Below are positions 1 through 64,000 of a stretch of 64,000 nt of DNA, one piece after another; the first letter of the stretch is position 1; every line of letters begins with the position of its first letter. This DNA is from Sphingomonas changbaiensis NBRC 104936 (GTDB lineage: Bacteria > Pseudomonadota > Alphaproteobacteria > Sphingomonadales > Sphingomonadaceae). The stretch lies in contig NZ_BBWU01000021.1 in NCBI RefSeq assembly GCF_000974765.1, positions 62,001 through 126,000 of the forward strand. The letters are read 5' to 3'. The position numbers and the translations under genes are program-made. The notes under the pieces were generated by a model. That model was not told where the DNA came from. It saw nothing but the letters and a program-made list of their open reading frames with translations, and ran no database searches.

Positions 1-1467
1 CAGCACCGGGGGCGTCGAGCGGAACGACCGATCGAGCGACAAGTCCTGAAGGCCCTTTCGCTTCTTTACGCCCGCCGCCTGACCCGCGAAGTAATCGCGT
101 GCCGCAGCGAAAAAGATCGGGTCAGTTCCTTGGAAGCCAAAGATCGCCTGCTTGTAATCGCCGACTGAAAAAATCGTGCGAATCTTCAAGCCATCGGCAC
201 CGTCCCCGGCGAAGAACTCGTCCGCGAGTGCTTTGATGATGCGCCATTGATTGACGTTGGTGTCCTGTGCCTCGTCGACCAGGATATGATCGGTCGCCTG
301 ATCGAGCTTGAAGCGGATCCACTCGCCCATGCCGGGCTCACCCAACAGCCGCACCGTCGCGCGGATCAGGTCGTCAAAGTCGACGACGCCAGCCGCTCGC
401 TTTGCTTCGGCATAGGCGCGGGCATAGGCGCGGCCCGCCTCCAGCGCGGCGGCGAACAGGTCGGCAAGCCGTGCGCGGACGCGGAGCTCGATCAGCTCCT
501 TGCAGCGGCCGTGCAGCCGCGACGCGAGCTCGGCATAGCCGCCGGTCTGCGGCGCCTGCCCCTTGCCGAACGAGCGCGGATCGCCCTTCGCCGTCGCCCA
601 GACGCTGTGCAGTTCTTCCAGCGCCAGCGCGCGGTCGCCGGGCGACAGACCGCGCCAGCGGCCGATGATCCCAGCGCGATCCAGCCCCTTGGCCGTGCCC
701 CAGTCGCGATTGTCGAACGCGACCTGTTCCAGGCTGGCGAGGTCGAACAGCGCGTCGCCGCACTGCTCGGCGATGTGCGCCTCGATGTCGTCGATCGGAA
801 TCTCGAGCGCGCGGCGGACGAACGGCGCGATCCCGGATGGCAATTGCTCCATTGCATCCGCGGCGCGGGCGCAGTCGCGAAGGAACATCTCCGCGCCTTC
901 TTCGCCCAGCCGCCGGCTCAGCGCCTGCAGGTCGGCGATCAGCCCGCGGCGCCCTTCGCGCTCCGCCTGGAGCACCAGGTCGGCGAGCACGCGCCGGGCC
1001 AGCGCCGCTTCCTCGCGTCCTTCCAGCGGCCGCATGCCGGGCGCGAGGCCGGCCTCCAGCGGAAACGACGCCAGCAGCGCCTGCGCGAAGCTGTGGATCG
1101 TCTGGATGCGCAGGCCGCCGCCGCGCGCGTCGAGCACTCGCGCGAACAGCCCGCGCGCCTGGGTCTGCGCGGCGGGTCCGAAATCCTCGCCCAGCGCTTT
1201 CAGCTCGGCTGCCAGTTCCGGCCCCGGCAGCCGCACCCAATGCGCCAGCCGCTCACTCAGCCGGTTCGCCATTTCCGCGGCGCCGGCCTTGGTGAAGGTC
1301 AGGCACAGGATCGACGACGGATCGGTGCCGGGGCGGAGCAGCAGCCGCAGCACCCGCGCGACCAGCACCTGCGTCTTGCCGGTCCCGGCCGACGCCGACA
1401 GCCACACCTGCGCGTGTGGGTCCGACGCAGCGAGTTGCTCATCCTTAAGCCGAGGAAGCGGCCGCAT
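1..1467 (-). CDS. addA: AddA helicase/nuclease subunit, N-terminal part (cut by window edge)
   Basis: This is the start of the large subunit of the AddAB (RecBCD-like) complex, which unwinds and resects double-strand DNA ends for RecA loading. The first 489 codons are present and the rest lies beyond base 1; the family is usually about 1100-1200 residues. Translation of the minus strand shows an early UvrD-type Walker A (SASAGTGKT, about residues 26-34), motif Ia (LTFTKAGAAEMANR) and motif II (LVDEAQDTN, near residue 400). The ATG overlaps the addB stop as TGATG, so translation is coupled to addB. The Shine-Dalgarno GGGAG, 8 bases upstream, lies inside the arm of an inverted-repeat element (see 1472-1682). 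The C-terminal nuclease domain is not visible. Confidence 0.93.
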   Translation of the reverse strand, partial: MRPLPRLKDEQLAASDPHAQVWLSASAGTGKTQVLVARVLRLLLRPGTDPSSILCLTFTKAGAAEMANRLSERLAHWVRLPGPELAAELKALGEDFGPAAQTQARGLFARVLDARGGGLRIQTIHSFAQALLASFPLEAGLAPGMRPLEGREEAALARRVLADLVLQAEREGRRGLIADLQALSRRLGEEGAEMFLRDCARAADAMEQLPSGIAPFVRRALEIPIDDIEAHIAEQCGDALFDLASLEQVAFDNRDWGTAKGLDRAGIIGRWRGLSPGDRALALEELHSVWATAKGDPRSFGKGQAPQTGGYAELASRLHGRCKELIELRVRARLADLFAAALEAGRAYARAYAEAKRAAGVVDFDDLIRATVRLLGEPGMGEWIRFKLDQATDHILVDEAQDTNVNQWRIIKALADEFFAGDGADGLKIRTIFSVGDYKQAIFGFQGTDPIFFAAARDYFAGQAAGVKKRKGLQDLSLDRSFRSTPPVL

Positions 1468-4400
1468 CAGCCCCTCTCCCCTTGCGGGAGAGGGAGGGGC
1501 CCGCTCGCCGCAGGCGAGTGGGAGGGAGAGGGACTGAGCTTTTCCACGCTCGCTGCGCTTCGCTCTGCCCCCAGCATCGGGCCGGAACTGCCCCCGGCAG
1601 TTCCTGGACCATGCGGGGCATGGTCCACCCGATTGCTCCCGCTCGGCTTCGCCGAGTCGCCCTCTCCCGCAAGGGGAGAGGGGCTAGCGTCCCGCCCATA
1701 CCATTCGTCCAGCCGCATCAGCTGGTCGTAATCCCCGTACGGGGCATGTTCCGGGTGCAGCTTGGCGGTGAACGGCTCCGCGCCGGTCAGCCAGCGTTCC
1801 ACCGCGCCCTGCAGGTTGCTCGCCGCACGCGCGACGAACTGGTCGGTGAAGATGCGGCCGCCCTTCCCCGCCGGATCGACCGGCGACACGATCTTGCCGA
1901 ACCCATCCTGCGTGTTGCGGGCGAGCGACCAATATTCGAACGCGCCCGCGGTGCCCGACACGCCGTCGAACGCGCCGCGTTCCGCCATCAATCCGATCAG
2001 CCCAAGCTGCTGGGCATAGCCGCTCGAGACTTGCTTCGGCGACGGCGCATTGCCGGTCTTGTAGTCGATGATGACAAGACTGCCGTCCGGGCGGCGGTCG
2101 ATGCGGTCGGCGATCCCTTTCAGGGTGACGCCGAACACGTCTAGCTCGCCCTGGCACTCGACCGCGAGCACTTTGTGCCCCTCGGCCTTGCGCTCCGCCA
2201 TTTCGGCCGCGATCCAGTCGATCGCCTCGATGAGCCGCGGCTCCCACAGCGCGCGCATCAGCGGGTGCGCGTCGGCGCCGGCCAGGAACGCCTCCGCGCG
2301 CGGGCGAAGCTTTGTCGGGTCGCAATCATCCTCTTCCGCCCATTGCTGGAGCACGAGGTGAACGGCCGTCCCGCGCCAGGCGGCGGTCGGGTCGGCATCG
2401 ACCATGTCGAGCGGGAACAGCCGCAGCATCGCCTTGGCGTAGAATGCGAAGGGATCGGCCTTGAGCCGGTCGAGATCGGTGACGGAGAGGCGCTTCGGCC
2501 GGTCCCCCACCGGCGGCGCGGGCGCCGGACGTGGTGATGGACGCGGTTCCTCCACGCCGTCGAGCGCCTGCGCCCAATGCTTGAGCCGCTCGGCGCGGGG
2601 CAGGCCGCCGGTCAGCGCTTCCAGCCGCAGCCAGAAGCGCGAGGCGACCGCCGGCCCGCGCGCATCGCGCCGGGCGCGCGTGATCAGCACCTGCGGCGCC
2701 CCGAGCGCACCGGCGAAACTGTGGGCGGCAAGGCCGATCCGCGTCTCCAGCCCCGGCAGGCCGAGTTCGGCGCGGATGCGGGGCGCCAGCCACGGATCGG
2801 GCGACGGCAGCGCCGGCCATGTGCCTTCGTTCAGGCCGGCCAGGATCGTCAGGTCCGCCTGCTGCAGCCGCGCCTCGATAAGCCCCCGGATGAAGATGCG
2901 CGGATGCCCACCCTGCGGCGGCCGCACCGCGACGCCGTTCATCAGCTCGGTCAGCATTGGACCGAGCGCATCGGTTTCGATCCGCCCCGGCCCCTCGGGC
3001 CCATATTCTTCAAGTCCGGTGAGCAACTCGGCAGCAGCACGCCCCGCCGGCTTGGCCCAGACCTCGTCGCCTGCGAGCCGCTCCGCCGTCTCGCGAACGG
3101 CCGCGAGCAGCGAGACCAGCGAGTTCTCGCCGGAGAACGCGTCCTCAAGGGGCCCGAGCCACGCCCGCGCGCGCTCGGTCGCAACCGTCTCCGGCAAATG
3201 CGCGAGCCCCGGCGCCGGCCTCGGCCCCCGCAATTCCCGGTCCAGCCGGCGCACCTGTTCCAGCCATTCCGCCCTGCCCTCACCCGCCTGCACGAGCGGA
3301 TGCTTTAGCAGGGCCAGCAGCGGCACCGGCGCGAACCGCTCGGCCGCTGCTTCGACGATCGCCAGCAGTAGCGTGCCCGGCGGCGTCACCGACAGCGGCA
3401 CGCCCGCCGAATCGTCGGCGTCGATCCCCCAGCGCTTCAGATGCGCCGATACGCGCTGCGCCAGTCCGCGATCCGGCGTCACCAGCGCCGCCGTGCGCCC
3501 GGGCGTCTCGAGTGCCCCGCGCAACGCCAGCGCGACCGCCTGCGCTTCATCGGCAGGCGTTGCGACCTCAAGCAACTCGACACCCGATCGATCGCGCTCC
3601 TTGCGCGGCAGATCAGTCCATTCCGTGGTGAAGCGCGCCGGGGCGAGCGCGTTGGAGATCAGCCGGCTTCGCCCGGCGCGCGCAGCATGGCCACCGCCCC
3701 ACCGCCAGCGCTCGACCTCGCCGCGCGAAACGCCCATCCGGTCGAGCAGCAGCTTCAGGTGATATTGCGGATGGGTTTCGACCGGTCGCTCGGCGATCCC
3801 CGTCTCCGGGTCGGGACGATGCGGCCCGAGCGTCGCCCATTGCACCTCCGGCATCGCGGTATCGAGCGCATCGAAAATGAGGCGGCCGTTCGGCATGAAG
3901 GCGATCGTCTTGAGCACCCCTGCCACGGCCGGAGCAGCCGTCGAGATACCGGCCGCAACGACGAACCCGGCCGGCGGCGCGGTACGCCAGCGCTTCGCGA
4001 CCCGCTGCAGCAGCCGATTGCGCCGCTCGGCCAGGTCGATCCGCCCGAGCCGCGCCAGCTCCTTCGGCCAGCGGTCGAGCACCAGTTCGAATAGCTGAAG
4101 CGACCGCGCCCAATGCTCGGTCAGTTCGCCGACATCGACCTCACGCAGTCGCTGCGGCGGGACGTCTTCGACATAGAGCTGGTCGAGGGTGCGCGCGAGT
4201 TCGGCGGCCAGCCGCATCGCTTCGCCGCCCCGCGCCCCGCCGCTCTCCTCGATCAGGCGGGCGAGGATCAGCTGGCGTTGAAGCGGATCGACGGCCGGCG
4301 GGATCGGCTCCTCGTCGATCGGATCGAGGAACGCGCCGATCCGTTCGTCCAGCTCCGGATCGCCGATCGGCACCAGCCGCGGCAGCAAAAGCCCGCCATC

Positions 4401-4574
4401 CGCTCGCCGCACGAAGGCGTCCTGAATCGCCCGTGCGGCACGATTGTTCGGCACCAGCACCAGCCCGCGCGCGAGCGTCAGCCGGTCCCGTCCCTCGCGC
4501 GCCATCAGCCCGGCCGCAAGCGCGTCGGCGAAGCTTCGATGCGGGGGGATGGTATAGACGGACGGACGGATCAC
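1467..4574 (-). CDS. addB: AddB, double-strand break repair subunit
   Basis: AddB is the partner of AddA. It carries a degenerate N-terminal helicase-like half and a C-terminal RecB-family nuclease. The protein is 1035 residues from a GTG start (GTG ATC CGT CCG). The N-terminus (RSFADALAAGLMA) and the block LVLVPNNRAARAIQDAFVRR match alphaproteobacterial AddB. The C-terminal nuclease region has the PD-(D/E)XK signature GSLVIIDYKTGNAPS preceded by GIADRIDR. The last 72 residues, after LDEWYGRD, are not family-like: they are translated from the inserted repeat at 1472-1682. The gene lies downstream of murU with about 180 bp between, and directly precedes addA (TGATG overlap). Confidence 0.95.
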   Translation of the reverse strand: MIRPSVYTIPPHRSFADALAAGLMAREGRDRLTLARGLVLVPNNRAARAIQDAFVRRADGGLLLPRLVPIGDPELDERIGAFLDPIDEEPIPPAVDPLQRQLILARLIEESGGARGGEAMRLAAELARTLDQLYVEDVPPQRLREVDVGELTEHWARSLQLFELVLDRWPKELARLGRIDLAERRNRLLQRVAKRWRTAPPAGFVVAAGISTAAPAVAGVLKTIAFMPNGRLIFDALDTAMPEVQWATLGPHRPDPETGIAERPVETHPQYHLKLLLDRMGVSRGEVERWRWGGGHAARAGRSRLISNALAPARFTTEWTDLPRKERDRSGVELLEVATPADEAQAVALALRGALETPGRTAALVTPDRGLAQRVSAHLKRWGIDADDSAGVPLSVTPPGTLLLAIVEAAAERFAPVPLLALLKHPLVQAGEGRAEWLEQVRRLDRELRGPRPAPGLAHLPETVATERARAWLGPLEDAFSGENSLVSLLAAVRETAERLAGDEVWAKPAGRAAAELLTGLEEYGPEGPGRIETDALGPMLTELMNGVAVRPPQGGHPRIFIRGLIEARLQQADLTILAGLNEGTWPALPSPDPWLAPRIRAELGLPGLETRIGLAAHSFAGALGAPQVLITRARRDARGPAVASRFWLRLEALTGGLPRAERLKHWAQALDGVEEPRPSPRPAPAPPVGDRPKRLSVTDLDRLKADPFAFYAKAMLRLFPLDMVDADPTAAWRGTAVHLVLQQWAEEDDCDPTKLRPRAEAFLAGADAHPLMRALWEPRLIEAIDWIAAEMAERKAEGHKVLAVECQGELDVFGVTLKGIADRIDRRPDGSLVIIDYKTGNAPSPKQVSSGYAQQLGLIGLMAERGAFDGVSGTAGAFEYWSLARNTQDGFGKIVSPVDPAGKGGRIFTDQFVARAASNLQGAVERWLTGAEPFTAKLHPEHAPYGDYDQLMRLDEWYGRDASPSPLAGEGDSAKPSGSNRVDHAPHGPGTAGGSSGPMLGAERSAASVEKLSPSPSHSPAASGPLPLPQGERG
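1472..1682. repeat. 211-bp element with perfect 23-bp terminal inverted repeats at the addB-addA junction
   Basis: Bases 1472-1494 and 1660-1682 are perfect 23-bp inverted repeats built around CCCTCTCCC...GGGAGAGGG. The inside contains smaller palindromes such as CGGCTTCGCCGAG. The whole element is read in the addB frame and encodes a low-complexity Pro/Ser/Gly tail (PLAGEG, PLPQGERG). The arm nearest addA supplies that gene's ribosome binding site. It resembles the non-autonomous REP-like palindromes common in alphaproteobacteria; no transposase is encoded inside. Confidence 0.85.
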
Positions 4575-4620
4575 AGTGCCAACCGTAGCTGCTCAAACGC
4601 CGGTGTCGAGCCGAACAAGT

Positions 4621-4748
4621 CCTCCCCTTAGAGGGGAGGTGGCGCGCGCAGCGCGACGGAGGGGTGTCAGCGCTTCAGAACAGGACTCCAACTGCGACAC
4701 CCCTCCACCACGCGCTGACGCGCGCGCTCCCCCTCCCCTTCCAGGGGA
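4621..4748. repeat. REP-like inverted repeat between murU and addB
   Basis: Two roughly 50-base arms face each other. The left begins CCTCCCCTTAGAGGGGAGG and runs to GGAGGGGTGTC; the right begins GACACCCCTCC and ends CCCTTCCAGGGGAGG. Each end is itself a small palindrome, so the transcript could fold into a long cruciform. It sits in the gap between two co-directional genes and encodes nothing recognisable. Confidence 0.75.
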
Positions 4749-4752
4749 GGAT

Positions 4753-5514
4753 TTATCCGCTGGCCAGGATCGCTTCCGTGCGCTTGACTGCCGGCGGCGT
4801 GCCGACGTCGAACCACAGGCCATTGTGCACCAGCCCGAATGCGCGGCCTTGGGCAATCGCGCGGTCCCAGAGGATATTCAGCGAGAACGGCTCCGCCTTG
4901 GCGCCTTCGAAAAGCCGCTTCGACACGATCTGGACCCCGGTGAACACGAAGGGCGCCACGCGGCCCGGCTTGCGGCGGCTGAGCCGGCCGGAGCCGTCCA
5001 TGTGGAAATCGCCGCGGCCGGTGTGGCAGTTGGCGCGCGCGAGCGGGACGAGCAGCAGCAGCGCGTCCATCTCCGCGTCGTTCCAGCGCGCCGCGAGCGC
5101 CCGAATCGAGTCGGCGGGACCATCGACCCACAGATTGTCGCTGTTGACGACCAGAAACGGGTCTTCGTCGATCAGCGGAAGTGCCTTGACCAGCCCGCCA
5201 CCGGTTTCGAGCAGCTGCTCACGCTCGTCGGATACAATGATCTCAATGCCTTGAACGCGCCGCTTCAGATGGGCTTCGAGCGCATCGGCCAGATAGTGGA
5301 CGTTGACGACAGCGCGCTTCACGCCCGCCGCCTTCAGGCGATCGAGCGCGTGGTCGAGCAGCGGCTTGCCGGCTACGGGCACCAGCGGCTTCGGGCGCGT
5401 CGCCGTCAACGGCCGCATGCGCTTCCCCAGCCCGGCCGCCAGCACCATCGCCGTATCGAGCGGCGGCGCCTTTGGTTGCGGGCGAAGCGCAAGCGGCTTC
5501 TTGTAGCGGCTCAT
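4753..5514 (-). CDS. murU: N-acetylmuramate alpha-1-phosphate uridylyltransferase MurU
   Basis: This nucleotidyltransferase is 253 residues long. The signature LAAGLGKRMRPLTATRPKPL (residues 26-45) is the NTP-binding loop of the sugar-1-phosphate nucleotidyltransferase family, followed by GKPLLDHALDRL and the metal-site Asp in VVNSDNLWVDGP. Known MurU enzymes convert MurNAc-1-phosphate plus UTP to UDP-MurNAc in the fosfomycin-bypass cell-wall recycling route. The assignment to MurU rather than another sugar rests on its coupling to the AmgK-like kinase: its ATG overlaps the amgK stop (ATGA). The family is certain; the exact sugar is inferred from context. Confidence 0.88.
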   Translation of the reverse strand: MSRYKKPLALRPQPKAPPLDTAMVLAAGLGKRMRPLTATRPKPLVPVAGKPLLDHALDRLKAAGVKRAVVNVHYLADALEAHLKRRVQGIEIIVSDEREQLLETGGGLVKALPLIDEDPFLVVNSDNLWVDGPADSIRALAARWNDAEMDALLLLVPLARANCHTGRGDFHMDGSGRLSRRKPGRVAPFVFTGVQIVSKRLFEGAKAEPFSLNILWDRAIAQGRAFGLVHNGLWFDVGTPPAVKRTEAILASG

Positions 5515-6482
5515 GCGATCGTCGCGCTTCCACGCTTGTCGGCAGGAATGTTGGCGTCGAACCAGGCCTTGACGGGCGCCAGCGCGGGCTGCGCCAGGTC
5601 GCGCTCCAGATAGTCCCAGACCCGCGGCAGGTAGGAAAGATAGCGCGGCTTCCCGTCACGCTTGTACAGGCGCGTGAAGATGCCGACGATCTTGGCGTTC
5701 CGCTGCGCGCCCAACAGCCAGTAGGCATCGCTGAACCCGTCAGCTGGCCGCGCCGTTTCCAGGTAGCGGTTCAGCATGTCGGCCTCGAGCGCTTCGGGCA
5801 CGTCGCGCCGCGCGTCCTGCAGCAACGACACGAGATCATAGGCGGGGTGGCCGGCCAGCGCGTCCTGGAAATCGAGCAGGCCCAGGCCGTCGGTCCCCTC
5901 CCGGCCGTCGATCAGCATGATGTTTTCGGCGTGATAATCGCGCAGCACCGTCACGGATCGGTCGTGGAGCAGCGGCGCCAGCGCTTCCCTCCAGGCCGCG
6001 CGATACCCGTCGGCATCCACATCAAGGCCAAGTGCGGGCGCGTACCATTCGGTCAGCAGGCCGGCCTCGCGCAGATATTCCTTCTCGTCATAGGGCGGCA
6101 GGTCGGCAGCGCGGTGCTTGTGCAGCTTTGCAAGCAGGTCGACCGCGTCCGAATAAATGCGCAGCTCTGCTTCCGGCGCGGCGTCGAGCACTTCGCGCAT
6201 CCGCGCATCGCCGAAATCCTCGAGCAGGACCAGGCCATGCTCCAGGTCCGCGGCGAGCGTGTGCGGCGCCGAGAAGCCGAGCGCGATCAGATGCTCGGCA
6301 ATCGTCAGGAACGGCCGCGGGTCCTCGTGCGGCGCGGGAGAATCCATCAGCACCGCATGCCGTCCGGGGGCTTCGACGCGGAAATAGCGACGGAACGAGG
6401 CATCGCCGGCCAGCGGCAGGATTTCGGCATCGTGCCAGCCGGCGCGCTTCAGGAATTCGGGCGCGGCGGCGGGCGGAGTCAT
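5511..6482 (-). CDS. amgK: Anomeric N-acetylmuramate/N-acetylglucosamine kinase AmgK (aminoglycoside-phosphotransferase fold)
   Basis: This 323-residue kinase-fold protein has the N-terminal GDASFRRYFRV loop, the catalytic-loop motif LRDYHAENIML (Asp/His/Asn) and the metal-binding LLDFQDALAGHPAYDL, all typical of the APH family members annotated AmgK. The enzyme phosphorylates MurNAc or GlcNAc at C1, feeding MurU directly downstream. I chose the ATG at 6482 because it overlaps the tsaE stop (ATGA); in-frame ATGs at 6494 and 6506 would add 4 or 8 residues. The gene lies between tsaE and murU in a minus-strand unit with 4-base overlaps on both sides. Confidence 0.88.
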   Translation of the reverse strand: MTPPAAAPEFLKRAGWHDAEILPLAGDASFRRYFRVEAPGRHAVLMDSPAPHEDPRPFLTIAEHLIALGFSAPHTLAADLEHGLVLLEDFGDARMREVLDAAPEAELRIYSDAVDLLAKLHKHRAADLPPYDEKEYLREAGLLTEWYAPALGLDVDADGYRAAWREALAPLLHDRSVTVLRDYHAENIMLIDGREGTDGLGLLDFQDALAGHPAYDLVSLLQDARRDVPEALEADMLNRYLETARPADGFSDAYWLLGAQRNAKIVGIFTRLYKRDGKPRYLSYLPRVWDYLERDLAQPALAPVKAWFDANIPADKRGSATIA

Positions 6483-6922
6483 CGGGGCGACCATCGCGCC
6501 TCCCATGACGGCGGCACGTCGGCTGTCAAGCGCCGCCCGCCTTCGGGCACGGCTTCGATCCGCAGCTTCAGGGCATCCCGCCACCAATCCGCGCCCAGCC
6601 GTTCGGGCCATTCGACCAGCAGCACGTGATCGGCGCTCAGCTCGTCCAGCCCTAGTTCCTCCGCCTCGCCCGCATCCTCGATCCGGTACAGGTCGACATG
6701 CGCGACCGGCAGCCGCGTTTCGGGCGGCGCATAGGTCTGGACGATCGCGAAGGTCGGGCTCGGCGCCTCGCCTTCGAGTCCGAGTGCCGCGAGCAGGCCG
6801 CGCGCGAGGGTCGTCTTGCCGGCGCCGAGATCGCCGGACAGGGTGACGACGTCGCCGAGGCGCACGAGCGCGGCAAGCCCGGCGCCGAATGCAAGCGTGG
6901 CGGCCTCGTCGGGCAGGTTCAT
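6479..6922 (-). CDS. tsaE: tRNA threonylcarbamoyladenosine biosynthesis ATPase TsaE
   Basis: A 147-residue P-loop protein. The Walker A GDLGAGKTTLARGLL is near residue 30, and the SPTFAIVQTY and HVDLYRIED blocks are diagnostic of TsaE, which powers the TsaBDE complex making the t6A37 modification of ANN-reading tRNAs. The start is the ATG at 6922, preceded by GGGGGAACAGAT. A longer reading frame upstream runs through a REP repeat and is not credible. It ends in a 4-base overlap with amgK and follows the DivL-type kinase by about 130 bp that hold the repeat. Confidence 0.95.
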   Translation of the reverse strand: MNLPDEAATLAFGAGLAALVRLGDVVTLSGDLGAGKTTLARGLLAALGLEGEAPSPTFAIVQTYAPPETRLPVAHVDLYRIEDAGEAEELGLDELSADHVLLVEWPERLGADWWRDALKLRIEAVPEGGRRLTADVPPSWEARWSPR

Positions 6923-6943
6923 ATCTGTTCCCCCGCTCGGCTC

Positions 6944-7020
6944 GGCCTGAGCTTGTCGAAGGCCTCCCTTCCCTTTGGAACAGCCAAGCCAAGAAGGGCG
7001 GGCTTCGACAAGCTCAGCCC
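6944..7020. repeat. REP-like inverted repeat between the divL-like gene and tsaE
   Basis: Bases 6944-6964 and 7000-7020 form an inverted pair with the core GAGCTTGTCGAAG / CTTCGACAAGCTC. Inner blocks CCTCCCTTC and GAAGGGCGGG extend the stem. The GGGCTTCGACAAGCTCAGCCC-type palindrome is a common dispersed intergenic repeat in Gram-negative bacteria. No coding content is credible here. Confidence 0.8.
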
Positions 7021-7052
7021 AAACCGGCATTCGGGTTTCAGACCCGCCACGA

Positions 7053-9407
7053 TCACTTCCGCGGCAGCTCGACCGTGACCGCGGTCCCCTGCCCCGGTTC
7101 CGAAGCGAGGGTCAGCGATCCGCCGTGCGCCTCGACGAATTGGCGCGCGAGCGGGAGGCCCAGGCCGAGCGAGCTGCCACGCTCGCCTTCGTCCGTGCTG
7201 CGGCTGAACCGGTCGAACGCGCGCGCCTGTTCCTTGGAGGTCATGCCGGGGCCGCTGTCCGAAATGACGATCCGCACCGTCTCCTCATAGCCTTCGCCAC
7301 GAAGCAGGATCTGGCCGCCGGGTGGCGTGAAGCGGATCGCATTGGCAAGGAGATTGTCCAGCACCTGGCGGATGCGCCGGGCATCGCCGTTCATCGTACC
7401 GAGAGTCTTTTCGATCTCGACCGTGAATTCGATCGACTTCTCCGATGCGGCGGCGTCGGTCGCCTTGGCCGCCTCGCGCACGATGCGGCGCACATCGACG
7501 GACTTCTTCTCCAGCGGCAGCCCGCCCGCCTCGCTCTGCGTCAGGTCAAGCACGTGATCGATAAGCGTGCTCAGCCGCGCCACCGAATCGAGGATCGCGC
7601 GCACATATTCGTCGGCGGTGGGCGCGAGCTCGCCGGCATAGCCGCCCGCCAGCATTTCCGCGAACCCGCCGATCGAGGTCAGCGGAGTCCTCAGCTCATA
7701 GCTCATGTTGGCGACGAACGCGGTCTTGACCCGGTCCGCATCCTCCAGCGCCTCGTTGCGGTCGCGCAGCGCCGCTTCAATGCGCCGGCTGTCGGAGATA
7801 TCCAGCATCGTGAACAGCGCGTTGCCGTCCGGCAGCGGCACCGCGGCGAACTCGAAGTGCCGTCCGTTCTTCAGCGCGACACGGCCGCTCCGCTGCTTCC
7901 GGTCCTGGGTGGCAACCCGCACCAGCTCGCGGATGACAGCCGCACGGGAGGGATTGGCGAGCTGGCGTCCGGCCGCTTCGGCCAGCTGATCGACGCGCGG
8001 GTGCTTCGACAGGAACGCTTCGTCCAGGTCCCACACGTCGCGGAATTTCTGGTTCCAGAGCTGCAGCCGCCCGTCGGCGGCGAACACGCCGACCGCTTCG
8101 AACAGATTGTCGAACGTGGCCGCCCGCACGCGGAGCAGCGTGTCGCGCGCGCTTGCCAGTGCGACCTGCTCGGTCCGGTCCTCGAAAATCAGCAGCAGCC
8201 CGCCATCGGGAAGGGGCTGCGCGACGACGCGCAGATGGACGCCGCCCGGCAGCATCCAATTCTCTTCCTGGCCCTCGTCGGCGGCGGTGAACCAGCCGCG
8301 CCGCTCGTCGCGCCAGGCGCGGAAGTCGCGGACTTCAGGGAGCCGCCCGGTTTCCCGCATCCGTTCCAGCACGCGGTCGAACTCGGGGCCTTCGGACAGC
8401 CATTCGGGCTTGATTGCGAACAGCCGCATGAAGGCCTGGTTATAAAAGCTCAGCGACCGATCCGCCGCGAACTGCGCCACGCCCGCGGACAAGCGGTCGA
8501 GCAGATCGCGCTGCGCGTCGGCGAAGCGCCTGAAGGCCAGGCGCGCCTGCTCCAGCTCCTCGACATCGATTGCGTAGCCGGCCACGCCGGCATTGCCGAG
8601 CGGCACGTCGACGACCGAAAGGCTGCGCCGTTCGCCGCCGACCGTGGCGGGCAGCACGCGCGAGCTCATCAGGCCGCTTTCCCGCGCGGCCGCCGCTGCG
8701 GCGATCGGGTTGCGTCCGGGCGCGGCCTCGACCAGTTCGACCCCGCGCGTGATGACGTCGGCTGCGTCCTCCGCCTCGACCGCCTTCACGTAGGCGCTGT
8801 TGACGAGCGTCAGCTTCAGGTCCGGCCCGCGGTGCCACATCGGGATCGGTGAAGCCTCGATCAGTCCCGACAGCGCATCGAACGCCTTGGCCAGCCGATC
8901 GGCTTCGTCCGACAGCCGGGCAATCTCGGTCCGGACCTCGGTCGCATCGAAAAGATAGAGAATCGCCGTGCCCGATTCCGCGACCCCAGCCGGCGCCGGC
9001 CCGCCTCGCACCGTGAAGTTGCGTTTCGATTGCTGCGGACGAATCGTGCGATGAAAGCTCTTGCCGGTCGATTGGGCGAGGCGAATATCGTCTTCGAGCG
9101 CGGAGAGGTCGCTTTCCCACAGCCCGCGCCCCGGCCCGCACAACGCGCCGAGCGTCGCCGGCTGTTCGTCCAGCCCCAGCCAGTCGGCCAATCTCTCGGA
9201 CCCTTCGAGCGCGCCGTCCGCGTGGACCAGCACGATCAGCGCCGGCGCCGAGCCGATCAGCGCGTGCAGGCGACTGCACCTGAGCTCCGCCTCCTGCGCG
9301 CTGCGCCGAAGCCGGAGCCCGGTTGCAAGCGCCCAGACGGCGGCCCCGAGCCACAAGGCCAGGAGCGCGCCGATGATGGCGGCCTCAGGGGTCGTCAGCG
9401 CGAGCAC
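7053..9407 (-). CDS. divL: DivL-type PAS sensor kinase with tyrosine at the phospho-acceptor position
   Basis: A 784-residue membrane-anchored kinase-like protein with a hydrophobic N-terminal segment (residues 9-30), several PAS-like modules, a HisKA-type dimerisation helix and a HATPase domain (N-box DNLLANAIRFT, G-boxes DSGPGM and GLGLPLARQFV). The H-box reads NMSYELRTPLT: codon TAT gives Tyr570 where histidine kinases have His. In Caulobacter, DivL carries Tyr at the same site and works as a cell-cycle regulator of the CckA-CtrA pathway, so I call this DivL. The start is GTG at 9407 with a weak ribosome site. The gene follows a secreted amidohydrolase by 28 bp and precedes tsaE. The ortholog call rests on the Tyr, architecture and context. 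Confidence 0.85.
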   Translation of the reverse strand: MLALTTPEAAIIGALLALWLGAAVWALATGLRLRRSAQEAELRCSRLHALIGSAPALIVLVHADGALEGSERLADWLGLDEQPATLGALCGPGRGLWESDLSALEDDIRLAQSTGKSFHRTIRPQQSKRNFTVRGGPAPAGVAESGTAILYLFDATEVRTEIARLSDEADRLAKAFDALSGLIEASPIPMWHRGPDLKLTLVNSAYVKAVEAEDAADVITRGVELVEAAPGRNPIAAAAAARESGLMSSRVLPATVGGERRSLSVVDVPLGNAGVAGYAIDVEELEQARLAFRRFADAQRDLLDRLSAGVAQFAADRSLSFYNQAFMRLFAIKPEWLSEGPEFDRVLERMRETGRLPEVRDFRAWRDERRGWFTAADEGQEENWMLPGGVHLRVVAQPLPDGGLLLIFEDRTEQVALASARDTLLRVRAATFDNLFEAVGVFAADGRLQLWNQKFRDVWDLDEAFLSKHPRVDQLAEAAGRQLANPSRAAVIRELVRVATQDRKQRSGRVALKNGRHFEFAAVPLPDGNALFTMLDISDSRRIEAALRDRNEALEDADRVKTAFVANMSYELRTPLTSIGGFAEMLAGGYAGELAPTADEYVRAILDSVARLSTLIDHVLDLTQSEAGGLPLEKKSVDVRRIVREAAKATDAAASEKSIEFTVEIEKTLGTMNGDARRIRQVLDNLLANAIRFTPPGGQILLRGEGYEETVRIVISDSGPGMTSKEQARAFDRFSRSTDEGERGSSLGLGLPLARQFVEAHGGSLTLASEPGQGTAVTVELPRK

Positions 9408-9435
9408 GCGAGCGTCTTAGCGGGACTTGGCCGGA

Positions 9436-12400
9436 TCAGATATCCCCATCGCTGTGCGACGCCCCGGCCTTGCCGGCAGACGCGGTTCCGGAGGCTTCCC
9501 ACCAATAGGGCTGGCGCTTCCACGTGCCGGTCCCGACCTCGTTCATCGTCATCGGGTCGTACATCCGCCCGCCCAGCATCACCCTGCTGATCTTTTCGGT
9601 GTTGCGGATGTTCACCGTCGGATCGGCATCGAGCACGATCAGGTCGGCGAGCTTGCCGACCTCCAGCGAGCCGACATCCTTCGCGTAGCCGAGCGACGTC
9701 GCCGGCATGATCGTGCCGGCGCGGAGCGCGTCGATCGGCGACCAGCCGCCGCGAACGAACGACCACATTTCCCAATGCGGCCCCATGCCGGCCTGCTGGC
9801 CGTGCGCGCCGATCGACACCTGGATGCCCTTGTCGGCCAGCTTCTTCGCCTCGCGCGCACTGTCGTCGTCGACATAATCCTCTTCCGGCGCGATCTCGCG
9901 GCGCGTGTTCTGGGAAGCGAGGACGCCGGGCGGAATGTGCCGCATCAGCACCGGCTGGCGGAAGACGTCGGTGTGCGACCGCCAATAGGGATCGCCCGCC
10001 GGACCGCCATAGGTGACGACCAGGGTCGGCGTGTAGTTGGTCTTGGTCTGGGTCCAGAACTGGATCAGGTCGTCGTAGAAGATATCGAGCGGGATGTTGT
10101 GCTCGACGGTCGAGTTGCCGTCCTGGATGTGGGTGACGTCCAGCGCGTAGAGCGACCCGCCTTCCGGCACGACTTCCATGCCCTCGGCCTGCGCCGCGCG
10201 CACGATCATCTGACGCTGCTCGCGCCGCGGCTGGTTGTAGTTCTTGACCGAATGCGCGCCCTGCGCCTTCAGGCGCCGCACGTCCGCCAGCGCATCCTCA
10301 TATGTGTTGATCTCCGCGTAAACATCGGGCGCCTTGGCGCCATAGATGATCTCGCCGGTCGAGAAGATGCGCGGCGCCAGCACCTTGCCGGCCCGCTGCA
10401 TTTCCGACGTCACGAAGATTTCCGACGCGCGCGCCGAAGGATCGTGGATCGTCGTTGCGCCCATCGCCAGATTGACGATATCCGACCAATTCTGCTGCGG
10501 GACGAGCCCATCCTCGCCCTGCGGCCCATGCGCGTGCGCGTCGACCAGCCCGGGGATGATCGTCTTGCCAGCGACGTCGATCGTCTTGACGCCGGCCGGG
10601 ATCGGGGTCGAGCCGCGCGGGCCCACCGCGACGATCCGGTCGCCCTGGATCACGATCACGCCATCATCGATGATGCCGCCGTCCTTGCTGGCCATCGTCA
10701 CGATCTTCGCGCCGGTCAGCGCGAAGGTGCCGGTCGGCTTGTCGGCCGCGACCTGCATCGACAGGTCGGTGCCGGTCCGCGGCGGCTGGAACTTGGGCGC
10801 ATTCTCGCCCGACGGCGCTGAGTTGAAGAAGCCGGAGGATTCGGCGGTGAACACGGTCGGCCCCATGCTCCAGTGGAGCTGGCGGCCGTCGTTCGACCAA
10901 TGGATGAAGTCGGCGCCCTCGGCGCTGACGCGCGTGACCGGCATCGGTCCGCCCTTCTCATCCGCCGACACGTCCTGCGTGCCCGGCATCAGCGGCATCA
11001 CGAACGCCTCATAATTCTGGCGGAACGCGACGAAGCGGCCATCGGGCGAGACTTCATAGTCATTGACCAGATCGCCGGTCGCATGGACGCGCTTCGCCTG
11101 GCCGGAAAGGTCGGACGAGACGAGCTGGCGCTTGCCCTTCTCGCTCATGATCATGAACACGCGGTCGCCCGAGGCGCCGAACTGCGGCACGGCCCCGTCC
11201 TTCGCGACGCGCACCGGCGCGCCGCCCGAGGCCGCGACCTTGTAAACGCCCGGATCGTTCGACCATATGTCGGAAGTCAGGAAGCCGCCCTCGACGCGCT
11301 CGAACACGATCGTCTTGCCGTCGGGCGAGAATTGCGGCCGCGCATAGTGCCCCGGCTGCGTGGTCACGTCCTTTGCCGACCCGCCGCTTGCCGAGACGGT
11401 GCGGATGCGGCCGAGACCCAGGTCGGTCCAGTCGACGAATGCGATCGTCCGCCCGTCGCGCGACCAGGTCGGATACATCTCGAAACTGTCGTCCTTGGCA
11501 CTGGTCAGCCGCCGCGCCGCGCCGCCCGACATCGGCTTGATCCAGAGCTTGCCCAGCGTCTCGAACACGACCTGCCGCCCGTCCGGAGAAACGGTCGGCC
11601 AGCGCGGCATCTTGGTCGTGAATCTGTCGGGCGCGACCTCGACCTGCGGATGCGTCGCGTCGATCACCACGCGCGTATCCTGCACATGGAACGGGATGTC
11701 CGCAGCGCCCGTGCCGTCCGCGTTCACGCGCCGGATCTTGCCGCCCGCCCAGAAGACGACGCTCTTCGCATCCGGCGTCCACGCCATATTCGGGTACACG
11801 CCCGTCACCGCCCAGGTCTCCTGCACGTCCTGGTCGAGATCGTCGTAGATCTTGCGCTCTTCGCCCGAAGCGAGATCGCGGACATAGAGCTTGGACTTGG
11901 CCCGCTCGCGCCGCACGAACGCGATCTTCTTGCCGTCCGGCGACGGGGTCGGCCGCACGGACCCGCCGGCGCCTGAGACGGTCGTCGTCACTTCGCCGGT
12001 TTCGAGATTATAGTTCTCGATGTGGAACAGGTCGGTGTTCGAGTTCTGCGCATACTCGAAGATCGGCCCCGGCGTGACGTTGCGCTCGTAATAGATGCTC
12101 TTTCCGTCGGGCGCGTAGATCGGCTCGCCCAGTTCCTTCTGCAGCACCTCGCTGGCGCGCTTGACCAAGGGCACGCCGCCGCCCCCCGAGACATGGTACA
12201 GCCAGACCTCGCCGGTGCCCAATGAACGGCCGGTCGTGAAATGCTTCTTGGCGACGATGAAGCGGCCGTCCGGGCTCCAGCTCGGCTGGTTCAGCAGGCG
12301 GAAATCCTCCTTCGTCACCTGCCGCTTGTCGGAACCGTCGACGTTCATCACCCAGATATTGTCGCCGCCGCCGCGATCGGAGACGAACGCAATCCGCTTG

Positions 12401-12813
12401 CCGTCGGGCGAAAAGCGCGGCTGCTGCTCATAGGCGAGCCCTTCCGCGATCCGCGTCGGCGTGCCGCCCGCGATCGGCATCGTGTAGATGTCGCCCAGCA
12501 GGTCGAACGCGATCCACCGCCCGTCGGGCGACACATCGACGTTCATCCAGCTGCCTTCGCTGACATTGATCGGAATCTGGTGCGTGACCATGCCCGGCGG
12601 CGCGTTCACGTCCCACTTCTCGGACTTGGCCGGATTGATCGCCGGAGTTTTAGCGCCAGCCGGCGGCAGCGGCGCACTGCGCTGCTCCGGATTGAGGACC
12701 TGGTTCTCGGGTGCCTGCGTCTCCTGGACCGGCTGCGGCGGCGTCGGCGTCTGCGCGAAGGAAGAGGTCGTCGCCAGCAAGCCGGCGACCAGCGCGGTCA
12801 GTCGAATCGTCAT
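9436..12813 (-). CDS. Secreted TolB-like beta-propeller/amidohydrolase fusion protein
   Basis: A 1125-residue protein with a signal peptide (cut near SSFAQ). Residues from about 80 to 650 are repeated PD40/WD40-like blades (many copies of SPDGRxIAF, SPDGKKIAFV and SWSPDGRFIVAK). The C-terminal part is an imidazolonepropionase-type amidohydrolase with GKTIIPGLVDAHAHGPQGE (HxH metal site), a later TVEHNIP and the closing LADLIVLDADPTVNIRNT. It is probably a periplasmic or surface hydrolase of peptides or cyclic amides; the substrate is unknown. The start is ATG 12813 after GGGGATG. Residues upstream of it are not protein-like. It may be co-transcribed with the downstream divL-like gene (28 bp). 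Confidence 0.9.
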   Translation of the reverse strand: MTIRLTALVAGLLATTSSFAQTPTPPQPVQETQAPENQVLNPEQRSAPLPPAGAKTPAINPAKSEKWDVNAPPGMVTHQIPINVSEGSWMNVDVSPDGRWIAFDLLGDIYTMPIAGGTPTRIAEGLAYEQQPRFSPDGKRIAFVSDRGGGDNIWVMNVDGSDKRQVTKEDFRLLNQPSWSPDGRFIVAKKHFTTGRSLGTGEVWLYHVSGGGGVPLVKRASEVLQKELGEPIYAPDGKSIYYERNVTPGPIFEYAQNSNTDLFHIENYNLETGEVTTTVSGAGGSVRPTPSPDGKKIAFVRRERAKSKLYVRDLASGEERKIYDDLDQDVQETWAVTGVYPNMAWTPDAKSVVFWAGGKIRRVNADGTGAADIPFHVQDTRVVIDATHPQVEVAPDRFTTKMPRWPTVSPDGRQVVFETLGKLWIKPMSGGAARRLTSAKDDSFEMYPTWSRDGRTIAFVDWTDLGLGRIRTVSASGGSAKDVTTQPGHYARPQFSPDGKTIVFERVEGGFLTSDIWSNDPGVYKVAASGGAPVRVAKDGAVPQFGASGDRVFMIMSEKGKRQLVSSDLSGQAKRVHATGDLVNDYEVSPDGRFVAFRQNYEAFVMPLMPGTQDVSADEKGGPMPVTRVSAEGADFIHWSNDGRQLHWSMGPTVFTAESSGFFNSAPSGENAPKFQPPRTGTDLSMQVAADKPTGTFALTGAKIVTMASKDGGIIDDGVIVIQGDRIVAVGPRGSTPIPAGVKTIDVAGKTIIPGLVDAHAHGPQGEDGLVPQQNWSDIVNLAMGATTIHDPSARASEIFVTSEMQRAGKVLAPRIFSTGEIIYGAKAPDVYAEINTYEDALADVRRLKAQGAHSVKNYNQPRREQRQMIVRAAQAEGMEVVPEGGSLYALDVTHIQDGNSTVEHNIPLDIFYDDLIQFWTQTKTNYTPTLVVTYGGPAGDPYWRSHTDVFRQPVLMRHIPPGVLASQNTRREIAPEEDYVDDDSAREAKKLADKGIQVSIGAHGQQAGMGPHWEMWSFVRGGWSPIDALRAGTIMPATSLGYAKDVGSLEVGKLADLIVLDADPTVNIRNTEKISRVMLGGRMYDPMTMNEVGTGTWKRQPYWWEASGTASAGKAGASHSDGDI

Positions 12814-12932
12814 GTAATGAGCATCCCCAGGATTTGTTCTGGTCCAATGCTCTAGAAGCGAACGGTCGCGCCCCACAAGGGACACGACCGCTGCTTTTCG
12901 ATGAACGTCGTCAATGCGCTTGGAGCATCACG

Positions 12933-13325
12933 TCAGCCGGCCTGAAGCGGCTTTGCACTCTTGCTGCCTGGCCGAACGCTGAAGATGGCGCGCGCCGCTT
13001 CGCGCGGCGTGAGGCCGGGGAGCATCGCGGCCTGCTGCATGTGATCGGCCTCGGTGCCGCAGGCGAATTGCGCGACCGCGGAGATTTCGTCCGTTGGCGA
13101 TCGCGCGCCACAACGCCCGGTCCAGGTCGCCGTGCTGACCGTCCCGTCGCGCGCGATCCGGACGGCGTTCACGCTGGCAGTCATTCCCGCATGCCGAACC
13201 GTATCGCCATCGACGAACACGGCTGCATCATCGCCGGAATCCCCCGCGACCCACCACCAGTCCGCCGCATGCGCCGGGGCGGCAAGCGATGCGGAAAGGA
13301 AAAGCGCGGCTGCGATCGTCTTCAT
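12933..13325 (-). CDS. Small secreted protein of unknown function
   Basis: A 130-residue protein with a clean signal peptide (MKTIAAALFLSASLAAPAHA). After it comes a WWWVAGDSGDDAAVFVDGD stretch, resembling the beta-rich surface-adhesin-E-like domains of small periplasmic proteins, and two cysteines that could pair (GRCGARS, FACGTE). ATG 13325 is chosen because GGGAG lies 7 bases upstream and the signal peptide begins there. I cannot assign a function. It sits between a TonB receptor and the propeller/amidohydrolase gene. Confidence 0.7.
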   Translation of the reverse strand: MKTIAAALFLSASLAAPAHAADWWWVAGDSGDDAAVFVDGDTVRHAGMTASVNAVRIARDGTVSTATWTGRCGARSPTDEISAVAQFACGTEADHMQQAAMLPGLTPREAARAIFSVRPGSKSAKPLQAG

Positions 13326-13421
13326 GTTCAACTCCCTGGCCCGTGCGGGCATTGTCGGAAGAAGAACGATCGGGCCGCATCGCCCGATCCGTGGCAAGAT
13401 GGTTAACGCCTTCGAAGCAAA

Positions 13422-13451
13422 CGAGCCCGCCCCCTTTCGGGAATGGGCTCG
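13422..13451 (-). terminator. Probable terminator of the TonB receptor gene
   Basis: Read on the minus strand, CGAGCCC pairs with GGGCTCG around an inner CCC-GAAA-GGG hairpin, followed by TTTG. It lies 25 bp after the receptor's stop. Confidence 0.6.
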
Positions 13452-13475
13452 CCGCCATTCAACGCCTGTCTGCGA

Positions 13476-16400
13476 TCAGAACTTCACAGTCGCGCCGACA
13501 TACATGAAGCGGCCGACATTGTCGTAGATCGCGTCGTCGCCATTGCCGAGCAGCCCCAAGGGCGGCTGCTTGTTGGTCAGGTTGTCCACGCCGCCATAGA
13601 AGGTGAAGCGCTTGTCGACGTCCAGCGACGCCCGGATGTTGTGGTAGACAACGGCCGGATAATAGACCCGATCGGCGTAATAGGGATTGAGCGCCGGCAC
13701 GCCGTTGGTGTCGTGCTGGGCTTCCCAATCGGTGATCGACTGCTTGCCGATATAGCGGAGCTGATAACCGACCGTCAGGTTCTTGTGGGTGTAATCCGCC
13801 GACAGGTTGAACTGATAGACGGGGTCGCCCAGCTCACCCTTTACCCGCTCCGGCTGGGTCGGTGCATCCAGATACGGATAGTCCGTCCGGTTGCGGACCC
13901 AGTTGCCGACGAACCGCAGCGCCAGCTTGTTGTCCGCGTCAAAGCTGTGATTGTAGGCGATATCGAGGTCGATGCCCTTGGCCTGAAGCGCCGAGAAGTT
14001 CACGGTGCTCTGGAGCAGGGCCGGACGCGCGAAATAGCCGTTCGCCTGGCGCGGATTGATCAGCTTGCAGAACTGGTTGTCGAGCGTCGGCGCGTCGTAA
14101 CACGCGTCGAGGATCGTCTGCGCGTCGACCGCATTGATCACGTTGTTGATGCGGATATCATAGTAATCCGCCGTGATCGCCAGACCCGGAATGAAGGATG
14201 GCTGCACGATCACGCCATAGGTCCAGCTCCGCGACTTCTCCGCCGTCAGGTTCGGATTGCCGCCCGACAGGAACTCGGTCGAGCTTGCCCGCGCAACGTC
14301 GTTGACGAAGCCGGCCGGAACGCCCGCCGCCGCACAATTCGCAGCCCGCGTGGATTTGCCCTTGTCGATGAAGTTCACATCGCAAGGATCGTCCAGCAGG
14401 TCGAAGTTCTGCGAGGGCGAGTTGTAGAGGTCCGTGAGGGTCGGCGCCCGCACCGAACGCGAATAATTCACACGGAACTTCACGTCGCGGATCGGGGAGT
14501 AGATGCCGCCGGCGTTCCAGGCGAACACCGTGCCGGTCGAGCCCTTATAGTCGGCAACGCGGCCGGCGCCGTTGAGCGTCAACTCTTGCGCGAACGGCAG
14601 ATCGCGAAGGATCGGCAGCTCCAGCTCGCCATAGGCTTCCTTCACCGCGAACGAGGGCGGACGGAAGTCCGGGATCGCGTTGAAGAAGGTGTCGCCGCCC
14701 TTGACGCTGTCGTCATAGACGTACGACGCCGTCTCGCGCCGATACTCGCCGCCGATCGCGAAGCGGACCGGCCCACCCGGCAGCTCGAACAGCTGCGAGC
14801 TGTCGCCGACCAGGTTCGCCACCACATCGAGCTCGCTCGCGCGGCCGCGGCCATGCGAGGTCGTGTTGATGTAGTTCAGCGCGGCCTGGCTGGGTGCGCC
14901 ATTGCCGAAGATGTTCAGCGGCACGCACGACGGATCGGTGACGCTGGTCTGGTTGATCCGGCAGACGATCTGGCCATCCGCGTTCCGCACCGCGTCGACC
15001 GCGTTCAGGAAACGCGACTCGTAACGGTTGTTGTAGAAATTGGATCGGCTCCAGAACCGGCCGTAGTTGACCGAGACGTCGTACTTCCAGTCGTCGTTGA
15101 AATTGCCTTCCACGCCGCCGACGATGCGGAAGGTGTCGCGCTGGTCGAACTCGTCACGCGTACCGAAGTCGACATTGTTGCGGTTGACGCGGAAGAAGGT
15201 CGATCCGGCGGGAAGCAGGGACTGGATCGTCGCCGCAGCCGCCGGGTTCAGGAAGGCGTTGTCAAAGAAGATCGGCGTGCCCGAACCCAGATAGGTGTCG
15301 GGATCGGCGCCACTGCCCTGGGGTCCGCCCTGACCGAACGTCGGAGCGCCCTGGTTGAAGCTCTCGACCCGGACGAACTTCGCCTCGATGAACGGCTTGA
15401 ACGCGTCGGACACGTCGAAATGGCCGAGCACGTTCGCGACATAGCGCTTCAGGCGCGGATAGAGCGTGCCGGTATCGTTCAGCGTCGCGCCGTCGCCGCC
15501 CTGGTTGTTGCCGGAGCCGGCGGGACGGAAATCGGTGCCGTAATTATACTCGTAGAGCGTCCCGTCCGGATGGAAGCCGAACACGCGCGGCGCGCCGTTG
15601 TCGCGGCAGGCGGCGGCGATGCCACCGGCTCCGCACTTGAGCACGCTGCTGCCGTTATAGGCGATGAAGTTGCCGCCATTGTCATAGCCGAAGCTGTGGA
15701 CGCCGGTCAGGAAGGTGCGATCCGGGATCGTGTTGTCGTTCTTCGGGCTGTCGACCAGCTGGAACTGACGGCGACCGGCATAGGCTCCGGTGAGGCCGGG
15801 CCGGTCGGCATAGGTCAGCAGGTCCGACTGGTTATATTCCAGGCTGACGGCGACGTTGCCGCGGCCGTCCGCGAAATTCTTGCCCCAGGTCGTCGACAGC
15901 CGATAAGTCGGCCGGTCGCCATGGCTGGTGATGCCGGCCTGCGCGTTGGCCGTGAACCCGTCGAAATCGCGCTTCAGCACGAAGTTGACGACGCCCGCCA
16001 TCGCGTCCGAACCATAAACGGCCGAGCTGCCGCCGGTGACGACGTCGACGCGTTCGATCAGGTCGGTCGGGATCGTGTTCGTGTCGACCAGGAAGTCGCC
16101 GGGCGACGAGGTGATGTGGCGCCGGCCGTTGACCAGCACCAGCGTGCGCGTTGTACCCAGGCCGCGCAGATCGAGCAGGTTGAGGCCCGAGGTGCCGATA
16201 TACTGGGTCGAGTTCGCCTGGCTGTACGTCGAACGCAGCGACGGCAGGTCGTTGAGCACGTCGCCGACCGCGACCTGGCCGGAACGGGTCAGGTCGGTCG
16301 CGGTCACCGTGGTGACCGGAATCGGCGAATCGAGCGTCGGCCGCGAGATGCGCGAGCCGGTGACGACGATGTCCGCGCCCATGTCGGCGGAGGCGTCAGC

Positions 16401-16517
16401 CGTCACCAGCGGAGCCGCGGCTTCGGGGGTCGCGGTCTGGGCAAAGGCTGCTGATGAAAGAGAGGCAGTTAGGATCGATACACTGGTAAGAAAACAAGCA
16501 CGCTTACTGATACGCAT
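13476..16517 (-). CDS. Large TonB-dependent receptor
   Basis: A 1013-residue outer-membrane receptor. The signal peptide ends near SSAAFAQ, and a TonB-box-like region precedes the plug (DIVVTGSRI, RGLGTTRTLVLVNGRR, GGSSAVYGSDAMAGVVNFVLK). The barrel closes with MYVGATVKF, whose terminal Phe is typical for Bam-dependent folding. This class with the 'GSRI...SPIPVTTV' plug is abundant in sphingomonads and takes up large or scarce substrates, often peptides or saccharides; the substrate is not deducible. The start is ATG 16517, with AGGAG 7 bases upstream. Nearby secreted hydrolases suggest scavenging of polymer fragments. Confidence 0.93.
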   Translation of the reverse strand: MRISKRACFLTSVSILTASLSSAAFAQTATPEAAAPLVTADASADMGADIVVTGSRISRPTLDSPIPVTTVTATDLTRSGQVAVGDVLNDLPSLRSTYSQANSTQYIGTSGLNLLDLRGLGTTRTLVLVNGRRHITSSPGDFLVDTNTIPTDLIERVDVVTGGSSAVYGSDAMAGVVNFVLKRDFDGFTANAQAGITSHGDRPTYRLSTTWGKNFADGRGNVAVSLEYNQSDLLTYADRPGLTGAYAGRRQFQLVDSPKNDNTIPDRTFLTGVHSFGYDNGGNFIAYNGSSVLKCGAGGIAAACRDNGAPRVFGFHPDGTLYEYNYGTDFRPAGSGNNQGGDGATLNDTGTLYPRLKRYVANVLGHFDVSDAFKPFIEAKFVRVESFNQGAPTFGQGGPQGSGADPDTYLGSGTPIFFDNAFLNPAAAATIQSLLPAGSTFFRVNRNNVDFGTRDEFDQRDTFRIVGGVEGNFNDDWKYDVSVNYGRFWSRSNFYNNRYESRFLNAVDAVRNADGQIVCRINQTSVTDPSCVPLNIFGNGAPSQAALNYINTTSHGRGRASELDVVANLVGDSSQLFELPGGPVRFAIGGEYRRETASYVYDDSVKGGDTFFNAIPDFRPPSFAVKEAYGELELPILRDLPFAQELTLNGAGRVADYKGSTGTVFAWNAGGIYSPIRDVKFRVNYSRSVRAPTLTDLYNSPSQNFDLLDDPCDVNFIDKGKSTRAANCAAAGVPAGFVNDVARASSTEFLSGGNPNLTAEKSRSWTYGVIVQPSFIPGLAITADYYDIRINNVINAVDAQTILDACYDAPTLDNQFCKLINPRQANGYFARPALLQSTVNFSALQAKGIDLDIAYNHSFDADNKLALRFVGNWVRNRTDYPYLDAPTQPERVKGELGDPVYQFNLSADYTHKNLTVGYQLRYIGKQSITDWEAQHDTNGVPALNPYYADRVYYPAVVYHNIRASLDVDKRFTFYGGVDNLTNKQPPLGLLGNGDDAIYDNVGRFMYVGATVKF

Positions 16518-16632
16518 TCCAAGCTCCTGAACCACCCACGTCCAGTCGCTCCCCGCGCGCCTCCTTGCTGCCGCCGCCCGGTGCGGCAACCGTAATTCCC
16601 GCAATCCGAACCGAAAATCGCGAGTTTGGCAT

Positions 16633-16671
16633 GAAAAAGGGGCGGCGCGATCCTTCGATCGCCCGCCCCTC
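16633..16671 (-). terminator. Rho-independent terminator of ahcY
   Basis: On the minus strand AGGGGCGG-G-CGATC pairs with GATCG-CG-CCGCCCCT around GAAG and is followed by a run of T. It lies about 20 bp beyond the ahcY stop. Confidence 0.85.
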
Positions 16672-16688
16672 TTTTCAACGGCTTGTCG

Positions 16689-18095
16689 TCAGTAGCGATA
16701 ATGGTCCGGCTTGAACGGCCCCTCAGTCGAGACGCCGATATAGTCGGCCTGCTTCTTGGTCAGCTTGGTCAGCTTCACGCCCAGCTTTTCGAGGTGCAGC
16801 ATCGCCACCTTCTCGTCGAGGTGCTTCGGGAGGACATAGACTTCGTTCTTGTAGTTGGCGTGGTTCTTCCACAGCTCGATCTGGGCGATCGTCTGGTTGG
16901 TGAATGACGACGACATCACGAAGCTCGGGTGCCCGGTCGCGCAGCCCAGATTCACCAGCCGCCCCTTGGCGAGGACGATGATCTTCTTGCCGTCCGGGAA
17001 CTCGACCTCGTCCACCTGCGGCTTGATCTCGGTCCACTTCATGTTCGCCAGCGCGCCGATCTGGATCTCGCTGTCGAAGTGGCCGATGTTGCACACAATC
17101 GCCATGTTCTTCATCTCGCGCATGTGATCCAAAGTGATCACGTCGGCGTTGCCGGTCGCGGTCACGAAGATGTCGGCGCGCTTGGCGGCCTCCTCCATCG
17201 TCACGACTTCATAGCCTTCCATCGCCGCCTGCAGCGCGCAGATCGGATCGATTTCGGTGACGAGCACGCGCGCGCCGCCGTTGCGGAGCGACGCGGCCGA
17301 ACCCTTGCCGACGTCGCCGAAACCGGCAACCGCGGCGATCTTGCCGGCCAGCATCACGTCCGTTGCACGACGGATCGCGTCGACCAGCGATTCCTTGCAG
17401 CCATAGAGATTGTCGAACTTCGACTTGGTGACGCTGTCGTTGACGTTGATCGCCGGGAACGGGAGCTTGCCCTTCTTGGCGAGTTCATAGAGCCGGTGGA
17501 CGCCGGTCGTGGTTTCTTCCGACACGCCCTTGATCGTCTGGACGGTCCTGGTGAGGTAGCCCGGACGCTCGGCGAGAAAGCGCTTCAGCGTCGCGACGAA
17601 GATTTCCTCTTCATCATTGGTCGGCGCGAACAGCTCCTCGCCGGCCTCAACGCGCGCGCCCCACAGCGCGAACATCGTCGCGTCGCCGCCATCGTCCAGG
17701 ATCATGTTGCAGGTCTGGTCCTGCCCCCAATCAAAGATGCGGACGACATAGTCCCAATATTCCTCGAGCGTCTCGCCCTTCACCGCGAACACCGGCACGC
17801 CCGACTTGGCGATCGCCGCGGCGGCGTGGTCCTGGGTCGAAAAGATGTTGCAGCTTGCCCAGCGCACCTGGGCGCCGAGCGCCGTCAGCGTCTCAATCAG
17901 CACCGCGGTCTGGATCGTCATGTGCAGCGACCCAGTGATGCGCGCGCCCTTGAGGGGCTGCTCGGCGCCATATTCCTCGCGCAGCGCCATCAGGCCCGGC
18001 ATTTCGGTCTCGGCGATCTCGATCTCCTTGCGGCCGAAATCGGCAAGGCTCAGATCGGCGACGACATAATCTTTGGCTTCGAGAACGGTGGCCAC
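16689..18095 (-). CDS. ahcY: S-adenosylhomocysteinase
   Basis: AhcY hydrolyses S-adenosylhomocysteine to adenosine and homocysteine, keeping the activated-methyl cycle running. The protein is 468 residues from a GTG start at 18095 ([17 protein letters not shown]), with GGAG 8-11 bases upstream. Family motifs include [14 protein letters not shown], the catalytic [13 protein letters not shown], the NAD-binding [15 protein letters not shown], and the C-terminal KPDHYRY, whose Lys and Tyr reach the partner subunit's NAD. The leader carries a GC-rich hairpin and a perfect palindrome (18190-18209) that may bind a SAH-responsive ArsR-type repressor. Confidence 0.98.
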
Positions 18096-18120
18096 GGGCA
18101 ATCTCCGGCAGAAGAACAAA

Positions 18121-18150
18121 CCGGCCGCCCACACTCTCGCGGACGGCCGG
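18121..18150 (-). promoter_or_regulatory. GC-rich hairpin in the ahcY leader
   Basis: CCGGCCG (18121-18127) pairs with CGGCCGG (18144-18150) in the untranslated leader, about 26 bases before the start codon. On the transcript it is followed by UUUGUUCUUCU, so it could act as an attenuator. I could not match it to a known SAM or SAH riboswitch consensus. Confidence 0.4.
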
Positions 18151-18189
18151 GTTGCCGGTGCCTTTAGCGCCGTGGAGCGCTCAAAGCAA

Positions 18190-18209
18190 ATATAAAGATA
18201 TCTTTATAT
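18190..18209. promoter_or_regulatory. Perfect 20-bp palindrome upstream of ahcY, candidate SahR operator
   Basis: ATATAAAGATATCTTTATAT is a perfect palindrome, conspicuously AT-rich against the surrounding GC-rich DNA. It lies 95 bp upstream of the ahcY start, where a promoter would be. AT-rich palindromes with an ATATCTTTATAT core are known as operators of SahR, an ArsR-family repressor of the S-adenosylmethionine cycle in proteobacteria. The identification with SahR is from memory of that motif; the palindrome itself is directly visible. Confidence 0.65.
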
Positions 18210-18242
18210 GCACCCCAGGGGAAGCCGGGCGGGGCATGTTGT

Positions 18243-18728
18243 TCAACGGCGCGAAGCGATATCCAGCGGCGCCTTCGTCACGCCGCGGCAGCGCGAACCG
18301 TCGAGGGCCGGCTCAAGATTGGCGTCGAGCGCGACCTGATAAAGCTTCTCGGCCGAGCCATTGGCGGCGAGCCCTGCGCGCACCACCGAGGCGACATCGC
18401 CGCAGTCCATCCCGTCCGTGCCCGCGCCGTAGCGATTGGCCACCGTCGTCATGTAATTATCGTATGCATTGAGGCCGCCGAAATGGGCCTTCAGCTCCGC
18501 ATTGGCCTTGATCAGCGCCGGGCGGCTGACCTGGACGAACCGGTTGTAGCTGCTGAGAAAGCTCGCCGATGTCTTGCGGCACCGAAGCGCCTGGACCATC
18601 AGCATCGTGTCGAGTTCGCGAACCTGGGCGGCCTGGTAGGCAGCCTGAGTCCAGCAGGCGGCGTTCGCCGAGCCTGCAAGCATCGCCGTCGCCGTGGCAG
18701 CAGCGAGCGCCTTGTTGATGATCCCCAT
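18243..18728 (-). CDS. Secreted protein of unknown function
   Basis: A 161-residue protein with a signal peptide ending SANA. The mature part has five cysteines (AACWTQ, LRCRK, MDCGD, SRCRG among them) and a helical character around QVRELDTMLMVQALRC. ATG 18728 is preceded by GGGGA at 6-7 bases and begins the signal peptide. Proteins of this kind occur in sphingomonads, but I know no function. It is read on the same strand as ahcY; the ahcY promoter region lies between them. Confidence 0.7.
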   Translation of the reverse strand: MGIINKALAAATATAMLAGSANAACWTQAAYQAAQVRELDTMLMVQALRCRKTSASFLSSYNRFVQVSRPALIKANAELKAHFGGLNAYDNYMTTVANRYGAGTDGMDCGDVASVVRAGLAANGSAEKLYQVALDANLEPALDGSRCRGVTKAPLDIASRR

Positions 18729-18839
18729 AATATTCCCCGATCGTGCGGCCGCATCAGCGCGGCCGATCCCCATCCTGCGGGAGAGAGTTGTCGGGAATCT
18801 TTTGAGATCTGGTTAACGGCCCGGAAAACCTGTGTCTTT

Positions 18840-19370
18840 TCAGGCACTCCGTTCGAGCAGCACCAGCTCCTTGCCGCGGTAGGACCCGCGTTCGAATTCC
18901 GCATAGCCGAGCGCTTCGGCCGTGCGGATCGACGGCGTGTTCTCCGGATCGATCATGCACACGGTCCGCGACCAGCGATGTTCCGACTCGCCCCAGCGCA
19001 GCGCCGCGTTCATCGCCTCGCGCGCATAGCCTTTGCCGTGCCCGATCGGCAGCAGCACCCAGCCGGCCTCGGGCGCGCCATCGAAGCGCTCGCCCAATCC
19101 GCGCCGGCCTTCGAATAGCCCGACATCCCCGATGAAGCGACCGGTCGCGAGTTCTTCAACCGCCCACAGGCCGTATCCATTCACTGCCCAATGGCCGACA
19201 TAGCGCAGCAACCGGTTCCAGCAGTCTTCTTCCGCGACCGGCTGACCGCCGAAATGCCGCACCACGACCGGGTCCTGCCAAAGCTCGATCAGGCGCGGCG
19301 CGTCGTCACGCCGGTGGGGACGGAGGCGGAGCCGCTCGGAGCGGACTTCGGGGGCGCTTCTGTGGATCAT
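18840..19370 (-). CDS. GNAT-family N-acetyltransferase (RimJ/RimL-like)
   Basis: A 176-residue acetyltransferase. SERLRLRPHRRDDAPRLIELW at the N-terminus and the acetyl-CoA-binding region LPIGHGKGYAREAMNAAL are typical of the RimJ/RimL subgroup, which acetylates protein N-termini or small amines. Later ENTPSIRTAEALGYAEFERG matches the family's C-terminal strand. The target is unknown. It is divergent from rpiB across 72 bp. Confidence 0.88.
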   Translation of the reverse strand: MIHRSAPEVRSERLRLRPHRRDDAPRLIELWQDPVVVRHFGGQPVAEEDCWNRLLRYVGHWAVNGYGLWAVEELATGRFIGDVGLFEGRRGLGERFDGAPEAGWVLLPIGHGKGYAREAMNAALRWGESEHRWSRTVCMIDPENTPSIRTAEALGYAEFERGSYRGKELVLLERSA

Positions 19371-19442
19371 CGGCTCTGGCTAGTGGCAAAACAATCACCA
19401 CATCCCTAAAGAGCGCGCAACGATTCCCGCCAGGAAGCCGCC

Positions 19443-19892
19443 ATGACTCGCATCGCCATCGCCTCCGATCACGCCGCCGTCGAGCTGAAGACGATGCTGC
19501 GCGACTGGCTCGGCGAGCGCGGCCACGAGGTCCTGGACCTCGGCACCGCGACCGAAGCATCGGTCGACTATCCCGATTTCGGCTATCGCCTTGCCGCGGC
19601 GATCGAAAAAGGAGAAGCGGAGCAAGGCGTCGCGCTGTGCGGATCGGGGATCGGCATTTCGATCGCGGTAAACCGCAACCACGCCTGCCGCTGTGCGCTC
19701 GTCTCCGAGCCGCTGTCGGCCCGGCTGGCCCGCGAGCATAACGACGCCAACGTGATCGCGATGGGCGCGCGGCTCGTCGGCCCGGACATGGCAAAGGCCT
19801 GCATCGAGACCTTTCTTTCCACCGACTTCCTCGGCGGGCGCCATCAGCGCCGCGTCGACAAACTCTCCGCATCCGCCAGGGAACCCGCATGA
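19443..19892 (+). CDS. rpiB: Ribose-5-phosphate isomerase B
   Basis: RpiB interconverts ribose-5-phosphate and ribulose-5-phosphate. The 149-residue protein starts [16 protein letters not shown], has the active-site [16 protein letters not shown] (catalytic Cys) and the [12 protein letters not shown] block, all RpiB/LacAB hallmarks. It overlaps the start of glyA by four bases, a linkage seen often in alphaproteobacteria, and it heads a five-gene plus-strand unit running to 22542. Confidence 0.96.
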
Positions 19893-21202
19893 GCACCAAT
19901 CCACAGACGCTTCACGACGTCCAGTTCGAAGGCTTTTTCACACGCGACCTGGCCGACGCCGACCCGCAAGTCTTCGCAGGCGTCCAGCACGAGATCGCGC
20001 GCGAGCGGTATCAGATCGAGCTGATCGCGTCCGAGAACATCGTCTCCAAGGCGGTGCTGGAAGCACAGGGCTCGGTGTTCACGAACAAATATGCCGAGGG
20101 CTATCCGGGCAAGCGCTATTACCAGGGCTGCGCGCCTTCCGACGAAGTCGAGACGCTGGCGATCGAGCGGGCGAAGCAGCTCTTCGGCTGCGGCTTCGCA
20201 AACGTTCAACCGCATTCCGGCGCGCAGGCGAACGGCGCGGTGATGCTGGCGCTGACCAAGCCCGGCGACACGATCATGGGCATGAGCCTCGATGCCGGCG
20301 GCCACCTGACCCACGGCGCGAAGCCCGCCATGTCGGGCAAATGGTTCAACGCGGTCCAGTACGGCGTGCGCCCCGACGATCATCTGATCGACTTCGACCA
20401 GGTCCGAGACCTCGCCAAGCAGCACCAGCCGAAACTCATCATCGCGGGCGGCTCGGCCTATCCGCGGATCATCGACTTCGCGGCCTTCCGCCAGATCGCC
20501 GACGAAGTGGGCGCGCTGTTCATGGTCGACATGGCCCATTTCGCTGGCATCGTCGCGGGCGGGCTGCACCCCTCCCCGTTCGAGCACGCGCATGTCGTCA
20601 CCACCACCACGCACAAGACGCTGCGCGGCCCGCGCGGCGGCATGGTGATGACCAATGACGAGGCGATTGCGAAGAAGATCAACTCGGCCGTATTCCCGGG
20701 CCTTCAGGGCGGGCCGCTGATGCACGTCATCGCCGCCAAGGCGGTCGCGTTCGGCGAAGCGCTGCGCCCCGACTATCGCAGCTATATCGCCGCCGTGGTC
20801 GAGAACGCGAAGGTGCTGGCCAGCCGGCTGAAGGAGCGCGGCGCCGATCTCGTCGCGGGCGGCACCGACACGCATCTGGCGCTGATCGACCTGCGTCCGC
20901 TGGGCGTCACCGGCAAGGATGCCGACGAAGCGCTGGAGCGGGCGGCGATCACCTGCAACAAGAACGGCATCCCGTTCGACCCACTGCCGCCGGTCAAGAC
21001 CAGCGGTATTCGCGTCGGCTCCCCCGCCGGCACCACGCGCGGCTTCGGGCCCGCCGAGTTCCGCGAGATCGGCGACATGATCGCCGACGTGCTGGACGGA
21101 CTACGCCAGAAGGGCGAACACGGCGATTCCGCGGTCGAGGCCGACGTTCGTGCCCGCGTCCGCGCCCTGTGCGAGCGTTTCCCGATTTATCCGGAGCTCT
21201 GA
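19889..21202 (+). CDS. glyA: Serine hydroxymethyltransferase
   Basis: GlyA converts serine plus tetrahydrofolate to glycine plus methylene-THF, the main source of one-carbon units. The 437-residue protein contains [34 protein letters not shown], and the PLP-lysine motif [16 protein letters not shown], all canonical. The start codon overlaps the rpiB stop (ATGA), and a 57-residue membrane protein begins 2 bases after the stop. Confidence 0.98.
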
Positions 21203-21204
21203 CC

Positions 21205-21378
21205 ATGGACCTGAAACGCCGCCCGGACGGCAGCATGTCGCCCGACACGAAGGAGCTGATCACCGGCGCCGCGATCGGAGCCGTGATTGGAATGCCGCTG
21301 CCCGTCCTCACATGGCTGACCGGCGGCCTGATCGGCGGCGCCATCGCCGCGTATCGCATCCACAAGCGGCGGGGCTGA
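21205..21378 (+). CDS. 57-residue glycine-rich membrane protein between glyA and nrdR
   Basis: The ATG lies two bases after the glyA stop, with GGAGCT just upstream inside glyA. After a polar N-terminus ([19 protein letters not shown]) comes a hydrophobic glycine/alanine-rich segment (about residues 21-47: [19 protein letters not shown], then [12 protein letters not shown]) and a basic tail (RIHKRRG). The GxxxG-type spacing suggests two packed helices or one hairpin in the inner membrane. Function unknown. Its position inside a tight operon argues that it is really translated. Confidence 0.7.
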
Positions 21379-21379
21379 A

Positions 21380-21841
21380 TTGCGCTGCCCCTATTGCGGA
21401 CACGAGGACAGCCAGGTCAAGGACAGCCGGCCGACCGATGACGGCGCGGCGATCCGCCGCCGGCGCCAGTGCGAGGGCTGCGCGGCCCGCTTCACCACCT
21501 TCGAGCGCATCCAGCTGCGCGACCTGACGGTCGTCAAAAGCGAGGACCGGCGCGAGCCGTTCGACCGGGAAAAGCTCGCCCGCTCGGTCGCGATCGCCTG
21601 TCGCAAGCGACCGATCGATCAGGTCCGCGTCGAACGCCTGATCAGCGGCATCCAGCGCCAGCTCGAAACCAGCGGCGAAAGCGAAGTTCCCGCCAAGCAG
21701 ATCGGCGAATTGGTGATGGAGGGTCTGCGCGGGCTCGACAGCGTCGCCTATATCCGCTTCGCGAGCGTCTATAAGGAATTCGCCGAAGCGCGCGATTTCC
21801 ACGAATTCGCGGGCGCCGTGGCGGAAGCGGGCGAGAATTGA
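21380..21841 (+). CDS. nrdR: Transcriptional repressor NrdR
   Basis: NrdR is the ATP/dATP-sensing repressor of ribonucleotide reductase genes. The 153-residue protein has the N-terminal zinc ribbon ([16 protein letters not shown], then [18 protein letters not shown]) followed by an ATP-cone ([19 protein letters not shown]). The start is TTG at 21380; no in-frame ATG or GTG exists near the invariant zinc-ribbon start, and GGGG lies about 8 bases upstream. It follows the small membrane protein directly and overlaps the next gene. Confidence 0.95.
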
Positions 21842-22542
21842 CTGCTCCCGTCATCGTGCTCGTCCGTCCGCAGCTTGGCGAGAATATCGGCAAAGCGGCG
21901 CGGGCGATGCTCAATTTTGGGCTCACGGAGCTTCGACTCGTCGCGCCGCGCGACGGCTGGCCGAACCCGTCCGCCGGGCCGGCCGCGTCCGGAGCCGATA
22001 TCGTGCTGGAGAATGCTCGTGTGTTCGGCACGACCGCGGAAGCGGTCGCCGATTGCGCGCACGTGTTCGCGACAACGGTGCGCAAACGCGGCGTCACCAA
22101 ACCGGTGCTCACCCCCGAGCAAGCCGCCGGCGATATCCGCTCCGCATCCGGCCGCAGCGCGATCCTGTTCGGCGCCGAGCGATCGGGCCTCGATACCGAA
22201 GACGTGGCGCTGTCGCGCGCGATCGTGACGGTCCCGATCAACCCCGAGTTCGGGTCGCTGAACCTTGCCCAAGCCGTGATCCTGCTCGCCTATGAATGGT
22301 CGAAAGGTGCGAACCTGATTCAGCCGACCGCGACCGAGGCGCTGCCGCCCGCGCCTCAGGCAGAGCTGGAAGCGCTGATCGAGCATTTCGAGATGCTGCT
22401 CGAGCCGACTGGCTATTTCACCCCAGCCGAGCGCGTGCGGGCGACCAAGCGCACGCTGCGCGGCGTGCTGACGAAACCGGGCTGGAACAGCCTTGAAATC
22501 CGGACGCTAAGGGGTGTGCTTAGCGCGCTCGCCCGGCGTTAG
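21838..22542 (+). CDS. trmJ: tRNA (cytidine/uridine-32-2'-O)-methyltransferase TrmJ-like
   Basis: This is a SPOUT-class RNA methyltransferase of 234 residues. [24 protein letters not shown] at the start, [16 protein letters not shown] in the middle and the knot motif [18 protein letters not shown] define the TrmJ/LasT family, which 2'-O-methylates position 32 of tRNA. The start is TTG at 21838, overlapping the nrdR stop (TTGA), the second consecutive TTG start in this unit. The stop overlaps that of the convergent chorismate mutase gene (TTAG, 22539-22542). Confidence 0.9.
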
Positions 22543-22838
22543 GCGCGGATGCGGTCGAATTTCTCGAATTCGTAAGCGATCGATGCTTCGATCAGCCGGT
22601 CCCATAGCTCCGCGACCGGCTGTTCCGGGATGCCCGCCTCGGCCGCATGGCGCCGCACATTGGCGATCACCTGGGCTTTGCGCGGCTCGTCCCGCACCTG
22701 GTCACGCTCCGGTTTGATCCGCGCGGCTGCATCCATGTAGTCGAACCGGCGCTTCAGCAGCTGCACCAGTTCCCTGTCCACCGCATCCACCCCGGCACGC
22801 ACTTCAGCCATGGTCTGGCAATCCTCGGCGTCGAGCAA
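22539..22838 (-). CDS. Chorismate mutase, AroQ class (PchB-like)
   Basis: A 99-residue monofunctional AroQ-type chorismate mutase, which turns chorismate into prephenate for Phe and Tyr. The helix-1 Arg is in MAEVRAGVDAVDRELVQLLKR, followed by RFDYMDAAARIK and the C-terminal WDRLIEASIAYEFEKF. I chose the TTG at 22838, because LDAEDCQTMAEVR aligns with the N-terminus of PchB-type enzymes and GGGA lies about 8 bases upstream; the ATG at 22811 would remove that conserved DC motif. PchB homologues can also act as isochorismate pyruvate lyases; no siderophore genes are near, so mutase is more likely. Confidence 0.88.
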   Translation of the reverse strand: MLDAEDCQTMAEVRAGVDAVDRELVQLLKRRFDYMDAAARIKPERDQVRDEPRKAQVIANVRRHAAEAGIPEQPVAELWDRLIEASIAYEFEKFDRIRA

Positions 22839-22915
22839 CTGTTACAATCCCTTTGCGATATCGCGATCTCGCGTTAGCCTTAGCAACGAGAGTCGAAGCA
22901 AAACAGGGGTTCCCC

Positions 22916-23173
22916 ATGCGTATTGCGCTTTTGATCGTCGCCGTGGCCGTGAGCGCCCCCGCCCTTGCCGCCGATGCCTCGAAGCCCGCCACGGCCCAAC
23001 CCGGTGCTGACAAGGACAGGCTGATCTGCCACCGGGAGGTTCCGATCGGATCGCTGATCGCGAGCCGCAAGGTCTGCCTGACCAAATCCGAGTGGGAAGC
23101 GCGCGCACGCGACGGCAACGAAGAAGCGCGCAAGCTGGTCTATGACAATCAGACGAAGCCGAGCGGTCAGTAG
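22916..23173 (+). CDS. Small secreted protein of unknown function
   Basis: An 85-residue protein with a signal peptide (MRIALLIVAVAVSAPALAA). The mature part contains two cysteines in ICHREVPIGSLIASRKVCLTK, likely one disulfide, and a charged C-terminus. ATG 22916 has AGGGG 6 bases upstream. The 'C-x3-GS-x-C-T-x2-W' pattern recurs in small sphingomonad secreted proteins of unknown role. It is divergent from chorismate mutase. Confidence 0.72.
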   Translation: MRIALLIVAVAVSAPALAADASKPATAQPGADKDRLICHREVPIGSLIASRKVCLTKSEWEARARDGNEEARKLVYDNQTKPSGQ

Positions 23174-23241
23174 ATTCGCCGGGGACTCGGGGCCGCGGCC
23201 CTGCCCGGCTGATGTTATTTCGGCGATAGCCGCCGCCACCC

Positions 23242-23268
23242 TTGACCTGAAACCCGCGCTCCTATAGG
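23242..23268 (+). promoter_or_regulatory. Housekeeping promoter of rpsD
   Basis: TTGACC (23242-23247) and TATAGG (23263-23268) are separated by 15 bp. The arrangement fits the alphaproteobacterial sigma-73 consensus known from Caulobacter (TTGAC, short spacer, GCTANAWC-like -10). It leaves a leader of about 100 bases before rpsD. Confidence 0.65.
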
Positions 23269-23375
23269 CGCGCGCCCTTCGCAATTGGCCCCGCATTCCG
23301 GTGAAGCGGTGGCCCTGCCCTCCTGGAGCCAGCAGGCGAGACCGGAAGCAACGTTAGAGCAATTGGAGATTACGA

Positions 23376-23990
23376 ATGTCGAAGCGCCATAGCGCCAAGC
23401 ACAAGCTCGACCGCCGGATGGGCGAGAACATCTGGGGTCGCCCGAAGTCCCCGGTCAACAAGCGCGAATACGGCCCCGGCCAGCACGGCCAGCGCCGCAA
23501 GGGCAAGATGTCTGACTTCGGCCTGCAGCTCCGCGCCAAGCAGAAGCTGAAGGGCTATTACGGCGACGTCACCGAAAAGCAGTTCAAGAAGGCCTATGAA
23601 GAGGCCTCGCGGATGAAGGGCGACACCTCGCAGAACCTGATCGGCCTGCTCGAGCAGCGCCTGGACATGATCGTCTATCGCGCCAAGTTCGCGCCGACGA
23701 TCTGGGCGGCGCGCCAGCTGGTCAGCCACGGCCATGTCCGCGTGAACGGCGTCAAGTGCAACATCGCGTCGCGCCGCTGCTATGTCGGCGACGAGATTTC
23801 GCTGGGCAACAAGGCGCAGGAAATGGCGCTGGTGCTGGAAGCGCAGAGCCTCGCCGAGCGCGACATCCCCGATTATGTGGCGCCCGACGGCAACGCCAAG
23901 GTCACCTTCACCCGCGTGCCGACCCTCGACGAGGTGCCGTATCCGGTGAAGATGGAGCCGAACCTGGTCGTGGAATTCTATTCGCGCTGA
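23376..23990 (+). CDS. rpsD: 30S ribosomal protein S4
   Basis: S4 nucleates assembly of the 30S body by binding 16S rRNA. The 204-residue protein has the family N-terminus ([21 protein letters not shown]), [18 protein letters not shown] and the S4 domain [20 protein letters not shown], ending VEFYSR as usual in alphaproteobacteria. ATG 23376 follows TTGGAGATTACG. The gene stands alone between a promoter and a strong terminator, away from the alpha operon. Confidence 0.98.
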
Positions 23991-24013
23991 GGCTCCGATT
24001 CGATCGCGCAACG

Positions 24014-24041
24014 AAGGGCGGGTTTTTCCCCGCCCTTTTTT
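24014..24041 (+). terminator. Rho-independent terminator of rpsD
   Basis: AAGGGCGGG pairs with CCCGCCCTT around a T-rich loop and is followed by TTTTTT. Confidence 0.93.
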
Positions 24042-24196
24042 GTGCCTGCGCTATGTTGCATCGCAGCAACATTGTCGCTCCAAATGTCACATTCGTCGCG
24101 CAACCATTTGATTCTACGCTGGCCAGGCGCCATGCCGCACCGCGTCGAAAGACACCCTTCAACAACATCAAAAGAGCATAAGGGGCTTTTCCTAAG

Positions 24197-24769
24197 ATGC
24201 GTAAGATTTCCGTTCTGCTGACCGCCGTCGCGGCAGCCGCTTCCGCGCCCGCCTTTGCGGCCGACCTGACCGGCCCGCGCGTCGAGGCGGTGCTCGGCTG
24301 GGATCACGTCCGCGCCAACGCTGCTGGCGTCGGCCACGCGAACACCGACGGCTTCCTGTATGGCCTCGGCCTCGGCTATGACTTCGGCGTCGGCAACAAC
24401 GTCGCGTTCGGACTCGACGCCGAGATCTCGGATTCGACCGCTGATTTCGACGTGACATCCGGCACGACCCGCGCGCGCCTCTCCGCCGGACGCGACCTTT
24501 ATGCCGGCGGCCGCATCACCGGCGCGGTTTCGGAGAAGTTCAACGTCTACGCCAAGGTCGGCTATACGAACGCTCGCCTGAAGGGCAGCGTAACCACCGG
24601 CACGACCACCACGAGCGCGTCGGGCAATGCTGACGGCGTCCGCGCCGGCTTGGGCGCGCAGTACATGCTGGGCACCAACGCCTATTTGGGCGCGGAGTAT
24701 CGCTATTCGAACTACGAAGCCGGCCTGTCGCGCCACCAGGTCGCCGGCACCATCGGCTACCGCTTCTAA
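24197..24769 (+). CDS. Outer-membrane beta-barrel protein (opacity/Omp25-like)
   Basis: A 190-residue protein with signal peptide (cut after APAFA). The mature part is an eight-stranded barrel in pattern: alternating strands such as VEAVLGWDHV, GLGLGYDFGV, NVYAKVGYTNARL, GLGAQYMLG and AYLGAEYRYSNYE, ending with the Bam signal GTIGYRF. Members of this family are small porin-like or structural outer-membrane proteins. ATG 24197 has AAGGGG about 10 bases upstream. A TGTTGC-N6-GCAACA inverted repeat (about 24054-24071) lies in the 155-bp leader. Confidence 0.85.
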   Translation: MRKISVLLTAVAAAASAPAFAADLTGPRVEAVLGWDHVRANAAGVGHANTDGFLYGLGLGYDFGVGNNVAFGLDAEISDSTADFDVTSGTTRARLSAGRDLYAGGRITGAVSEKFNVYAKVGYTNARLKGSVTTGTTTTSASGNADGVRAGLGAQYMLGTNAYLGAEYRYSNYEAGLSRHQVAGTIGYRF

Positions 24770-24791
24770 ACGACGGCCCATCGGCACAACG

Positions 24792-24821
24792 AAGGGGCGG
24801 CCCGAAACGGCCGCCCCTTTT
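24792..24821 (+). terminator. Rho-independent terminator after the barrel protein gene
   Basis: AAGGGGCGGCC pairs with GGCCGCCCCTT around CGAAAC, followed by TTTT. The hairpin separates the convergent plus-strand barrel gene from the minus-strand peptidase, whose stop codon touches it. Confidence 0.88.
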
Positions 24822-26799
24822 ATTTGATGCGAAGACTCGCCCGCAGGAACGCGTCGCTCTTGGCGAGCATATCGGCGCGAGTGTTCGCGTCTTCGAGATA
24901 GTGATCGAGCTTTGGATAGAGCGTCAGCTGGACGTTCTTGCCTGCATCGCGCAGCCGATCCGCCATCAGGCGCGATTCGACCACGCGCACGTTCCGATCG
25001 AGCTCGCCGTGGAACAGCATTACCGGAGCCTTGATCGCAGCTGCATTCTGCGCCGGGGAGCCTTCGTGGATATGCGGCCCTGACCCGACAAAGTCGCGGA
25101 TCACCTTCTCTTCGCCGGTGTCCTGGTACTGCTTCTTCAACTCGTCCAGGTCCGTCACCGGTGCGACGGCGACGATCGCCTTGAATAGGTCCGGGGCGAG
25201 AACGCCCGATTGGAGCGCGGCATAGCCGCCATAGGACCAGCCGAAGATCGCCAACTTCGACGGATCGGCGATCCCTTGCGAGACGAGCCAGCGGCCGCTG
25301 TCGGCAACGTCGCCGATCGCCGTCTTCCAGGATTGAAAGCCATTATTCTTGAACCACTGGTCGCCATAGCCGGTCGAGCCGCGGAAGTTCGGCTGAAGGA
25401 CGGCGTAGCCTTTGGCCGCGAAATATTGCGAGAGCCAGTCGAAGCCCCATTCGTCGCGCGCGCCAGGGCCGCCATGCGGCATCACGATGGCGGGCAATCC
25501 CTTGCCCGTCGAGCCGACCGGAAGCGTCAGATATGCCGGAATCAGAGCGCCGTCCGATGCCTTCACCTGCACCGCCTTGACCGGCGCCAGCGTGTAGCCC
25601 TCCAGCTCAGGCCGGCTGAGCAGCAGCGGCCGCATCTGCTTTGTCGCGCGATCGAGCAGGTAGTAGCGGCCCGGATCGGTGTCGCTGCCGGCCCAGATCA
25701 ACAATCGTTGTTCGTCATCGCTGGCGCCTTCGAAGCTGATCAGCGGCGATCCGGGCAGGGCCTTCGAAAGCGATGCCGCCAGGCGCTCCATTGCCGGATC
25801 GAAGTAATGGGCCTGCCGCTTCTCTGTCGCGAAGCTCGCCCCGATCACGCGCCGCTTCCGGCCGAGCGTCAGCGGACCATCGATGTCGACATCGGGACGC
25901 GAAAAGACCTCGGTTTCGGTATTGGTGCCGTCCAATGCGCGCTTGAACAATGCCAACCGGCCATTGTCCTTCTGCAGCCCATAGGCGACGTCGGTCGTCG
26001 GATCGACGATATAGGGATTGAAACCCTCGTTGGTCCGCGTGTCGAGCGTTCCGAGATCCTTCCAGTCGCTGCCGCCTTTCGGCCGGTACATGTATTTGAC
26101 CAGACCGGTTTGGACGTAATCTCCCGTCGTCTGGGAAATCCCGGCAATCCGTACCTCGCCGCTTCCGTCGCTGATGAACTCGGTCGCGCCGATCATGGGG
26201 CGCACGACTGGCTTCGTCTGCAGCGTGCGCGTATCGACGCGCTCCACGCCATAGCCTTCCTTGGTCTTGGTGATCAGCGATCCGGCCTTGGATTCCGGCG
26301 TGTGCCAGCGCCCCATCAGGATTGTGCCATCTTGGCCAGGCAAGAGGTCAACCACGGCTCCGCCGAAGCCGTTGAAATACCAGGCCATGTCGGAATCGCG
26401 CTGGCTCACCATCTTCAGGTTGCTGCCGGTCGCATCGACCGCAATCTGGCGCGACATGCTGACCAGGTAGCCGGATTCCTGACGCAAGGTGAACACATTG
26501 CAAACTAGGCGATCGTTGGCGACCCAGCTGCAGCTGGAGAGCCGTTCGGGATCGCCGCTCGCCATGATCGCGCGCGTGGGCGCGGCGCTTCCATCGACGG
26601 GCACCGTGAACAGCGCATTGCCTTGCATCGCTGCCGGCGCAAGGAACGCCATCGTCTTGCCATCCGGCGACAGGCTGGCATCGGTGACGGACTCGCGCGC
26701 GCCGAACGCCTTTTCGGGCGGGACCTGCTGTGCAAGCGCAAGTGAGGATGCTCCCGCAGCGAGCAGCGCTGCGAGCATCGGAACACGACCAAGCTTCAT
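24820..26799 (-). CDS. Secreted S9 family (prolyl oligopeptidase) peptidase
   Basis: A 659-residue serine peptidase with signal peptide (cut near LALAQ). The N-terminal half is a propeller, starting with SVTDASLSPDGKTMAFLAP. The C-terminal alpha/beta-hydrolase has MPHGGPGARDEWGFD, NFRGSTGYGDQW, the nucleophile elbow FGWSYGGYAALQ, the acid in FHGELDRNV and the histidine in PKLDHYLEDA. This is the DPP/acylaminoacyl-peptidase-like group common in sphingomonads, which trims oligopeptides in the periplasm. All triad residues are present, so it should be active. Confidence 0.92.
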   Translation of the reverse strand: MKLGRVPMLAALLAAGASSLALAQQVPPEKAFGARESVTDASLSPDGKTMAFLAPAAMQGNALFTVPVDGSAAPTRAIMASGDPERLSSCSWVANDRLVCNVFTLRQESGYLVSMSRQIAVDATGSNLKMVSQRDSDMAWYFNGFGGAVVDLLPGQDGTILMGRWHTPESKAGSLITKTKEGYGVERVDTRTLQTKPVVRPMIGATEFISDGSGEVRIAGISQTTGDYVQTGLVKYMYRPKGGSDWKDLGTLDTRTNEGFNPYIVDPTTDVAYGLQKDNGRLALFKRALDGTNTETEVFSRPDVDIDGPLTLGRKRRVIGASFATEKRQAHYFDPAMERLAASLSKALPGSPLISFEGASDDEQRLLIWAGSDTDPGRYYLLDRATKQMRPLLLSRPELEGYTLAPVKAVQVKASDGALIPAYLTLPVGSTGKGLPAIVMPHGGPGARDEWGFDWLSQYFAAKGYAVLQPNFRGSTGYGDQWFKNNGFQSWKTAIGDVADSGRWLVSQGIADPSKLAIFGWSYGGYAALQSGVLAPDLFKAIVAVAPVTDLDELKKQYQDTGEEKVIRDFVGSGPHIHEGSPAQNAAAIKAPVMLFHGELDRNVRVVESRLMADRLRDAGKNVQLTLYPKLDHYLEDANTRADMLAKSDAFLRASLRIK

Positions 26800-26898
26800 T
26801 CTTTCCCCCCTGAACGGACCTGCCTATAGCAGCCCGTCTTGCGACCGAACGCAACCCCCTCGATCCGTTTCGGAGTTGAAAACAATGGCTAAAACCTC

Positions 26899-27891
26899 AT
26901 GAATCGGATCGAACGCCAGCCACCGGAGTGGGCACCGCACGAAAGCGTCTGGATCGGCTTCCCGAGCCATGCCGAGCTCTGGGAAGACGATCTCGATCCG
27001 GCGCGCGCCGAGGTTATCGCCTTTGCCGATGCCGTGCATGCAGGCGGCGCAGGCGAGACGGTGCGCCTGGTCGCGGCCGACCGGGAGTCTGCGGAGGTCG
27101 CCGCGCGCCTTGCCCCGGCCGGAGTCGAGATCGTCACCGCCCCGTTCGGTGACATCTGGCTGCGCGACACCGGACCGATCATCGTCTCGAACGGCGAACG
27201 CCGCGCCGCGCGCTCCTTCCTCTTCAACGGCTGGGGCGGGAAATACCGGCTGGAAGGCGACGACGATCTGGCGCTGCGCCTTGTGGAATCCGGCGGCTTC
27301 GGTGAAGCGCGTCGCTGCAAATATGTGCTCGAAGGCGGCGCAATCGACGTCGACGGCACCGGCCTTGCCGTCACCACCGAGCAGTGCCTGCTCAACCCCA
27401 ATCGCAACCCGGACCTGAGCAAGGCCGAGATCGAGGCGCGGCTGCTCGGCGACCTCGGGCTCGACCGCATCCTGTGGCTCGGGAACGGGCTGCTGAACGA
27501 CCACACCGACGGCCATGTCGACAATCTGGCGCGCTTCGTCGGCGAAGGGCGCATCGCGATCCCTGAACGGGCCGGAGAAGACGACCCGAACGCGGCGGTC
27601 TACCGCGACGCGCAGGCCCGTGCTCGCGCCTTTGGCCTGGACGTCGTCCCGCTTCCCTCGCCTGGCCGCGTGCTCCGCGACGGCGAGATCATCCCGGCCA
27701 GCTACATGAATTTCTATATCGGCAATGCCGCCGTCGTGGTGCCGCTCTACGGCGCGCCGAACGATCAGGCTGCTATCGCCGCGATCCAGCAGCTGTTTCC
27801 GTCGCGCAGGGTTGTTGGCTTCCGCGCCGACCATATCTTGACCGGCGGCGGCAGCTTCCACTGCATCAGCCAGCAAGTGCCTTCATTGTGA
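26899..27891 (+). CDS. aguA: Agmatine deiminase
   Basis: AguA converts agmatine to N-carbamoylputrescine and ammonia. The 330-residue protein has PPEWAPHESVWIGFP, DIWLRDTGPI, LLNDHTDGHVDNLARF (catalytic His) and the C-terminal nucleophile motif GGGSFHCISQQ. Together with aguB downstream it forms the two-step route from arginine-derived agmatine to putrescine. The ATG lies about 100 bp from the divergent peptidase start. Confidence 0.96.
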   Translation: MNRIERQPPEWAPHESVWIGFPSHAELWEDDLDPARAEVIAFADAVHAGGAGETVRLVAADRESAEVAARLAPAGVEIVTAPFGDIWLRDTGPIIVSNGERRAARSFLFNGWGGKYRLEGDDDLALRLVESGGFGEARRCKYVLEGGAIDVDGTGLAVTTEQCLLNPNRNPDLSKAEIEARLLGDLGLDRILWLGNGLLNDHTDGHVDNLARFVGEGRIAIPERAGEDDPNAAVYRDAQARARAFGLDVVPLPSPGRVLRDGEIIPASYMNFYIGNAAVVVPLYGAPNDQAAIAAIQQLFPSRRVVGFRADHILTGGGSFHCISQQVPSL

Positions 27892-27893
27892 CC

Positions 27894-27978
27894 GTCATGC
27901 CGGACTTGATCCGGCATCCACCTTCTTCTTACGGCCGCAGTCAAGGAAAGGTGGACCCCGGATCAAGTCCGGGGTGAC
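27894..27978. repeat. REP-like inverted repeat between aguA and aguB
   Basis: Arms 27894-27922 and 27950-27978 are inverted copies with cores CCGGACTTGATCCGG and CCGGATCAAGTCCGG, ending GTCATGCC / GGGGTGAC. Each arm is also internally palindromic. This sequence type is a widespread alphaproteobacterial intergenic palindrome. It separates two genes that would otherwise be coupled, leaving the aguB ribosome site (GAGGAG) just outside it. Confidence 0.85.
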
Positions 27979-27994
27979 GACCTGAGGAGTGAAG

Positions 27995-28843
27995 ATGACC
28001 GAACTGACCGTCGCCGCCCTGCAACTCGGGCTGCCCGGCCCCGAGGCCGACAACATCGCGCACGTCTCGGAGCTGGTCCGCGAGGCGGCGGCGAAGGGCG
28101 CAAAGGTCATCCTGCCGCCCGAGCTGTTCGAAGGGCCTTATTTCTGCCGGGTCGAGGACGAGGGCCTGTTCTCGAACGCCCGCCCGACGTCGGAGCACCC
28201 GTCCGTCGTCGCCATGCAGAAGCTCGCGGCGGAGTTGGGCGTCTACATCCCGACCAGCTTTTTCGAATGCGACGGGCCGCATCATTACAACAGCCTGGCG
28301 ATGATCGACGACAAGGGCACGATCATGGGCCTCTACCGCAAGAGCCACATTCCGGACGGCCCCGGATATGAGGAAAAATTCTACTTCCGCCCCGGCAACA
28401 CCGGTTTCAAGACTTGGCAGACGCCGCAGGCGACGCTGGGCGTCGGCGTGTGCTGGGACCAATGGTATCCCGAAACCGCGCGCGCGATGATGCTGATGGG
28501 CGCGGAAATCCTGTTTTACCCGACAGCTATCGGCTCGGAGCCGCACGATCCCGATCTCGACACGAGCCGGCTCTGGCGCCGCGCGATGATCGGCCATGCG
28601 GTCTCGAACGTCGTCCCCGTGGTCGCCGCCAACCGCATCGGCACCGAGGACGGCCAGCGCTTCTACGGCCACAGCTTCATCTGCGACGAACGCGGCGACA
28701 TGCTGGCCGAGTTCGGCGCGACCGAAACCGGCGTCCTCACCGCCACGCTCGACCTCGACCAGGTCAAGCGCCACCGCGCCGCCTTCGGCTTCTTCCGCGA
28801 CCGTAGGCCGGAGCTTTACGGCCGGCTGGTCGAGGATCGGTAG
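27995..28843 (+). CDS. aguB: N-carbamoylputrescine amidase
   Basis: A carbon-nitrogen hydrolase (nitrilase superfamily) of 282 residues that releases putrescine, CO2 and ammonia from N-carbamoylputrescine. The Glu-Lys-Cys catalytic set is visible in LPPELFEGPYFC, YRKSHIPDGPGYEEKFYF and GVCWDQWYPE. The ATG at 27995 is chosen over the GTG at 27989 because GAGGAG sits 5 bases before it and overlaps the GTG. Confidence 0.95.
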   Translation: MTELTVAALQLGLPGPEADNIAHVSELVREAAAKGAKVILPPELFEGPYFCRVEDEGLFSNARPTSEHPSVVAMQKLAAELGVYIPTSFFECDGPHHYNSLAMIDDKGTIMGLYRKSHIPDGPGYEEKFYFRPGNTGFKTWQTPQATLGVGVCWDQWYPETARAMMLMGAEILFYPTAIGSEPHDPDLDTSRLWRRAMIGHAVSNVVPVVAANRIGTEDGQRFYGHSFICDERGDMLAEFGATETGVLTATLDLDQVKRHRAAFGFFRDRRPELYGRLVEDR

Positions 28844-28882
28844 GATAAGATCGCGCGAGAGCGGTTTGCGACAGAACCAACC

Positions 28883-28960
28883 CGCTCGTCCCGAGCGAAG
28901 TCGAGGGGCGCTGCACTGCGCCCTTCGAGTACGCGCTTCGCGCTCCGCTCAGGACGAGCG
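28883..28960. repeat. REP-like inverted repeat downstream of aguB
   Basis: CGCTCGTCCCGAGCG near the left end and an inverted CGCTCAGGACGAGCG at the right end bracket an inner pair TCGAGGGGCGC / GCGCCCTTCGA. It is a second, different palindromic family from the one upstream of aguB. It could also fold as a transcript terminator structure. Confidence 0.75.
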
Positions 28961-28983
28961 AGTCTATTTGGGTCCGAACAGCT

Positions 28984-29211
28984 TTAGCGCCGCCGCGCCC
29001 GTTCCTCGCTCACCTTCACCGGGCGGACGCAGCCATTCTCCGTGCGCATGACGGTCAGATAAGCTTCGGCCGGCGGCATTTTGTCGAGACGCTTCAACTT
29101 CGCCTGTTCGGCAATATCGACCGGCGTCGGCTTCTCCTGCCCGCAGATCGGCAACGCCTGTGCGCTTTGCGCCAGGGCGGCGGCGGACAGGGCAATCGCA
29201 ATCAGGCTCAT
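28984..29211 (-). CDS. Small secreted protein of unknown function
   Basis: A 75-residue protein with a short signal peptide (MSLIAIALSAAALAQSAQA). The mature chain has two cysteines (LPICGQEK and NGCVRP) and an Arg-rich end. The start is supported by AAGGAGAG 5 bases upstream. No family recognised. Confidence 0.65.
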   Translation of the reverse strand: MSLIAIALSAAALAQSAQALPICGQEKPTPVDIAEQAKLKRLDKMPPAEAYLTVMRTENGCVRPVKVSEERARRR

Positions 29212-29266
29212 CGCGACTCTCCTTGAGACGTCGCGAAGATATTCCTTTCCGCCGCCTCGGCAAAGT

Positions 29267-29920
29267 TCAGGGCCGGAGCTGCAGCGCCCGTTCGAACACC
29301 GCTTCGAACATCTCGCGCGTCAGCCTCCCGGTGTTCTGATTGTAGCGCGAGCAGTGGTAGCTATCGATCAGCACCTCGCCGCCCGCAAAGCGATACTCGG
29401 CCAGATGCCCGAATTTGCACTCCGACAATTTGCCGCCGAGCGTTCGGACCGCCGATTGATGCGCGATCTGGCCGAGCGCTATGTACACGCGCGCGTTCGC
29501 CACGGCGTCGATCTGCGTCGCCAGAAATGGGCGGCAGTTCGCGATTTCCTGCGGCAGCGGCTTGTTCTCGGGCGGCAGGCACTTGACCGAGTTGCAGATG
29601 ATGATGCCGTGCAGGGCCAGGCCATCGTCAGGATCGGCCCGATACGTGCCGCTCGCAAAGCCGTATTTCAGCAGCGTCTCGAACAGCAGGTCGCCCGCAT
29701 AGTCGCCGGTGAACGGACGACCCGTCCGGTTGGCGCCATGCTTGCCGGGCGCGAGACCGACGATCGCCAGCCACGCATCCGGGTCGCCGAACGCAGGCAC
29801 CGGCGCGTTCCACCAATCGGGATGCTCGACCCGCAGAGCCTCGCGAAAAGCGACCAGCCGCGGGCAGCGCGGGCAGTCGAGCGGCGGCTCGGTCTCAGGA
29901 ATGGGGCTGACGAAAGGCAC
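29267..29920 (-). CDS. Uracil-DNA glycosylase, iron-sulphur type (family 4/5-like)
   Basis: UDG removes uracil from DNA. The 217-residue protein has the N-terminal CPRCPRLVAFRE cysteine cluster typical of Fe-S UDGs, the active-site stretch VGLAPGKHGANRTGRPFTGD, NSVKCLPPENKP and the C-terminal DSYHCSRYN. GTG 29920 is the first plausible start for the domain, though its ribosome site is weak; upstream sequence in frame lies over folK and is not protein-like. It is divergent from folK across 23 bp, so their promoters overlap the neighbouring coding regions. Confidence 0.88.
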   Translation of the reverse strand: MPFVSPIPETEPPLDCPRCPRLVAFREALRVEHPDWWNAPVPAFGDPDAWLAIVGLAPGKHGANRTGRPFTGDYAGDLLFETLLKYGFASGTYRADPDDGLALHGIIICNSVKCLPPENKPLPQEIANCRPFLATQIDAVANARVYIALGQIAHQSAVRTLGGKLSECKFGHLAEYRFAGGEVLIDSYHCSRYNQNTGRLTREMFEAVFERALQLRP

Positions 29921-29943
29921 GCGAAGCGGATAGGCGGATTGCC

Positions 29944-30432
29944 GTGCCCACCTCAAGCTACGTGATCGCGATCGGCTCCAACCGCCCGCACCACCGCCAC
30001 GGCGATCCGGCCGGCGTGGTTCGGGCGGCGGCGCATGCGCTGGGGGAGTTCGGCACCGTTCGGGCTCGCTCGCGCATTTTTGCGACTGCGCCGCTCGGCC
30101 CTGCCGGCCGCAGCTTTGGGAACGCGGTCGCGATTCTGGAAACAGAGCTCGCGCCCCCTGCCCTTCTCGATGTCCTGAAGCAGCTCGAGCGTCGGTTTGG
30201 CCGCCGCCGCGGCCGCCGTTGGGGCGCACGCGTGCTCGATCTCGATATCATCCTCTGGTCGGGCGGCAGCTGGGCCGGGACCGGCCTCACCGTCCCCCAT
30301 CCCGAGTTTCGCAAGCGCCGCTTCGTCCTCGCCCCGCTTGGGCAGGTCGCGCCGCATCTGCGCGACCCGCTGACCGGCCGAACGATACGGCAACTGCTCC
30401 ACGCGGTTGACCGCCGCCGCCCTCGCGCTTAG
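29944..30432 (+). CDS. folK: 6-hydroxymethyl-7,8-dihydropterin pyrophosphokinase
   Basis: FolK transfers pyrophosphate from ATP to hydroxymethyl-dihydropterin in folate synthesis. The 162-residue protein starts at GTG (VPTSSYVIAIGSNRP) and contains the ATP/Mg motif GARVLDLDIILW and the PHPEFRKRRFVLAPL block. A tRNA-Lys gene begins 19 bp after the stop. Confidence 0.95.
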   Translation: MPTSSYVIAIGSNRPHHRHGDPAGVVRAAAHALGEFGTVRARSRIFATAPLGPAGRSFGNAVAILETELAPPALLDVLKQLERRFGRRRGRRWGARVLDLDIILWSGGSWAGTGLTVPHPEFRKRRFVLAPLGQVAPHLRDPLTGRTIRQLLHAVDRRRPRA

Positions 30433-30450
30433 GCAGCACCGGCCTCCAGG

Positions 30451-30526
30451 GGGCCCTTAGCTCAGTCGGTAGAGCAACTGACTTTTAATCAGTAGGTCGC
30501 TGGTTCGAATCCAGCAGGGCTCACCA
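30451..30526 (+). tRNA. tRNA-Lys (anticodon TTT)
   Basis: A 76-base cloverleaf. The acceptor stem GGGCCCT pairs with AGGGCTC (one G-U), the D-loop reads AGCTCAGTCGGTAGAGC, the anticodon arm ACTGA-CTTTTAA-TCAGT gives TTT, the T-arm contains GGTTCGAATCC, and CCA is encoded. Confidence 0.97.
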
Positions 30527-30531
30527 TCGTT

Positions 30532-31710
30532 TCACACCCGCTGCGCGCCGGCCGCACGCACGGCATCCAGCGTCGGATAGCCGTTCACCGCCATCAGCAG
30601 GTCCGCTTCGGCGAGGATCGCGCGGAGCACCGCTGCCGCGCCTTCCGCGCCCGCCAGCGCCATGCCATAGGCATAGGGCCGGCCGATGCCGACTGCCGTT
30701 GCGCCAAGCGCAATCGCCTTGATCACGTCGGTGCCGGAGCGGATGCCAGAATCGAACAGCACCGGCGTCTTGCCCGCTGCCTCCACGACCCCCGGCAGCA
30801 TGTCGATCGCGGCGATCCCGCCATTGGCCTGCCGCCCGCCATGGTTTGAGACGTAGATCGCATCAGCGCCCGTATCGATCGCCCGCCGTGCGTCGTCCGG
30901 GTGGCAGATGCCTTTCAGCACCAGCGGCAGCTTCGTCATGCTCCTGAGCCAGGGCATGTCGTCCCAGGTCAGCACCTTGCCGAACACGGCCGCCCAGGCG
31001 CGGATCGCCGCCGCCGGATCTTCCTCGGGCGGCTTCGGCAGGCTCGCCCGAAAGACAGGGTCGCTGAAATAATTCATCAGCACCGCACCGCGAAGCTGCG
31101 GGAAATTGGCCGTGTTCAGGTCGCGCGGCCGCCAGCCGGTCACCCAGGTATCGAGGGTGACGACGATCGCCTTGTAGCCGGCGGCTTCGGCGCGCTTGAC
31201 CAGACTTTCGGCCAGCGCCTCGTCGCGCGGCGTGTAGAGCTGGAAAAAACCGGGCGTCGCGCCCTGCGCTTCCGCGACTTTCTCCAGCGGATCGTTGGAG
31301 AGCGTCGAAGAACAATAAGGCACGCCTGTCAGCGCCGACGCGCGCGCAGCAGCGAGGTCGCCATGCTGGTCTGGCGTCATGATGCCATTGACGCCGATGG
31401 GGGCCATGAACAGCGGGCTTTTGAGCTTTTGCCCGAACAGCTCGACCGAGAGGTCGCGCTTCGTGCAATCGACCATCATCCGCGGCACCATGCCCCAGTG
31501 GCGAAAAGCAGCCGCGTTCTGGTCCTGCGTCCATTCGTCGCCGCATCCGCCTTGGACGTAGCTCAAGACATGTGGCGGCAGCGCGGCCTGGGCGCGCTTT
31601 TCCAGCGTCGCGAAATCGACCGGGATGGTCGGCAGGATGCCGCTCAGCCCCGCGCCGTAGATCGCGTTCTGCAAATCCCCGAAATGCCCCTCGCCGCCCG
31701 CATAGGCCAT
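30532..31710 (-). CDS. FMN-dependent alpha-hydroxy-acid oxidase (lactate 2-monooxygenase-like)
   Basis: A 392-residue flavoenzyme of the lactate/glycolate oxidase family. SYVQGGCGDEWT near the N-terminus (in place of the usual YxxGGAG), SPLFMAPIGV, the substrate-proton-abstracting motif VSNHGGRQ and FMN phosphate motif DSGIRSGTDVIKA-LGA are visible. The 'GDEWTQDQN' form and length match lactate 2-monooxygenase-like proteins, which oxidise L-lactate to acetate or act as dehydrogenases. The substrate is not proven. It ends 5 bp from tRNA-Lys on the opposite strand. Confidence 0.85.
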   Translation of the reverse strand: MAYAGGEGHFGDLQNAIYGAGLSGILPTIPVDFATLEKRAQAALPPHVLSYVQGGCGDEWTQDQNAAAFRHWGMVPRMMVDCTKRDLSVELFGQKLKSPLFMAPIGVNGIMTPDQHGDLAAARASALTGVPYCSSTLSNDPLEKVAEAQGATPGFFQLYTPRDEALAESLVKRAEAAGYKAIVVTLDTWVTGWRPRDLNTANFPQLRGAVLMNYFSDPVFRASLPKPPEEDPAAAIRAWAAVFGKVLTWDDMPWLRSMTKLPLVLKGICHPDDARRAIDTGADAIYVSNHGGRQANGGIAAIDMLPGVVEAAGKTPVLFDSGIRSGTDVIKAIALGATAVGIGRPYAYGMALAGAEGAAAVLRAILAEADLLMAVNGYPTLDAVRAAGAQRV

Positions 31711-31801
31711 CGCCGTCTCCCGCCTTGTTCACGGCAGGATGGGGGATCGGCAGGAACTCGGCAAGACGGCAGAAAAACAGGCGCGGCGATCACAGTCAGC
31801 G

Positions 31802-32689
31802 TCAACCGACGCGCGTCTCCGAACGACCAGTTTCTTCGCCCGCGATCAGCAATGCGCCCGCCAACCCCGTGTCATCGCCCAGCGCCGGCGGCACGACAAA
31901 GCCGGGCGCTTCGACTTCGGGATAGATCGCATAGCCGTTCAAGCTGCGGGCCAGTACTTCCCGCACACGCGCGTGCAGGCCAGCCGCTTTCGCGACACCG
32001 CCGCCAAGGACGATGCGGCGAGGCGCGGCGATCGAGACGATGCCGGCAAGCAGCTGGCCAAGATAGCCGGCGATCAGTGCGTGGCCCGGATGGTCCGCCG
32101 GCAGCAGATCGAGGCTTGCGCCGAACCGCCGCCGGATCGCCGGCCCGCTCGCCAGCCCCTCGGCGCAATCGCGATGATAGGGGCAGACCGACGGAAAGTC
32201 GTCCGCCGGCGCGCGCACCAGCGCGACATGGCCCATTTCCGGATGACTTGCCCCGGGCGCGGGCCGCCCGTTCAGGATCAGCGCGCCGCCGATGCCGGTA
32301 CCGACGGTCAGGTAGACGCCGCAATCTGCTCCACGCAGCGCGCCCAGCGCCGCTTCCGCCCGTCCGGCGACGTTGACGTCCGTATCGAGCAGGAGCGGCA
32401 CGCCCAGCACCGCCATCGCCGCGCCGATATCGAAGTCCCGCCAGCCGGGCTTCGGCGTCCCGCGCAACCGGCCATAATCGGGATCGTCCCGGCCGATCGC
32501 GACCGGGCCGAATGCGCCAATCCCGATCGCGGCGATCGGGGAGCCACGGCGAAAATAGCCGACGATCCGCGCGAAGCTTTTATCCGGCCCTTCGGTGGCG
32601 AACGTCTCGCTTTCGCCGATCCGGCCGTCGGGCGTCCCGCGACCGACGCGGATCTTCGTGCCCCCCAGTTCCACTCCACCGACCAGCAC
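31802..32689 (-). CDS. ROK-family sugar kinase, probable fructokinase
   Basis: A 295-residue ROK kinase with the phosphate loop GGVELGGTKIRVG, the second loop YLTVGTGIGGALI, and the ROK zinc site made of HPEMGH and CPYHRDCAEGLASGP. The CPYHxDCxEG form of the zinc motif is the one seen in bacterial fructokinases (Mak/ScrK-like), which phosphorylate fructose to fructose-6-phosphate. The catalytic Asp sits in LLLDTDVNVAG. It is divergent from the Crp/Fnr gene across 104 bp. Confidence 0.85.
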   Translation of the reverse strand: MLVGGVELGGTKIRVGRGTPDGRIGESETFATEGPDKSFARIVGYFRRGSPIAAIGIGAFGPVAIGRDDPDYGRLRGTPKPGWRDFDIGAAMAVLGVPLLLDTDVNVAGRAEAALGALRGADCGVYLTVGTGIGGALILNGRPAPGASHPEMGHVALVRAPADDFPSVCPYHRDCAEGLASGPAIRRRFGASLDLLPADHPGHALIAGYLGQLLAGIVSIAAPRRIVLGGGVAKAAGLHARVREVLARSLNGYAIYPEVEAPGFVVPPALGDDTGLAGALLIAGEETGRSETRVG

Positions 32690-32793
32690 GCTCGCGACCG
32701 CTTCCCTTACCGTCCGGCCTCACGGCCTAGCCGCAACAGCGGGGAACGCAAAGCAGACAGGCAACGATCGTCGGACCGGCCGGTTTTGAGCTT

Positions 32794-33531
32794 ATGCAGG
32801 ATTCGCTTTCCGGACCCAGCACGGCCGGTGACGCCGTGTTTCGCTTGCCCCTGTTCTCGGACCTGACGCCCGAACTGGCCAATCGCCTCCTCGCCCGGGC
32901 ACAAATGGTTCGCCGCCGCAAGGATGCGATCCTCTTTGCGGAAGGTGCGCCGGCCGATCAGGTCTTCATCCTGATGCGCGGCAGCGTGGAGCTCACGAAG
33001 CTCGACGGAGGCAGCGACTGCGGCGTCATGCTGCTGTCGCGCGGCGACATATTCTCGCTGGGCGCCGCGATCAGCGATGAGCCCCACCTCACTTCGGCGC
33101 GCGCGCTCAGTCCCGTGATCCTCCTTTCGATGCCGGCCGAGGCTTTGCGCGAGGAAGCGTCGCGCTCGCCCGCGATCGCGCTTCGCCTGCTTATCACCCT
33201 CTCGGGACAGTGGCGGACGGCGACACGCCACATCATCGACCTCAAATGCCGCACCGCCGCGCAGCGCGTCGGCGCCTTTTTTCTGCGCCTGGTCGACAAT
33301 CGTGGCGAAAGCGCCGACCGAGCGGAGTTGCTCGTTCCGAAGTCGCGGGTGGCGGCGCGATTGGGAATTTCGCCCGAGACGTTGTCGCGCAGCCTGCACA
33401 CGCTCGCGGAGAAAGGTCTGGTTGTGCGCGGTCCCCAGATCCGCGTCACCGATCGAGCGGCGGTCGAACATTTCTGCGCTCTCACTGAACTGGACGGCGG
33501 CGAAGCGCACCTTGGCGTCCGCGCGCTTTGA
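32794..33531 (+). CDS. Crp/Fnr-family transcriptional regulator
   Basis: A 245-residue regulator: cNMP-binding-type beta-barrel (LFSDLTPELANRLLARAQ, FAEGAPADQVFILMRGSVELTK), a dimerisation helix and a C-terminal winged helix with recognition helix RLGISPETLSRSLHTL. The E-x2-SR in that helix is what FNR-type proteins use to read TTGAx...xTCAA half-sites. The N-terminus lacks the four-cysteine cluster of FNR, so it is not an Fe-S oxygen sensor; it resembles Dnr/NnrR or CooA-like members. A matching box lies 4 bp after its stop (33536-33549). Confidence 0.88.
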   Translation: MQDSLSGPSTAGDAVFRLPLFSDLTPELANRLLARAQMVRRRKDAILFAEGAPADQVFILMRGSVELTKLDGGSDCGVMLLSRGDIFSLGAAISDEPHLTSARALSPVILLSMPAEALREEASRSPAIALRLLITLSGQWRTATRHIIDLKCRTAAQRVGAFFLRLVDNRGESADRAELLVPKSRVAARLGISPETLSRSLHTLAEKGLVVRGPQIRVTDRAAVEHFCALTELDGGEAHLGVRAL

Positions 33532-33535
33532 GCGC

Positions 33536-33549
33536 TTGACCCAGGTCAA
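33536..33549. promoter_or_regulatory. FNR/Dnr-type box upstream of the EF-hand gene
   Basis: TTGACCCAGGTCAA is a perfect TTGAC-N4-GTCAA palindrome. It is centred about 103 bp upstream of the next start codon and just behind the gene for an FNR-type regulator whose recognition helix fits this class of site. Confidence 0.7.
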
Positions 33550-33645
33550 TTCTGGGAGCGGCCGGGCGCGCCCGCCGTTGACTTAGTGCAAGCCGATAGC
33601 GCGGCGTCACGCTGCCGCATGGCGCACAATCAAAGGAGATGTATC

Positions 33646-34104
33646 ATGAACGGACTTCTGTCCGCGATCCTGCTCGCCGCATCCGCCCAGACACCGCCGC
33701 TCGCACCGCAAGCGAGCACGGTCGTCGAACCTGTCCTCCCGCCCGCGACCGTGGTCAAGCAGGTGGCACCGGACGCCTTCACGGTCACGAACATCCCCGG
33801 CCTGGCCGTCGCCAAGCGCGTCGAGATTCAACGCTTTTCGGACTATGACCTGAACCATGACGGCTCTTACGGCCCGATGGAGTTTGCCCAGGCGGCCTAT
33901 TTCCTTGCGACCGGCGATCCGGTGCCCGGCACCACAGCCATCCCTCGCCCCGGCCAGTATCTGCCGCACCTCGCCTACGCCCATATGAACCCGAAGTTCG
34001 CCGCAGCGCTGCTGAATGCGACGTCCGACGAGTTCACCGCGATCGACAGCAATCACGACTGGCGGGTCACGCCGGCGGAACTGGACCGATACGCGCGGGG
34101 CTGA
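33646..34104 (+). CDS. Secreted EF-hand protein
   Basis: A 152-residue protein with a short signal peptide (MNGLLSAILLAASAQ). Two EF-hand loops are readable: DLNHDGSYGPME with all canonical ligands, and DSNHDWRVTPAE, in which the usual Gly at position 6 is Trp. It should bind calcium outside the cytoplasm. ATG 33646 follows AAGGAG. It is 12 bp upstream of a lipoprotein gene, and an FNR-type box precedes the pair. Exact function unknown. Confidence 0.82.
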   Translation: MNGLLSAILLAASAQTPPLAPQASTVVEPVLPPATVVKQVAPDAFTVTNIPGLAVAKRVEIQRFSDYDLNHDGSYGPMEFAQAAYFLATGDPVPGTTAIPRPGQYLPHLAYAHMNPKFAAALLNATSDEFTAIDSNHDWRVTPAELDRYARG

Positions 34105-34116
34105 GGGAGGTTTGAC

Positions 34117-34818
34117 ATGAAACATGTTCGATTGGCCCTGACGTCGCTCGTTGCCACCGCCGCGCTCTGCGGCTGCAGCGAGGCGAACAAGGCTGCGGCA
34201 GCGCCTTCACCGGCGCCGACCGGCAATGCGCAGGCGACCCGGCTGGCGAACTCCGCCAACAACAGCTGGATCACCCTCAATGGCCGCGTGGTCTCGACCA
34301 CGCCCACCAGCTTCGATCTCGATTACGGCTCGGGCCGTGTCACGGTCGAAATGGACGATTGGGACTGGTTCCAGGAAGGCCGCGCCCTGAAACCCGGCGA
34401 CCGGGTGATGGTCAGCGGCAAGATCGACAACGATCTGTTCGAAAAGAAGAAGATCGAAGCCGCGAGCGTCTATGTGAAAAATCTGGGCACCCACTTCTTC
34501 GCCAATCCCAACGACGAAGAGGATCTTGCGCGGACCACGATCGTGATCCCGAACGAGCAGGCCTTTGTGGGCGCATCCGGCGTCGTGACCGAAAAGGAAG
34601 GCACCGAATTCCAGATCGGCGGCCCGACCGGCGTCCGCGTCGACACCGCAAAGATGGCCGATCATCCGCTCGACAACAAAGGGCTGGTGCAAGTGAAGGT
34701 CGGCGATCGGGTTCAGGCCTGGGGCGACTTCAATGCCGATCCCGACGAACGGCCGGAGATCATGGCCAAGGGCCTGATCGTGCTGAGCCAGGATCGCGCC
34801 AAGACCGCACCGGGCTAA
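34117..34818 (+). CDS. Lipoprotein with OB-fold-like repeats
   Basis: A 233-residue lipoprotein: the signal peptide ends in the lipobox LCGC, followed by a Pro/Ala linker. Two similar beta-rich units follow, ITLNGRVVSTTPTSFDLDYG...GDRVMVSGKID and VGASGVVTEKEGTEFQIGG...GDRVQAWGDFN, like small nucleic-acid- or ligand-binding barrels. It begins 12 bp after the EF-hand gene, so the two are probably co-expressed. The TAA stop overlaps the stop of the convergent creatininase gene (CTAA). Function unknown. Confidence 0.78.
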   Translation: MKHVRLALTSLVATAALCGCSEANKAAAAPSPAPTGNAQATRLANSANNSWITLNGRVVSTTPTSFDLDYGSGRVTVEMDDWDWFQEGRALKPGDRVMVSGKIDNDLFEKKKIEAASVYVKNLGTHFFANPNDEEDLARTTIVIPNEQAFVGASGVVTEKEGTEFQIGGPTGVRVDTAKMADHPLDNKGLVQVKVGDRVQAWGDFNADPDERPEIMAKGLIVLSQDRAKTAPG

Positions 34819-35567
34819 GGCCCCTTCAGACGGGCCAGCACGAGGTCGGAAAGGGCCGCGGCCATGGCGGCAAAGCTCTGCTCGCCTTCGGCCGGGCTGG
34901 CCCGGCTCGGGCTGCCGAAATAAGCGTCCGGCCCACCGGCTTCGGCGAAGGTCGTTGCACCCCGGGCGAAAGCCTCGACGAGGCTTGAGGGGTTGTCGGG
35001 AAGCGCCGCCCCGGACGGCCGGTCGACCAGATCGGCGCGGTCGGCGAGCACCAGGCTGGTTTCGAACTGACCCGCGTGGCAGGCGCCGGACTGGAATTCG
35101 TCGGTGAGCGTCGTCGCCAGTGCGCGGCGCGTGAAATCCGGGAACGCGACCGGCAATCCAAGTTCTTCAATCTCCGCCGCTGCCGCGCGCAGCATCGTGA
35201 CGTTGGCCGGGTCGAAATGACTGTTGGCGAACGCGAGGCAGGCAAACCCCTGGTCCTTCAACGCGCGAGCGATATCGATCAGCACGGCCTTGGCCGTCGT
35301 CGCGCCGATCGAGATCGTGCCGGCGAACTCTGACGCATAGCCTGCCGGCGCATAGGCGATGGGCGGCAACACGAAGGCGTGGACGCCTTGCGCGTTCAGC
35401 ATCGCCGCCGCGCGCGTGGCCATGCCGTCGCTGATCACGACATCCGTGCAGAGCGGGAGATGCGGACCGTGCGCTTCCACCGCGCCCAGCGGCAGGATTG
35501 CGGCAACCGGTCCGCCGCTTGCGAGCGCATCGCGCACGGTGGTCCAGGGTCGTTCGCCCAGATTCAT
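34815..35567 (-). CDS. Creatininase-family hydrolase at the end of the anthranilate-type operon
   Basis: A 250-residue member of the creatininase metal-hydrolase family. The metal ligands appear in LPLGAVEAHGPHLPLCTDVV (Glu, His, Asp) with FANSHFDPANV and the later DEFQSGACHAGQFETSL. Family members open cyclic amides or act on formamide-type substrates. It is the last gene of a seven-gene unit and overlaps the ligase stop (ATGA). Here it might hydrolyse a ring or amide formed during 2-aminobenzoyl-CoA breakdown; that is inference. Confidence 0.8.
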   Translation of the reverse strand: MNLGERPWTTVRDALASGGPVAAILPLGAVEAHGPHLPLCTDVVISDGMATRAAAMLNAQGVHAFVLPPIAYAPAGYASEFAGTISIGATTAKAVLIDIARALKDQGFACLAFANSHFDPANVTMLRAAAAEIEELGLPVAFPDFTRRALATTLTDEFQSGACHAGQFETSLVLADRADLVDRPSGAALPDNPSSLVEAFARGATTFAEAGGPDAYFGSPSRASPAEGEQSFAAMAAALSDLVLARLKGP

Positions 35568-37078
35568 GCGAAACGCGCCCTCAGCGCCTTGCGGTCGAGC
35601 TTGTCACGATCGTTGCGGGGCAGCGCCGCCTCGGCGAAGATCACTTCGCGGGGCGCCTTGTAATGGACCAGCCGCTCTCGCGCGAAGGCGATCAGCTCTT
35701 GCGCCAGCTCCGGCGATGCCGTGGCCCCGGCGCGCGGAAAGACGATCGCGACCGGCTTCTCCAGCCCCGCGCCATCCTTCTTCCCCGTCACGCAGCACTC
35801 GCCGACCGCCTGGTGCTGGGCGAGCACGTTCTCCACCTCGATCGGGCTCACATAGATGCCGCCGCTCTTGATCAGGTCGTCACCCCGGCCCTCATAATAC
35901 CAATAGCCGTCTTCATCCTGCCGGAATTTGTCGCCGCTGACGATCCAGCCGCCGCGCAAATGCTCGACCGATTTGGCATAGTCGGCATGATAGCAGAGCG
36001 CTGCCGATGCCCCCTTCAGCCACAGGGTGCCGACATCCCCTTTCGCCACCTCCCCGCCCTCGTCGTCAAGCAGCCGCGCCTGATAGCCGGGCACCAGCCT
36101 GCCCAGGCTGCCGGGCCGGATGTCGTCGGGGTGATTGCTGATGTAGATATGAAAGCTCTCGGCGCTGCCGATACCGTCGATGATCGGGACGCCGAATGCC
36201 CGGTCCCAGCGCGCGTGAAGTTCCTTGGGCAGCGCCTCCCCTGCGCTCCACATGAAGCGGAGGCTGGAGAGATCGGCCGGACGCCCGCTTTCCAGCATCT
36301 TGTGAATGAGGGTCGGCACGCTGGTGAACACGGTCGGCCGGTGCTTTTCGATCAGGTCGAACAGCTGCTCCGCGCTCGGCTGCTCGCGGAACAGCACGGT
36401 GGTCGCGCCGACCGCGAACGGGAACATAAGGTTGGTGCCCGTCGCATAGCCGAAATAAAGCCGCGCGCCGGAGATGGTCACGTCATCCTCGCGCATGCCG
36501 ATGAAGCGTTTGGCATAGACTTCGGTATTGAAGGGGAAGTGCGCGTGCGTATGGACCGCGCCCTTGCTCTTGCCGGTCGAGCCGCTGGTGAACAGCCACA
36601 CCGCCGGATCGTCCCTGCGCGTCGGCCAGGGCTCGGCATCGGGCGCGACGGGGCCGGCGAGCCAGGCGCCGAAATCGGCAATCATGTTGCGTCCGTGCCG
36701 CGACCGCTTCGCCGCCGCACCGAACGCCTCCGCGCTCGCCGCGTCGACGAACGCGAACTGCGGCTTCACATAATCGAGGTAATAGGAATAATCTGCCTCG
36801 GGCAGCAGCGGGTTGATCTGGGTGACCACCGCGCCCGCCTTGATCGCGCCGAACCAGGTATAGGCGAACTCCGGGCAATCGCGCATGCAGACCAACACGC
36901 GCTGTTCGGGCAGCAACCCTTCCGTGATCAGCCGCCGCGCGACGCGGTCCACCTTCTGGCGTAGCTCGGCATAGGAAATCCCCTGGTCCTCGAAGAGCAT
37001 CGCAGTCTTGTCCGGGGCGCCTGCGGCCAGGAACCAGTCGGCCATGTTGAAGTCGTCTGGACAGACGGGATCATCCAT
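35564..37078 (-). CDS. abmG: Aryl-CoA ligase, probable 2-aminobenzoate-CoA ligase
   Basis: A 504-residue adenylate-forming ligase of the benzoate-CoA ligase family. It has the P-loop LFTSGSTGKSKGAVHTH, the A5 motif GIGSAESFHIYISN, A7/A8 SGDKFRQDEDGYWYYEGRGDDLIKSGG and the catalytic Lys in PRNDRDKLDRKALR. ESFHIYISN is the benzoate-CoA-ligase type substrate-pocket sequence. Context with the monooxygenase/reductase fusion directly upstream points to anthranilate as substrate; benzoate or another aminobenzoate cannot be excluded. I chose ATG 37078 (MDDPVCPDDFNMADW), which overlaps the upstream gene by 8 bases. Confidence 0.85.
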   Translation of the reverse strand: MDDPVCPDDFNMADWFLAAGAPDKTAMLFEDQGISYAELRQKVDRVARRLITEGLLPEQRVLVCMRDCPEFAYTWFGAIKAGAVVTQINPLLPEADYSYYLDYVKPQFAFVDAASAEAFGAAAKRSRHGRNMIADFGAWLAGPVAPDAEPWPTRRDDPAVWLFTSGSTGKSKGAVHTHAHFPFNTEVYAKRFIGMREDDVTISGARLYFGYATGTNLMFPFAVGATTVLFREQPSAEQLFDLIEKHRPTVFTSVPTLIHKMLESGRPADLSSLRFMWSAGEALPKELHARWDRAFGVPIIDGIGSAESFHIYISNHPDDIRPGSLGRLVPGYQARLLDDEGGEVAKGDVGTLWLKGASAALCYHADYAKSVEHLRGGWIVSGDKFRQDEDGYWYYEGRGDDLIKSGGIYVSPIEVENVLAQHQAVGECCVTGKKDGAGLEKPVAIVFPRAGATASPELAQELIAFARERLVHYKAPREVIFAEAALPRNDRDKLDRKALRARFA

Positions 37079-39437
37079 GCACCTGCTCCGCATGCTGGTA
37101 GTGGCGGCGATTGGGCCGCGCGCGGGCGTTCAGCTCGGCCTGCTTCTCGTTCGCTTTCTCTGCCTCGCGATACAGCTGATATTCGCCGGAACGCAGCTGC
37201 ACCGGCCAGTCGAGCGGCACGCCGCACGCGGTCCTGACCCCGTAATGCCCCGCCGCCTGCCGGGCGAAGAACGGGTTGTTCAGCATCGGCCGCGCGAGCG
37301 CGCACAGGTCGGCCCGGCCGGCGGCGACGATCGCGTTGATCTGCTCGGGCAGCGTGATGTCGCCGACGGCGATCGTCGGGATATCCGCAGTCAGGCGAAT
37401 GAACTCTGCGAACGGCGTCTGCCACATCCGGCCATAGACCGGCTTCTGCCAGGGCACCGTCTGGCCGGACGAGGCGTGGATGATATCGACGCCCGCCGCC
37501 TTGAACGCTTTCGCAATCGTCGCGAGATCGTCGAGGCACAGGCCGCCCTCGGCCCAGTCGCTGCACGACAGGCGCACGGACATCGGCCGATCCTGAGGCC
37601 ACGCCTCCCGCATCGCCATGAACACTTCGAGCGGGAAGCGCGCGCGGTTGAGCGCGCTGCCGCCATAGTCGTCGGTGCGCCGGTTGGTGAGCGGCGACAG
37701 GAAGCTCGCCAGCAGATAGCCGTGCGCCGCGTGCAGCTCGATCATGTCGAACCCCGCGCGCGCGCCGCGCCGGGCAGAGGCGACGAAGCTGTCGCGAATA
37801 TCGTGCATCGTCGCGCGGTCGAGTTCGATCGGGACCTGCGACGCGTTGTCGAAATAGGGAAGCGGAGACGCCGACCAGACCGGCCAATTGCCTTTTGCCA
37901 TCGGCACATTCTCGCCCAGCTCCGGCACATTGGTCGAGCCCTTGCGGCCGGCGTGGCCGAGTTGGAGCGCGACCTTGGCGGGGGTCGTCGCATGGATGAA
38001 ATCGACCAGCCGCGCCCAGTCGGCTTCCTGTTCGTCATTCCACAAGCCAGTGCAGGCGGTCGTGATCCGTGCGTCGGGCGTGGGGCACGTCATCTCGGTG
38101 AAGATCAGCCCCGCCCCGCCCAGCGCCCGCGCGGTATAATGGCTGAAGTGCCAGGGCGTCAGATCGCCGTCGATCGCGCTGTATTGGGCCATCGGCGCCA
38201 TCACGATCCGGTTGGGCAAAGTCAGCCCGCGCAGATCGAAGGGCGTGAACATCGGCGTCGGCCGGTCGGACGTGTCGCGGCCGGTCCGGCGTTCGTAGCG
38301 GGCGTAGAATTCGTCCTCGACGTGGGCGAGGAACACCGGATCGCGCAAGGCGATATTGTCCCAGGTCAGCGCCTTGGCCCGCGACATCAACGAGAAGGCG
38401 AACTGATAGCGCGGCTTCTCCCAATGAAGCGGCATGTCCTCGAACCAGCGCAGCGACACCTGGGCATTGTGCTGGGTGATCTCGACCGGGGTACGCCTAG
38501 CCTTCTCGTAAGCCTTCTCCACGGCCTCGAGATCGTCACCATGCGCCACGACCGCATCCGACAGCGCCGCCGCGCATTCCATGGCGAGCTTGGTGCCGGA
38601 GCCGATCGACCAGTGCGCAGTCGCTTTGGCGTCGCCCAGCAGCATCAGCTTGCCCTGCCGCCATGACGAGCAGCTGATCGTCTGGAAACTGCGCCAGATC
38701 GAGCGGTTCGTGATGAAGCGGTGGCCCTGCAGCGGCCCGGCGAAGATCGCCTCCAGCGCTCGCGCGCTTTCCTCTTCGCCCATGCCGTCGAAGCCGTGCG
38801 CGGCCCAGCTCTCGGGCGTGGTTTCGATCACCCAGGTCGAATGGCCGGCCTCATACTGATAGGTATGCGCGCAGAAATGGCCCCGGTCCGTCTTCACGAA
38901 GAAGAAGGTGAAGGCATCCAGCGGACGCGCGGAGCCGAGCCAGCAGAATTTGTTGCGCGTCTCGACCGCGCGCACGCCGAACGCGTCCGCATGGGCAGCG
39001 CGGACCGGGCTGTTCACCCCTTCCGCGGCCACAACCAGGTCGCAATCGGCAAAGCGGGTCTCGACCTCGCCCGGATCGACATGGGTCGAGAAATGCAGCC
39101 CGACGCCAAGTTCGGCGCAGCGTCCTTGCAACAGGCTCAGCAACGTTTGGCGCGAGCAGCCGGCAAAGCCGTTGCCGCCGACGACAGTACGGTCGCCGTC
39201 ATGCTCGATGACGATATCGTCCCAATAGGCGAAGCTGGACCGGATCGCGTCGTAGGAATCCGGATCGGCCGACAGGAACTCGTCCAGCGTCTCGTCGGAA
39301 AAGACGACGCCGAAACCGAACGTGTCGTCGGCGCGGTTCTGTTCGTAGACGTCGATCGTGCAATCGGGCAGCCGCTTCTTCGTCAGCAGCGCGAAATAGA
39401 GCCCACCGGGCCCGCCACCGATCACTGCGATCTTCAC
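37071..39437 (-). CDS. abmA: 2-Aminobenzoyl-CoA monooxygenase/reductase (FAD monooxygenase fused to old-yellow-enzyme)
   Basis: A 788-residue two-domain flavoenzyme. The N-terminal half is an aromatic-ring FAD monooxygenase (KIAVIGGGPGGLYFALL; later LMLLGDAKATAHWSIGSGT). From about residue 410 the second half is an NADH:flavin oxidoreductase (TLPNRIVMAPMAQYSA, ELHAAHGYLLASFLSP, NRRTDDYGG). This exact fusion is the 2-aminobenzoyl-CoA monooxygenase/reductase known from Aromatoleum (Azoarcus) evansii, which hydroxylates and then reduces the ring of 2-aminobenzoyl-CoA. Databases often call it 'bifunctional salicylyl-CoA 5-hydroxylase/oxidoreductase'. The GTG start overlaps the ridA-like stop (GTGA). 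Confidence 0.88.
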   Translation of the reverse strand: MKIAVIGGGPGGLYFALLTKKRLPDCTIDVYEQNRADDTFGFGVVFSDETLDEFLSADPDSYDAIRSSFAYWDDIVIEHDGDRTVVGGNGFAGCSRQTLLSLLQGRCAELGVGLHFSTHVDPGEVETRFADCDLVVAAEGVNSPVRAAHADAFGVRAVETRNKFCWLGSARPLDAFTFFFVKTDRGHFCAHTYQYEAGHSTWVIETTPESWAAHGFDGMGEEESARALEAIFAGPLQGHRFITNRSIWRSFQTISCSSWRQGKLMLLGDAKATAHWSIGSGTKLAMECAAALSDAVVAHGDDLEAVEKAYEKARRTPVEITQHNAQVSLRWFEDMPLHWEKPRYQFAFSLMSRAKALTWDNIALRDPVFLAHVEDEFYARYERRTGRDTSDRPTPMFTPFDLRGLTLPNRIVMAPMAQYSAIDGDLTPWHFSHYTARALGGAGLIFTEMTCPTPDARITTACTGLWNDEQEADWARLVDFIHATTPAKVALQLGHAGRKGSTNVPELGENVPMAKGNWPVWSASPLPYFDNASQVPIELDRATMHDIRDSFVASARRGARAGFDMIELHAAHGYLLASFLSPLTNRRTDDYGGSALNRARFPLEVFMAMREAWPQDRPMSVRLSCSDWAEGGLCLDDLATIAKAFKAAGVDIIHASSGQTVPWQKPVYGRMWQTPFAEFIRLTADIPTIAVGDITLPEQINAIVAAGRADLCALARPMLNNPFFARQAAGHYGVRTACGVPLDWPVQLRSGEYQLYREAEKANEKQAELNARARPNRRHYQHAEQVHG

Positions 39438-39826
39438 GGCACCACCGCCGTCGTTTCGATCTCGACCCGGGCGGCGTCCTCGACCAGCCCGGAGACCTCG
39501 ACCACCGCCATGCAGGGGAACACCTTCCCCAGCACCTCGCGCCACGCCTCGCCGATCGCCGCGCGGCTGGCGAGATATTCGCGCTTGTCGGTCACGTAGC
39601 AGGTCATGCGCACGATATCGGTGGGCTCGGCGCCGCCTTCGGTCAGGATCGCGCGCGTATTGAGCAAGGCCTGACGGAACTGGCCGGCGAGGTCTGCATG
39701 CTCGAACTCTTCGTTTGCGTTCCAGCCGATTACGCCGGCGGTGAACACCATCCGCCCGCTCGCGGCGATCCCGTTCGCATAGCCTTTGGGGCGCGGCCAG
39801 CCGGACGGTTGAAGCACCTCGCGCAT
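39434..39826 (-). CDS. RidA-family (YjgF/YER057c) protein
   Basis: A 130-residue RidA-fold protein, starting MREVLQPSGWPRPKGYANGI with the typical FTAGVIGWNANEEF, DIVRMTCYVTDKREYL and FPCMAVVEVSGLVEDAARVEIE. RidA proteins hydrolyse imines and enamines. The product of the neighbouring fused flavoenzyme is an enamine-like 2-amino-5-oxocyclohexenyl-CoA, so a deaminating role is attractive but unproven. The usual RidA Arg that binds the substrate carboxylate is not obvious (…GLVEDAARVEIET), so this may be a subfamily with another substrate. ATG 39826 lies two bases after the hydratase stop. Confidence 0.85.
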   Translation of the reverse strand: MREVLQPSGWPRPKGYANGIAASGRMVFTAGVIGWNANEEFEHADLAGQFRQALLNTRAILTEGGAEPTDIVRMTCYVTDKREYLASRAAIGEAWREVLGKVFPCMAVVEVSGLVEDAARVEIETTAVVP

Positions 39827-39828
39827 GC

Positions 39829-40638
39829 TCAATCCCCCTCGAACACCGGCTTCTCTTTCGCGACGAACGCGTTGTAGGCCCGCTCGAAATCCCTGGTCTG
39901 CATGCAGATCGCCTGCGCCTGGGCCTCCGCCTCGATCGCCGTCTCCAGGCTCATATTCCATTCCATGTTGAGCTGGTTCTTGGTCATGCCGTTCGCGAAG
40001 CTGGGGCCCGTCGCGATCCGGCGTGCCGCCTCCATCGCGTGCTCATCCAGCCGATCGGCGGGCACCACCTCGTTGAACCAGCCCCACGCCTTTCCTTCCT
40101 CTGCGCTGAAGCTGCGGCCGAAGAACAGCAGCTCGCTCGCCCGGCCGTGACCGATGATCCGCGGCAGCATCGCGCACGCGCCCATGTCGCAGCCGGCCAG
40201 CCCGACGCGATTGAACAGGAAGGCGGTCTTCGCTTCCGGGCTCGCACAGCGAAGATCGGATGCCATCGCGATGATTGCGCCGGCGCCCACGCAAACGCCG
40301 TCGACCGCGGCGACGATCGGCTGCGGGCAGGCGCGCATCGCCTTGACCAGATCGCCGGTCATGCGCGTGAAATCGAGCAGTTCCGGCATCGACATGCGAG
40401 TCAGCGGCCTGATGATCTCGTGCACGTCGCCGCCCGAGCAGAAATTGCCGCCGGTGCTGCCGAACACCACCGCTTTCACGTTTCGCGCATACGCAAGCGC
40501 CCGGAACGCGTCGCGCAACTCTGCATAGGACTCGAAGGTCAGCGGGTTCTTGCGCTCGGGTCGGTCGAGCGTGATCCGGGCGACGCCGGCATCGAAGGAC
40601 CAGCGAAAGTGCTGGGGCGAAAAGCTCTCCGGATTCAT
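39829..40638 (-). CDS. Enoyl-CoA hydratase/isomerase family protein
   Basis: A 269-residue crotonase-fold protein. The oxyanion-hole motifs are [18 protein letters not shown] and [17 protein letters not shown], followed by [18 protein letters not shown], typical of hydratases of CoA-linked aromatic degradation. The start overlaps the MarR stop (ATGA). In this operon it would hydrate or open the reduced ring of the 2-aminobenzoyl-CoA product. Confidence 0.88.
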
Positions 40639-41084
40639 GCCGCTTCCTTTTCGGTCGGCGGCACGATCCCGGCAAGCAGCCGGCGCAGTGCCGCGATATC
40701 GCTTGAACCCAGGCCCGCAAAGGCGGAGTCGATCCAGCGCCGGTTCTCCGCCGCCATTGCCGCAAATCGAGCGTGGCCCTCGTCGCTCAACCGGAAGATC
40801 GCGACCCGGCCGTCATCGGGATCGCGTGCACGCTCGACCAGCCCGGCCGAGACCAGAGGGGCCGTGACCTGGGTCGTATTGCCTTCGGTCACCCTGAGCC
40901 ACGCGGTCAGTTCGCCCGCGCTCAATCCAGCCTCGCCCGCCCGGTCCAGGGCGGCGAGCACATCAAATCGCGCGATCGACAGCCCGAAGCGCTGCCTCAA
41001 GCGCATGTCGACCCCCTTCTTGATCGCGTTGGCGGTCCCAAGCAGCGCCAGCCAGGCGCGGAGTGCGTCGCGATCATCGCTCAT
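40635..41084 (-). CDS. MarR-family regulator of the anthranilate-type operon
   Basis: A 149-residue MarR-type winged-helix protein: [31 protein letters not shown], the recognition region [32 protein letters not shown] and the C-terminal dimer helices. MarR proteins in aromatic-CoA operons commonly respond to the aryl-CoA ester. It is embedded in the operon (ATGA overlaps on both sides), so it should control its own synthesis, perhaps at the inverted repeat 41819-41834. Confidence 0.88.
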
Positions 41085-41809
41085 GCGGATTCGCCGCCGT
41101 CGATCGGGATGGCTTGCCCGTTCACGCCGGCGGCCGCGTCGCTCGCCAGCCAGAGCGCGGCCGCCGCGACTTCTTCCGGCGCGATCAATCGTCCCATCGG
41201 ATTGGCCTTGGCGAAGGAGGCTTCCGTATCTGTCCTGCCCGTCTTCGCCGTGACCCGGTCCATGGCCTCGCGCAGCATCGGCGTGTCGGTATAGCCGGGG
41301 CAGATCGCATTCGCGGTTACGCCCGTCCTTGCCAGCTCCAGCGCAAGCGAGCGCACCATGCCCAACGCGCCATGCTTGGCTGCCGCATAGGCGCCCGCAT
41401 AGGCATAGCCCTTGATCGCCGCCGTCGAGCCGATCGCGATGAACCGTCCCCAGCCGCGCTCGACCATCGGCGGGATCGCCGCCCGCGCGCACAGCCAGAC
41501 GCTGGTCAGGTTGAGCGCGATCATCTGGTCCCAATCCGCAGGCGCCATCTTCAACAGCGGCGCAGTCACTGCGCCGCCGGCATTGGCGACGAAGACGTCG
41601 ACCGGCGGAACGGATGCGATCGCGCGCTCCACCGCGGCGCCATCGCAGACGTCGAGCTCGACATGCGCAAAGCCGCTTGCTTCCAGCGAAGCACGGTTCC
41701 GTCCGGCCACCCAGACGTCGTGACCGGCATCGGCGAAGCCACGGGCGATCGCGAGTCCGATCCCGCTTCCGCCGCCGGTCACCAGCACGCGTCTGCTCTG
41801 CCCTGCCAT
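41081..41809 (-). CDS. Short-chain dehydrogenase/reductase, probable 3-hydroxyacyl-CoA dehydrogenase
   Basis: A 242-residue classical SDR: cofactor motif VTGGGSGIGLAIARGF, FVANAGGAV, active-site Ser in AIGSTAAIKG, and YAGAYAAAKHG (Tyr-x3-Lys). It is the first gene of the operon and probably oxidises a beta-hydroxyacyl-CoA formed from the ring. ATG 41809 directly begins the Rossmann fold; a longer frame would run into the regulatory region. Confidence 0.87.
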   Translation of the reverse strand: MAGQSRRVLVTGGGSGIGLAIARGFADAGHDVWVAGRNRASLEASGFAHVELDVCDGAAVERAIASVPPVDVFVANAGGAVTAPLLKMAPADWDQMIALNLTSVWLCARAAIPPMVERGWGRFIAIGSTAAIKGYAYAGAYAAAKHGALGMVRSLALELARTGVTANAICPGYTDTPMLREAMDRVTAKTGRTDTEASFAKANPMGRLIAPEEVAAAALWLASDAAAGVNGQAIPIDGGESA

Positions 41810-41818
41810 GCCCGTCAG

Positions 41819-41834
41819 CCTAAGATGTTTTAGG
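41819..41834. promoter_or_regulatory. Inverted repeat, candidate MarR operator
   Basis: CCTAAGATGTTTTAGG is a 5-6-5 inverted repeat located 10 bp upstream of the operon's first start codon and 11 bp before the divergent kinase start. It is AT-rich in a GC-rich background, as MarR operators tend to be. Confidence 0.5.
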
Positions 41835-41844
41835 ATTAAAGCAA

Positions 41845-43386
41845 ATGGGCGCCAACTTGCGTCGGCTGCGTTGGGTATGCACAAGCGGGTGCGCCGATGC
41901 GATCAAGTGCAAGTCTTTGATGCTGAACTTTCTTCAGCCTGTGCTCGAAACCGCGTTGGACGCGGTGGTCGCCATGGCACCGGATGGTACCGTCGCCGCC
42001 TGGAACGCGGTGGCAGAGCAGGTCTTCGGCTGGACGGAAGCGGAAGTGCTCGGCAGGCCGCTCGCCGATCTGATCATCCCGCAGCAGCATCGGGAGGCGC
42101 ATCGAGCGGGACTGGAGCGTTACAATCGGACCGGCCGGGAGACCATTCTCAACCGGCGGATCGAGATCACCGCGGTCGACCGGGCGGGCCGGGAGTTTCC
42201 GGTCGAGCTGTCGATCACGACCGCGCCGGACCGGCTGCTGTTCATCGGATTCCTCCGCGACATCACCGCCAGGCGCGAAGCCGAAGCGCGACTGCAGCGG
42301 CAAGCGCGCGAAGCCCAATTGCTATTCGAAGTCGCGAGCCTGGCGACGTCCACGAATTCGTTCGAAGACGCGCTGCGCGCCTGCCTCAACGCGATCTGCG
42401 ATCTCACCGGCTGGCCACTCGGTCACGCCCTTCTGCTGATCGGCACCGAGCTCGTCTCGATGTCGGTCTGGCATGACGACACGAAGGGGGCCGCCGACGC
42501 ACTGAGGGAAGCGACCGAGCAGATCCGGTTTACGTCCGGCGTCGGGTTGCCGGGCATGGTGCTTGCGGCTGGAGAGCCGATCTGGATCGCCGACGCGGCC
42601 GAAGCGTCCCAATTCCCCCGCAAGGGCCTGGGCCTCGGCGCCGCCTTCGGGTTTCCGCTGAAGAGCGAGGGCCGCATCATCGCGGTGCTGGAATTCTTCA
42701 CCTACGACAGGGTTCGCCCCGATCCGGAACTGATGCTGGTCGTGCGCACGCTTGGCGAGCAGGTCGGCCGGGTGCTCGAACGGAAGCGCACCGAGGATCA
42801 CCAGGAACTCTTGCTCCACGAGCTCAATCACCGCGTCAAGAACATGCTTTCGATCGTCCAGAGCGTGGCGATGCAGACGTTCAAGGGCGCGGCGCCCCGC
42901 GAGGCGATCAGGACGTTCGAGACCCGGCTGGGCGCACTCGCAGCCGCGCACGACCTGTTGATCGCCGAGAATTGGGAAGCGGCGTCGCTGCAGGAGATCG
43001 TGAGCAAGGCGGGGCTGGGCTGCGGCGCCGACCGGGACCGGATCAGGACGGAGGGTCCGGAGCTTCGCCTCCATGCGCGCGCCGCCGTGTCCCTGTCGCT
43101 CGCGTTGCATGAACTGTGCACCAACGCGGTCAAATATGGGGCGTTATCGACTGAAGGCGGACGCATTCATATCGCGTGGCACATCGTGCACGACGGCACA
43201 CGGCTGTGTCTCGTCTGGCAGGAACAGGGCGGACCGGCGGTCCAGCCCCCGCAAGCCCGCGGCTTCGGCAGCCGGATGATCGAGCGCGCGCTCGCCGCGG
43301 AGCTGGGCGGCAAGGTCGAACTCCACTTCCTGCCGGAGGGGCTCCGATGCGTGATCGAAGCCCCGTTGCCGGCCGAGGATCGCTAG
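41845..43386 (+). CDS. HWE-type sensor histidine kinase (PAS-GAF)
   Basis: A cytoplasmic sensor of up to 513 residues: PAS domain (LETALDAVVAMAPDGTVAAW), GAF domain (about residues 150-300, FEVASLATSTNSFEDALRA), then a HWE/HisKA_2 transmitter with H-box HELNHRVKNMLSIVQSVA, N-box LHELCTNAVKYGAL and the WQEQGGP sequence that names the HWE group. No membrane segment is seen. Kinases of this group feed the general stress response in sphingomonads; no receiver partner is adjacent. ATG 41845 has AGGA upstream; an alternative ATG at 41920 starts closer to the PAS domain but lacks a ribosome site. Confidence 0.88.
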   Translation: MGANLRRLRWVCTSGCADAIKCKSLMLNFLQPVLETALDAVVAMAPDGTVAAWNAVAEQVFGWTEAEVLGRPLADLIIPQQHREAHRAGLERYNRTGRETILNRRIEITAVDRAGREFPVELSITTAPDRLLFIGFLRDITARREAEARLQRQAREAQLLFEVASLATSTNSFEDALRACLNAICDLTGWPLGHALLLIGTELVSMSVWHDDTKGAADALREATEQIRFTSGVGLPGMVLAAGEPIWIADAAEASQFPRKGLGLGAAFGFPLKSEGRIIAVLEFFTYDRVRPDPELMLVVRTLGEQVGRVLERKRTEDHQELLLHELNHRVKNMLSIVQSVAMQTFKGAAPREAIRTFETRLGALAAAHDLLIAENWEAASLQEIVSKAGLGCGADRDRIRTEGPELRLHARAAVSLSLALHELCTNAVKYGALSTEGGRIHIAWHIVHDGTRLCLVWQEQGGPAVQPPQARGFGSRMIERALAAELGGKVELHFLPEGLRCVIEAPLPAEDR

Positions 43387-43388
43387 GC

Positions 43389-45635
43389 CTATTTGCCGTC
43401 GATCACCGCCCGCGCCTGATCGAGCCGCGCGGAATAGGCGTCGAGCACCGCGGCCGTGCGCCCGGCATATTCGTTCGCATCGGTAAAGCGCCGTTCCTCG
43501 ATCGCCTCGCGCACGCCAGGCAGCGTTTTTGCGCCATAGCCGGTGAACCGGCCCGGTGCGTAGACCAGGTTGCGGAACCAGGGCCGCCCCGGCAGCCCGC
43601 GCGGATCGAGCAGCAGCTGGTCGATGTTGGCGAGCAGGCTGTTCAGCTTGTTCCGCTGCTGCACCGTCAGGCTGGCGCCCTTGGCCGCATAAGCCGCGTC
43701 ATACGCGGCGGCACTGGCCTTCAGCCGGTCGACCGAATTCTCGAGCGCAGCCAGCTCGATGTGCGGCGTCGCGGCTTCTGCCTCGGGCGGTCCGACCGGC
43801 TTCAGCGGATCGCTCGCCAGCCGGAAATCGCCCGCTGCCTTGAGCTTCACGCGCTTCTCGTCCTCGGCGCGGCGGTCCGCCTCCAGCTTCTTCACTTCGG
43901 TCAGGTAGCGCGCGACGGTATCGGCGAAGTCGCCGAACCGCTGCGGCGGCGTGTCCGCGTCGGCCATGCGCATGACAATCCGGCCGACCGTCTTCGACAA
44001 TGCCGCGCCATATTTCAGGCCGGGATCGTCGAACGTCGTCATGTGGTGGAAGCTGTCGTAGATCGAGTGATAGACGCCGTCGCTCTCGTCCTCGCCGCCA
44101 TAGCCCATGTTGAGCGCCGGGATGCCGACATGCTGCAGCATGCCCGAATAGTCGGAGCCAGAGCCGAGCGGCCCGATCGGCAGGTCTGCGCCTTTTTCTG
44201 CAGCGGCGATCAGCGTCTCGTCGCGCCTACCGATCTTGTCGTAGGCGTTCGCCAGCACCGCGCCGCGCCGCCGTGCGTAGACGGTTGCGCCCGTCTCCGG
44301 ATCGGTCACGTCGTGCGTGACCTCGTTCACCAGATGCTGGAAGTCGTGGCTGCCGGAGGCATTGAAGAAGCCGCGGCCGTTGCCGTCCGTGTTGATGTAG
44401 AGCAGCGCCTTCTGCTTCAGCTCGGCTTCATGGGCTTCCGCCCATTCGGTCGAACCGAGCAGGCCCGGCTCCTCGCCGTCCCAGCTGGCATAGACGATCG
44501 TCCGGTCGGGCCGCCAACCCTGCTTGTAAAGCGCGCCGAGCGCCTTCGCTTCGGATTGCATCGCGACATTGCCCGACAGCGGATCGCTCGCGCCGAACAC
44601 CCAGCCGTCGTGATGATTGCCGCGGACGATCCATTGGTCCGGATAACGCGCGCCCTTCAGGGTCGCGATCACGTCGTAGATCGGCCTGGTCGACCAGTCG
44701 GACTTGACCGCAAGATGCACCTTCACGGCGCCGTTCCCGCCCATGTGGTAGGTGACCGGCAGCGCGCCGCGCCAATGATCCGGCGCGACCGGACCCTGAA
44801 GCTTGGCCAGGAGCTTCGAGGCATCGCCATAGGACATCGGCAGGGCCGGAATCTTGAGGATCGTCGGCGCCGTTTCGCGGGTCAGCCGCTTGGCGTTTGC
44901 GGTCGCGCCGACTCCGGGCGTCAGCGGATCGCCGGGCGAAATCGCCATGTCCTGCACCGATCCGCGCTGCACGCCCTCTGGCGGCCGCGTGCCGCCCTTC
45001 GGATAGATATCGCCCTGCGCATAACCGTCATCGGCCGGATCGGAATAGATGATGCAGCCGGCGGCGCCGTGATCCTGCGCCAGCTTCGGCTTCAACCCGC
45101 GCCAGCCGCCGCCATAGCGGGCGATGATGATCTTGCCTTTGACGTCGATGCCGCGCCGGGCGAGCGCCTTGTAATCCTCCGGCATGCCGTAGTTCACATA
45201 GACAAGGTCGGCCGTGACGTCGCCGTCGCCCTGATAGGCGACATAGGGCGGCAGCGCCCCGGCCAGGTTGGACGAGGTCGGATCCGCGGCCAGCGCCGGC
45301 TCCTGCCCGCCCAGCACGACATGGTCCGGCGCGATCATCTCGACGGTGGTCGAGATCGGCGTGGGATACAGCACGTTGAAGGTCTCGATGTGCGCGTCCC
45401 AGCCCCAATCCTTGAAATGGGCGAGGAGGAACTCTGCATTGGCCTTGTCGTGCGGCGAGCCGACCTGGTTGGGGGCGGACGACATTTCCTTCAGCCAGCC
45501 GAGCTGATCCTCGGAACTGATGCTCGCGTCGAACGCGGCTTCGAGTTTTTGTCTATCCGCGGGCACCGCCGCGGCAGCCGCCGAAGCAAAGGCAACGCAA
45601 GCGATCGTCGAGAGCAACAGATGCCGTCCGGTCAT
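43389..45635 (-). CDS. Secreted M28B metallopeptidase (glutamate carboxypeptidase II-like)
   Basis: A 748-residue protein with signal peptide (cut near ASAAAAA). It has the protease-associated domain (VDVKGKIIIARYGGGWRG region), the M28 zinc site (VRGNHHDGWVFGASDPLSG with His/Asp, ASWDGEEPGLLGS with Glu-Glu, and TDGNGRG), and a C-terminal dimerisation domain as in transferrin-receptor/GCPII proteins. It should remove C-terminal acidic residues from small peptides in the periplasm. Its stop is two bases from that of the convergent kinase. Confidence 0.92.
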   Translation of the reverse strand: MTGRHLLLSTIACVAFASAAAAAVPADRQKLEAAFDASISSEDQLGWLKEMSSAPNQVGSPHDKANAEFLLAHFKDWGWDAHIETFNVLYPTPISTTVEMIAPDHVVLGGQEPALAADPTSSNLAGALPPYVAYQGDGDVTADLVYVNYGMPEDYKALARRGIDVKGKIIIARYGGGWRGLKPKLAQDHGAAGCIIYSDPADDGYAQGDIYPKGGTRPPEGVQRGSVQDMAISPGDPLTPGVGATANAKRLTRETAPTILKIPALPMSYGDASKLLAKLQGPVAPDHWRGALPVTYHMGGNGAVKVHLAVKSDWSTRPIYDVIATLKGARYPDQWIVRGNHHDGWVFGASDPLSGNVAMQSEAKALGALYKQGWRPDRTIVYASWDGEEPGLLGSTEWAEAHEAELKQKALLYINTDGNGRGFFNASGSHDFQHLVNEVTHDVTDPETGATVYARRRGAVLANAYDKIGRRDETLIAAAEKGADLPIGPLGSGSDYSGMLQHVGIPALNMGYGGEDESDGVYHSIYDSFHHMTTFDDPGLKYGAALSKTVGRIVMRMADADTPPQRFGDFADTVARYLTEVKKLEADRRAEDEKRVKLKAAGDFRLASDPLKPVGPPEAEAATPHIELAALENSVDRLKASAAAYDAAYAAKGASLTVQQRNKLNSLLANIDQLLLDPRGLPGRPWFRNLVYAPGRFTGYGAKTLPGVREAIEERRFTDANEYAGRTAAVLDAYSARLDQARAVIDGK

Positions 45636-45702
45636 TCAGGGGGTCTCCTCTTCCGAGATCCTTCCTAATTAACCTGCGTCAAAGCGCAAATCGGAACTCG
45701 GG

Positions 45703-46554
45703 TCAGCGCGCAGGAATACGAGTCACCTGCACATAAACCACCTGCCAGCGGCCGCCCTGGCGGCGGAAGGTGTCGGCATAGCGGAAATGGTCCGCGAAGC
45801 GCTTGCCACCTTCAGTGCCGTCGATCAGCCCCTCCCCGGTCACGACCGCCGCATCGGGTCCAAGCGCGATCACGCGGCGGTCCTTGATGACGAAGGGGTC
45901 GAACACGACGCCCGGCGCGGTGAAGCCTTGCTCGAACGCCGTCTTGCCCGCGGTCTCGCCGGAGCCGCGGACATAGACCAGCTCGTCCGCCAGAAACGCG
46001 GCGATCGCGCCCGCATCGTGCCGGAACTGCGCCTCGTCGAACGCATGCGATGCGGCATCGAGGCATGAATCCGTACCTTCGGGCACGGGCGCGGCGAACG
46101 CGACGTTGCGCACGATCCGCCAGTCCCGCTCCGGCGCTTTGCGCCACCAGGTGACGTAAGGGCCGGCGGACGATTTCGTGGCCCCGTCCGCCCCGCGCAC
46201 AGTCGCTCGGCCATAGCCCCATTCGAGCACCTCCCCCGGCGACGAGGCCAGCCGCCCGCAGCTGGTTATCCCGCCATCCACGATCTGGCTCCGGCCCGCG
46301 GATCGGCGCGCATACATCGCCTCGACCGCGGCCCGCCCGATCACGCTGGTCCCGTCGGGCAGCACGAACACGCCATCTTCGGCATAGGGCGCGGCGACCC
46401 GCGCCGCGTCCCCGGCCTTGATCGCCGGCAACCACTCCGCGTTCGCTTGCTCGATCGCCTTGACGGCAGCCGGATCGACCGCCGGCTGGCCGGCAGCCGC
46501 CAGGGCCGGCGCAAACGCGGCGCTTCCAAGCGCAAGACACATGACCCGCTTCAT
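45703..46554 (-). CDS. Secreted protein with two NTF2-like (SnoaL/DUF4440-type) domains
   Basis: A 283-residue protein with signal peptide. The first domain (about 30-150) contains EQANAEWLPAIKAGDAARVAAPYAEDGVFVLPDG. The second (about 165-283) contains DEAQFRHDAGAIAAFLADELVYVRGSGE and ends GGRWQVVYVQVTRIP. Both follow the NTF2-like cone-fold pattern, so the gene arose by domain duplication. No catalytic role can be assigned. Confidence 0.8.
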   Translation of the reverse strand: MKRVMCLALGSAAFAPALAAAGQPAVDPAAVKAIEQANAEWLPAIKAGDAARVAAPYAEDGVFVLPDGTSVIGRAAVEAMYARRSAGRSQIVDGGITSCGRLASSPGEVLEWGYGRATVRGADGATKSSAGPYVTWWRKAPERDWRIVRNVAFAAPVPEGTDSCLDAASHAFDEAQFRHDAGAIAAFLADELVYVRGSGETAGKTAFEQGFTAPGVVFDPFVIKDRRVIALGPDAAVVTGEGLIDGTEGGKRFADHFRYADTFRRQGGRWQVVYVQVTRIPAR

Positions 46555-46711
46555 TTCCGCCCCCCTTCAGCCGAACCTCGCCTGGCCCGAACTCGCGCGA
46601 TCATTGCAAGCCGCCGGACCCCGAGCAAGGTGGGTTCGACCGCCGCTCGCCGTTTGCCGCGCGTGTGCGGCTGGGCTACGGACGCCCGTCGATCGCCGAA
46701 GCCGGACCCTG

Positions 46712-48451
46712 GTGCGAACATTTCTTCTGATTCTCGCAAGCATCCGCCGCCTGGCCCGGACCAGCGAGGCCGGGCTGATCGTGGTGGCGATCCTGGTCGG
46801 CAGCGCCGCGGGGCTGCTCGCGGCGTTTCAAGGCGCGATTGCGCACGGACTGCAAACCTTGCTCTATGGCTTGGGCGTGGAACGGCTGAGCGCCGTCGAA
46901 GCGGTCGATCCCGTCCGCCTCCTTGCACTGCCCGTGGGCGGGTTGTTGCTGACCGGCATCGCCTATCTCGCGCGGCGGCGGCGGGCACCGATCGACGTGG
47001 TCGAAGCCAACGCCCTTCACGGCGGCGCGATCCCGGCAACCGACTCGCTGCTGGTTTCGGCGCAGACGATCGTCTCCAACGGGTTCGGCGCATCGGTGGG
47101 TCTCGAAGCGGCCTATGCGCAGGCGGGTGGCGGGCTCGCCTCGGTGCTGGGCACGGGGCTCAAGCTCAGGCGATCCGACCAGCGGATCCTGGTCGGCGCC
47201 GGCGCGGGCGCGGCGATCGGGGCCGCCTTCGGCGCGCCCCTGACTGGCGCCTTCTACGCATTCGAGATCGTGATCGGCGCCTATACGCCCGCCGCGATCG
47301 CCCCGGTCGCGGCGGCGGCATTGGCGGCGGTGCTGGTCGTCCGCGGACTGGGCTTGCCTGCCTATCTGACGGTCCTTCCCGGTGCCGAACCGATCGGGGC
47401 GGCCGATTACGTGCTGTACTCGCTGCTCGGCATCGTCTGCGCAGTGATGGGCGTTGCGTTGATGCGGGCCATCACGACGCTTGAGCGCGGCGTCAGGCGA
47501 TCGCCGATCCCGGAGCGCTGGCGGCCTGTGTTGGGCGGCGCGCTGCTGATCCCGCTTGCCCTCATGTCGCCGCAGGTACTTTCGGCCGGACACGGCGCGC
47601 TGCACCTCGACATGACGATGGGCGTCGCGGTCGAGTTTCTGGCGAGCATATTGGTGCTCAAGATGCTGGCGTCGGCGGTGTCGCTCTCGTTCGGGTTCCG
47701 CGGCGGCCTGTTCTTCGCGTCCCTGTTCCTGGGCTCGCTGACCGGACAGATTTTCGCGGCGCTCCTCCCTACCCTGCCTGGGCTCGGTGCGGTCGACCCG
47801 ACCGATGCCGCCCTGATCGGCATGGCGTCGTTCGCCGTCGCGGTGGTCGGCGGCCCGATGACCATGTCTATGCTGGTGCTGGAGACGACTCACGATTTCG
47901 CGCTGACCGGCGTCGCGATCACGGCCGGCCTGTGCGCAAGCACGTTCGTTCGCCAGACTTTCGGCTTCTCCTTCTCCACCTGGCGCCTGCATACGCGCGG
48001 CGAGACGATCCGGAGCGCGCGCGACGTCGGCTGGGCGCGGACGCTGACGGCGGGCCGGATGATGCGAAAGGGCGTCGCGACCGCCGAACAATCCATCACC
48101 ATCGCCGAGTTCCGTAGACGGTTCCCGCTCGGCTCGACGGGCCAGGTCGTGTTGGTCGACCATGTCGGCCACTATGCCGGGCTGGTGCCGACATCCTCCG
48201 CCTATGCTTCGGAACTCGACGAAGCGACGCGAGTCTCGTCGCTCGCGACCCTGACGGATGTCGCATTGCGACCGGAGGCGGATGTCACCGAAGTCATGAA
48301 GACATTCGAGGCGACTGAATCGGACGATCTTGCCGTGATCGACGAGCAGGGCTGTCTGCTCGGTCGCTTGAGCGAACGCCATGTGCATCGCCGCTACACG
48401 GATGAGCTGGAGAAGGCGCAGCGCGAGCTGTTCGGAGAAGGCGAGAGATGA
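46712..48451 (+). CDS. ClC-family chloride channel/transporter with CBS-type C-terminus (ClcB-like)
   Basis: About 579 residues with many hydrophobic segments. The pore loops NGFGASVGLEAAYAQAGGGLAS (gating Glu kept), GAAFGAPLTGAFYAFEIVIG and GGPMTMSMLVLETTHDF mark the ClcB branch. The C-terminus from about residue 450 has two CBS-like units (AEQSITIAEFRRRFPLG; DVTEVMKTFEATESDDLAVIDEQG). The start is uncertain: GTG 46712 opens the cytoplasmic helix (VRTFLLILASIRRL) but has only a weak ribosome site. The next gene overlaps the stop (ATGA), so the two are made together. Confidence 0.88.
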   Translation: MRTFLLILASIRRLARTSEAGLIVVAILVGSAAGLLAAFQGAIAHGLQTLLYGLGVERLSAVEAVDPVRLLALPVGGLLLTGIAYLARRRRAPIDVVEANALHGGAIPATDSLLVSAQTIVSNGFGASVGLEAAYAQAGGGLASVLGTGLKLRRSDQRILVGAGAGAAIGAAFGAPLTGAFYAFEIVIGAYTPAAIAPVAAAALAAVLVVRGLGLPAYLTVLPGAEPIGAADYVLYSLLGIVCAVMGVALMRAITTLERGVRRSPIPERWRPVLGGALLIPLALMSPQVLSAGHGALHLDMTMGVAVEFLASILVLKMLASAVSLSFGFRGGLFFASLFLGSLTGQIFAALLPTLPGLGAVDPTDAALIGMASFAVAVVGGPMTMSMLVLETTHDFALTGVAITAGLCASTFVRQTFGFSFSTWRLHTRGETIRSARDVGWARTLTAGRMMRKGVATAEQSITIAEFRRRFPLGSTGQVVLVDHVGHYAGLVPTSSAYASELDEATRVSSLATLTDVALRPEADVTEVMKTFEATESDDLAVIDEQGCLLGRLSERHVHRRYTDELEKAQRELFGEGER

Positions 48452-49506
48452 CCGATCCCGCGCCTCCCCGCTGGCACCGCCCGGCTCTGGTCGCGGGCGG
48501 TATCGTGGGCGTGCTGATCCTGTCGATCATCGGCGGATATTTCGGCGCGGGGCTGCGCTCGACGCCCGCAGCTCGTGCGGTGAGGCTGCCGTCGATCGTT
48601 CAATTGGTGCCGCGCAGGCCGGACGCGCCGAGCGATGCCGATCTGGTCAAATCGGCTTGCCCGTCAGTGGTGAAGGTCACGACCGGACAGAGCGGGGTCA
48701 ATCCGGTGTCGGTGCCGGGCGTGATCGTATCACGCCAGGGGGCCATCCTCACATCGGATGCCGGGAACGCCACGGATCAGGCGACGGTCCTGTTGAGCGG
48801 CGGCGACACGCTGCCGGCAAAGCTGCTGGCGACCGATCCGCTGGCCGGCCTCGCCCTTTATCAGATCGATCAGGACGCCTCACCGGCGCTCGACATACCG
48901 GCAGTCGAATTTCCGCCGGTCGGCACCCGTCTGCTTGCCCTTGCCGCCCCGAACGGCAGCGGCTGTGCGATGGCGCCGCTGACGGTCGGCAGCGACTTCA
49001 TCACCGACGGCGGAGCGCTTCAGGTCTACCTCGCCCCGATACCGGTTCCGCCGGCCGCGTTCGCCGGCGGTCCGGTGATCGATGGCAATGGCCAGCTTGC
49101 CGGAATGCTGGTCGCGTCCGACGACACCGGCGGCGCCCGGATTCTGCCCGCGACGGTGTTGGCGCCGATCGTCTCCGAGCTGCTCCGCACGAGGGCGGCA
49201 GGCCCGAACCGGATCGGACTGGAAATTGGCGAGATCAGCCCGGCGCTTGCCGACCGCCTCGGCTACGGTCGGCGAAGCGGGGCGATGGTGGCGATTGCGG
49301 ACGACAAGGGTCCGGCAGCAAAGGCGGGCTTACGTGCCGGCGACATCATTCTCAGCATCAACGGCCAACCCGTCTCAAGCGCTTCCGAAGCCGGCCGGGC
49401 CCTGGTCGACACTGGCCCGATTGCCATCGAGGCGCTGCGCGGAACGCAACGCCTCGATGTGACGCTCGGCAAGCCTGCCGCATCGGCCAGAGCCCGGCGG
49501 CGATAA
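48448..49506 (+). CDS. Membrane-anchored HtrA-like pseudoprotease with PDZ domain
   Basis: A 352-residue protein: one N-terminal membrane helix (about residues 13-36), a trypsin-like domain and a PDZ domain (residues ~250-345, GDIILSINGQPVSS). All three catalytic positions of the DegP/HtrA fold are changed. The His site reads ILTSDAGN (Ala105 where NAHVV has His), the Asp site reads TDPLAGLAL (Gly134), and the Ser site reads PAAFAGGPV (Ala206 in place of GNSGGP). It should not be a protease but may keep peptide-binding ability. It is translationally coupled to the ClC channel gene (ATGA), which suggests a partner or scaffold role. Confidence 0.85.
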   Translation: MTDPAPPRWHRPALVAGGIVGVLILSIIGGYFGAGLRSTPAARAVRLPSIVQLVPRRPDAPSDADLVKSACPSVVKVTTGQSGVNPVSVPGVIVSRQGAILTSDAGNATDQATVLLSGGDTLPAKLLATDPLAGLALYQIDQDASPALDIPAVEFPPVGTRLLALAAPNGSGCAMAPLTVGSDFITDGGALQVYLAPIPVPPAAFAGGPVIDGNGQLAGMLVASDDTGGARILPATVLAPIVSELLRTRAAGPNRIGLEIGEISPALADRLGYGRRSGAMVAIADDKGPAAKAGLRAGDIILSINGQPVSSASEAGRALVDTGPIAIEALRGTQRLDVTLGKPAASARARRR

Positions 49507-49509
49507 GTC

Positions 49510-52500
49510 TCAGGCCATCGCGGCTGGCACTTCGGCGCTGAACAGGGCCGCATTGCCGCCGGCCGATGTGGTGTCGATCGAGATCGCGCGCTCGGTCACG
49601 AACCGTAGCAGGTAATGCGGCCCGCCGGCCTTGAAACCGGTTCCCGACAGTCCCTCGCCGCCGAACGGCTGCACGCCGACCACGGCGCCGATCGTCGAGC
49701 GATTGACGTAGAGGTTGCCGACCTTCGCGCGTGCCCGCACGATGTCCATCGCCGACGCAAGCCGGCTGTGCAGCCCCATCGTCAGGCCGTAGCCGTTGGC
49801 GTTGATGCGATCGACCAGCGCTTCGAGTTCGCCCGCCTTCCAGGTGACCACGTGCAGCACCGGCCCGAACACTTCCGTGGTCAGCTCTTCGGGCGTGTCC
49901 AAACGGATGATGGTCGGCCCGACGAAATGACCGCCGGGCGCGTCGTCCGTCGGCAGCGATGCGATCACGCGCGCCGCGTTGGCGTCGATATAGCCCTGCA
50001 CCCGCCCGCGCGCCGCCTCGTCGATCAGCGGCCCGACATCGGTCGAGGCCAGCGCCGGATCGCCCAGCTTCAGCTCGGCCATCGCGCCCTGCAGCATCTC
50101 GAGGATCCCGTCGGCCACATCTTCCTGAAGGCACAGCAGGCGAAGCGCCGAGCAGCGTTGGCCGGCGCTGCGGAACGCGGAATCGATCACGTCCGCCACG
50201 ACCTGTTCGGGCAGCGCGGTCGAATCCACGATCATCGCGTTGATGCCGCCGGTCTCCGCGACCAGCGGGGCAATTGGCCGCAGGTCGTCGTCCAGGATCG
50301 AGCGTGCGATCCGCTTGGCGGCGCCCGTCGATCCGGTGAAGGCCACACCCGAGACACGGCGGTCCGCAACCAGCGCCGCGCCCACGTCCGCGCCGCCCGG
50401 CAGCAGCTGCAGCACATCGCCCGGCACGCCGGCGCGGTGAAGCAGCCGCACCGCGCGCGCGGCGATCAGCGGCGTCTGCGGCGCAGGCTTCGCGATCACC
50501 GCGTTGCCGGCGACCAGCGCGGCCGTGACCTGCCCGAGGAAGATCGCGAGCGGGAAATTCCATGGGCTGATACAGGCGAACACGCCGCGACCGCTCAGCC
50601 GCATTTCGTTGCACTCGCCGGTCGGCCCGGGCAGCACATGCGTGACCAGCAAGCGCCGGGCTTGGGCGGCGTAATAGCGGCAGAAGTCGACAGCTTCGCG
50701 CACTTCGGCCACGGTGTCGGGCAGGCATTTGCCCGCCTCGCGCACCGCAAGCGCGAAGAAGGCTTCCTTCTCTTTTTCCAGCAGGTCGGCGGCGCGTTCC
50801 AGGCAGGCAGCGCGCTCCTCGACCGGCAGCGCAGCCCAGGCCGGCGCGGCGCGGCTGGCGCGCTCGATTGCCACGCGCACCTGGTCCGGCGTCGCATCGA
50901 CGACCTCGCCTACGACATCGTCCGGATTGGCGGGGTTGACGACCGGGGTCGCCGCCCCGGCGGCTTCCTGGCCCCCGATCAGTGGGCCGGCGCGGCGGTC
51001 TTCCGGCGCGGTCGCAACGACGCGCGCTTCCAGTGCGCGCAACACCTCACGGTCCGACAAGTCAGTTCCTTCCGAATTGAGACGCTCGGCGCCGAACAGG
51101 TCGGCGGGCATCGAGATGATGGGGTTCGGCGCGCCGCCATTGGCTTCAACAAGGGCGACCGGATCGGTCGCGAGCGCGTCGATATCGCGGCTGGTATCGC
51201 CGATCTGATGGACGAAGCTGCTGTTCGCCCCGTTCTCAAGCAGCCTGCGGACCAGATAGGCGAGCAGATCGCGATAACCGCCGACCGGCGCGTAGACGCG
51301 AACCTGATGGCGCCCGTCCTTCAACGCTTCGGCATAAAGCGGCTCGCCCATGCCGTGCAGACGCTGGAACTCGATATCGTCGCGGTTGCCCGCCCAGGTC
51401 ATCAAGCTGGCGACGGTCAGCGCATTGTGCGTCGCAAAGGCCGGCGCGATGTTCTCCGCCGCCAGCATCCGCCGCGCGCAGGCGAGATAGGACACGTCGG
51501 TGGCCTCCTTCCGCGTATAAACCGGATAGCCGTCGAGCCCTTCTTCTTGGGCATGCTTGATCTCGGTGTCCCAATAGGCGCCCTTCACCAGCCGCACCTG
51601 GATCCGGCGGCCGGTCGCGGCGCCAAGTGCGTCGGCCCATTCGATCACGCCCATCGCGCGCTTCTGATAGGCCTGGATCGCCATGCCGAGCCCGTCCCAG
51701 CCGGCAAGCGCCGGGTCCGCGGCGACCGCGGCAATGATGTCGAGCGACATTTCCAGGCGATCCGCCTCTTCGGCGTCAATGGTCAGGCCGATGCCGTGCC
51801 GCTTCGCCCGCTTGGCGAGCGTAATGACGGCCGCTGACAATTCGCGCACCGCCCGCTCCGCCTGCCCCGCTTCGTAGCGCGGGTGAAGGGCCGACAGTTT
51901 GATCGACACCGAATGTCGCTTGGAGAGCGGCGCATCCTGGGAAGCGGCGGTACCCACCGCCTCGATCGCTCCCTCATAAGCTTCGAAATAGCGGCGGGCG
52001 TCGGCGGCGGTGAACGCCGCTTCGCCGAGCATATCGAACGAGCAGATCGCGCCTTCGCGTCGCGCCCGGGCAAGGGCTTCGTCGATCGTGCGGCCGAGCA
52101 CGAACTGGCCGCCCATCAGCTGCATCGCCGCGGCGACCCCCATCCGGACGAACGGTTCGCCCATGCGTGCTATGAGCCCGCGCAGCGCGCCGGCACCGGG
52201 CGCAGTGAGGGTTTTCGTCAGGATCAGGCCGAACGTCGCCGTATTGACGACTGCAGAGGGCGCGCGACGGCCGTGCGACGCCCAGTCGCCCATCTGCACC
52301 TTGTCCTGGATCAGCAGGTTGGCCGTGTGCGGGTCGGGGACGCGCAGATAGGCTTCGGCGAGCGACAGCAGCGCGATGCCTTCCTCGCTGCTCAGCGCAT
52401 ATTCGCGCATGAACCGCTCGACCAGGCCCGCATCGGGGTGGCGCCGCAGCGCCTCCAGCAGCGACCGTGTCGTCTCCTCCACGCGCGGCTGTTCGGCGGA

Positions 52501-52599
52501 CGTGCTGCGCGCGAGCGGGAGGAGCTGGGCGAGCGCGACCTGCTCTTCGATGCGGTGGCGACTGGCGATTGCGGCGCGATATTCGGCAAGGGATTGCAT
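49510..52599 (-). CDS. putA: Bifunctional proline dehydrogenase/L-glutamate-5-semialdehyde dehydrogenase PutA (no DNA-binding domain)
   Basis: PutA oxidises proline to glutamate in two steps. The 1029-residue protein has the PRODH barrel (VRLVKGAYWDTEIKHAQ, YPVYTRK) and the ALDH domain (AFTGSTGAAKRIA, ETGGINAMIVDS with catalytic Glu, SAGQRCSALRLL with catalytic Cys). It lacks the N-terminal ribbon-helix-helix repressor domain of E. coli PutA. Control is more likely by the divergent Lrp-type gene. ATG 52599 is used; TTG 52605 would add two residues. Confidence 0.97.
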   Translation of the reverse strand: MQSLAEYRAAIASRHRIEEQVALAQLLPLARSTSAEQPRVEETTRSLLEALRRHPDAGLVERFMREYALSSEEGIALLSLAEAYLRVPDPHTANLLIQDKVQMGDWASHGRRAPSAVVNTATFGLILTKTLTAPGAGALRGLIARMGEPFVRMGVAAAMQLMGGQFVLGRTIDEALARARREGAICSFDMLGEAAFTAADARRYFEAYEGAIEAVGTAASQDAPLSKRHSVSIKLSALHPRYEAGQAERAVRELSAAVITLAKRAKRHGIGLTIDAEEADRLEMSLDIIAAVAADPALAGWDGLGMAIQAYQKRAMGVIEWADALGAATGRRIQVRLVKGAYWDTEIKHAQEEGLDGYPVYTRKEATDVSYLACARRMLAAENIAPAFATHNALTVASLMTWAGNRDDIEFQRLHGMGEPLYAEALKDGRHQVRVYAPVGGYRDLLAYLVRRLLENGANSSFVHQIGDTSRDIDALATDPVALVEANGGAPNPIISMPADLFGAERLNSEGTDLSDREVLRALEARVVATAPEDRRAGPLIGGQEAAGAATPVVNPANPDDVVGEVVDATPDQVRVAIERASRAAPAWAALPVEERAACLERAADLLEKEKEAFFALAVREAGKCLPDTVAEVREAVDFCRYYAAQARRLLVTHVLPGPTGECNEMRLSGRGVFACISPWNFPLAIFLGQVTAALVAGNAVIAKPAPQTPLIAARAVRLLHRAGVPGDVLQLLPGGADVGAALVADRRVSGVAFTGSTGAAKRIARSILDDDLRPIAPLVAETGGINAMIVDSTALPEQVVADVIDSAFRSAGQRCSALRLLCLQEDVADGILEMLQGAMAELKLGDPALASTDVGPLIDEAARGRVQGYIDANAARVIASLPTDDAPGGHFVGPTIIRLDTPEELTTEVFGPVLHVVTWKAGELEALVDRINANGYGLTMGLHSRLASAMDIVRARAKVGNLYVNRSTIGAVVGVQPFGGEGLSGTGFKAGGPHYLLRFVTERAISIDTTSAGGNAALFSAEVPAAMA

Positions 52600-52689
52600 G
52601 TTCAAATCAGGACTCGCGTTCGGTTCTGGAATTCGGCGCGTGGGCCGGCATAATGACGGGCTTCACATAGAAGGCCCGGAGAAGCATCG

Positions 52690-53145
52690 ATGCTGAACGA
52701 GACCGACCGCCGGATTCTCAGGACCATCCAGAAGGACGGCCGGATCACCAACCAGGAGCTCGCCAATCGCTGCGGACTCTCGCCATCGGCCTGTTTCGAT
52801 CGGCTGAGGCGGCTGCGCGAACAGGGCTACATCACCGGCTTTTCCGCCCATCTCGACCCGGAAAAGCTGGACCGCGCGCTTCTGGTCTTCATCGAGGTGC
52901 TGCTCGATCGCACCACCGGTGAAGTGTTTTCCAATTTCGCCGAAGCCGTGCGCGGCAAGCCGGAGATCATGGAATGCCACATGGTTGCCGGCGGGTTCGA
53001 CTATCTGCTGAAAGTGCGCATGAAAGACATGGCGGCCTATCGCGCCTTTCTCGCAGACTCGCTGGTGGGCATGCCGGGGGTTCGCGAAACGCGCACCTAC
53101 GCCGTTCTGGAGGAAGTGAAGAACGCGACCGACCTGCCGATCTGA
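52690..53145 (+). CDS. putR: Lrp/AsnC-family regulator, probable PutR
   Basis: A 151-residue Lrp-type regulator: N-terminal HTH (LNETDRRILRTIQKDGRITNQELANRCGLSPSACFDRLRRL) and C-terminal RAM/AsnC ligand domain (ECHMVAGGFDYLLKVRMKDMAAY). Divergent orientation to putA across 90 bp is the arrangement known for PutR, the proline-responsive activator of putA in alphaproteobacteria. The intergenic DNA should hold its operator. Confidence 0.88.
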   Translation: MLNETDRRILRTIQKDGRITNQELANRCGLSPSACFDRLRRLREQGYITGFSAHLDPEKLDRALLVFIEVLLDRTTGEVFSNFAEAVRGKPEIMECHMVAGGFDYLLKVRMKDMAAYRAFLADSLVGMPGVRETRTYAVLEEVKNATDLPI

Positions 53146-53278
53146 CGTTCGATTGTCGCCTGCAACGGACGCTTTCGATCTGCATCGGCTGGAAGACGGC
53201 ATTTCTCTACTAAATCCACGCGTTACTCCGTTCGCCGGCGCACGAGGCGCCGGCGTCCGGTTTCTGATGACAAGGTTG

Positions 53279-53303
53279 CTGCGCCGCCGGAGAAGCGGCG
53301 CAG
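53279..53303 (-). terminator. Hairpin after the amidohydrolase gene
   Basis: CTGCGCCGC (53279-53287) pairs with GCGGCGCAG (53295-53303), 4 bp beyond the amidohydrolase stop. There is no clear T tract. A second palindrome, GCCGGCGC-N5-GCGCCGGC, lies at about 53234-53254. Either may stop transcription from one of the two convergent genes. Confidence 0.5.
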
Positions 53304-53306
53304 TCG

Positions 53307-55001
53307 TTACTGGCCGGTGCCGGGATTGGGCGCGGGCGCGCCCGGCTGCCCGAGCCGCGCCTTTTCCGACGCGACCATCTGGGCGACTTCCGCCAGCAGC
53401 TTCTTCGCGTCGTAGACGATCCCGTCCTTGACCGTGTAGCTGACGCCGCCGACGAGTTCCTGCTTGTTCGTCTTCGGGTTCAGCCGCAGATGGCCGGTGC
53501 CGTAGAGCGTCTTCAGGTTCGCAAGCGGGTTTTCCTTCACGATCACGAGGTCGGCGAGCATGCCCGGCCGCACCACGCCGACCGGCGTCGGAACGCCCTT
53601 CGGACGCCAGCCCTCGTCGGCGCTCCACATTGTCGCGGAACGCACGATCTCGAGCGGGGTGAAGCCGGCCTCGCGGAACAGCTCGAGCTCCTCGATATAG
53701 GCGAAGCCATACGTCTTGAAGATGAAGCCGGAGTCGGTGCCGACCGTCACGCGGCCACCCATATTCTTATAGTCGTTCATCAGCTTGAAAAAGTTCGAGT
53801 AGAACCGCTTCCAAGCGAACTCGTTCTCGGTCGTCCAGTCGTAAAAATAGGAACCGTGATTGTCGCGCGTCGACTGGAAATAATTCCAGAGCTGGGGCGT
53901 GACGTATTTGTTGTTCCAATCCGCATTCCGCGCGCGCATCAGGTCGCGCGACGCGGCGTAGATGTTGAACGTCGGGTTGAAGTCGACGTTGTTGTCCTTC
54001 TGGTGATGAAGGTATTCCATCCACTCTGGCGATTCCGGCGCGTATACCTCGTCCCAGATCTCGGCAATGTCGCCGAACCGGTCCTGCTCGTTGTTGTAGT
54101 TATAATCGAGCGGGAATTGCTGGATCGTCGCATCCTTCAGCAGCGCTTCGAAGTGCCCGTAATAATGGGTCACGGTGTCGAGATGCGCGTCGCCCGCGTT
54201 GCGCGCGTTGAAGTTGGCGACCCCGGTCTGCGACAGATGGGCGACGGTGCCCATCTTGTTCTTGTGCGCTTCGTCAATCGCAGCAGCGATGATGTCCGGC
54301 GTCTCTTCGGGGCGATTGAAGAACTTGATGCCGTCGATGTTGTGCGTCGCCGCCCAGCGCACCCACAGCCGCGCCTTTTCAGGCGAGTCGACGGGCCCGC
54401 CGGTCCAGCCCGCGCCCATCGTCTGGTAGTTGAGGATACGCGGCGCCGCGATCTCGTTGGCTGCAGACCGATTCTTCTCCGAGCTCGCGACCTCCGGCGG
54501 CGCGAGCGGCACGCCGCGGACGGTGGTGACGCCGTGCGCCAGCCAGAGCTTGTAGGCATAGCTCATGTCCGGCGCCTTGTCGGCGGCCGGCGCGTGAACG
54601 TGCATGTCGACGAAGCCGGGCAGCACGTACATGCCGGTCGCGTCGAGCTCATAATCGGCGTCACGCGGTTCGCGCTGCGGCTTCATCGGCAGGCCCGGCC
54701 AACCTGCCTGGGTGACGGCGACGATCTTGTTGCCTTCGATGACGATATCGACCGGCCCGCGCGGCGGCGCGCCGGTGCCGTCGATCAGCGTCGCGCCGCG
54801 GATCACCAGCTTGCGGAACGGGCCGACGCTCTCGTCGGACGTGCGCGGCGGCGCCGGGACATACTGGCCGCGCGCTTCCTGCGTCGCGCCCGCCGCACCG
54901 CCGGCAAACCATTCGTCATGATCGTCCTGCGCAAACGACACGCCGGTAAGCGCGGTCGTCGCCAGGACAAGCGTCACTGCACTGAGGAATGCCTTCTTCA
55001 T
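53307..55001 (-). CDS. Secreted amidohydrolase
   Basis: A 564-residue protein with signal peptide (cut near VSFAQ). The amidohydrolase barrel has GATLIDGTGAPPRGPVDIVIEG, the HxH metal motif YVLPGFVDMHVHAP, TVAHLSQTG, the late Asp in VTVGTDSGFIFKTYG and RPGMLADLVIVKENPLANLKT. The closest kin are periplasmic imidazolonepropionase-like hydrolases of sphingomonads that act on dipeptides or cyclic amides. It lies downstream of a TonB receptor on the same strand (about 160 bp), which suggests uptake and hydrolysis of the same class of substrate. Confidence 0.9.
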   Translation of the reverse strand: MKKAFLSAVTLVLATTALTGVSFAQDDHDEWFAGGAAGATQEARGQYVPAPPRTSDESVGPFRKLVIRGATLIDGTGAPPRGPVDIVIEGNKIVAVTQAGWPGLPMKPQREPRDADYELDATGMYVLPGFVDMHVHAPAADKAPDMSYAYKLWLAHGVTTVRGVPLAPPEVASSEKNRSAANEIAAPRILNYQTMGAGWTGGPVDSPEKARLWVRWAATHNIDGIKFFNRPEETPDIIAAAIDEAHKNKMGTVAHLSQTGVANFNARNAGDAHLDTVTHYYGHFEALLKDATIQQFPLDYNYNNEQDRFGDIAEIWDEVYAPESPEWMEYLHHQKDNNVDFNPTFNIYAASRDLMRARNADWNNKYVTPQLWNYFQSTRDNHGSYFYDWTTENEFAWKRFYSNFFKLMNDYKNMGGRVTVGTDSGFIFKTYGFAYIEELELFREAGFTPLEIVRSATMWSADEGWRPKGVPTPVGVVRPGMLADLVIVKENPLANLKTLYGTGHLRLNPKTNKQELVGGVSYTVKDGIVYDAKKLLAEVAQMVASEKARLGQPGAPAPNPGTGQ

Positions 55002-55160
55002 CTTTGAAACCCCTGATTCGACCCGAATTGTGTGATCATTGGCCTGTCGCCGCTGCCGAGGAAAGTGGTGCGGTGGGGGCGGCCCAGCGATGGCCGCCCC
55101 CGCCGGAAGAGAGTCTTAGGGATGGGGGAGCCCCTCCTCCGGCATTTCGAACCCATGATC

Positions 55161-57515
55161 TCAACGGAAGCGCTTCAGCAGGCTGATGCCGAAGGTGCGT
55201 GGCGGCGCGCTGAACACCGTCGTCTTGCCGCCAGTGTTCGAGCTGGACGAGCGGCTGTTGACCGCCGCCGCGTTGAACACGTTGTTGACGAACAGGAACG
55301 CGTTCCAGCCGGAGTCGGCGGCCTGCAGGCCGATGCGCGCGTTCACCAGCTCATAAGCGTCGACCTTGCGGCGATAGACGTCGAGCTGCGACAGCGTGCT
55401 GTATGAGGATCCGACGTACGCCGCATCGGCGCGGATGATGCCGTCGAGCGTGTCGCTGATCCCCCAGGTGTATTCGGCCGACCCGCTGGCGTTCCAGCGC
55501 GGAACGAAGGCCAGCCGATCGCCTTTCCGGCCGGTCGCGACCACGACTTCGCTGACCTGGTCCTCCGACAGGCGGGCGTTGGTGTAACCAAGGTTCGCCG
55601 ACAGCGAGAAGCCGGCGAGCGGCGTTGCGCTCAGCTCCGCCTCGACGCCCTCGATCCGTGCCGCGCCGGCGTTGGAGATCAGCCCGAACACCGATCCGGT
55701 GCCGGAGGTGCGGCCTGAGACCTGGAGATTATCCCAGTCGATCCGATATCCGGTCAGGTTGAAATAGACCCCGGCCAGCGGATGGGTCTTCACGCCGACT
55801 TCGTAATTCCACAGGCTGTCGGATGAATAGGCGGCCAGCGCGGCCGGCAAGCCGATCACCTGGTTTACGCCGCCGGGACGGAAGCCCTGCGACGCCTGCA
55901 CATAGACCATATAGTCCGGATTGATTTCGTAGGAGGCGTTGAACTTGTAGACGAAGCCGTCTTCCTTCGATTCCGCCTCCTGGAACGGCGTCACCTTCGA
56001 GACGTAATGTTCCTGGCCCTTGTCGACCCGGCCGCCCACGGTCTTGTCGAAATCGTAATAGCGCGCGCCGGCCGTGAGGGTCAGCTTGTCGAAGAATTTG
56101 TACGACAGCTCGGCAAAGGCGGCCTTCTGCTTCAGGTGATCGTTGATCGTCCGATCGTAGAAGATGTTCTCGTCGACAAAGGGCTGGAGCAGCCCGCTGC
56201 GTGGATCGGCGGTGAGCAATGTGCTGCGCACCTCGGTCTTGCGGTCTTCGGAGAAGACGCCGACCGTCCAGTTGAACGGACCGTTGCCGGTCGAGCTCAG
56301 GCGCAGCTCATTCGTCCAGTTCTTCACGAACTGCGGCTGGTAGAGGCTCGAAAACAGAATGCGGTTCGTCTCGTCGAGATAGTCGGCGAGTTCGGTCGGC
56401 GAACAGGCGCGGGCATTGGCGAGATGATAGCGCTTGCATCCGGCGGCATTGTCGCGGCCGTTGAAGGTGTCGCTGACGTCGCTGACGACGGTGCGATCGC
56501 GGCGGAAATAGGTGCTCACCGCGGTCAGCGCGACCGGGCCGAAATCATAGTTCAGCGTGCCGCTGTAGATCTGGTTCTTGTCGTAGTTTCCGGATTCGGA
56601 GCGGCCGTCCGTCACATAACGCTGGCCCGTCTCGGCGATCCAGCGCGGGCTGTTGGTCGCGACCTTCTCGTAATAGGCGGCAAAATCGACGGTCAGCGCG
56701 TCGGTCGGCGTGATGCGCAGCAACGCGCGACCGCCATACGAATTGCCGTCGTTGATGTTGTTGCGGTGATAGTAGGAGTTGTCGACGTAGCCGGCGAACT
56801 GATTGTAATCGCCGACCACGCGCAGCGCGACCACGTCCTCGACGATCGGCACGTTGATCATCGCGTCGACGGAGCCGCCGACGCCCCCGCTCTGGACCGC
56901 CGACAAGCTGCCCGCCATCGCGGCTTCGAGACGATCGGCCTTCGGCTTTTCGTAGATGATGCGGACCGTGCCGCCCATCGATCCGGAGCCGTAAAGCGTG
57001 CCCTGCGGCCCGCGCAGCACCTCGGCACGCTCGACATCGAACAGGCGGAAATCGGGGGTCGAGCCCGCCGCGTCGCTGGTCGTGCCGACCGATCCGGAGA
57101 CCGGGGATTCGTCGTAATAGACGCCGACGGTCGGCTCACCCGCAGCGGTGACGCCGCGCAGGATGACGCGACGGTTGCCGGGGCCGCCATCGACCACCCG
57201 AAGGCTCGGCGCATTGCGCGTCAGGTCGGTGAAGCTGGTCGTGCCGCCCCGCTGAAGCGAATCGCCGCCGACGGCGGAGATCGCGATCGGCGTGTCCTGA
57301 AGCCGCGTGTCGCGCTTCAAAGCGGTGACGACGATTTCGCCCGAGTTGTCGGCCACATTCGCATTGTCGGCCGCTGCCTGGGCTTCGGCTCCGGCCGGCA
57401 CGTCCTGCGCCATGGCCATCGACGGAAAGAGGATCGCCGCGCCTGTCAGCAGGGCTGCGCGCCCGATACGGCCCGCCGCTTGCGGATACGAGACTCCACC
57501 AAATCCAAACGCCAT
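55161..57515 (-). CDS. TonB-dependent receptor
   Basis: A 784-residue outer-membrane receptor: signal peptide (cut near AMAQ), plug beginning GEIVVTALKRDTRLQDTPIAISAV, RVILRGVTAAGEPTVGVYYDE, RAEVLRGPQGTLYGSGSMGGTVRIIYEKP, and a barrel ending FGISLLKRFR rather than in the usual terminal Phe. The 'ALKRxxRLQDTPIAIS' plug type is the group expanded in sphingomonads for hydrophobic or aromatic substrates. ATG 57515 follows a G-rich ribosome site. The substrate is unknown. Confidence 0.92.
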   Translation of the reverse strand: MAFGFGGVSYPQAAGRIGRAALLTGAAILFPSMAMAQDVPAGAEAQAAADNANVADNSGEIVVTALKRDTRLQDTPIAISAVGGDSLQRGGTTSFTDLTRNAPSLRVVDGGPGNRRVILRGVTAAGEPTVGVYYDESPVSGSVGTTSDAAGSTPDFRLFDVERAEVLRGPQGTLYGSGSMGGTVRIIYEKPKADRLEAAMAGSLSAVQSGGVGGSVDAMINVPIVEDVVALRVVGDYNQFAGYVDNSYYHRNNINDGNSYGGRALLRITPTDALTVDFAAYYEKVATNSPRWIAETGQRYVTDGRSESGNYDKNQIYSGTLNYDFGPVALTAVSTYFRRDRTVVSDVSDTFNGRDNAAGCKRYHLANARACSPTELADYLDETNRILFSSLYQPQFVKNWTNELRLSSTGNGPFNWTVGVFSEDRKTEVRSTLLTADPRSGLLQPFVDENIFYDRTINDHLKQKAAFAELSYKFFDKLTLTAGARYYDFDKTVGGRVDKGQEHYVSKVTPFQEAESKEDGFVYKFNASYEINPDYMVYVQASQGFRPGGVNQVIGLPAALAAYSSDSLWNYEVGVKTHPLAGVYFNLTGYRIDWDNLQVSGRTSGTGSVFGLISNAGAARIEGVEAELSATPLAGFSLSANLGYTNARLSEDQVSEVVVATGRKGDRLAFVPRWNASGSAEYTWGISDTLDGIIRADAAYVGSSYSTLSQLDVYRRKVDAYELVNARIGLQAADSGWNAFLFVNNVFNAAAVNSRSSSSNTGGKTTVFSAPPRTFGISLLKRFR

Positions 57516-57767
57516 TCTGCAACCCCCCTGATGATTCGTTTTTGCGCAGCAGATGAAGGAAAGGCCCGGTCTGCCGCCGTCCTTATGGGTAGCAGCGCCC
57601 GTTCCGAAGGTGCTTGGTTTTTTGACGATCTACGCAGGATTAATTTCTGGATATCGACCAAAAATCGAAGGTTCAGCCGGATTTTAAGCATAACCCCGCA
57701 ACATCGTTCCCCTCCCTTCAATTCGATCTATTCTGTGGCGCGAATCAGCAGGAGCGTGCCTCAATCG

Positions 57768-58265
57768 ATGCGAATTAGATCAGCCACGGACGCGGACTGG
57801 CCGAAGATCTGGCTGATCCTCGAACCCGTTATACGCGCCGGCGAAGCCTATGCGCTTCCGGTCGACATGGATGAGGCCGATGCGCGTGCCTATTGGTTCG
57901 CGCCGGGCCACGATGTCTTTGTCGCGGAAATCGAGGACGCGCGCCTGGCCGGCACTTATTATATGCGCCCCAACCAGCGCGGCGGCGGAAGCCATGTCTG
58001 CAACTGCGGATATGCGACCGCGACGGACATGCAGGGCCGCGGGATCGCGCGCACGATGGGCGAGCATTCGCTCGAGACCGCGCGCGATCGCGGCTATCGA
58101 GCGATGCAGTTTAATTTCGTGGTTGCCAGCAACGAGCGCGCGGTTCGGCTCTGGAGCTCGCTCGGCTTCGACATTGTCGGCCGCCTGCCCTCGGCCTTTC
58201 GCCACCCGGCGCTTGGCGATGTGGACGCGCTTGTGATGTGGCGCTCGCTTGAGCTCGGCGATTGA
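57768..58265 (+). CDS. GNAT-family N-acetyltransferase
   Basis: A 165-residue acetyltransferase: MRIRSATDADWPKIWLILEPV, FVAEIEDARLAGTYYMRPN, acetyl-CoA motif NCGYATATDMQGRGIARTMGEHSLE, then NFVVASNERAVRLWSSLGFDIVG. ATG 57768 begins the domain; GGAG is 13 bases upstream, rather far, and a GTG at 57756 would add four residues. The 250 bp before it also serve as the upstream region of the divergent TonB receptor. Substrate unknown. Confidence 0.85.
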   Translation: MRIRSATDADWPKIWLILEPVIRAGEAYALPVDMDEADARAYWFAPGHDVFVAEIEDARLAGTYYMRPNQRGGGSHVCNCGYATATDMQGRGIARTMGEHSLETARDRGYRAMQFNFVVASNERAVRLWSSLGFDIVGRLPSAFRHPALGDVDALVMWRSLELGD

Positions 58266-58310
58266 AGCCGCGGTGCCGGCCGAAAAAAGGTATCGCCGCT
58301 ATAGGGAAAA

Positions 58311-58386
58311 TGGTGGAGCCGAGGGGGATCGAACCCCTGACCTTCGCAATGCCATTGCGACGCTCTCCCAGCTGAGCTACGGCCCC
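58311..58386 (-). tRNA. tRNA-Ala (anticodon GGC)
   Basis: A 76-base cloverleaf on the minus strand: starts GGGGCCG, D-arm AGCTCAGCTGGGAGAGC, anticodon arm TCGCA-ATGGCAT-TGCGA (anticodon GGC), T-arm GGGGTTCGATCCCC, acceptor CGGCTCC plus encoded ACCA. Confidence 0.97.
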
Positions 58387-58457
58387 ACGCTTGTCACGCC
58401 GGGCTGGTCCGGCGGGCTTGAGCGCCGCCCGTTAGCGGGGCGGCGCCGGTAAATCAA

Positions 58458-58778
58458 TCAGCTTTCGTCACTGTCGTCGCCGGTCGCGACGCCAAGATCG
58501 TCGTCGCCGCCCAGATCGACTTCCTCGTCGACGGAAGGTTCGCCCTCGTCGATGTCCAGATCGTCGTCGCCGCCACCCAGGACTTCGTCGTCTTCGCTCT
58601 TCGCCTCTTCCTTCTTGGGGGCGTCGAACGGCAGCGGCTGCTTCGACTTGAGGACCGGCTCAGGCTCCCAGGCGTAGCCGCAATTGATGCACTGGACGGG
58701 ATCGTCCTTGCCGAGATCGTAGAAACGGGTCGCGCATTTCGGGCAGCTGCGCTTGGCTCCCCATTCAGGCTTCACCAT
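58458..58778 (-). CDS. TIGR02300/FYDLN-acid family zinc-ribbon protein
   Basis: A 106-residue protein. The N-terminal zinc ribbon WGAKRSCPKCATRFYDLGKDDP ... CINCGYAWEP is followed by a strongly acidic, Asp/Glu-rich tail (from about residue 55). This two-part layout is the TIGR02300 family, conserved in alphaproteobacteria with no settled function. Its position just upstream of divergent aroA is also common in the group. Confidence 0.9.
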   Translation of the reverse strand: MVKPEWGAKRSCPKCATRFYDLGKDDPVQCINCGYAWEPEPVLKSKQPLPFDAPKKEEAKSEDDEVLGGGDDDLDIDEGEPSVDEEVDLGGDDDLGVATGDDSDES

Positions 58779-58926
58779 CTGTGGCCTTGCTCCGGATACT
58801 CATGAAAAGAAAAACAGCGGCGCATCATCGTCGATGCCCCGCCAATCGGCGCGCGCCTTGCCATAGCAAAAGGGCGCTGTCAAAAGCCCCGCGCTCGCTT
58901 CTCCGACAAGATAGGAACGTCGTCCG

Positions 58927-60246
58927 TTGCACGCCAGTCCGCGCCCGTTGAGCTTCGCGCGCTCCGGCCCGCTTTCCGGCGCCGTGCGGGTGCCCGGCGA
59001 CAAGTCGATCAGCCACCGCGCGCTGATGCTGTCGGCGCTCGCCGTCGGGGAAAGCCGGATCGACGGGCTGCTCGAAGGCGAAGACGTGCTCGCGACCGCC
59101 GCGGCGATGCGGGCGATGGGCGCAACAGTCGAGCGCGACGCCGACGGTCGCTGGACCGTCTTCGGCGTGGGTGTCGGCGGGCTGCTCCAGCCGGAATCGG
59201 CGCTCGACATGGGCAACAGCGGCACCTCGACCCGCCTGCTGATGGGCCTTGTCGCGAGTCACCCGATCAGCGCCACCTTCACCGGCGACGCTTCGCTCTC
59301 TCGCCGGCCGATGAACCGGGTGATCGAGCCCTTGTCGCTGATGGGCGCGGACGTGACCGCCTCGCCCGGTGGCCGCCTCCCGCTGATGCTGCGCGGCCTC
59401 TGCCCGGCGGTTCCGATCGCCTACCGCCTGCCGGTCGCGTCCGCCCAGGTGAAGAGCGCGGTGCTGCTCGCCGGCCTCAACACGCCGGGCATCACCCGCG
59501 TGATCGAGCCGGTCCCGACCCGCGATCACAGCGAACGGATGCTGAAGGGCTTCGGCGCCGACCTGACGGTCGAACTCGAAAACGGCGAACGCCACATCCG
59601 GATTCGCGGCGAGGCCGAGCTGAAGCCGCAGCGCATCACCGTCCCCGGAGACCCCTCGTCCGCCGCCTTCCCGGTCGTCGCCGCGCTGGTCGTGCCCGGC
59701 TCGGCCGTCACGGTCGAGAATGTCGGCATCAACCCGACCCGCGCCGGCCTTTACGAAGTGCTGCGGATGATGGGCGCGGAGATCGCTTTCGCGAACCCAC
59801 GCGAGGTCGGCGGCGAGCCGGTCGCGGACATCACCGCCTGCTTCTCGACGCTCTCCGGCATCGACGTGCCGCCGGAGCTCGCGCCCAGCATGATCGACGA
59901 CTTCCCGGTGCTGTTCGTCGCCGCCGCCTTCGCGCAGGGCCGGACGGTGATGCGCGGGCTCGAGGAACTGCGTGTGAAGGAATCGGACCGGATCGCGACG
60001 ATGGCCGAAGGGCTCCGCGCGATCGGCGCGCAAGTCGAGGAGCTTTCCGACGGCCTGATAATCGATGGCACCGGCGGCGATCCCCTGCCCGGCGGCGCAA
60101 CGATCGCCTCCCGCCTCGACCATCGCATCGCGATGAGCATGGCGGTTGCCGGGCTGAATTGCCATCAGCCGGTTCAGGTGGACGATATGAGCCCGGTGGC
60201 AACCAGCTTTCCCGGTTTCACAAGCCTTATCGAGCAACTGCAATGA
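58927..60246 (+). CDS. aroA: 3-Phosphoshikimate 1-carboxyvinyltransferase (EPSP synthase)
   Basis: AroA joins PEP to shikimate-3-phosphate in aromatic amino-acid synthesis. The 439-residue protein has [45 protein letters not shown], and [16 protein letters not shown] near the C-terminus, like class II EPSP synthases of alphaproteobacteria. The start is TTG at 58927 ([10 protein letters not shown]), with AGGA upstream and no ATG or GTG nearby in frame. cmk follows with a 4-base overlap. Confidence 0.97.
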
Positions 60247-60860
60247 TCATCGCTGTCGACGGACCGGCGGCCAGCGGCAAGGGCACGATCGCCCGCGCGC
60301 TCGCTGCCCATTACAAGCTGCCGCACCTGGACACCGGCCTGCTCTACCGCGCGGTCGGGCAGACAGTGCTAGATCGCGGCGGTGATCCCGCCAGCGCGCT
60401 CGACGCGTTCGAAGCCTGCGACTTTGCCGACGCGCTGCTGGCCGATCCGCGGCTGAAGCTCGCGGCGGCGGGCAACGCGGCGTCGGTGGTTTCCGCCCAT
60501 GGATCGGTCCGCCAGGCCTTGATGGACCGCCAGCGCGCCTTTGCAGCTCAGCCGGGCGGCGCGGTGCTGGACGGGCGCGATATCGGCACGGTGATCGCGC
60601 CGGATGCCGATGCCAAATTGTTCGTGCGCGCTACTTCCGCGATCCGCGCGCGCCGTCGCTATGAGGAACTGGTCCGCGCCGGAGTCGCGACCAGCTTCGA
60701 CCGGGTGCTGGCCGATATCAAGGCGCGCGACCTGCGCGATTCCACCCGCGCTGCCGCGCCGCTCCGCCAGGCCGAAGACGCGATGTTGCTCGATACCAGC
60801 TATATGTCGATCGAAAGCGCGATCAGCCGTGCGATCGCGCTGGTGGAGAGTCGTCGCTAG
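60243..60860 (+). CDS. cmk: Cytidylate kinase
   Basis: Cmk phosphorylates CMP and dCMP. The 205-residue P-loop kinase has [52 protein letters not shown] and the closing lid region. The start overlaps the aroA stop (ATGA). The TAG stop overlaps the stop of a convergent small gene (CTAG). The order aroA-cmk-rpsA-ihfB is an old conserved neighbourhood. Confidence 0.97.
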
Positions 60861-61063
60861 GCGAGCCTGATCCGGAAGCCATAGCCGCGCGGCGCCGAGC
60901 GGACCGGCACGTGCAGGATATTGGCGCGGGTGCGGACCGCCTCCTGCGATCGCCCGAGTTGGCGCGCGACGTCGATCAGATAGGCGCCGTCGGCGAACAG
61001 GCAGCGGACCGTCTCGTCCTCAACTGCGGACCAGCTTTGTCCGTGATGCGCGCGTGCAAGCAA
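60857..61063 (-). CDS. Small helix-turn-helix protein
   Basis: A 68-residue protein if read from the TTG at 61063, which has an excellent ribosome site (AAGGGAGG, 5 bases upstream). [40 protein letters not shown] looks like a Myb/SANT- or sigma-region-4-type helix-turn-helix, followed by a basic tail (GYGFRIRLA). Upstream residues in this frame fall over a hairpin and are unlikely to be translated. It is probably a DNA-binding protein; no target is known. Confidence 0.65.
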
Positions 61064-61086
61064 GCCGTCCTCCCTTACGAAAACAG

Positions 61087-61116
61087 GCCCGCCCTTCGAT
61101 ACGCCGAAGGACGGGC
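61087..61116 (-). terminator. Terminator hairpin between two small minus-strand genes
   Basis: GCCCGCCCTTCG and CGAAGGACGGGC pair around six bases; on the minus strand CTGTTTTCG follows. Another inverted repeat, AACGCCTG-N12-CAGGCGTT, lies at 61141-61168. Confidence 0.6.
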
Positions 61117-61181
61117 AAGACTGCACTGGAGCACTATGCGAACGCCTGTGTAACGATACGCAGGCGTTCCGGTTCCATCGC

Positions 61182-61412
61182 TCAGCGCCGGACGCGAATT
61201 GTCCTGCAGACACGGACGCGGCGGTGATGGTGCCAGCGCGTTCTGCACACCCGCTTGGTCCGCCATCCGCGATGCCGCATTTCGTGACGGTAATTGACGT
61301 GCCGCGTCACCGTCGTCCGCGTCACCACCCGCTCGCGCTGGGCACTGGCGGGCACTGCCGAAAAGGACGTGATCGCCACGGCGGCCGCGGCTGCAATCGC
61401 AAAGAGCTTCAT
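61182..61412 (-). CDS. Small secreted Arg/His-rich basic protein
   Basis: A 76-residue protein with signal peptide (MKLFAIAAAAAVAITSFSAV, cut near ASAQ). The mature part is extremely rich in Arg and His with two Cys (KRVCRTRWHHHRRVRVCRT). ATG 61412 follows GGGAGACGAAG. Such basic secreted peptides recur in sphingomonads. A cell-envelope or metal-binding role is possible but not shown. Confidence 0.7.
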   Translation of the reverse strand: MKLFAIAAAAAVAITSFSAVPASAQRERVVTRTTVTRHVNYRHEMRHRGWRTKRVCRTRWHHHRRVRVCRTIRVRR

Positions 61413-61493
61413 CTTCGTCTCCCATTCCCCTGTCGCGAGCCGAACCACCGACCCGGCAATCCGGTTTCAACGGGAGGAACGGGCGCGCACGCC

Positions 61494-61522
61494 TTGCCCT
61501 TTGCCCACCTTTCCCCTATGTG
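61494..61522 (+). promoter_or_regulatory. Candidate rpsA promoter
   Basis: TTGCCC (61494-61499) and TATGTG (61517-61522) are 17 bp apart. They lie about 220 bp upstream of rpsA, giving a long leader. Confidence 0.45.
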
Positions 61523-61557
61523 CGCCCGCGTCCGGCGGACTTGGGTTCGCGGAGGAA

Positions 61558-61594
61558 GGCGCGTGGGGTGTTCCGACGCGCCCTTTTGGCTTTT
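61558..61594 (+). promoter_or_regulatory. Terminator-like hairpin in the rpsA leader
   Basis: GGCGCGT (61558-61564) pairs with ACGCGCC (61576-61582), followed by CTTTTGGCTTTT. It lies between the candidate promoter and rpsA on the coding strand, with no upstream gene on that strand closer than cmk. It could end cmk transcription or act as an attenuator for rpsA. Confidence 0.5.
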
Positions 61595-61740
61595 ATGGCG
61601 CCTCCGTTCCCCTGCACCGCCCGGATGCTTCGTCGGCATGCGGCCGGCGGGGCGGATTGGCCTCGGGTCCGTTCACGCGGGCCTAGACCGCCGGAGACAA
61701 CCGGCTGGCCAGCAATGATTGTTTAGGAAGTATCTCCCTC

Positions 61741-63450
61741 ATGGCCACTGCGGCTTTTCCCACCCGCGACGATTTCGCGGCTCTTCTCAACGAAACGCTC
61801 GGCGACAACGAAGGCTTTGAAGGCCGCGTCGTCAAGGGCACCGTCACCGCGATCGAGAACGATCTGGCCGTCATCGACGTCGGTCTGAAGTCCGAAGGCC
61901 GCGTGCCGCTGCGCGAGTTCGCGGCGCCGGGCCAGAAGGCGGACCTGAAGGTCGGCGACGAGGTCGAGGTGTTCGTCGACCGCGTCGAGAACGTCAACGG
62001 CGAAGCGATGCTGTCGCGCGACCGCGCGCGCCGCGAAGCCGCCTGGGACAAGCTGGAAGGCGAGTTCGCCGCCGGCAACCGCGTCGACGGCGTGATCTTC
62101 GGTCGCGTGAAGGGTGGCTTCACCGTCGACCTCGGCGGCGCCGTCGCCTTCCTGCCGGGCAGCCAGGTCGATATCCGTCCGGTCCGCGACGTGCAGCCGC
62201 TGATGGATATCCCGCAGCCGTTCCAGGTGCTGAAGATGGACCGCCGCCGCGGCAACATCGTCGTGTCGCGCCGCGCCGTTCTCGAAGAGACCCGCGCCGA
62301 GCAGCGCACCGGCCTGATCCAGAGCCTGCATGAAGGCCAGGTGATCGATGGCGTCGTCAAGAACATCACCGATTATGGCGCGTTCGTGGATCTGGGCGGC
62401 ATCGACGGCCTGCTCCACGTCACCGACCTCAGCTACAAGCGGGTCAACCACCCGTCCGAGGTGCTGAACATCGGCGACACGGTGAAGGTGCAGATCATCC
62501 GCATCAACCGCGAGACGCAGCGCATCTCGCTGGGCATGAAGCAGCTCGAGAGCGATCCGTGGGAAGGCGCCGCCGCCAAATACCCGATCGGCGCCAAGTT
62601 CCATGGCCGCGTCACCAACATCACCGAGTACGGCGCGTTCGTCGAGCTCGAAGCGGGCATCGAAGGCCTGGTCCACGTCTCCGAAATGAGCTGGACCAAG
62701 AAGAACGTGCACCCGGGCAAGATCGTCTCGACCAGCCAAGAAGTCGACGTGATCGTGCTTGAGGTGGACGAAGACAAGCGCCGCATCTCGCTCGGCCTGA
62801 AGCAGGCCCAGCAGAATCCGTGGGAAAAGTTCGCCGAGGCGCATCCGGTCGGCAGCCAGGTCGAGGGCGAAGTCAAGAACGCGACCGAATTCGGCCTGTT
62901 CATCGGCCTCGACAACGACGTCGACGGCATGGTCCACATGTCGGATATCGCCTGGGGCATTTCCGGCGAGGACGCGCTCAATCTCCACCGCAAGGGCGAG
63001 ATGGTGCAGGCGATCGTGCTCGACGTGGACGTCGAGAAGGAGCGTATCTCGCTCGGCATGAAGCAGCTGGAGCGCGGTGCGCCTGCAGCCGGCGGCGCGA
63101 GCGAAGGCGCCCGCGTCAACAAGAACGAGATCGTCACCGTGACGGTGCTCGAGGTTCGCGACGGCGGCCTCGAAGTGCAGGCGGGAGACGATGGCGCGAC
63201 CGGCTTCATCAAGCGTTCGGACCTCGGCCGCGACCGCGACGAGCAGCGTTCGGAGCGCTTCCAGGTCGGCCAGAAGTTCGACGCGATGGTGACCGGCTTC
63301 GATCGCTCGAAGAAGCCGACCTTCTCCGTCAAGGCGATGCAGATCGCCGAAGAGAAGCAGGCCGTCGCCCAATATGGCAGCTCCGATTCGGGTGCGTCGC
63401 TCGGCGACATCCTCGGCGCCGCCCTCAACAAGGCGAAGCAGGGCAAGTAA
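61741..63450 (+). CDS. rpsA: 30S ribosomal protein S1
   Basis: S1 helps mRNA bind the 30S subunit. The 569-residue protein is a chain of S1 OB-fold repeats; clear copies contain GVVKNITDYGAFVDLGGIDGLLHVTDLSYKR-type sequence at about 200, 285 (GRVTNITEYGAFVELEAGIEGLVHVSEMSW) and 375 (GEVKNATEFGLFIGLDNDVDGMVHMSDI). Each is closed by RISLGMKQLE or RISLGLKQAQ. ATG 61741 follows AGGAAGTATCTCCCTC. ihfB lies downstream beyond a strong terminator. Confidence 0.98.
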   Translation: MATAAFPTRDDFAALLNETLGDNEGFEGRVVKGTVTAIENDLAVIDVGLKSEGRVPLREFAAPGQKADLKVGDEVEVFVDRVENVNGEAMLSRDRARREAAWDKLEGEFAAGNRVDGVIFGRVKGGFTVDLGGAVAFLPGSQVDIRPVRDVQPLMDIPQPFQVLKMDRRRGNIVVSRRAVLEETRAEQRTGLIQSLHEGQVIDGVVKNITDYGAFVDLGGIDGLLHVTDLSYKRVNHPSEVLNIGDTVKVQIIRINRETQRISLGMKQLESDPWEGAAAKYPIGAKFHGRVTNITEYGAFVELEAGIEGLVHVSEMSWTKKNVHPGKIVSTSQEVDVIVLEVDEDKRRISLGLKQAQQNPWEKFAEAHPVGSQVEGEVKNATEFGLFIGLDNDVDGMVHMSDIAWGISGEDALNLHRKGEMVQAIVLDVDVEKERISLGMKQLERGAPAAGGASEGARVNKNEIVTVTVLEVRDGGLEVQAGDDGATGFIKRSDLGRDRDEQRSERFQVGQKFDAMVTGFDRSKKPTFSVKAMQIAEEKQAVAQYGSSDSGASLGDILGAALNKAKQGK

Positions 63451-63457
63451 CAAAATG

Positions 63458-63495
63458 GGACCGCCACTCGGATAATTCCGGGTGGCGGTCCTTTC
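63458..63495 (+). terminator. Rho-independent terminator of rpsA
   Basis: GGACCGCCACTCGG pairs with CCGGGTGGCGGTCC around ATAATT, followed by TTTC. It begins 8 bp after the stop. Confidence 0.85.
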
Positions 63496-63661
63496 GATCC
63501 GACTCGCGCGGGCCTGCGGCCTGCGCTATGTTAGGACGAAGTATCGTAGCTTATCAGTCGAGTGTCGGTCTGGGGGGACCGTCGTTTTACGTGGGGGGAC
63601 CAGCGCTGGGGAGGCCCCGGCGGCGGTCCTGCAATGGAACCGCCAGCTTGAAAGGAAGCCT

Positions 63662-63940
63662 ATGATCCGGTCCGAATTGGTCCAGATGCTCGCCGAGGAC
63701 AATCCCGGCCTGTCCGTCAAGGAGATCGACAGGATCGTCGCGATCTTCTTTGACGAGATCAGTCAGCGCCTGGCCGATGGCGGCCGGGTGGAGCTGCGCG
63801 GCTTCGGCGCCTTCTCGACCCGCGCCCGTGACGCCCGCACCGGCCGCAACCCGCGCACCGGCGAAACCGTCGCGGTCGACGCCAAGCGCGTCCCCTATTT
63901 CAAGCCCGGCAAGGAAATGCGCCAGCGCCTGAACGTGTGA
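63662..63940 (+). CDS. ihfB: Integration host factor beta subunit
   Basis: IhfB pairs with IhfA to bend DNA. The 92-residue protein has [53 protein letters not shown] (the DNA-intercalating proline arm) and [19 protein letters not shown] 63662 follows AAAGGAAGCCT. A longer frame upstream covers the leader and a direct repeat of GGGGGGACC (about 63574-63602) and is not family-like. Confidence 0.96.
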
Positions 63941-63966
63941 GGGCGCGCGGCCGGTTGCTCACCTGT

Positions 63967-63988
63967 CATTCCCGCGAACGCGGGAATG
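63967..63988. repeat. Short REP-like palindrome after ihfB
   Basis: CATTCCCGCG and CGCGGGAATG are inverted around AA (shared CG), a common dispersed bacterial palindrome. Here it may also serve as the ihfB terminator, as TCTTTCT follows. Confidence 0.7.
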
Positions 63989-64000
63989 CGTCTTTCTGCG

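Follow-up and report, generated by a model that had tools for sequence, protein, structure and literature searches.

Organization of the operon

The window, a stretch of 64,000 nucleotides from Sphingomonas changbaiensis NBRC 104936, carries a seven-gene operon on the minus strand, read from position 41809 to 34815, and all seven frames are open. The genes and an upstream operator-like element are as follows.

41828..41840, minus strand: operator-like 13-mer TTTAATCCTAAAA, candidate MarR site upstream of the SDR gene; shared without change by S. horti and S. cavernae
41081..41809, minus strand: SDR-family oxidoreductase, 242 aa, at the head of the operon (Pfam/NCBIfam); frequent neighbour of the fusion in relatives
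40635..41084, minus strand: MarR-family regulator, 149 aa (Pfam); frequent in such clusters
39829..40638, minus strand: enoyl-CoA hydratase family protein (ECH), 269 aa (NF006107, 476.1 bits, cut-off 330)
39434..39826, minus strand: Rid-family protein, 130 aa (Pfam and NCBIfam)
37071..39437, minus strand: flavin monooxygenase/old-yellow-enzyme (OYE) fusion, 788 aa, GTG start; proposed anthraniloyl-CoA monooxygenase/reductase (NF006101, Pfam)
35564..37078, minus strand: AMP-forming aryl-CoA ligase, LIG2, 504 aa (TIGR02262 benzoate-CoA-ligase family, 433.9 bits, cut-off 375.25)
34815..35567, minus strand: creatininase-family metallohydrolase, CREAT, 250 aa; proposed aryl-formamide hydrolase (PF02633, alignment, predicted fold)

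The junctions in gene order were overlaps of 4 and 4 bases, a gap of 2 bases, and overlaps of 4, 8 and 4 bases. Five of the six therefore overlap, which bears out the preliminary description of a single-direction operon with nearly all junctions overlapping; its gene assignments also agreed in outline with the Pfam and NCBIfam domain calls. The order SDR-MarR-ECH-(ACAD)-Rid-MOX-LIG-CREAT was conserved in S. horti (L118), with 77-90% identity over the seven window genes, and recurred without the acyl-CoA dehydrogenase (ACAD) gene in S. cavernae (L124), with 72-88% identity to the window proteins. By this gene order, conserved in both species, the operon is placed beyond chance. The ACAD gene lies between the hydratase and Rid genes in the same-genus relative (L033/L118) and is present in the clusters of S. 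horti and G047; the window and S. cavernae clusters lack both this gene and the thioesterase gene of the usual cluster, and the closest ACAD homologue in the window genome showed 37% identity.

The Rid-family protein scored 50.4 bits against TIGR00004 (RidA enamine/imine deaminase), under the cut-off of 106.25. At the position aligned by eye to the catalytic Arg of RidA, which we take to be position 105 in the Salmonella protein, Met was found in the window protein and in all 23 cluster Rid proteins inspected.

Fusion enzyme, ligase and creatininase-family protein

The fusion gave 965.7 bits with NF006101 (bifunctional salicylyl-CoA 5-hydroxylase/oxidoreductase), below the curated cut-off of 1078. 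A search of the window genome with the fusion returned only two matches to the OYE half and no second full-length copy. The fusion has SDR, ECH (NF006107), Rid and MarR genes beside it, the gene set of an anthraniloyl-CoA cluster. Related clusters with the usual ligase, LIG1, adjoin classical genes for tryptophan 2,3-dioxygenase (TDO), KynB and kynureninase in L047 and L048, and for TDO and kynureninase in L054, L058 and L059; some others adjoin isatin-hydrolase-like genes. Since such neighbours feed 2-aminobenzoyl compounds, the cluster was assigned to the anthraniloyl-CoA family, as the preliminary description had proposed, and on gene content CoA-dependent anthranilate breakdown is probably the best-fitting role for the operon.

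The fusion had been thought to be known mainly from a few beta-proteobacteria. This did not hold: in the order to which the window belongs, 97 of 296 genomes have it, as do 94 plasmid records from diverse groups, Actinobacteria, Deinococcus and haloarchaea among them. The integrated MarR, RidA and creatininase homologues had likewise been regarded as a possible pathway variant. Among 40 fusion loci of the order, the creatininase gene was indeed unusual (1/40), whereas MarR (30/40) and Rid (27/40) homologues were common and were dropped as novel features; both also stand in one run with the fusion in Paracoccus denitrificans. The SDR and enoyl-CoA hydratase genes were common fusion neighbours in relatives as well. 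To judge from these comparisons, the unusual part of the operon is its last gene pair, ligase and creatininase, with ACAD missing too. The swapped ligase travelling with the creatininase, the missing ACAD and the creatininase tracking TDO are points that the preliminary description missed.

LIG2 was 33.3% identical to the verified anthranilate-CoA ligase of pAL1, and LIG1 55.6%. By this measure LIG2 is non-orthologous both to the verified enzyme and to the usual cluster ligase. Its closest solved relatives were benzoate-CoA ligases (BadA-type), the anthranilate-CoA ligase 4wv3 ranking seventh. Three of the 296 genomes of the order had LIG2, and the same three had CREAT. The two genes are neighbours in every case, and as a pair they stand in for the usual ligase beside two different fusion clades. 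In G047 the run was fusion-SDR-MarR-ECH-ACAD-thioesterase-Rid-LIG2-CREAT, which is the Paracoccus order with the ligase exchanged for LIG2-CREAT. In several Sphingomonas and a Hyphomonadaceae metagenome-assembled genome (L120-L123, L125-L129) the pair also occurred with no fusion found in the flanks retrieved, mostly 8-10 kb, and in S. leidyi-type genomes it formed a two-gene unit apart from other cluster genes. No LIG2 relatives were detected in plasmid records at 1e-100. In Gemmatimonadota and relatives, genes for TDO and the diverged kynureninase KynU2 share one cluster with those for the fusion, the ligase and creatininase, SDR, hydratase, dehydrogenase and Rid. In a fusion tree built on 68 loci whose reading was nearly full-length and free of stops, the CREAT label required 5 changes, at least 4 of which were forced by well-supported branches, indicating that the pairing of fusion and CREAT recurs.

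CREAT matched PF02633 with 170.9 bits (cut-off 31.3). It was rejected as a true creatininase (TIGR04448, 77.1 bits, cut-off 235), as MftE (TIGR03964, 102.9 bits, cut-off 172) and as IolN (NF041098, 19.8 bits, E 3.4e-4, cut-off 245), all three scores lying under the curated cut-offs, and no match to the NCBIfam model of KynB was found. Residues E31, H33, D42, H117 and D119 presumably occupy the metal-ligand positions, D119 in place of creatininase Glu122. This is the one Glu-to-Asp exchange with respect to creatininase. None of the five positions varied among the 51 relatives aligned (alignment A3, comprising 51 of 58 sequences submitted). The predicted structure had a pLDDT of 96 and its best fold matches were to creatininase.

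A creatininase-family formamidase would have a precedent by analogy in BrbF of Sinorhizobium, which deformylates an amino-formylamino-pyrimidine according to PMC9478397. Titles and abstract beginnings retrieved in a literature search held no link between the creatininase family and kynurenine formamidase or anthranilate breakdown. The word 'creatininase' occurs together with 'kynurenine formamidase' or 'anthranilate' in PMC6374422 and PMC8745165.

Tryptophan dioxygenase and kynureninase in creatininase genomes

The window genome carries a TDO gene adjoining KynU2, away from the operon. The TDO scored above the Pfam cut-off and under that of NCBIfam (344.6 versus 390.7 bits). The KynU2 profile matched the Pseudomonas kynureninase 1qz9 over nearly its full length (E 2.3e-23), and 1qz9 was the top fold match too; as judged by profile and fold, KynU2 is a distant kynureninase homologue. 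TDO lies beside KynU2 in all three CREAT genomes of the order, and in these three, including the window genome, neither classical kynureninase (TIGR01814) nor KynB was matched. By contrast, TDO was accompanied by KynB and classical kynureninase in three comparison genomes with LIG1 (G205, G018, G114). A motif test gave no sign that TDO-KynU2 and the operon are co-regulated, a scan for TTTAATCCTAAAA having matched 0 of 13 TDO loci; similar sequences with 1-2 mismatches occurred in some other fusion loci, counted irrespective of their position relative to genes.

The creatininase search found 332 relatives, of which the best 80 were retained, so that every count of CREAT loci refers to those 80; many of these loci are cut by contig ends, and genes of the same clade are not independent data in the counts. 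Among the best 80 of 332, 25 non-alphaproteobacterial loci had adequate flanks, and 15 of them carried the fusion (at least 40% identity, both halves). TDO and KynU2 were present in exactly the same 15 loci. KynB was found in 0 of the 80 loci. A TDO search of 50 genomes without TDO in the locus detected the gene elsewhere, above the Pfam cut-off, in 48. With 27 in-locus cases and S. horti/G272 added, the number of genomes with TDO among these 80 (best 80 of 332) comes to at least 76, a figure covering CREAT genomes alone. KynB was searched in 50 of the 80 genomes, a selected mix of alphaproteobacteria, TDO-KynU2 loci and long-flank loci; none had a protein above the family cut-off of 223 bits, and 11 had KynB-like proteins at 134-193 bits that are possibly real. 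In G312, G319, G321 and G328, TDO had neither KynU2 nor kynureninase nearby, and in three Planctomycetota its neighbours were kynureninase-like at merely 27-29%.

KynU2 was present in 47 genomes of the order (47 of 49 matches, the weak ones in G006 and G227 with 28-30% identity being excluded), and CREAT in just 3 of them. No KynB over the cut-off was detected in the 20 KynU2 genomes tested, which included the 3 CREAT genomes. With CREAT in so few KynU2 genomes and no KynB over the cut-off in those tested, another formamidase, or none, can serve. In two of the 17 further KynU2 genomes without creatininase (G151, G165) the fusion locus held the usual ligase. When ORFs within 5 kb of TDO-KynU2 were clustered in the creatininase-free genomes, no gene but KynU2 was shared by more than 7 of 16 loci.

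Proposed route and comparison with known systems

We propose, with a probability of about 0.55, that the operon serves the CoA-dependent breakdown of tryptophan-derived anthranilate and that CREAT is its formamidase. TDO and KynU2 would convert tryptophan to alanine and anthranilate, the latter free or N-formylated, and CREAT, a metal-dependent formamidase in place of classical KynB, would strip the formyl group. LIG2 would then form anthraniloyl-CoA, which the fusion would dearomatise by monooxygenation and reduction, and the SDR, enoyl-CoA-hydratase-family and Rid proteins would take the product further in a beta-oxidation-like manner, with MarR as the regulator. The sequences themselves show which genes are present, their synteny and co-occurrence, the conservation of the metal-ligand positions and a predicted fold; all substrates and reactions, among them the acceptance of anthranilate by LIG2 and the action of CREAT on a formamide, are inferred. 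It is the co-occurrence that suggests that CREAT may be the formamidase of the tryptophan-to-anthraniloyl-CoA route. In favour of the proposal are the kynurenine-pathway neighbours of related clusters, the recurrence of LIG2-CREAT in genomes with TDO and without over-cut-off KynB, the conserved metal positions and the BrbF precedent. Against it weigh the scarcity of CREAT among KynU2 genomes, the KynB-like proteins under the cut-off, the NCBIfam score of the window genome's TDO, the genomes whose TDO has no kynureninase or KynU2 nearby or has distantly kynureninase-like neighbours, the LIG2-CREAT pairs with no fusion in the retrieved flanks, the missing motif at the 13 TDO loci and the benzoate-CoA ligases nearest to LIG2.

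The steps may also run in inverted order: N-formylkynurenine itself would be the substrate of KynU2, yielding N-formylanthranilate and alanine, and CREAT would take off the formyl group only when the ligase acts, immediately before or after activation with CoA. This is a tentative and somewhat doubtful variant. It would explain the two fixed gene pairs, TDO-KynU2 and ligase-creatininase, the absence of over-cut-off KynB from the 20 tested KynU2 genomes, and the joint departure of kynureninase, formamidase and ligase from the usual set. However, G151 and G165, with the usual ligase, KynU2 and no creatininase, count against its ligase part, and the idea that the formyl group must be retained in every KynU2 genome was rejected on their account. 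IolN is a creatininase-family ring hydrolase with C-C chemistry, and CREAT might similarly act after the fusion step, opening the alicyclic ring or hydrolysing a CoA-bound enamine or diketone. Its place inside the fusion cluster in the 15 of 25 loci (best 80 of 332), the absence of both ACAD and thioesterase from the window and S. cavernae clusters, and the weak IolN match are consistent with such a role. We consider it unlikely, as that match is far below its cut-off, 39 of the 40 fusion loci of the order have no creatininase, and Sphingomonas genomes with LIG2-CREAT and no fusion found nearby nevertheless have TDO-KynU2. Moreover, S. horti keeps ACAD beside CREAT and G047 keeps both ACAD and thioesterase, so that substitution of CREAT for either enzyme was rejected.

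The NCBI family name of the fusion and the membership of LIG2 in the benzoate-CoA-ligase family, nearest to BadA-type enzymes among solved structures, would also suit an operon for salicylate (salicylyl-CoA to gentisyl-CoA) or another 2-substituted benzoate, with CREAT hydrolysing an amide precursor. This seems quite improbable, given that the fusion scores below the salicylyl-CoA model cut-off, that the upstream genes of related clusters (TDO, kynureninase, KynU2, isatin-hydrolase-like) point to 2-aminobenzoyl compounds, and that an anthranilate-CoA ligase verified by experiment (PMC3534580) belongs to the family of the usual ligase. It is more improbable still that CREAT is a passenger moving with the ligase gene, such as a general amidase placed by history; the two-gene unit of S. 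leidyi-type genomes would fit this, but the CREAT label recurs on separate fusion-tree branches and in several phyla, TDO accompanies it in nearly all of the closest genomes retained, and its catalytic positions are invariant.

If the proposed formamidase role is true, it would give a function to a creatininase-like subfamily across Sphingomonas, Gemmatimonadota, Acidobacteriota, Planctomycetota and others, and define a type of kynurenine formamidase unrelated to KynB. Tryptophan would then be carried as far as a dearomatised CoA ester by one gene cluster, known in this analysis mostly from metagenome-assembled genomes. The combination of ligase and creatininase recurs in distant bacterial phyla, and the window operon and the sister lineage G205, with the usual ligase, KynB and classical kynureninase, would amount to a natural exchange experiment.

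Azoarcus/Aromatoleum evansii has a cluster for the 2-aminobenzoyl-CoA (anthraniloyl-CoA) pathway, reportedly described by Schuhle et al. in 2001, which presumably also contains MarR and a Rid-type 'translation inhibitor'. Compared by description, this cluster resembles the window operon in its fusion, ligase and beta-oxidation-type enzymes, whereas the window has a non-orthologous ligase type and a creatininase-family hydrolase, and lacks a transporter gene and ACAD. The pathway is reviewed in PMC4539516. On a Paracoccus denitrificans plasmid (NZ_CP035092.1), fusion, SDR, MarR, ECH, ACAD, thioesterase, Rid and ligase genes form one run, with identities to the window proteins of 47% (fusion), 70% (ECH) and 53% (Rid). 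The ligase there belongs to the usual kind (54% to LIG1, 34% to LIG2), and the cluster has ACAD, thioesterase and an ABC transporter, with no creatininase in that stretch. In pAL1 (NC_009453.1) of Arthrobacter sp. Rue61a, the fusion (46% identity) adjoins an anthranilate-CoA ligase gene, with a Rid gene nearby; the expressed ligase makes anthraniloyl-CoA, as stated in PMC3534580, and the window ligase is only 33% identical to it. Classical KynB (TIGR03035) and kynureninase (TIGR01814) carry out the same reactions as those proposed for CREAT and KynU2, although CREAT has no NCBIfam match to KynB and TIGR01814 matched nothing in the three creatininase genomes of the order. BrbF, from riboflavin synthesis in Sinorhizobium meliloti, resembles CREAT by description in its creatininase family and in formamide hydrolysis, the chemistry proposed for CREAT, and differs in that its substrate is a pyrimidine nucleotide (PMC9478397).

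The operon and its flanks

The seven genes were located on the minus strand from 41809 to 34815, as in the preliminary description, and the names it gave them match Pfam and NCBIfam in outline. Nearly all junctions had been said to overlap, which holds for five of six: 4-base overlaps were found at SDR/MarR, MarR/ECH (enoyl-CoA hydratase family), Rid/fusion and ligase/creatininase, an 8-base overlap at fusion/ligase, and a 2-base gap at ECH/Rid. With NCBIfam, the hydratase passed the NF006107 cut-off and the ligase (LIG2) that of TIGR02262, while the fusion, a flavin monooxygenase/old-yellow-enzyme protein, scored 965.7 bits with NF006101, below the cut-off of 1078. The creatininase was above its Pfam cut-off and below those of all three NCBIfam creatininase-type models matched.

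34815-41809, minus strand: seven-gene operon
39434-39826, minus strand: Rid protein of the operon
41828-41840, upstream of the operon: 13-base operator-like element, TTTAATCCTAAAA
41845-43386 (start approximate), divergent from the operon: PAS-GAF-HWE sensor histidine kinase
end at 34818, convergent to the operon: OB-fold/DUF5666 protein

With the divergent kinase on one side and the convergent OB-fold/DUF5666 gene on the other, the operon looks self-contained. The 13-base element, identical upstream in S. horti and S. cavernae and matched with 1-2 mismatches in some other fusion loci (counted whatever their position relative to genes), is a candidate MarR site. An acyl-CoA dehydrogenase gene (ACAD) is absent from the window operon and S. 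cavernae; S. horti keeps it between ECH and Rid. No thioesterase was found in these three loci. The Rid protein has Met in its P-x-M-[AST] motif, as do 23 of 23 relatives examined, at what we take to be the position of the RidA catalytic Arg, and the Rid of these clusters may form a distinct subfamily that serves a different purpose in the pathway.

Fusion clusters and the anthraniloyl-CoA assignment

The fusion, previously considered to be known mainly from a few beta-proteobacteria, proved far more widespread, with matches (E 1e-150 or better) in 97 of 296 genomes of the window's own order and in 94 plasmid records, from Paracoccus to Arthrobacter and Haladaptatus. Its surroundings in 40 genomes of the order (about 18 kb, shorter at contig ends; tblastn at 1e-6) contained homologues of MarR (30), ECH (29), Rid (27), ACAD (26), SDR (25) and a 4HBT thioesterase (23), and of the creatininase in one. 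MarR and Rid, initially read as possible marks of a variant, are thus frequent in related loci and also present in the Paracoccus cluster, and neither is new here. LIG1, a ligase of about 540 aa that recurs with these genes, shares 55.6% identity with the ligase of the Arthrobacter plasmid pAL1, whose expressed product is reported to have made anthraniloyl-CoA (PMC3534580). According to a review (PMC6221969), proteomics and genetics showed that a 2-aminobenzoyl-CoA gene cluster is vital for anthranilate degradation in Cupriavidus.

Of the 40 loci, five (L047, L048, L054, L058 and L059) hold genes for tryptophan 2,3-dioxygenase (TDO) and kynureninase, two of them with the classical kynurenine formamidase KynB in between; isatin-hydrolase-like genes are present in 11 loci and indolepyruvate-oxidoreductase-like genes in 12. 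Such genes for upstream chemistry fit 2-aminobenzoyl compounds. The isatin-hydrolase-like gene (PF04199) and the oxidoreductase-like pair (PRK08312) lie beside the fusion in L045, L049-L051, L061, L063, L069, L070 and L072; no ligase was found in L045, L061, L063, L069 or L070. This arrangement suggests that isatin may be converted via isatinate to anthraniloyl-CoA, made directly by the oxidoreductase.

Assignment of the window operon to the anthraniloyl-CoA pathway is fairly safe (probability about 0.85). Set beside the known cluster, the operon is a new variant, whose unusual parts are the LIG2-creatininase pair and the missing ACAD, not MarR or Rid.

The creatininase as a putative formamidase

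A search for the creatininase covered 84,980 species, each represented by a single genome, and the best 80 of 332 relatives were analysed. The closest of these 80 were from Sphingomonas (70-80% identity), a Proteobacteria MAG (75%) and a Hyphomonadaceae MAG (67%), followed by three Planctomycetota (62-63%) and, at 44-53%, by Gemmatimonadota, Acidobacteriota, Eremiobacterota, Eisenbacteria and others. A scripted count over the 80 loci, many ending at contig ends, gave LIG2 within 4 kb in 54, SDR in 53, ECH and Rid in 52 each, ACAD in 40, fusion, TDO and KynU2 (a diverged kynureninase family) in 27 each, and KynB in none. The order in many distant loci is LIG2 (divergent)-creatininase-SDR-Rid-ECH-ACAD-fusion-TDO-KynU2. 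One stop codon lies inside the creatininase reading of a Thermoanaerobaculia MAG (L158:1370-2110). Of the 80, 25 non-alphaproteobacterial loci extend 5 kb or more to the left and 9 kb or more to the right; 15 of these 25 contained the fusion (at least 40% identity in both halves), and TDO and KynU2 were present in the same 15. When presence of the creatininase was mapped as a label onto a tree of 68 fusions, 5 changes were required, of which well-supported branches force at least 4, against an average of 21.8 for shuffled labels; these repeated changes indicate that the creatininase-fusion association was gained, or lost, on at least two occasions.

Within the order, LIG2 was found in 3 of 296 genomes and the creatininase in the same three, always as neighbours (the window genome, its same-genus relative G272, and G047). 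All three carry TDO, with no match to classical kynureninase or KynB; comparison genomes G205, G018 and G114 have all three genes. The TDO of the window genome is above the Pfam and below the NCBIfam cut-off (344.6 of 390.7 bits).

L097:7789-9931 (G000:C15), window genome: TDO and adjoining KynU2

KynU2 proteins (386-400 aa) adjoin TDO, share 22-27% identity with two classical kynureninases, keep the PLP-lysine motif GYK and have no NCBIfam match at 1e-10. Over almost the entire length, the family profile aligns with Pseudomonas kynureninase 1qz9, which is also the top fold match of the predicted structure, with cysteine-desulfurase-type enzymes close behind. KynU2 was found in 47 of 296 order genomes (two weak matches excluded), including all three with creatininase; the chance of this for three random genomes, treated as unrelated, is about 0.004. 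Of the creatininase genomes from the best 80 of 332 without TDO in the locus, 48 of 50, as a raw count, had TDO over the cut-off elsewhere; one had a fragment below the cut-off and one none. The TDO surroundings of 20 creatininase genomes showed TDO-KynU2 in 13, including 10 of 10 on the Sphingomonas side (L228-L237), a kynureninase-like neighbour (27-29%) in 3 Planctomycetota, neither in 4, and KynB in none. KynB was over the cut-off in 0 of 50 creatininase genomes searched; homologues at 134-193 bits, below it, in 11 of the 50 may be real KynB.

Since the TDO route to anthranilate needs deformylation, the unassigned hydrolase fixed to these clusters, the creatininase, is proposed as the formamidase. 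Residues E31, H33, D42, H117 and D119, presumably the metal-ligand positions (from creatininase structures and the alignment), are kept in 51 of 51 aligned relatives; creatininase proper has Glu122 at D119. The predicted structure (pLDDT 96) has the creatininase fold (Foldseek E 1.2e-15). Creatininase-family deformylation has a precedent in BrbF of Sinorhizobium meliloti, for which release of formate from an amino-formylamino-pyrimidine was shown (PMC9478397). In the titles and abstract openings searched, nothing linked the family to kynurenine formamidase or to anthranilate degradation. The creatininase may hydrolyse N-formylkynurenine, with KynU2 then acting on kynurenine; in a second, more novel version, KynU2 may act on N-formylkynurenine and the creatininase may deformylate N-formylanthranilate alongside the ligase, and this version fits the pairing of TDO with KynU2 and of LIG2 with creatininase.

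Against the formamidase role, a creatininase match is missing from 44 of 47 KynU2 genomes of the order, and KynB was over the cut-off in 0 of 20 tested (the three creatininase genomes included), which argues that the step is solved otherwise or is not strictly needed. Among 17 further KynU2 genomes, which have the fusion and no creatininase, the usual ligase was in the fusion locus of 2; no ligase was found in the fetched stretches of the remaining 15, some ending at contig ends. Also counted against the proposal are the closest solved structures to LIG2, which are benzoate-CoA ligases, and LIG2-creatininase pairs with no fusion found in the fetched flanks (L120-L123 and L125-L129; S. leidyi, S. 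kyeonggiensis, other Sphingomonas and a Hyphomonadaceae MAG). A formamidase role for the creatininase is a good proposal that can be tested, with odds even or slightly better.

Comparison with the Paracoccus cluster

LIG2 of the window shares 33% identity with the verified pAL1 ligase and 36% with LIG1. In Paracoccus denitrificans the cluster is fusion-SDR-MarR-ECH-ACAD-thioesterase-Rid-ligase, with an ABC transporter. G047, whose fusion belongs to another clade of the tree (47% identity to the window fusion), has the order fusion-SDR-MarR-ECH-ACAD-thioesterase-Rid-LIG2-creatininase, the same as in Paracoccus but with the LIG2-creatininase pair in place of the Paracoccus ligase.
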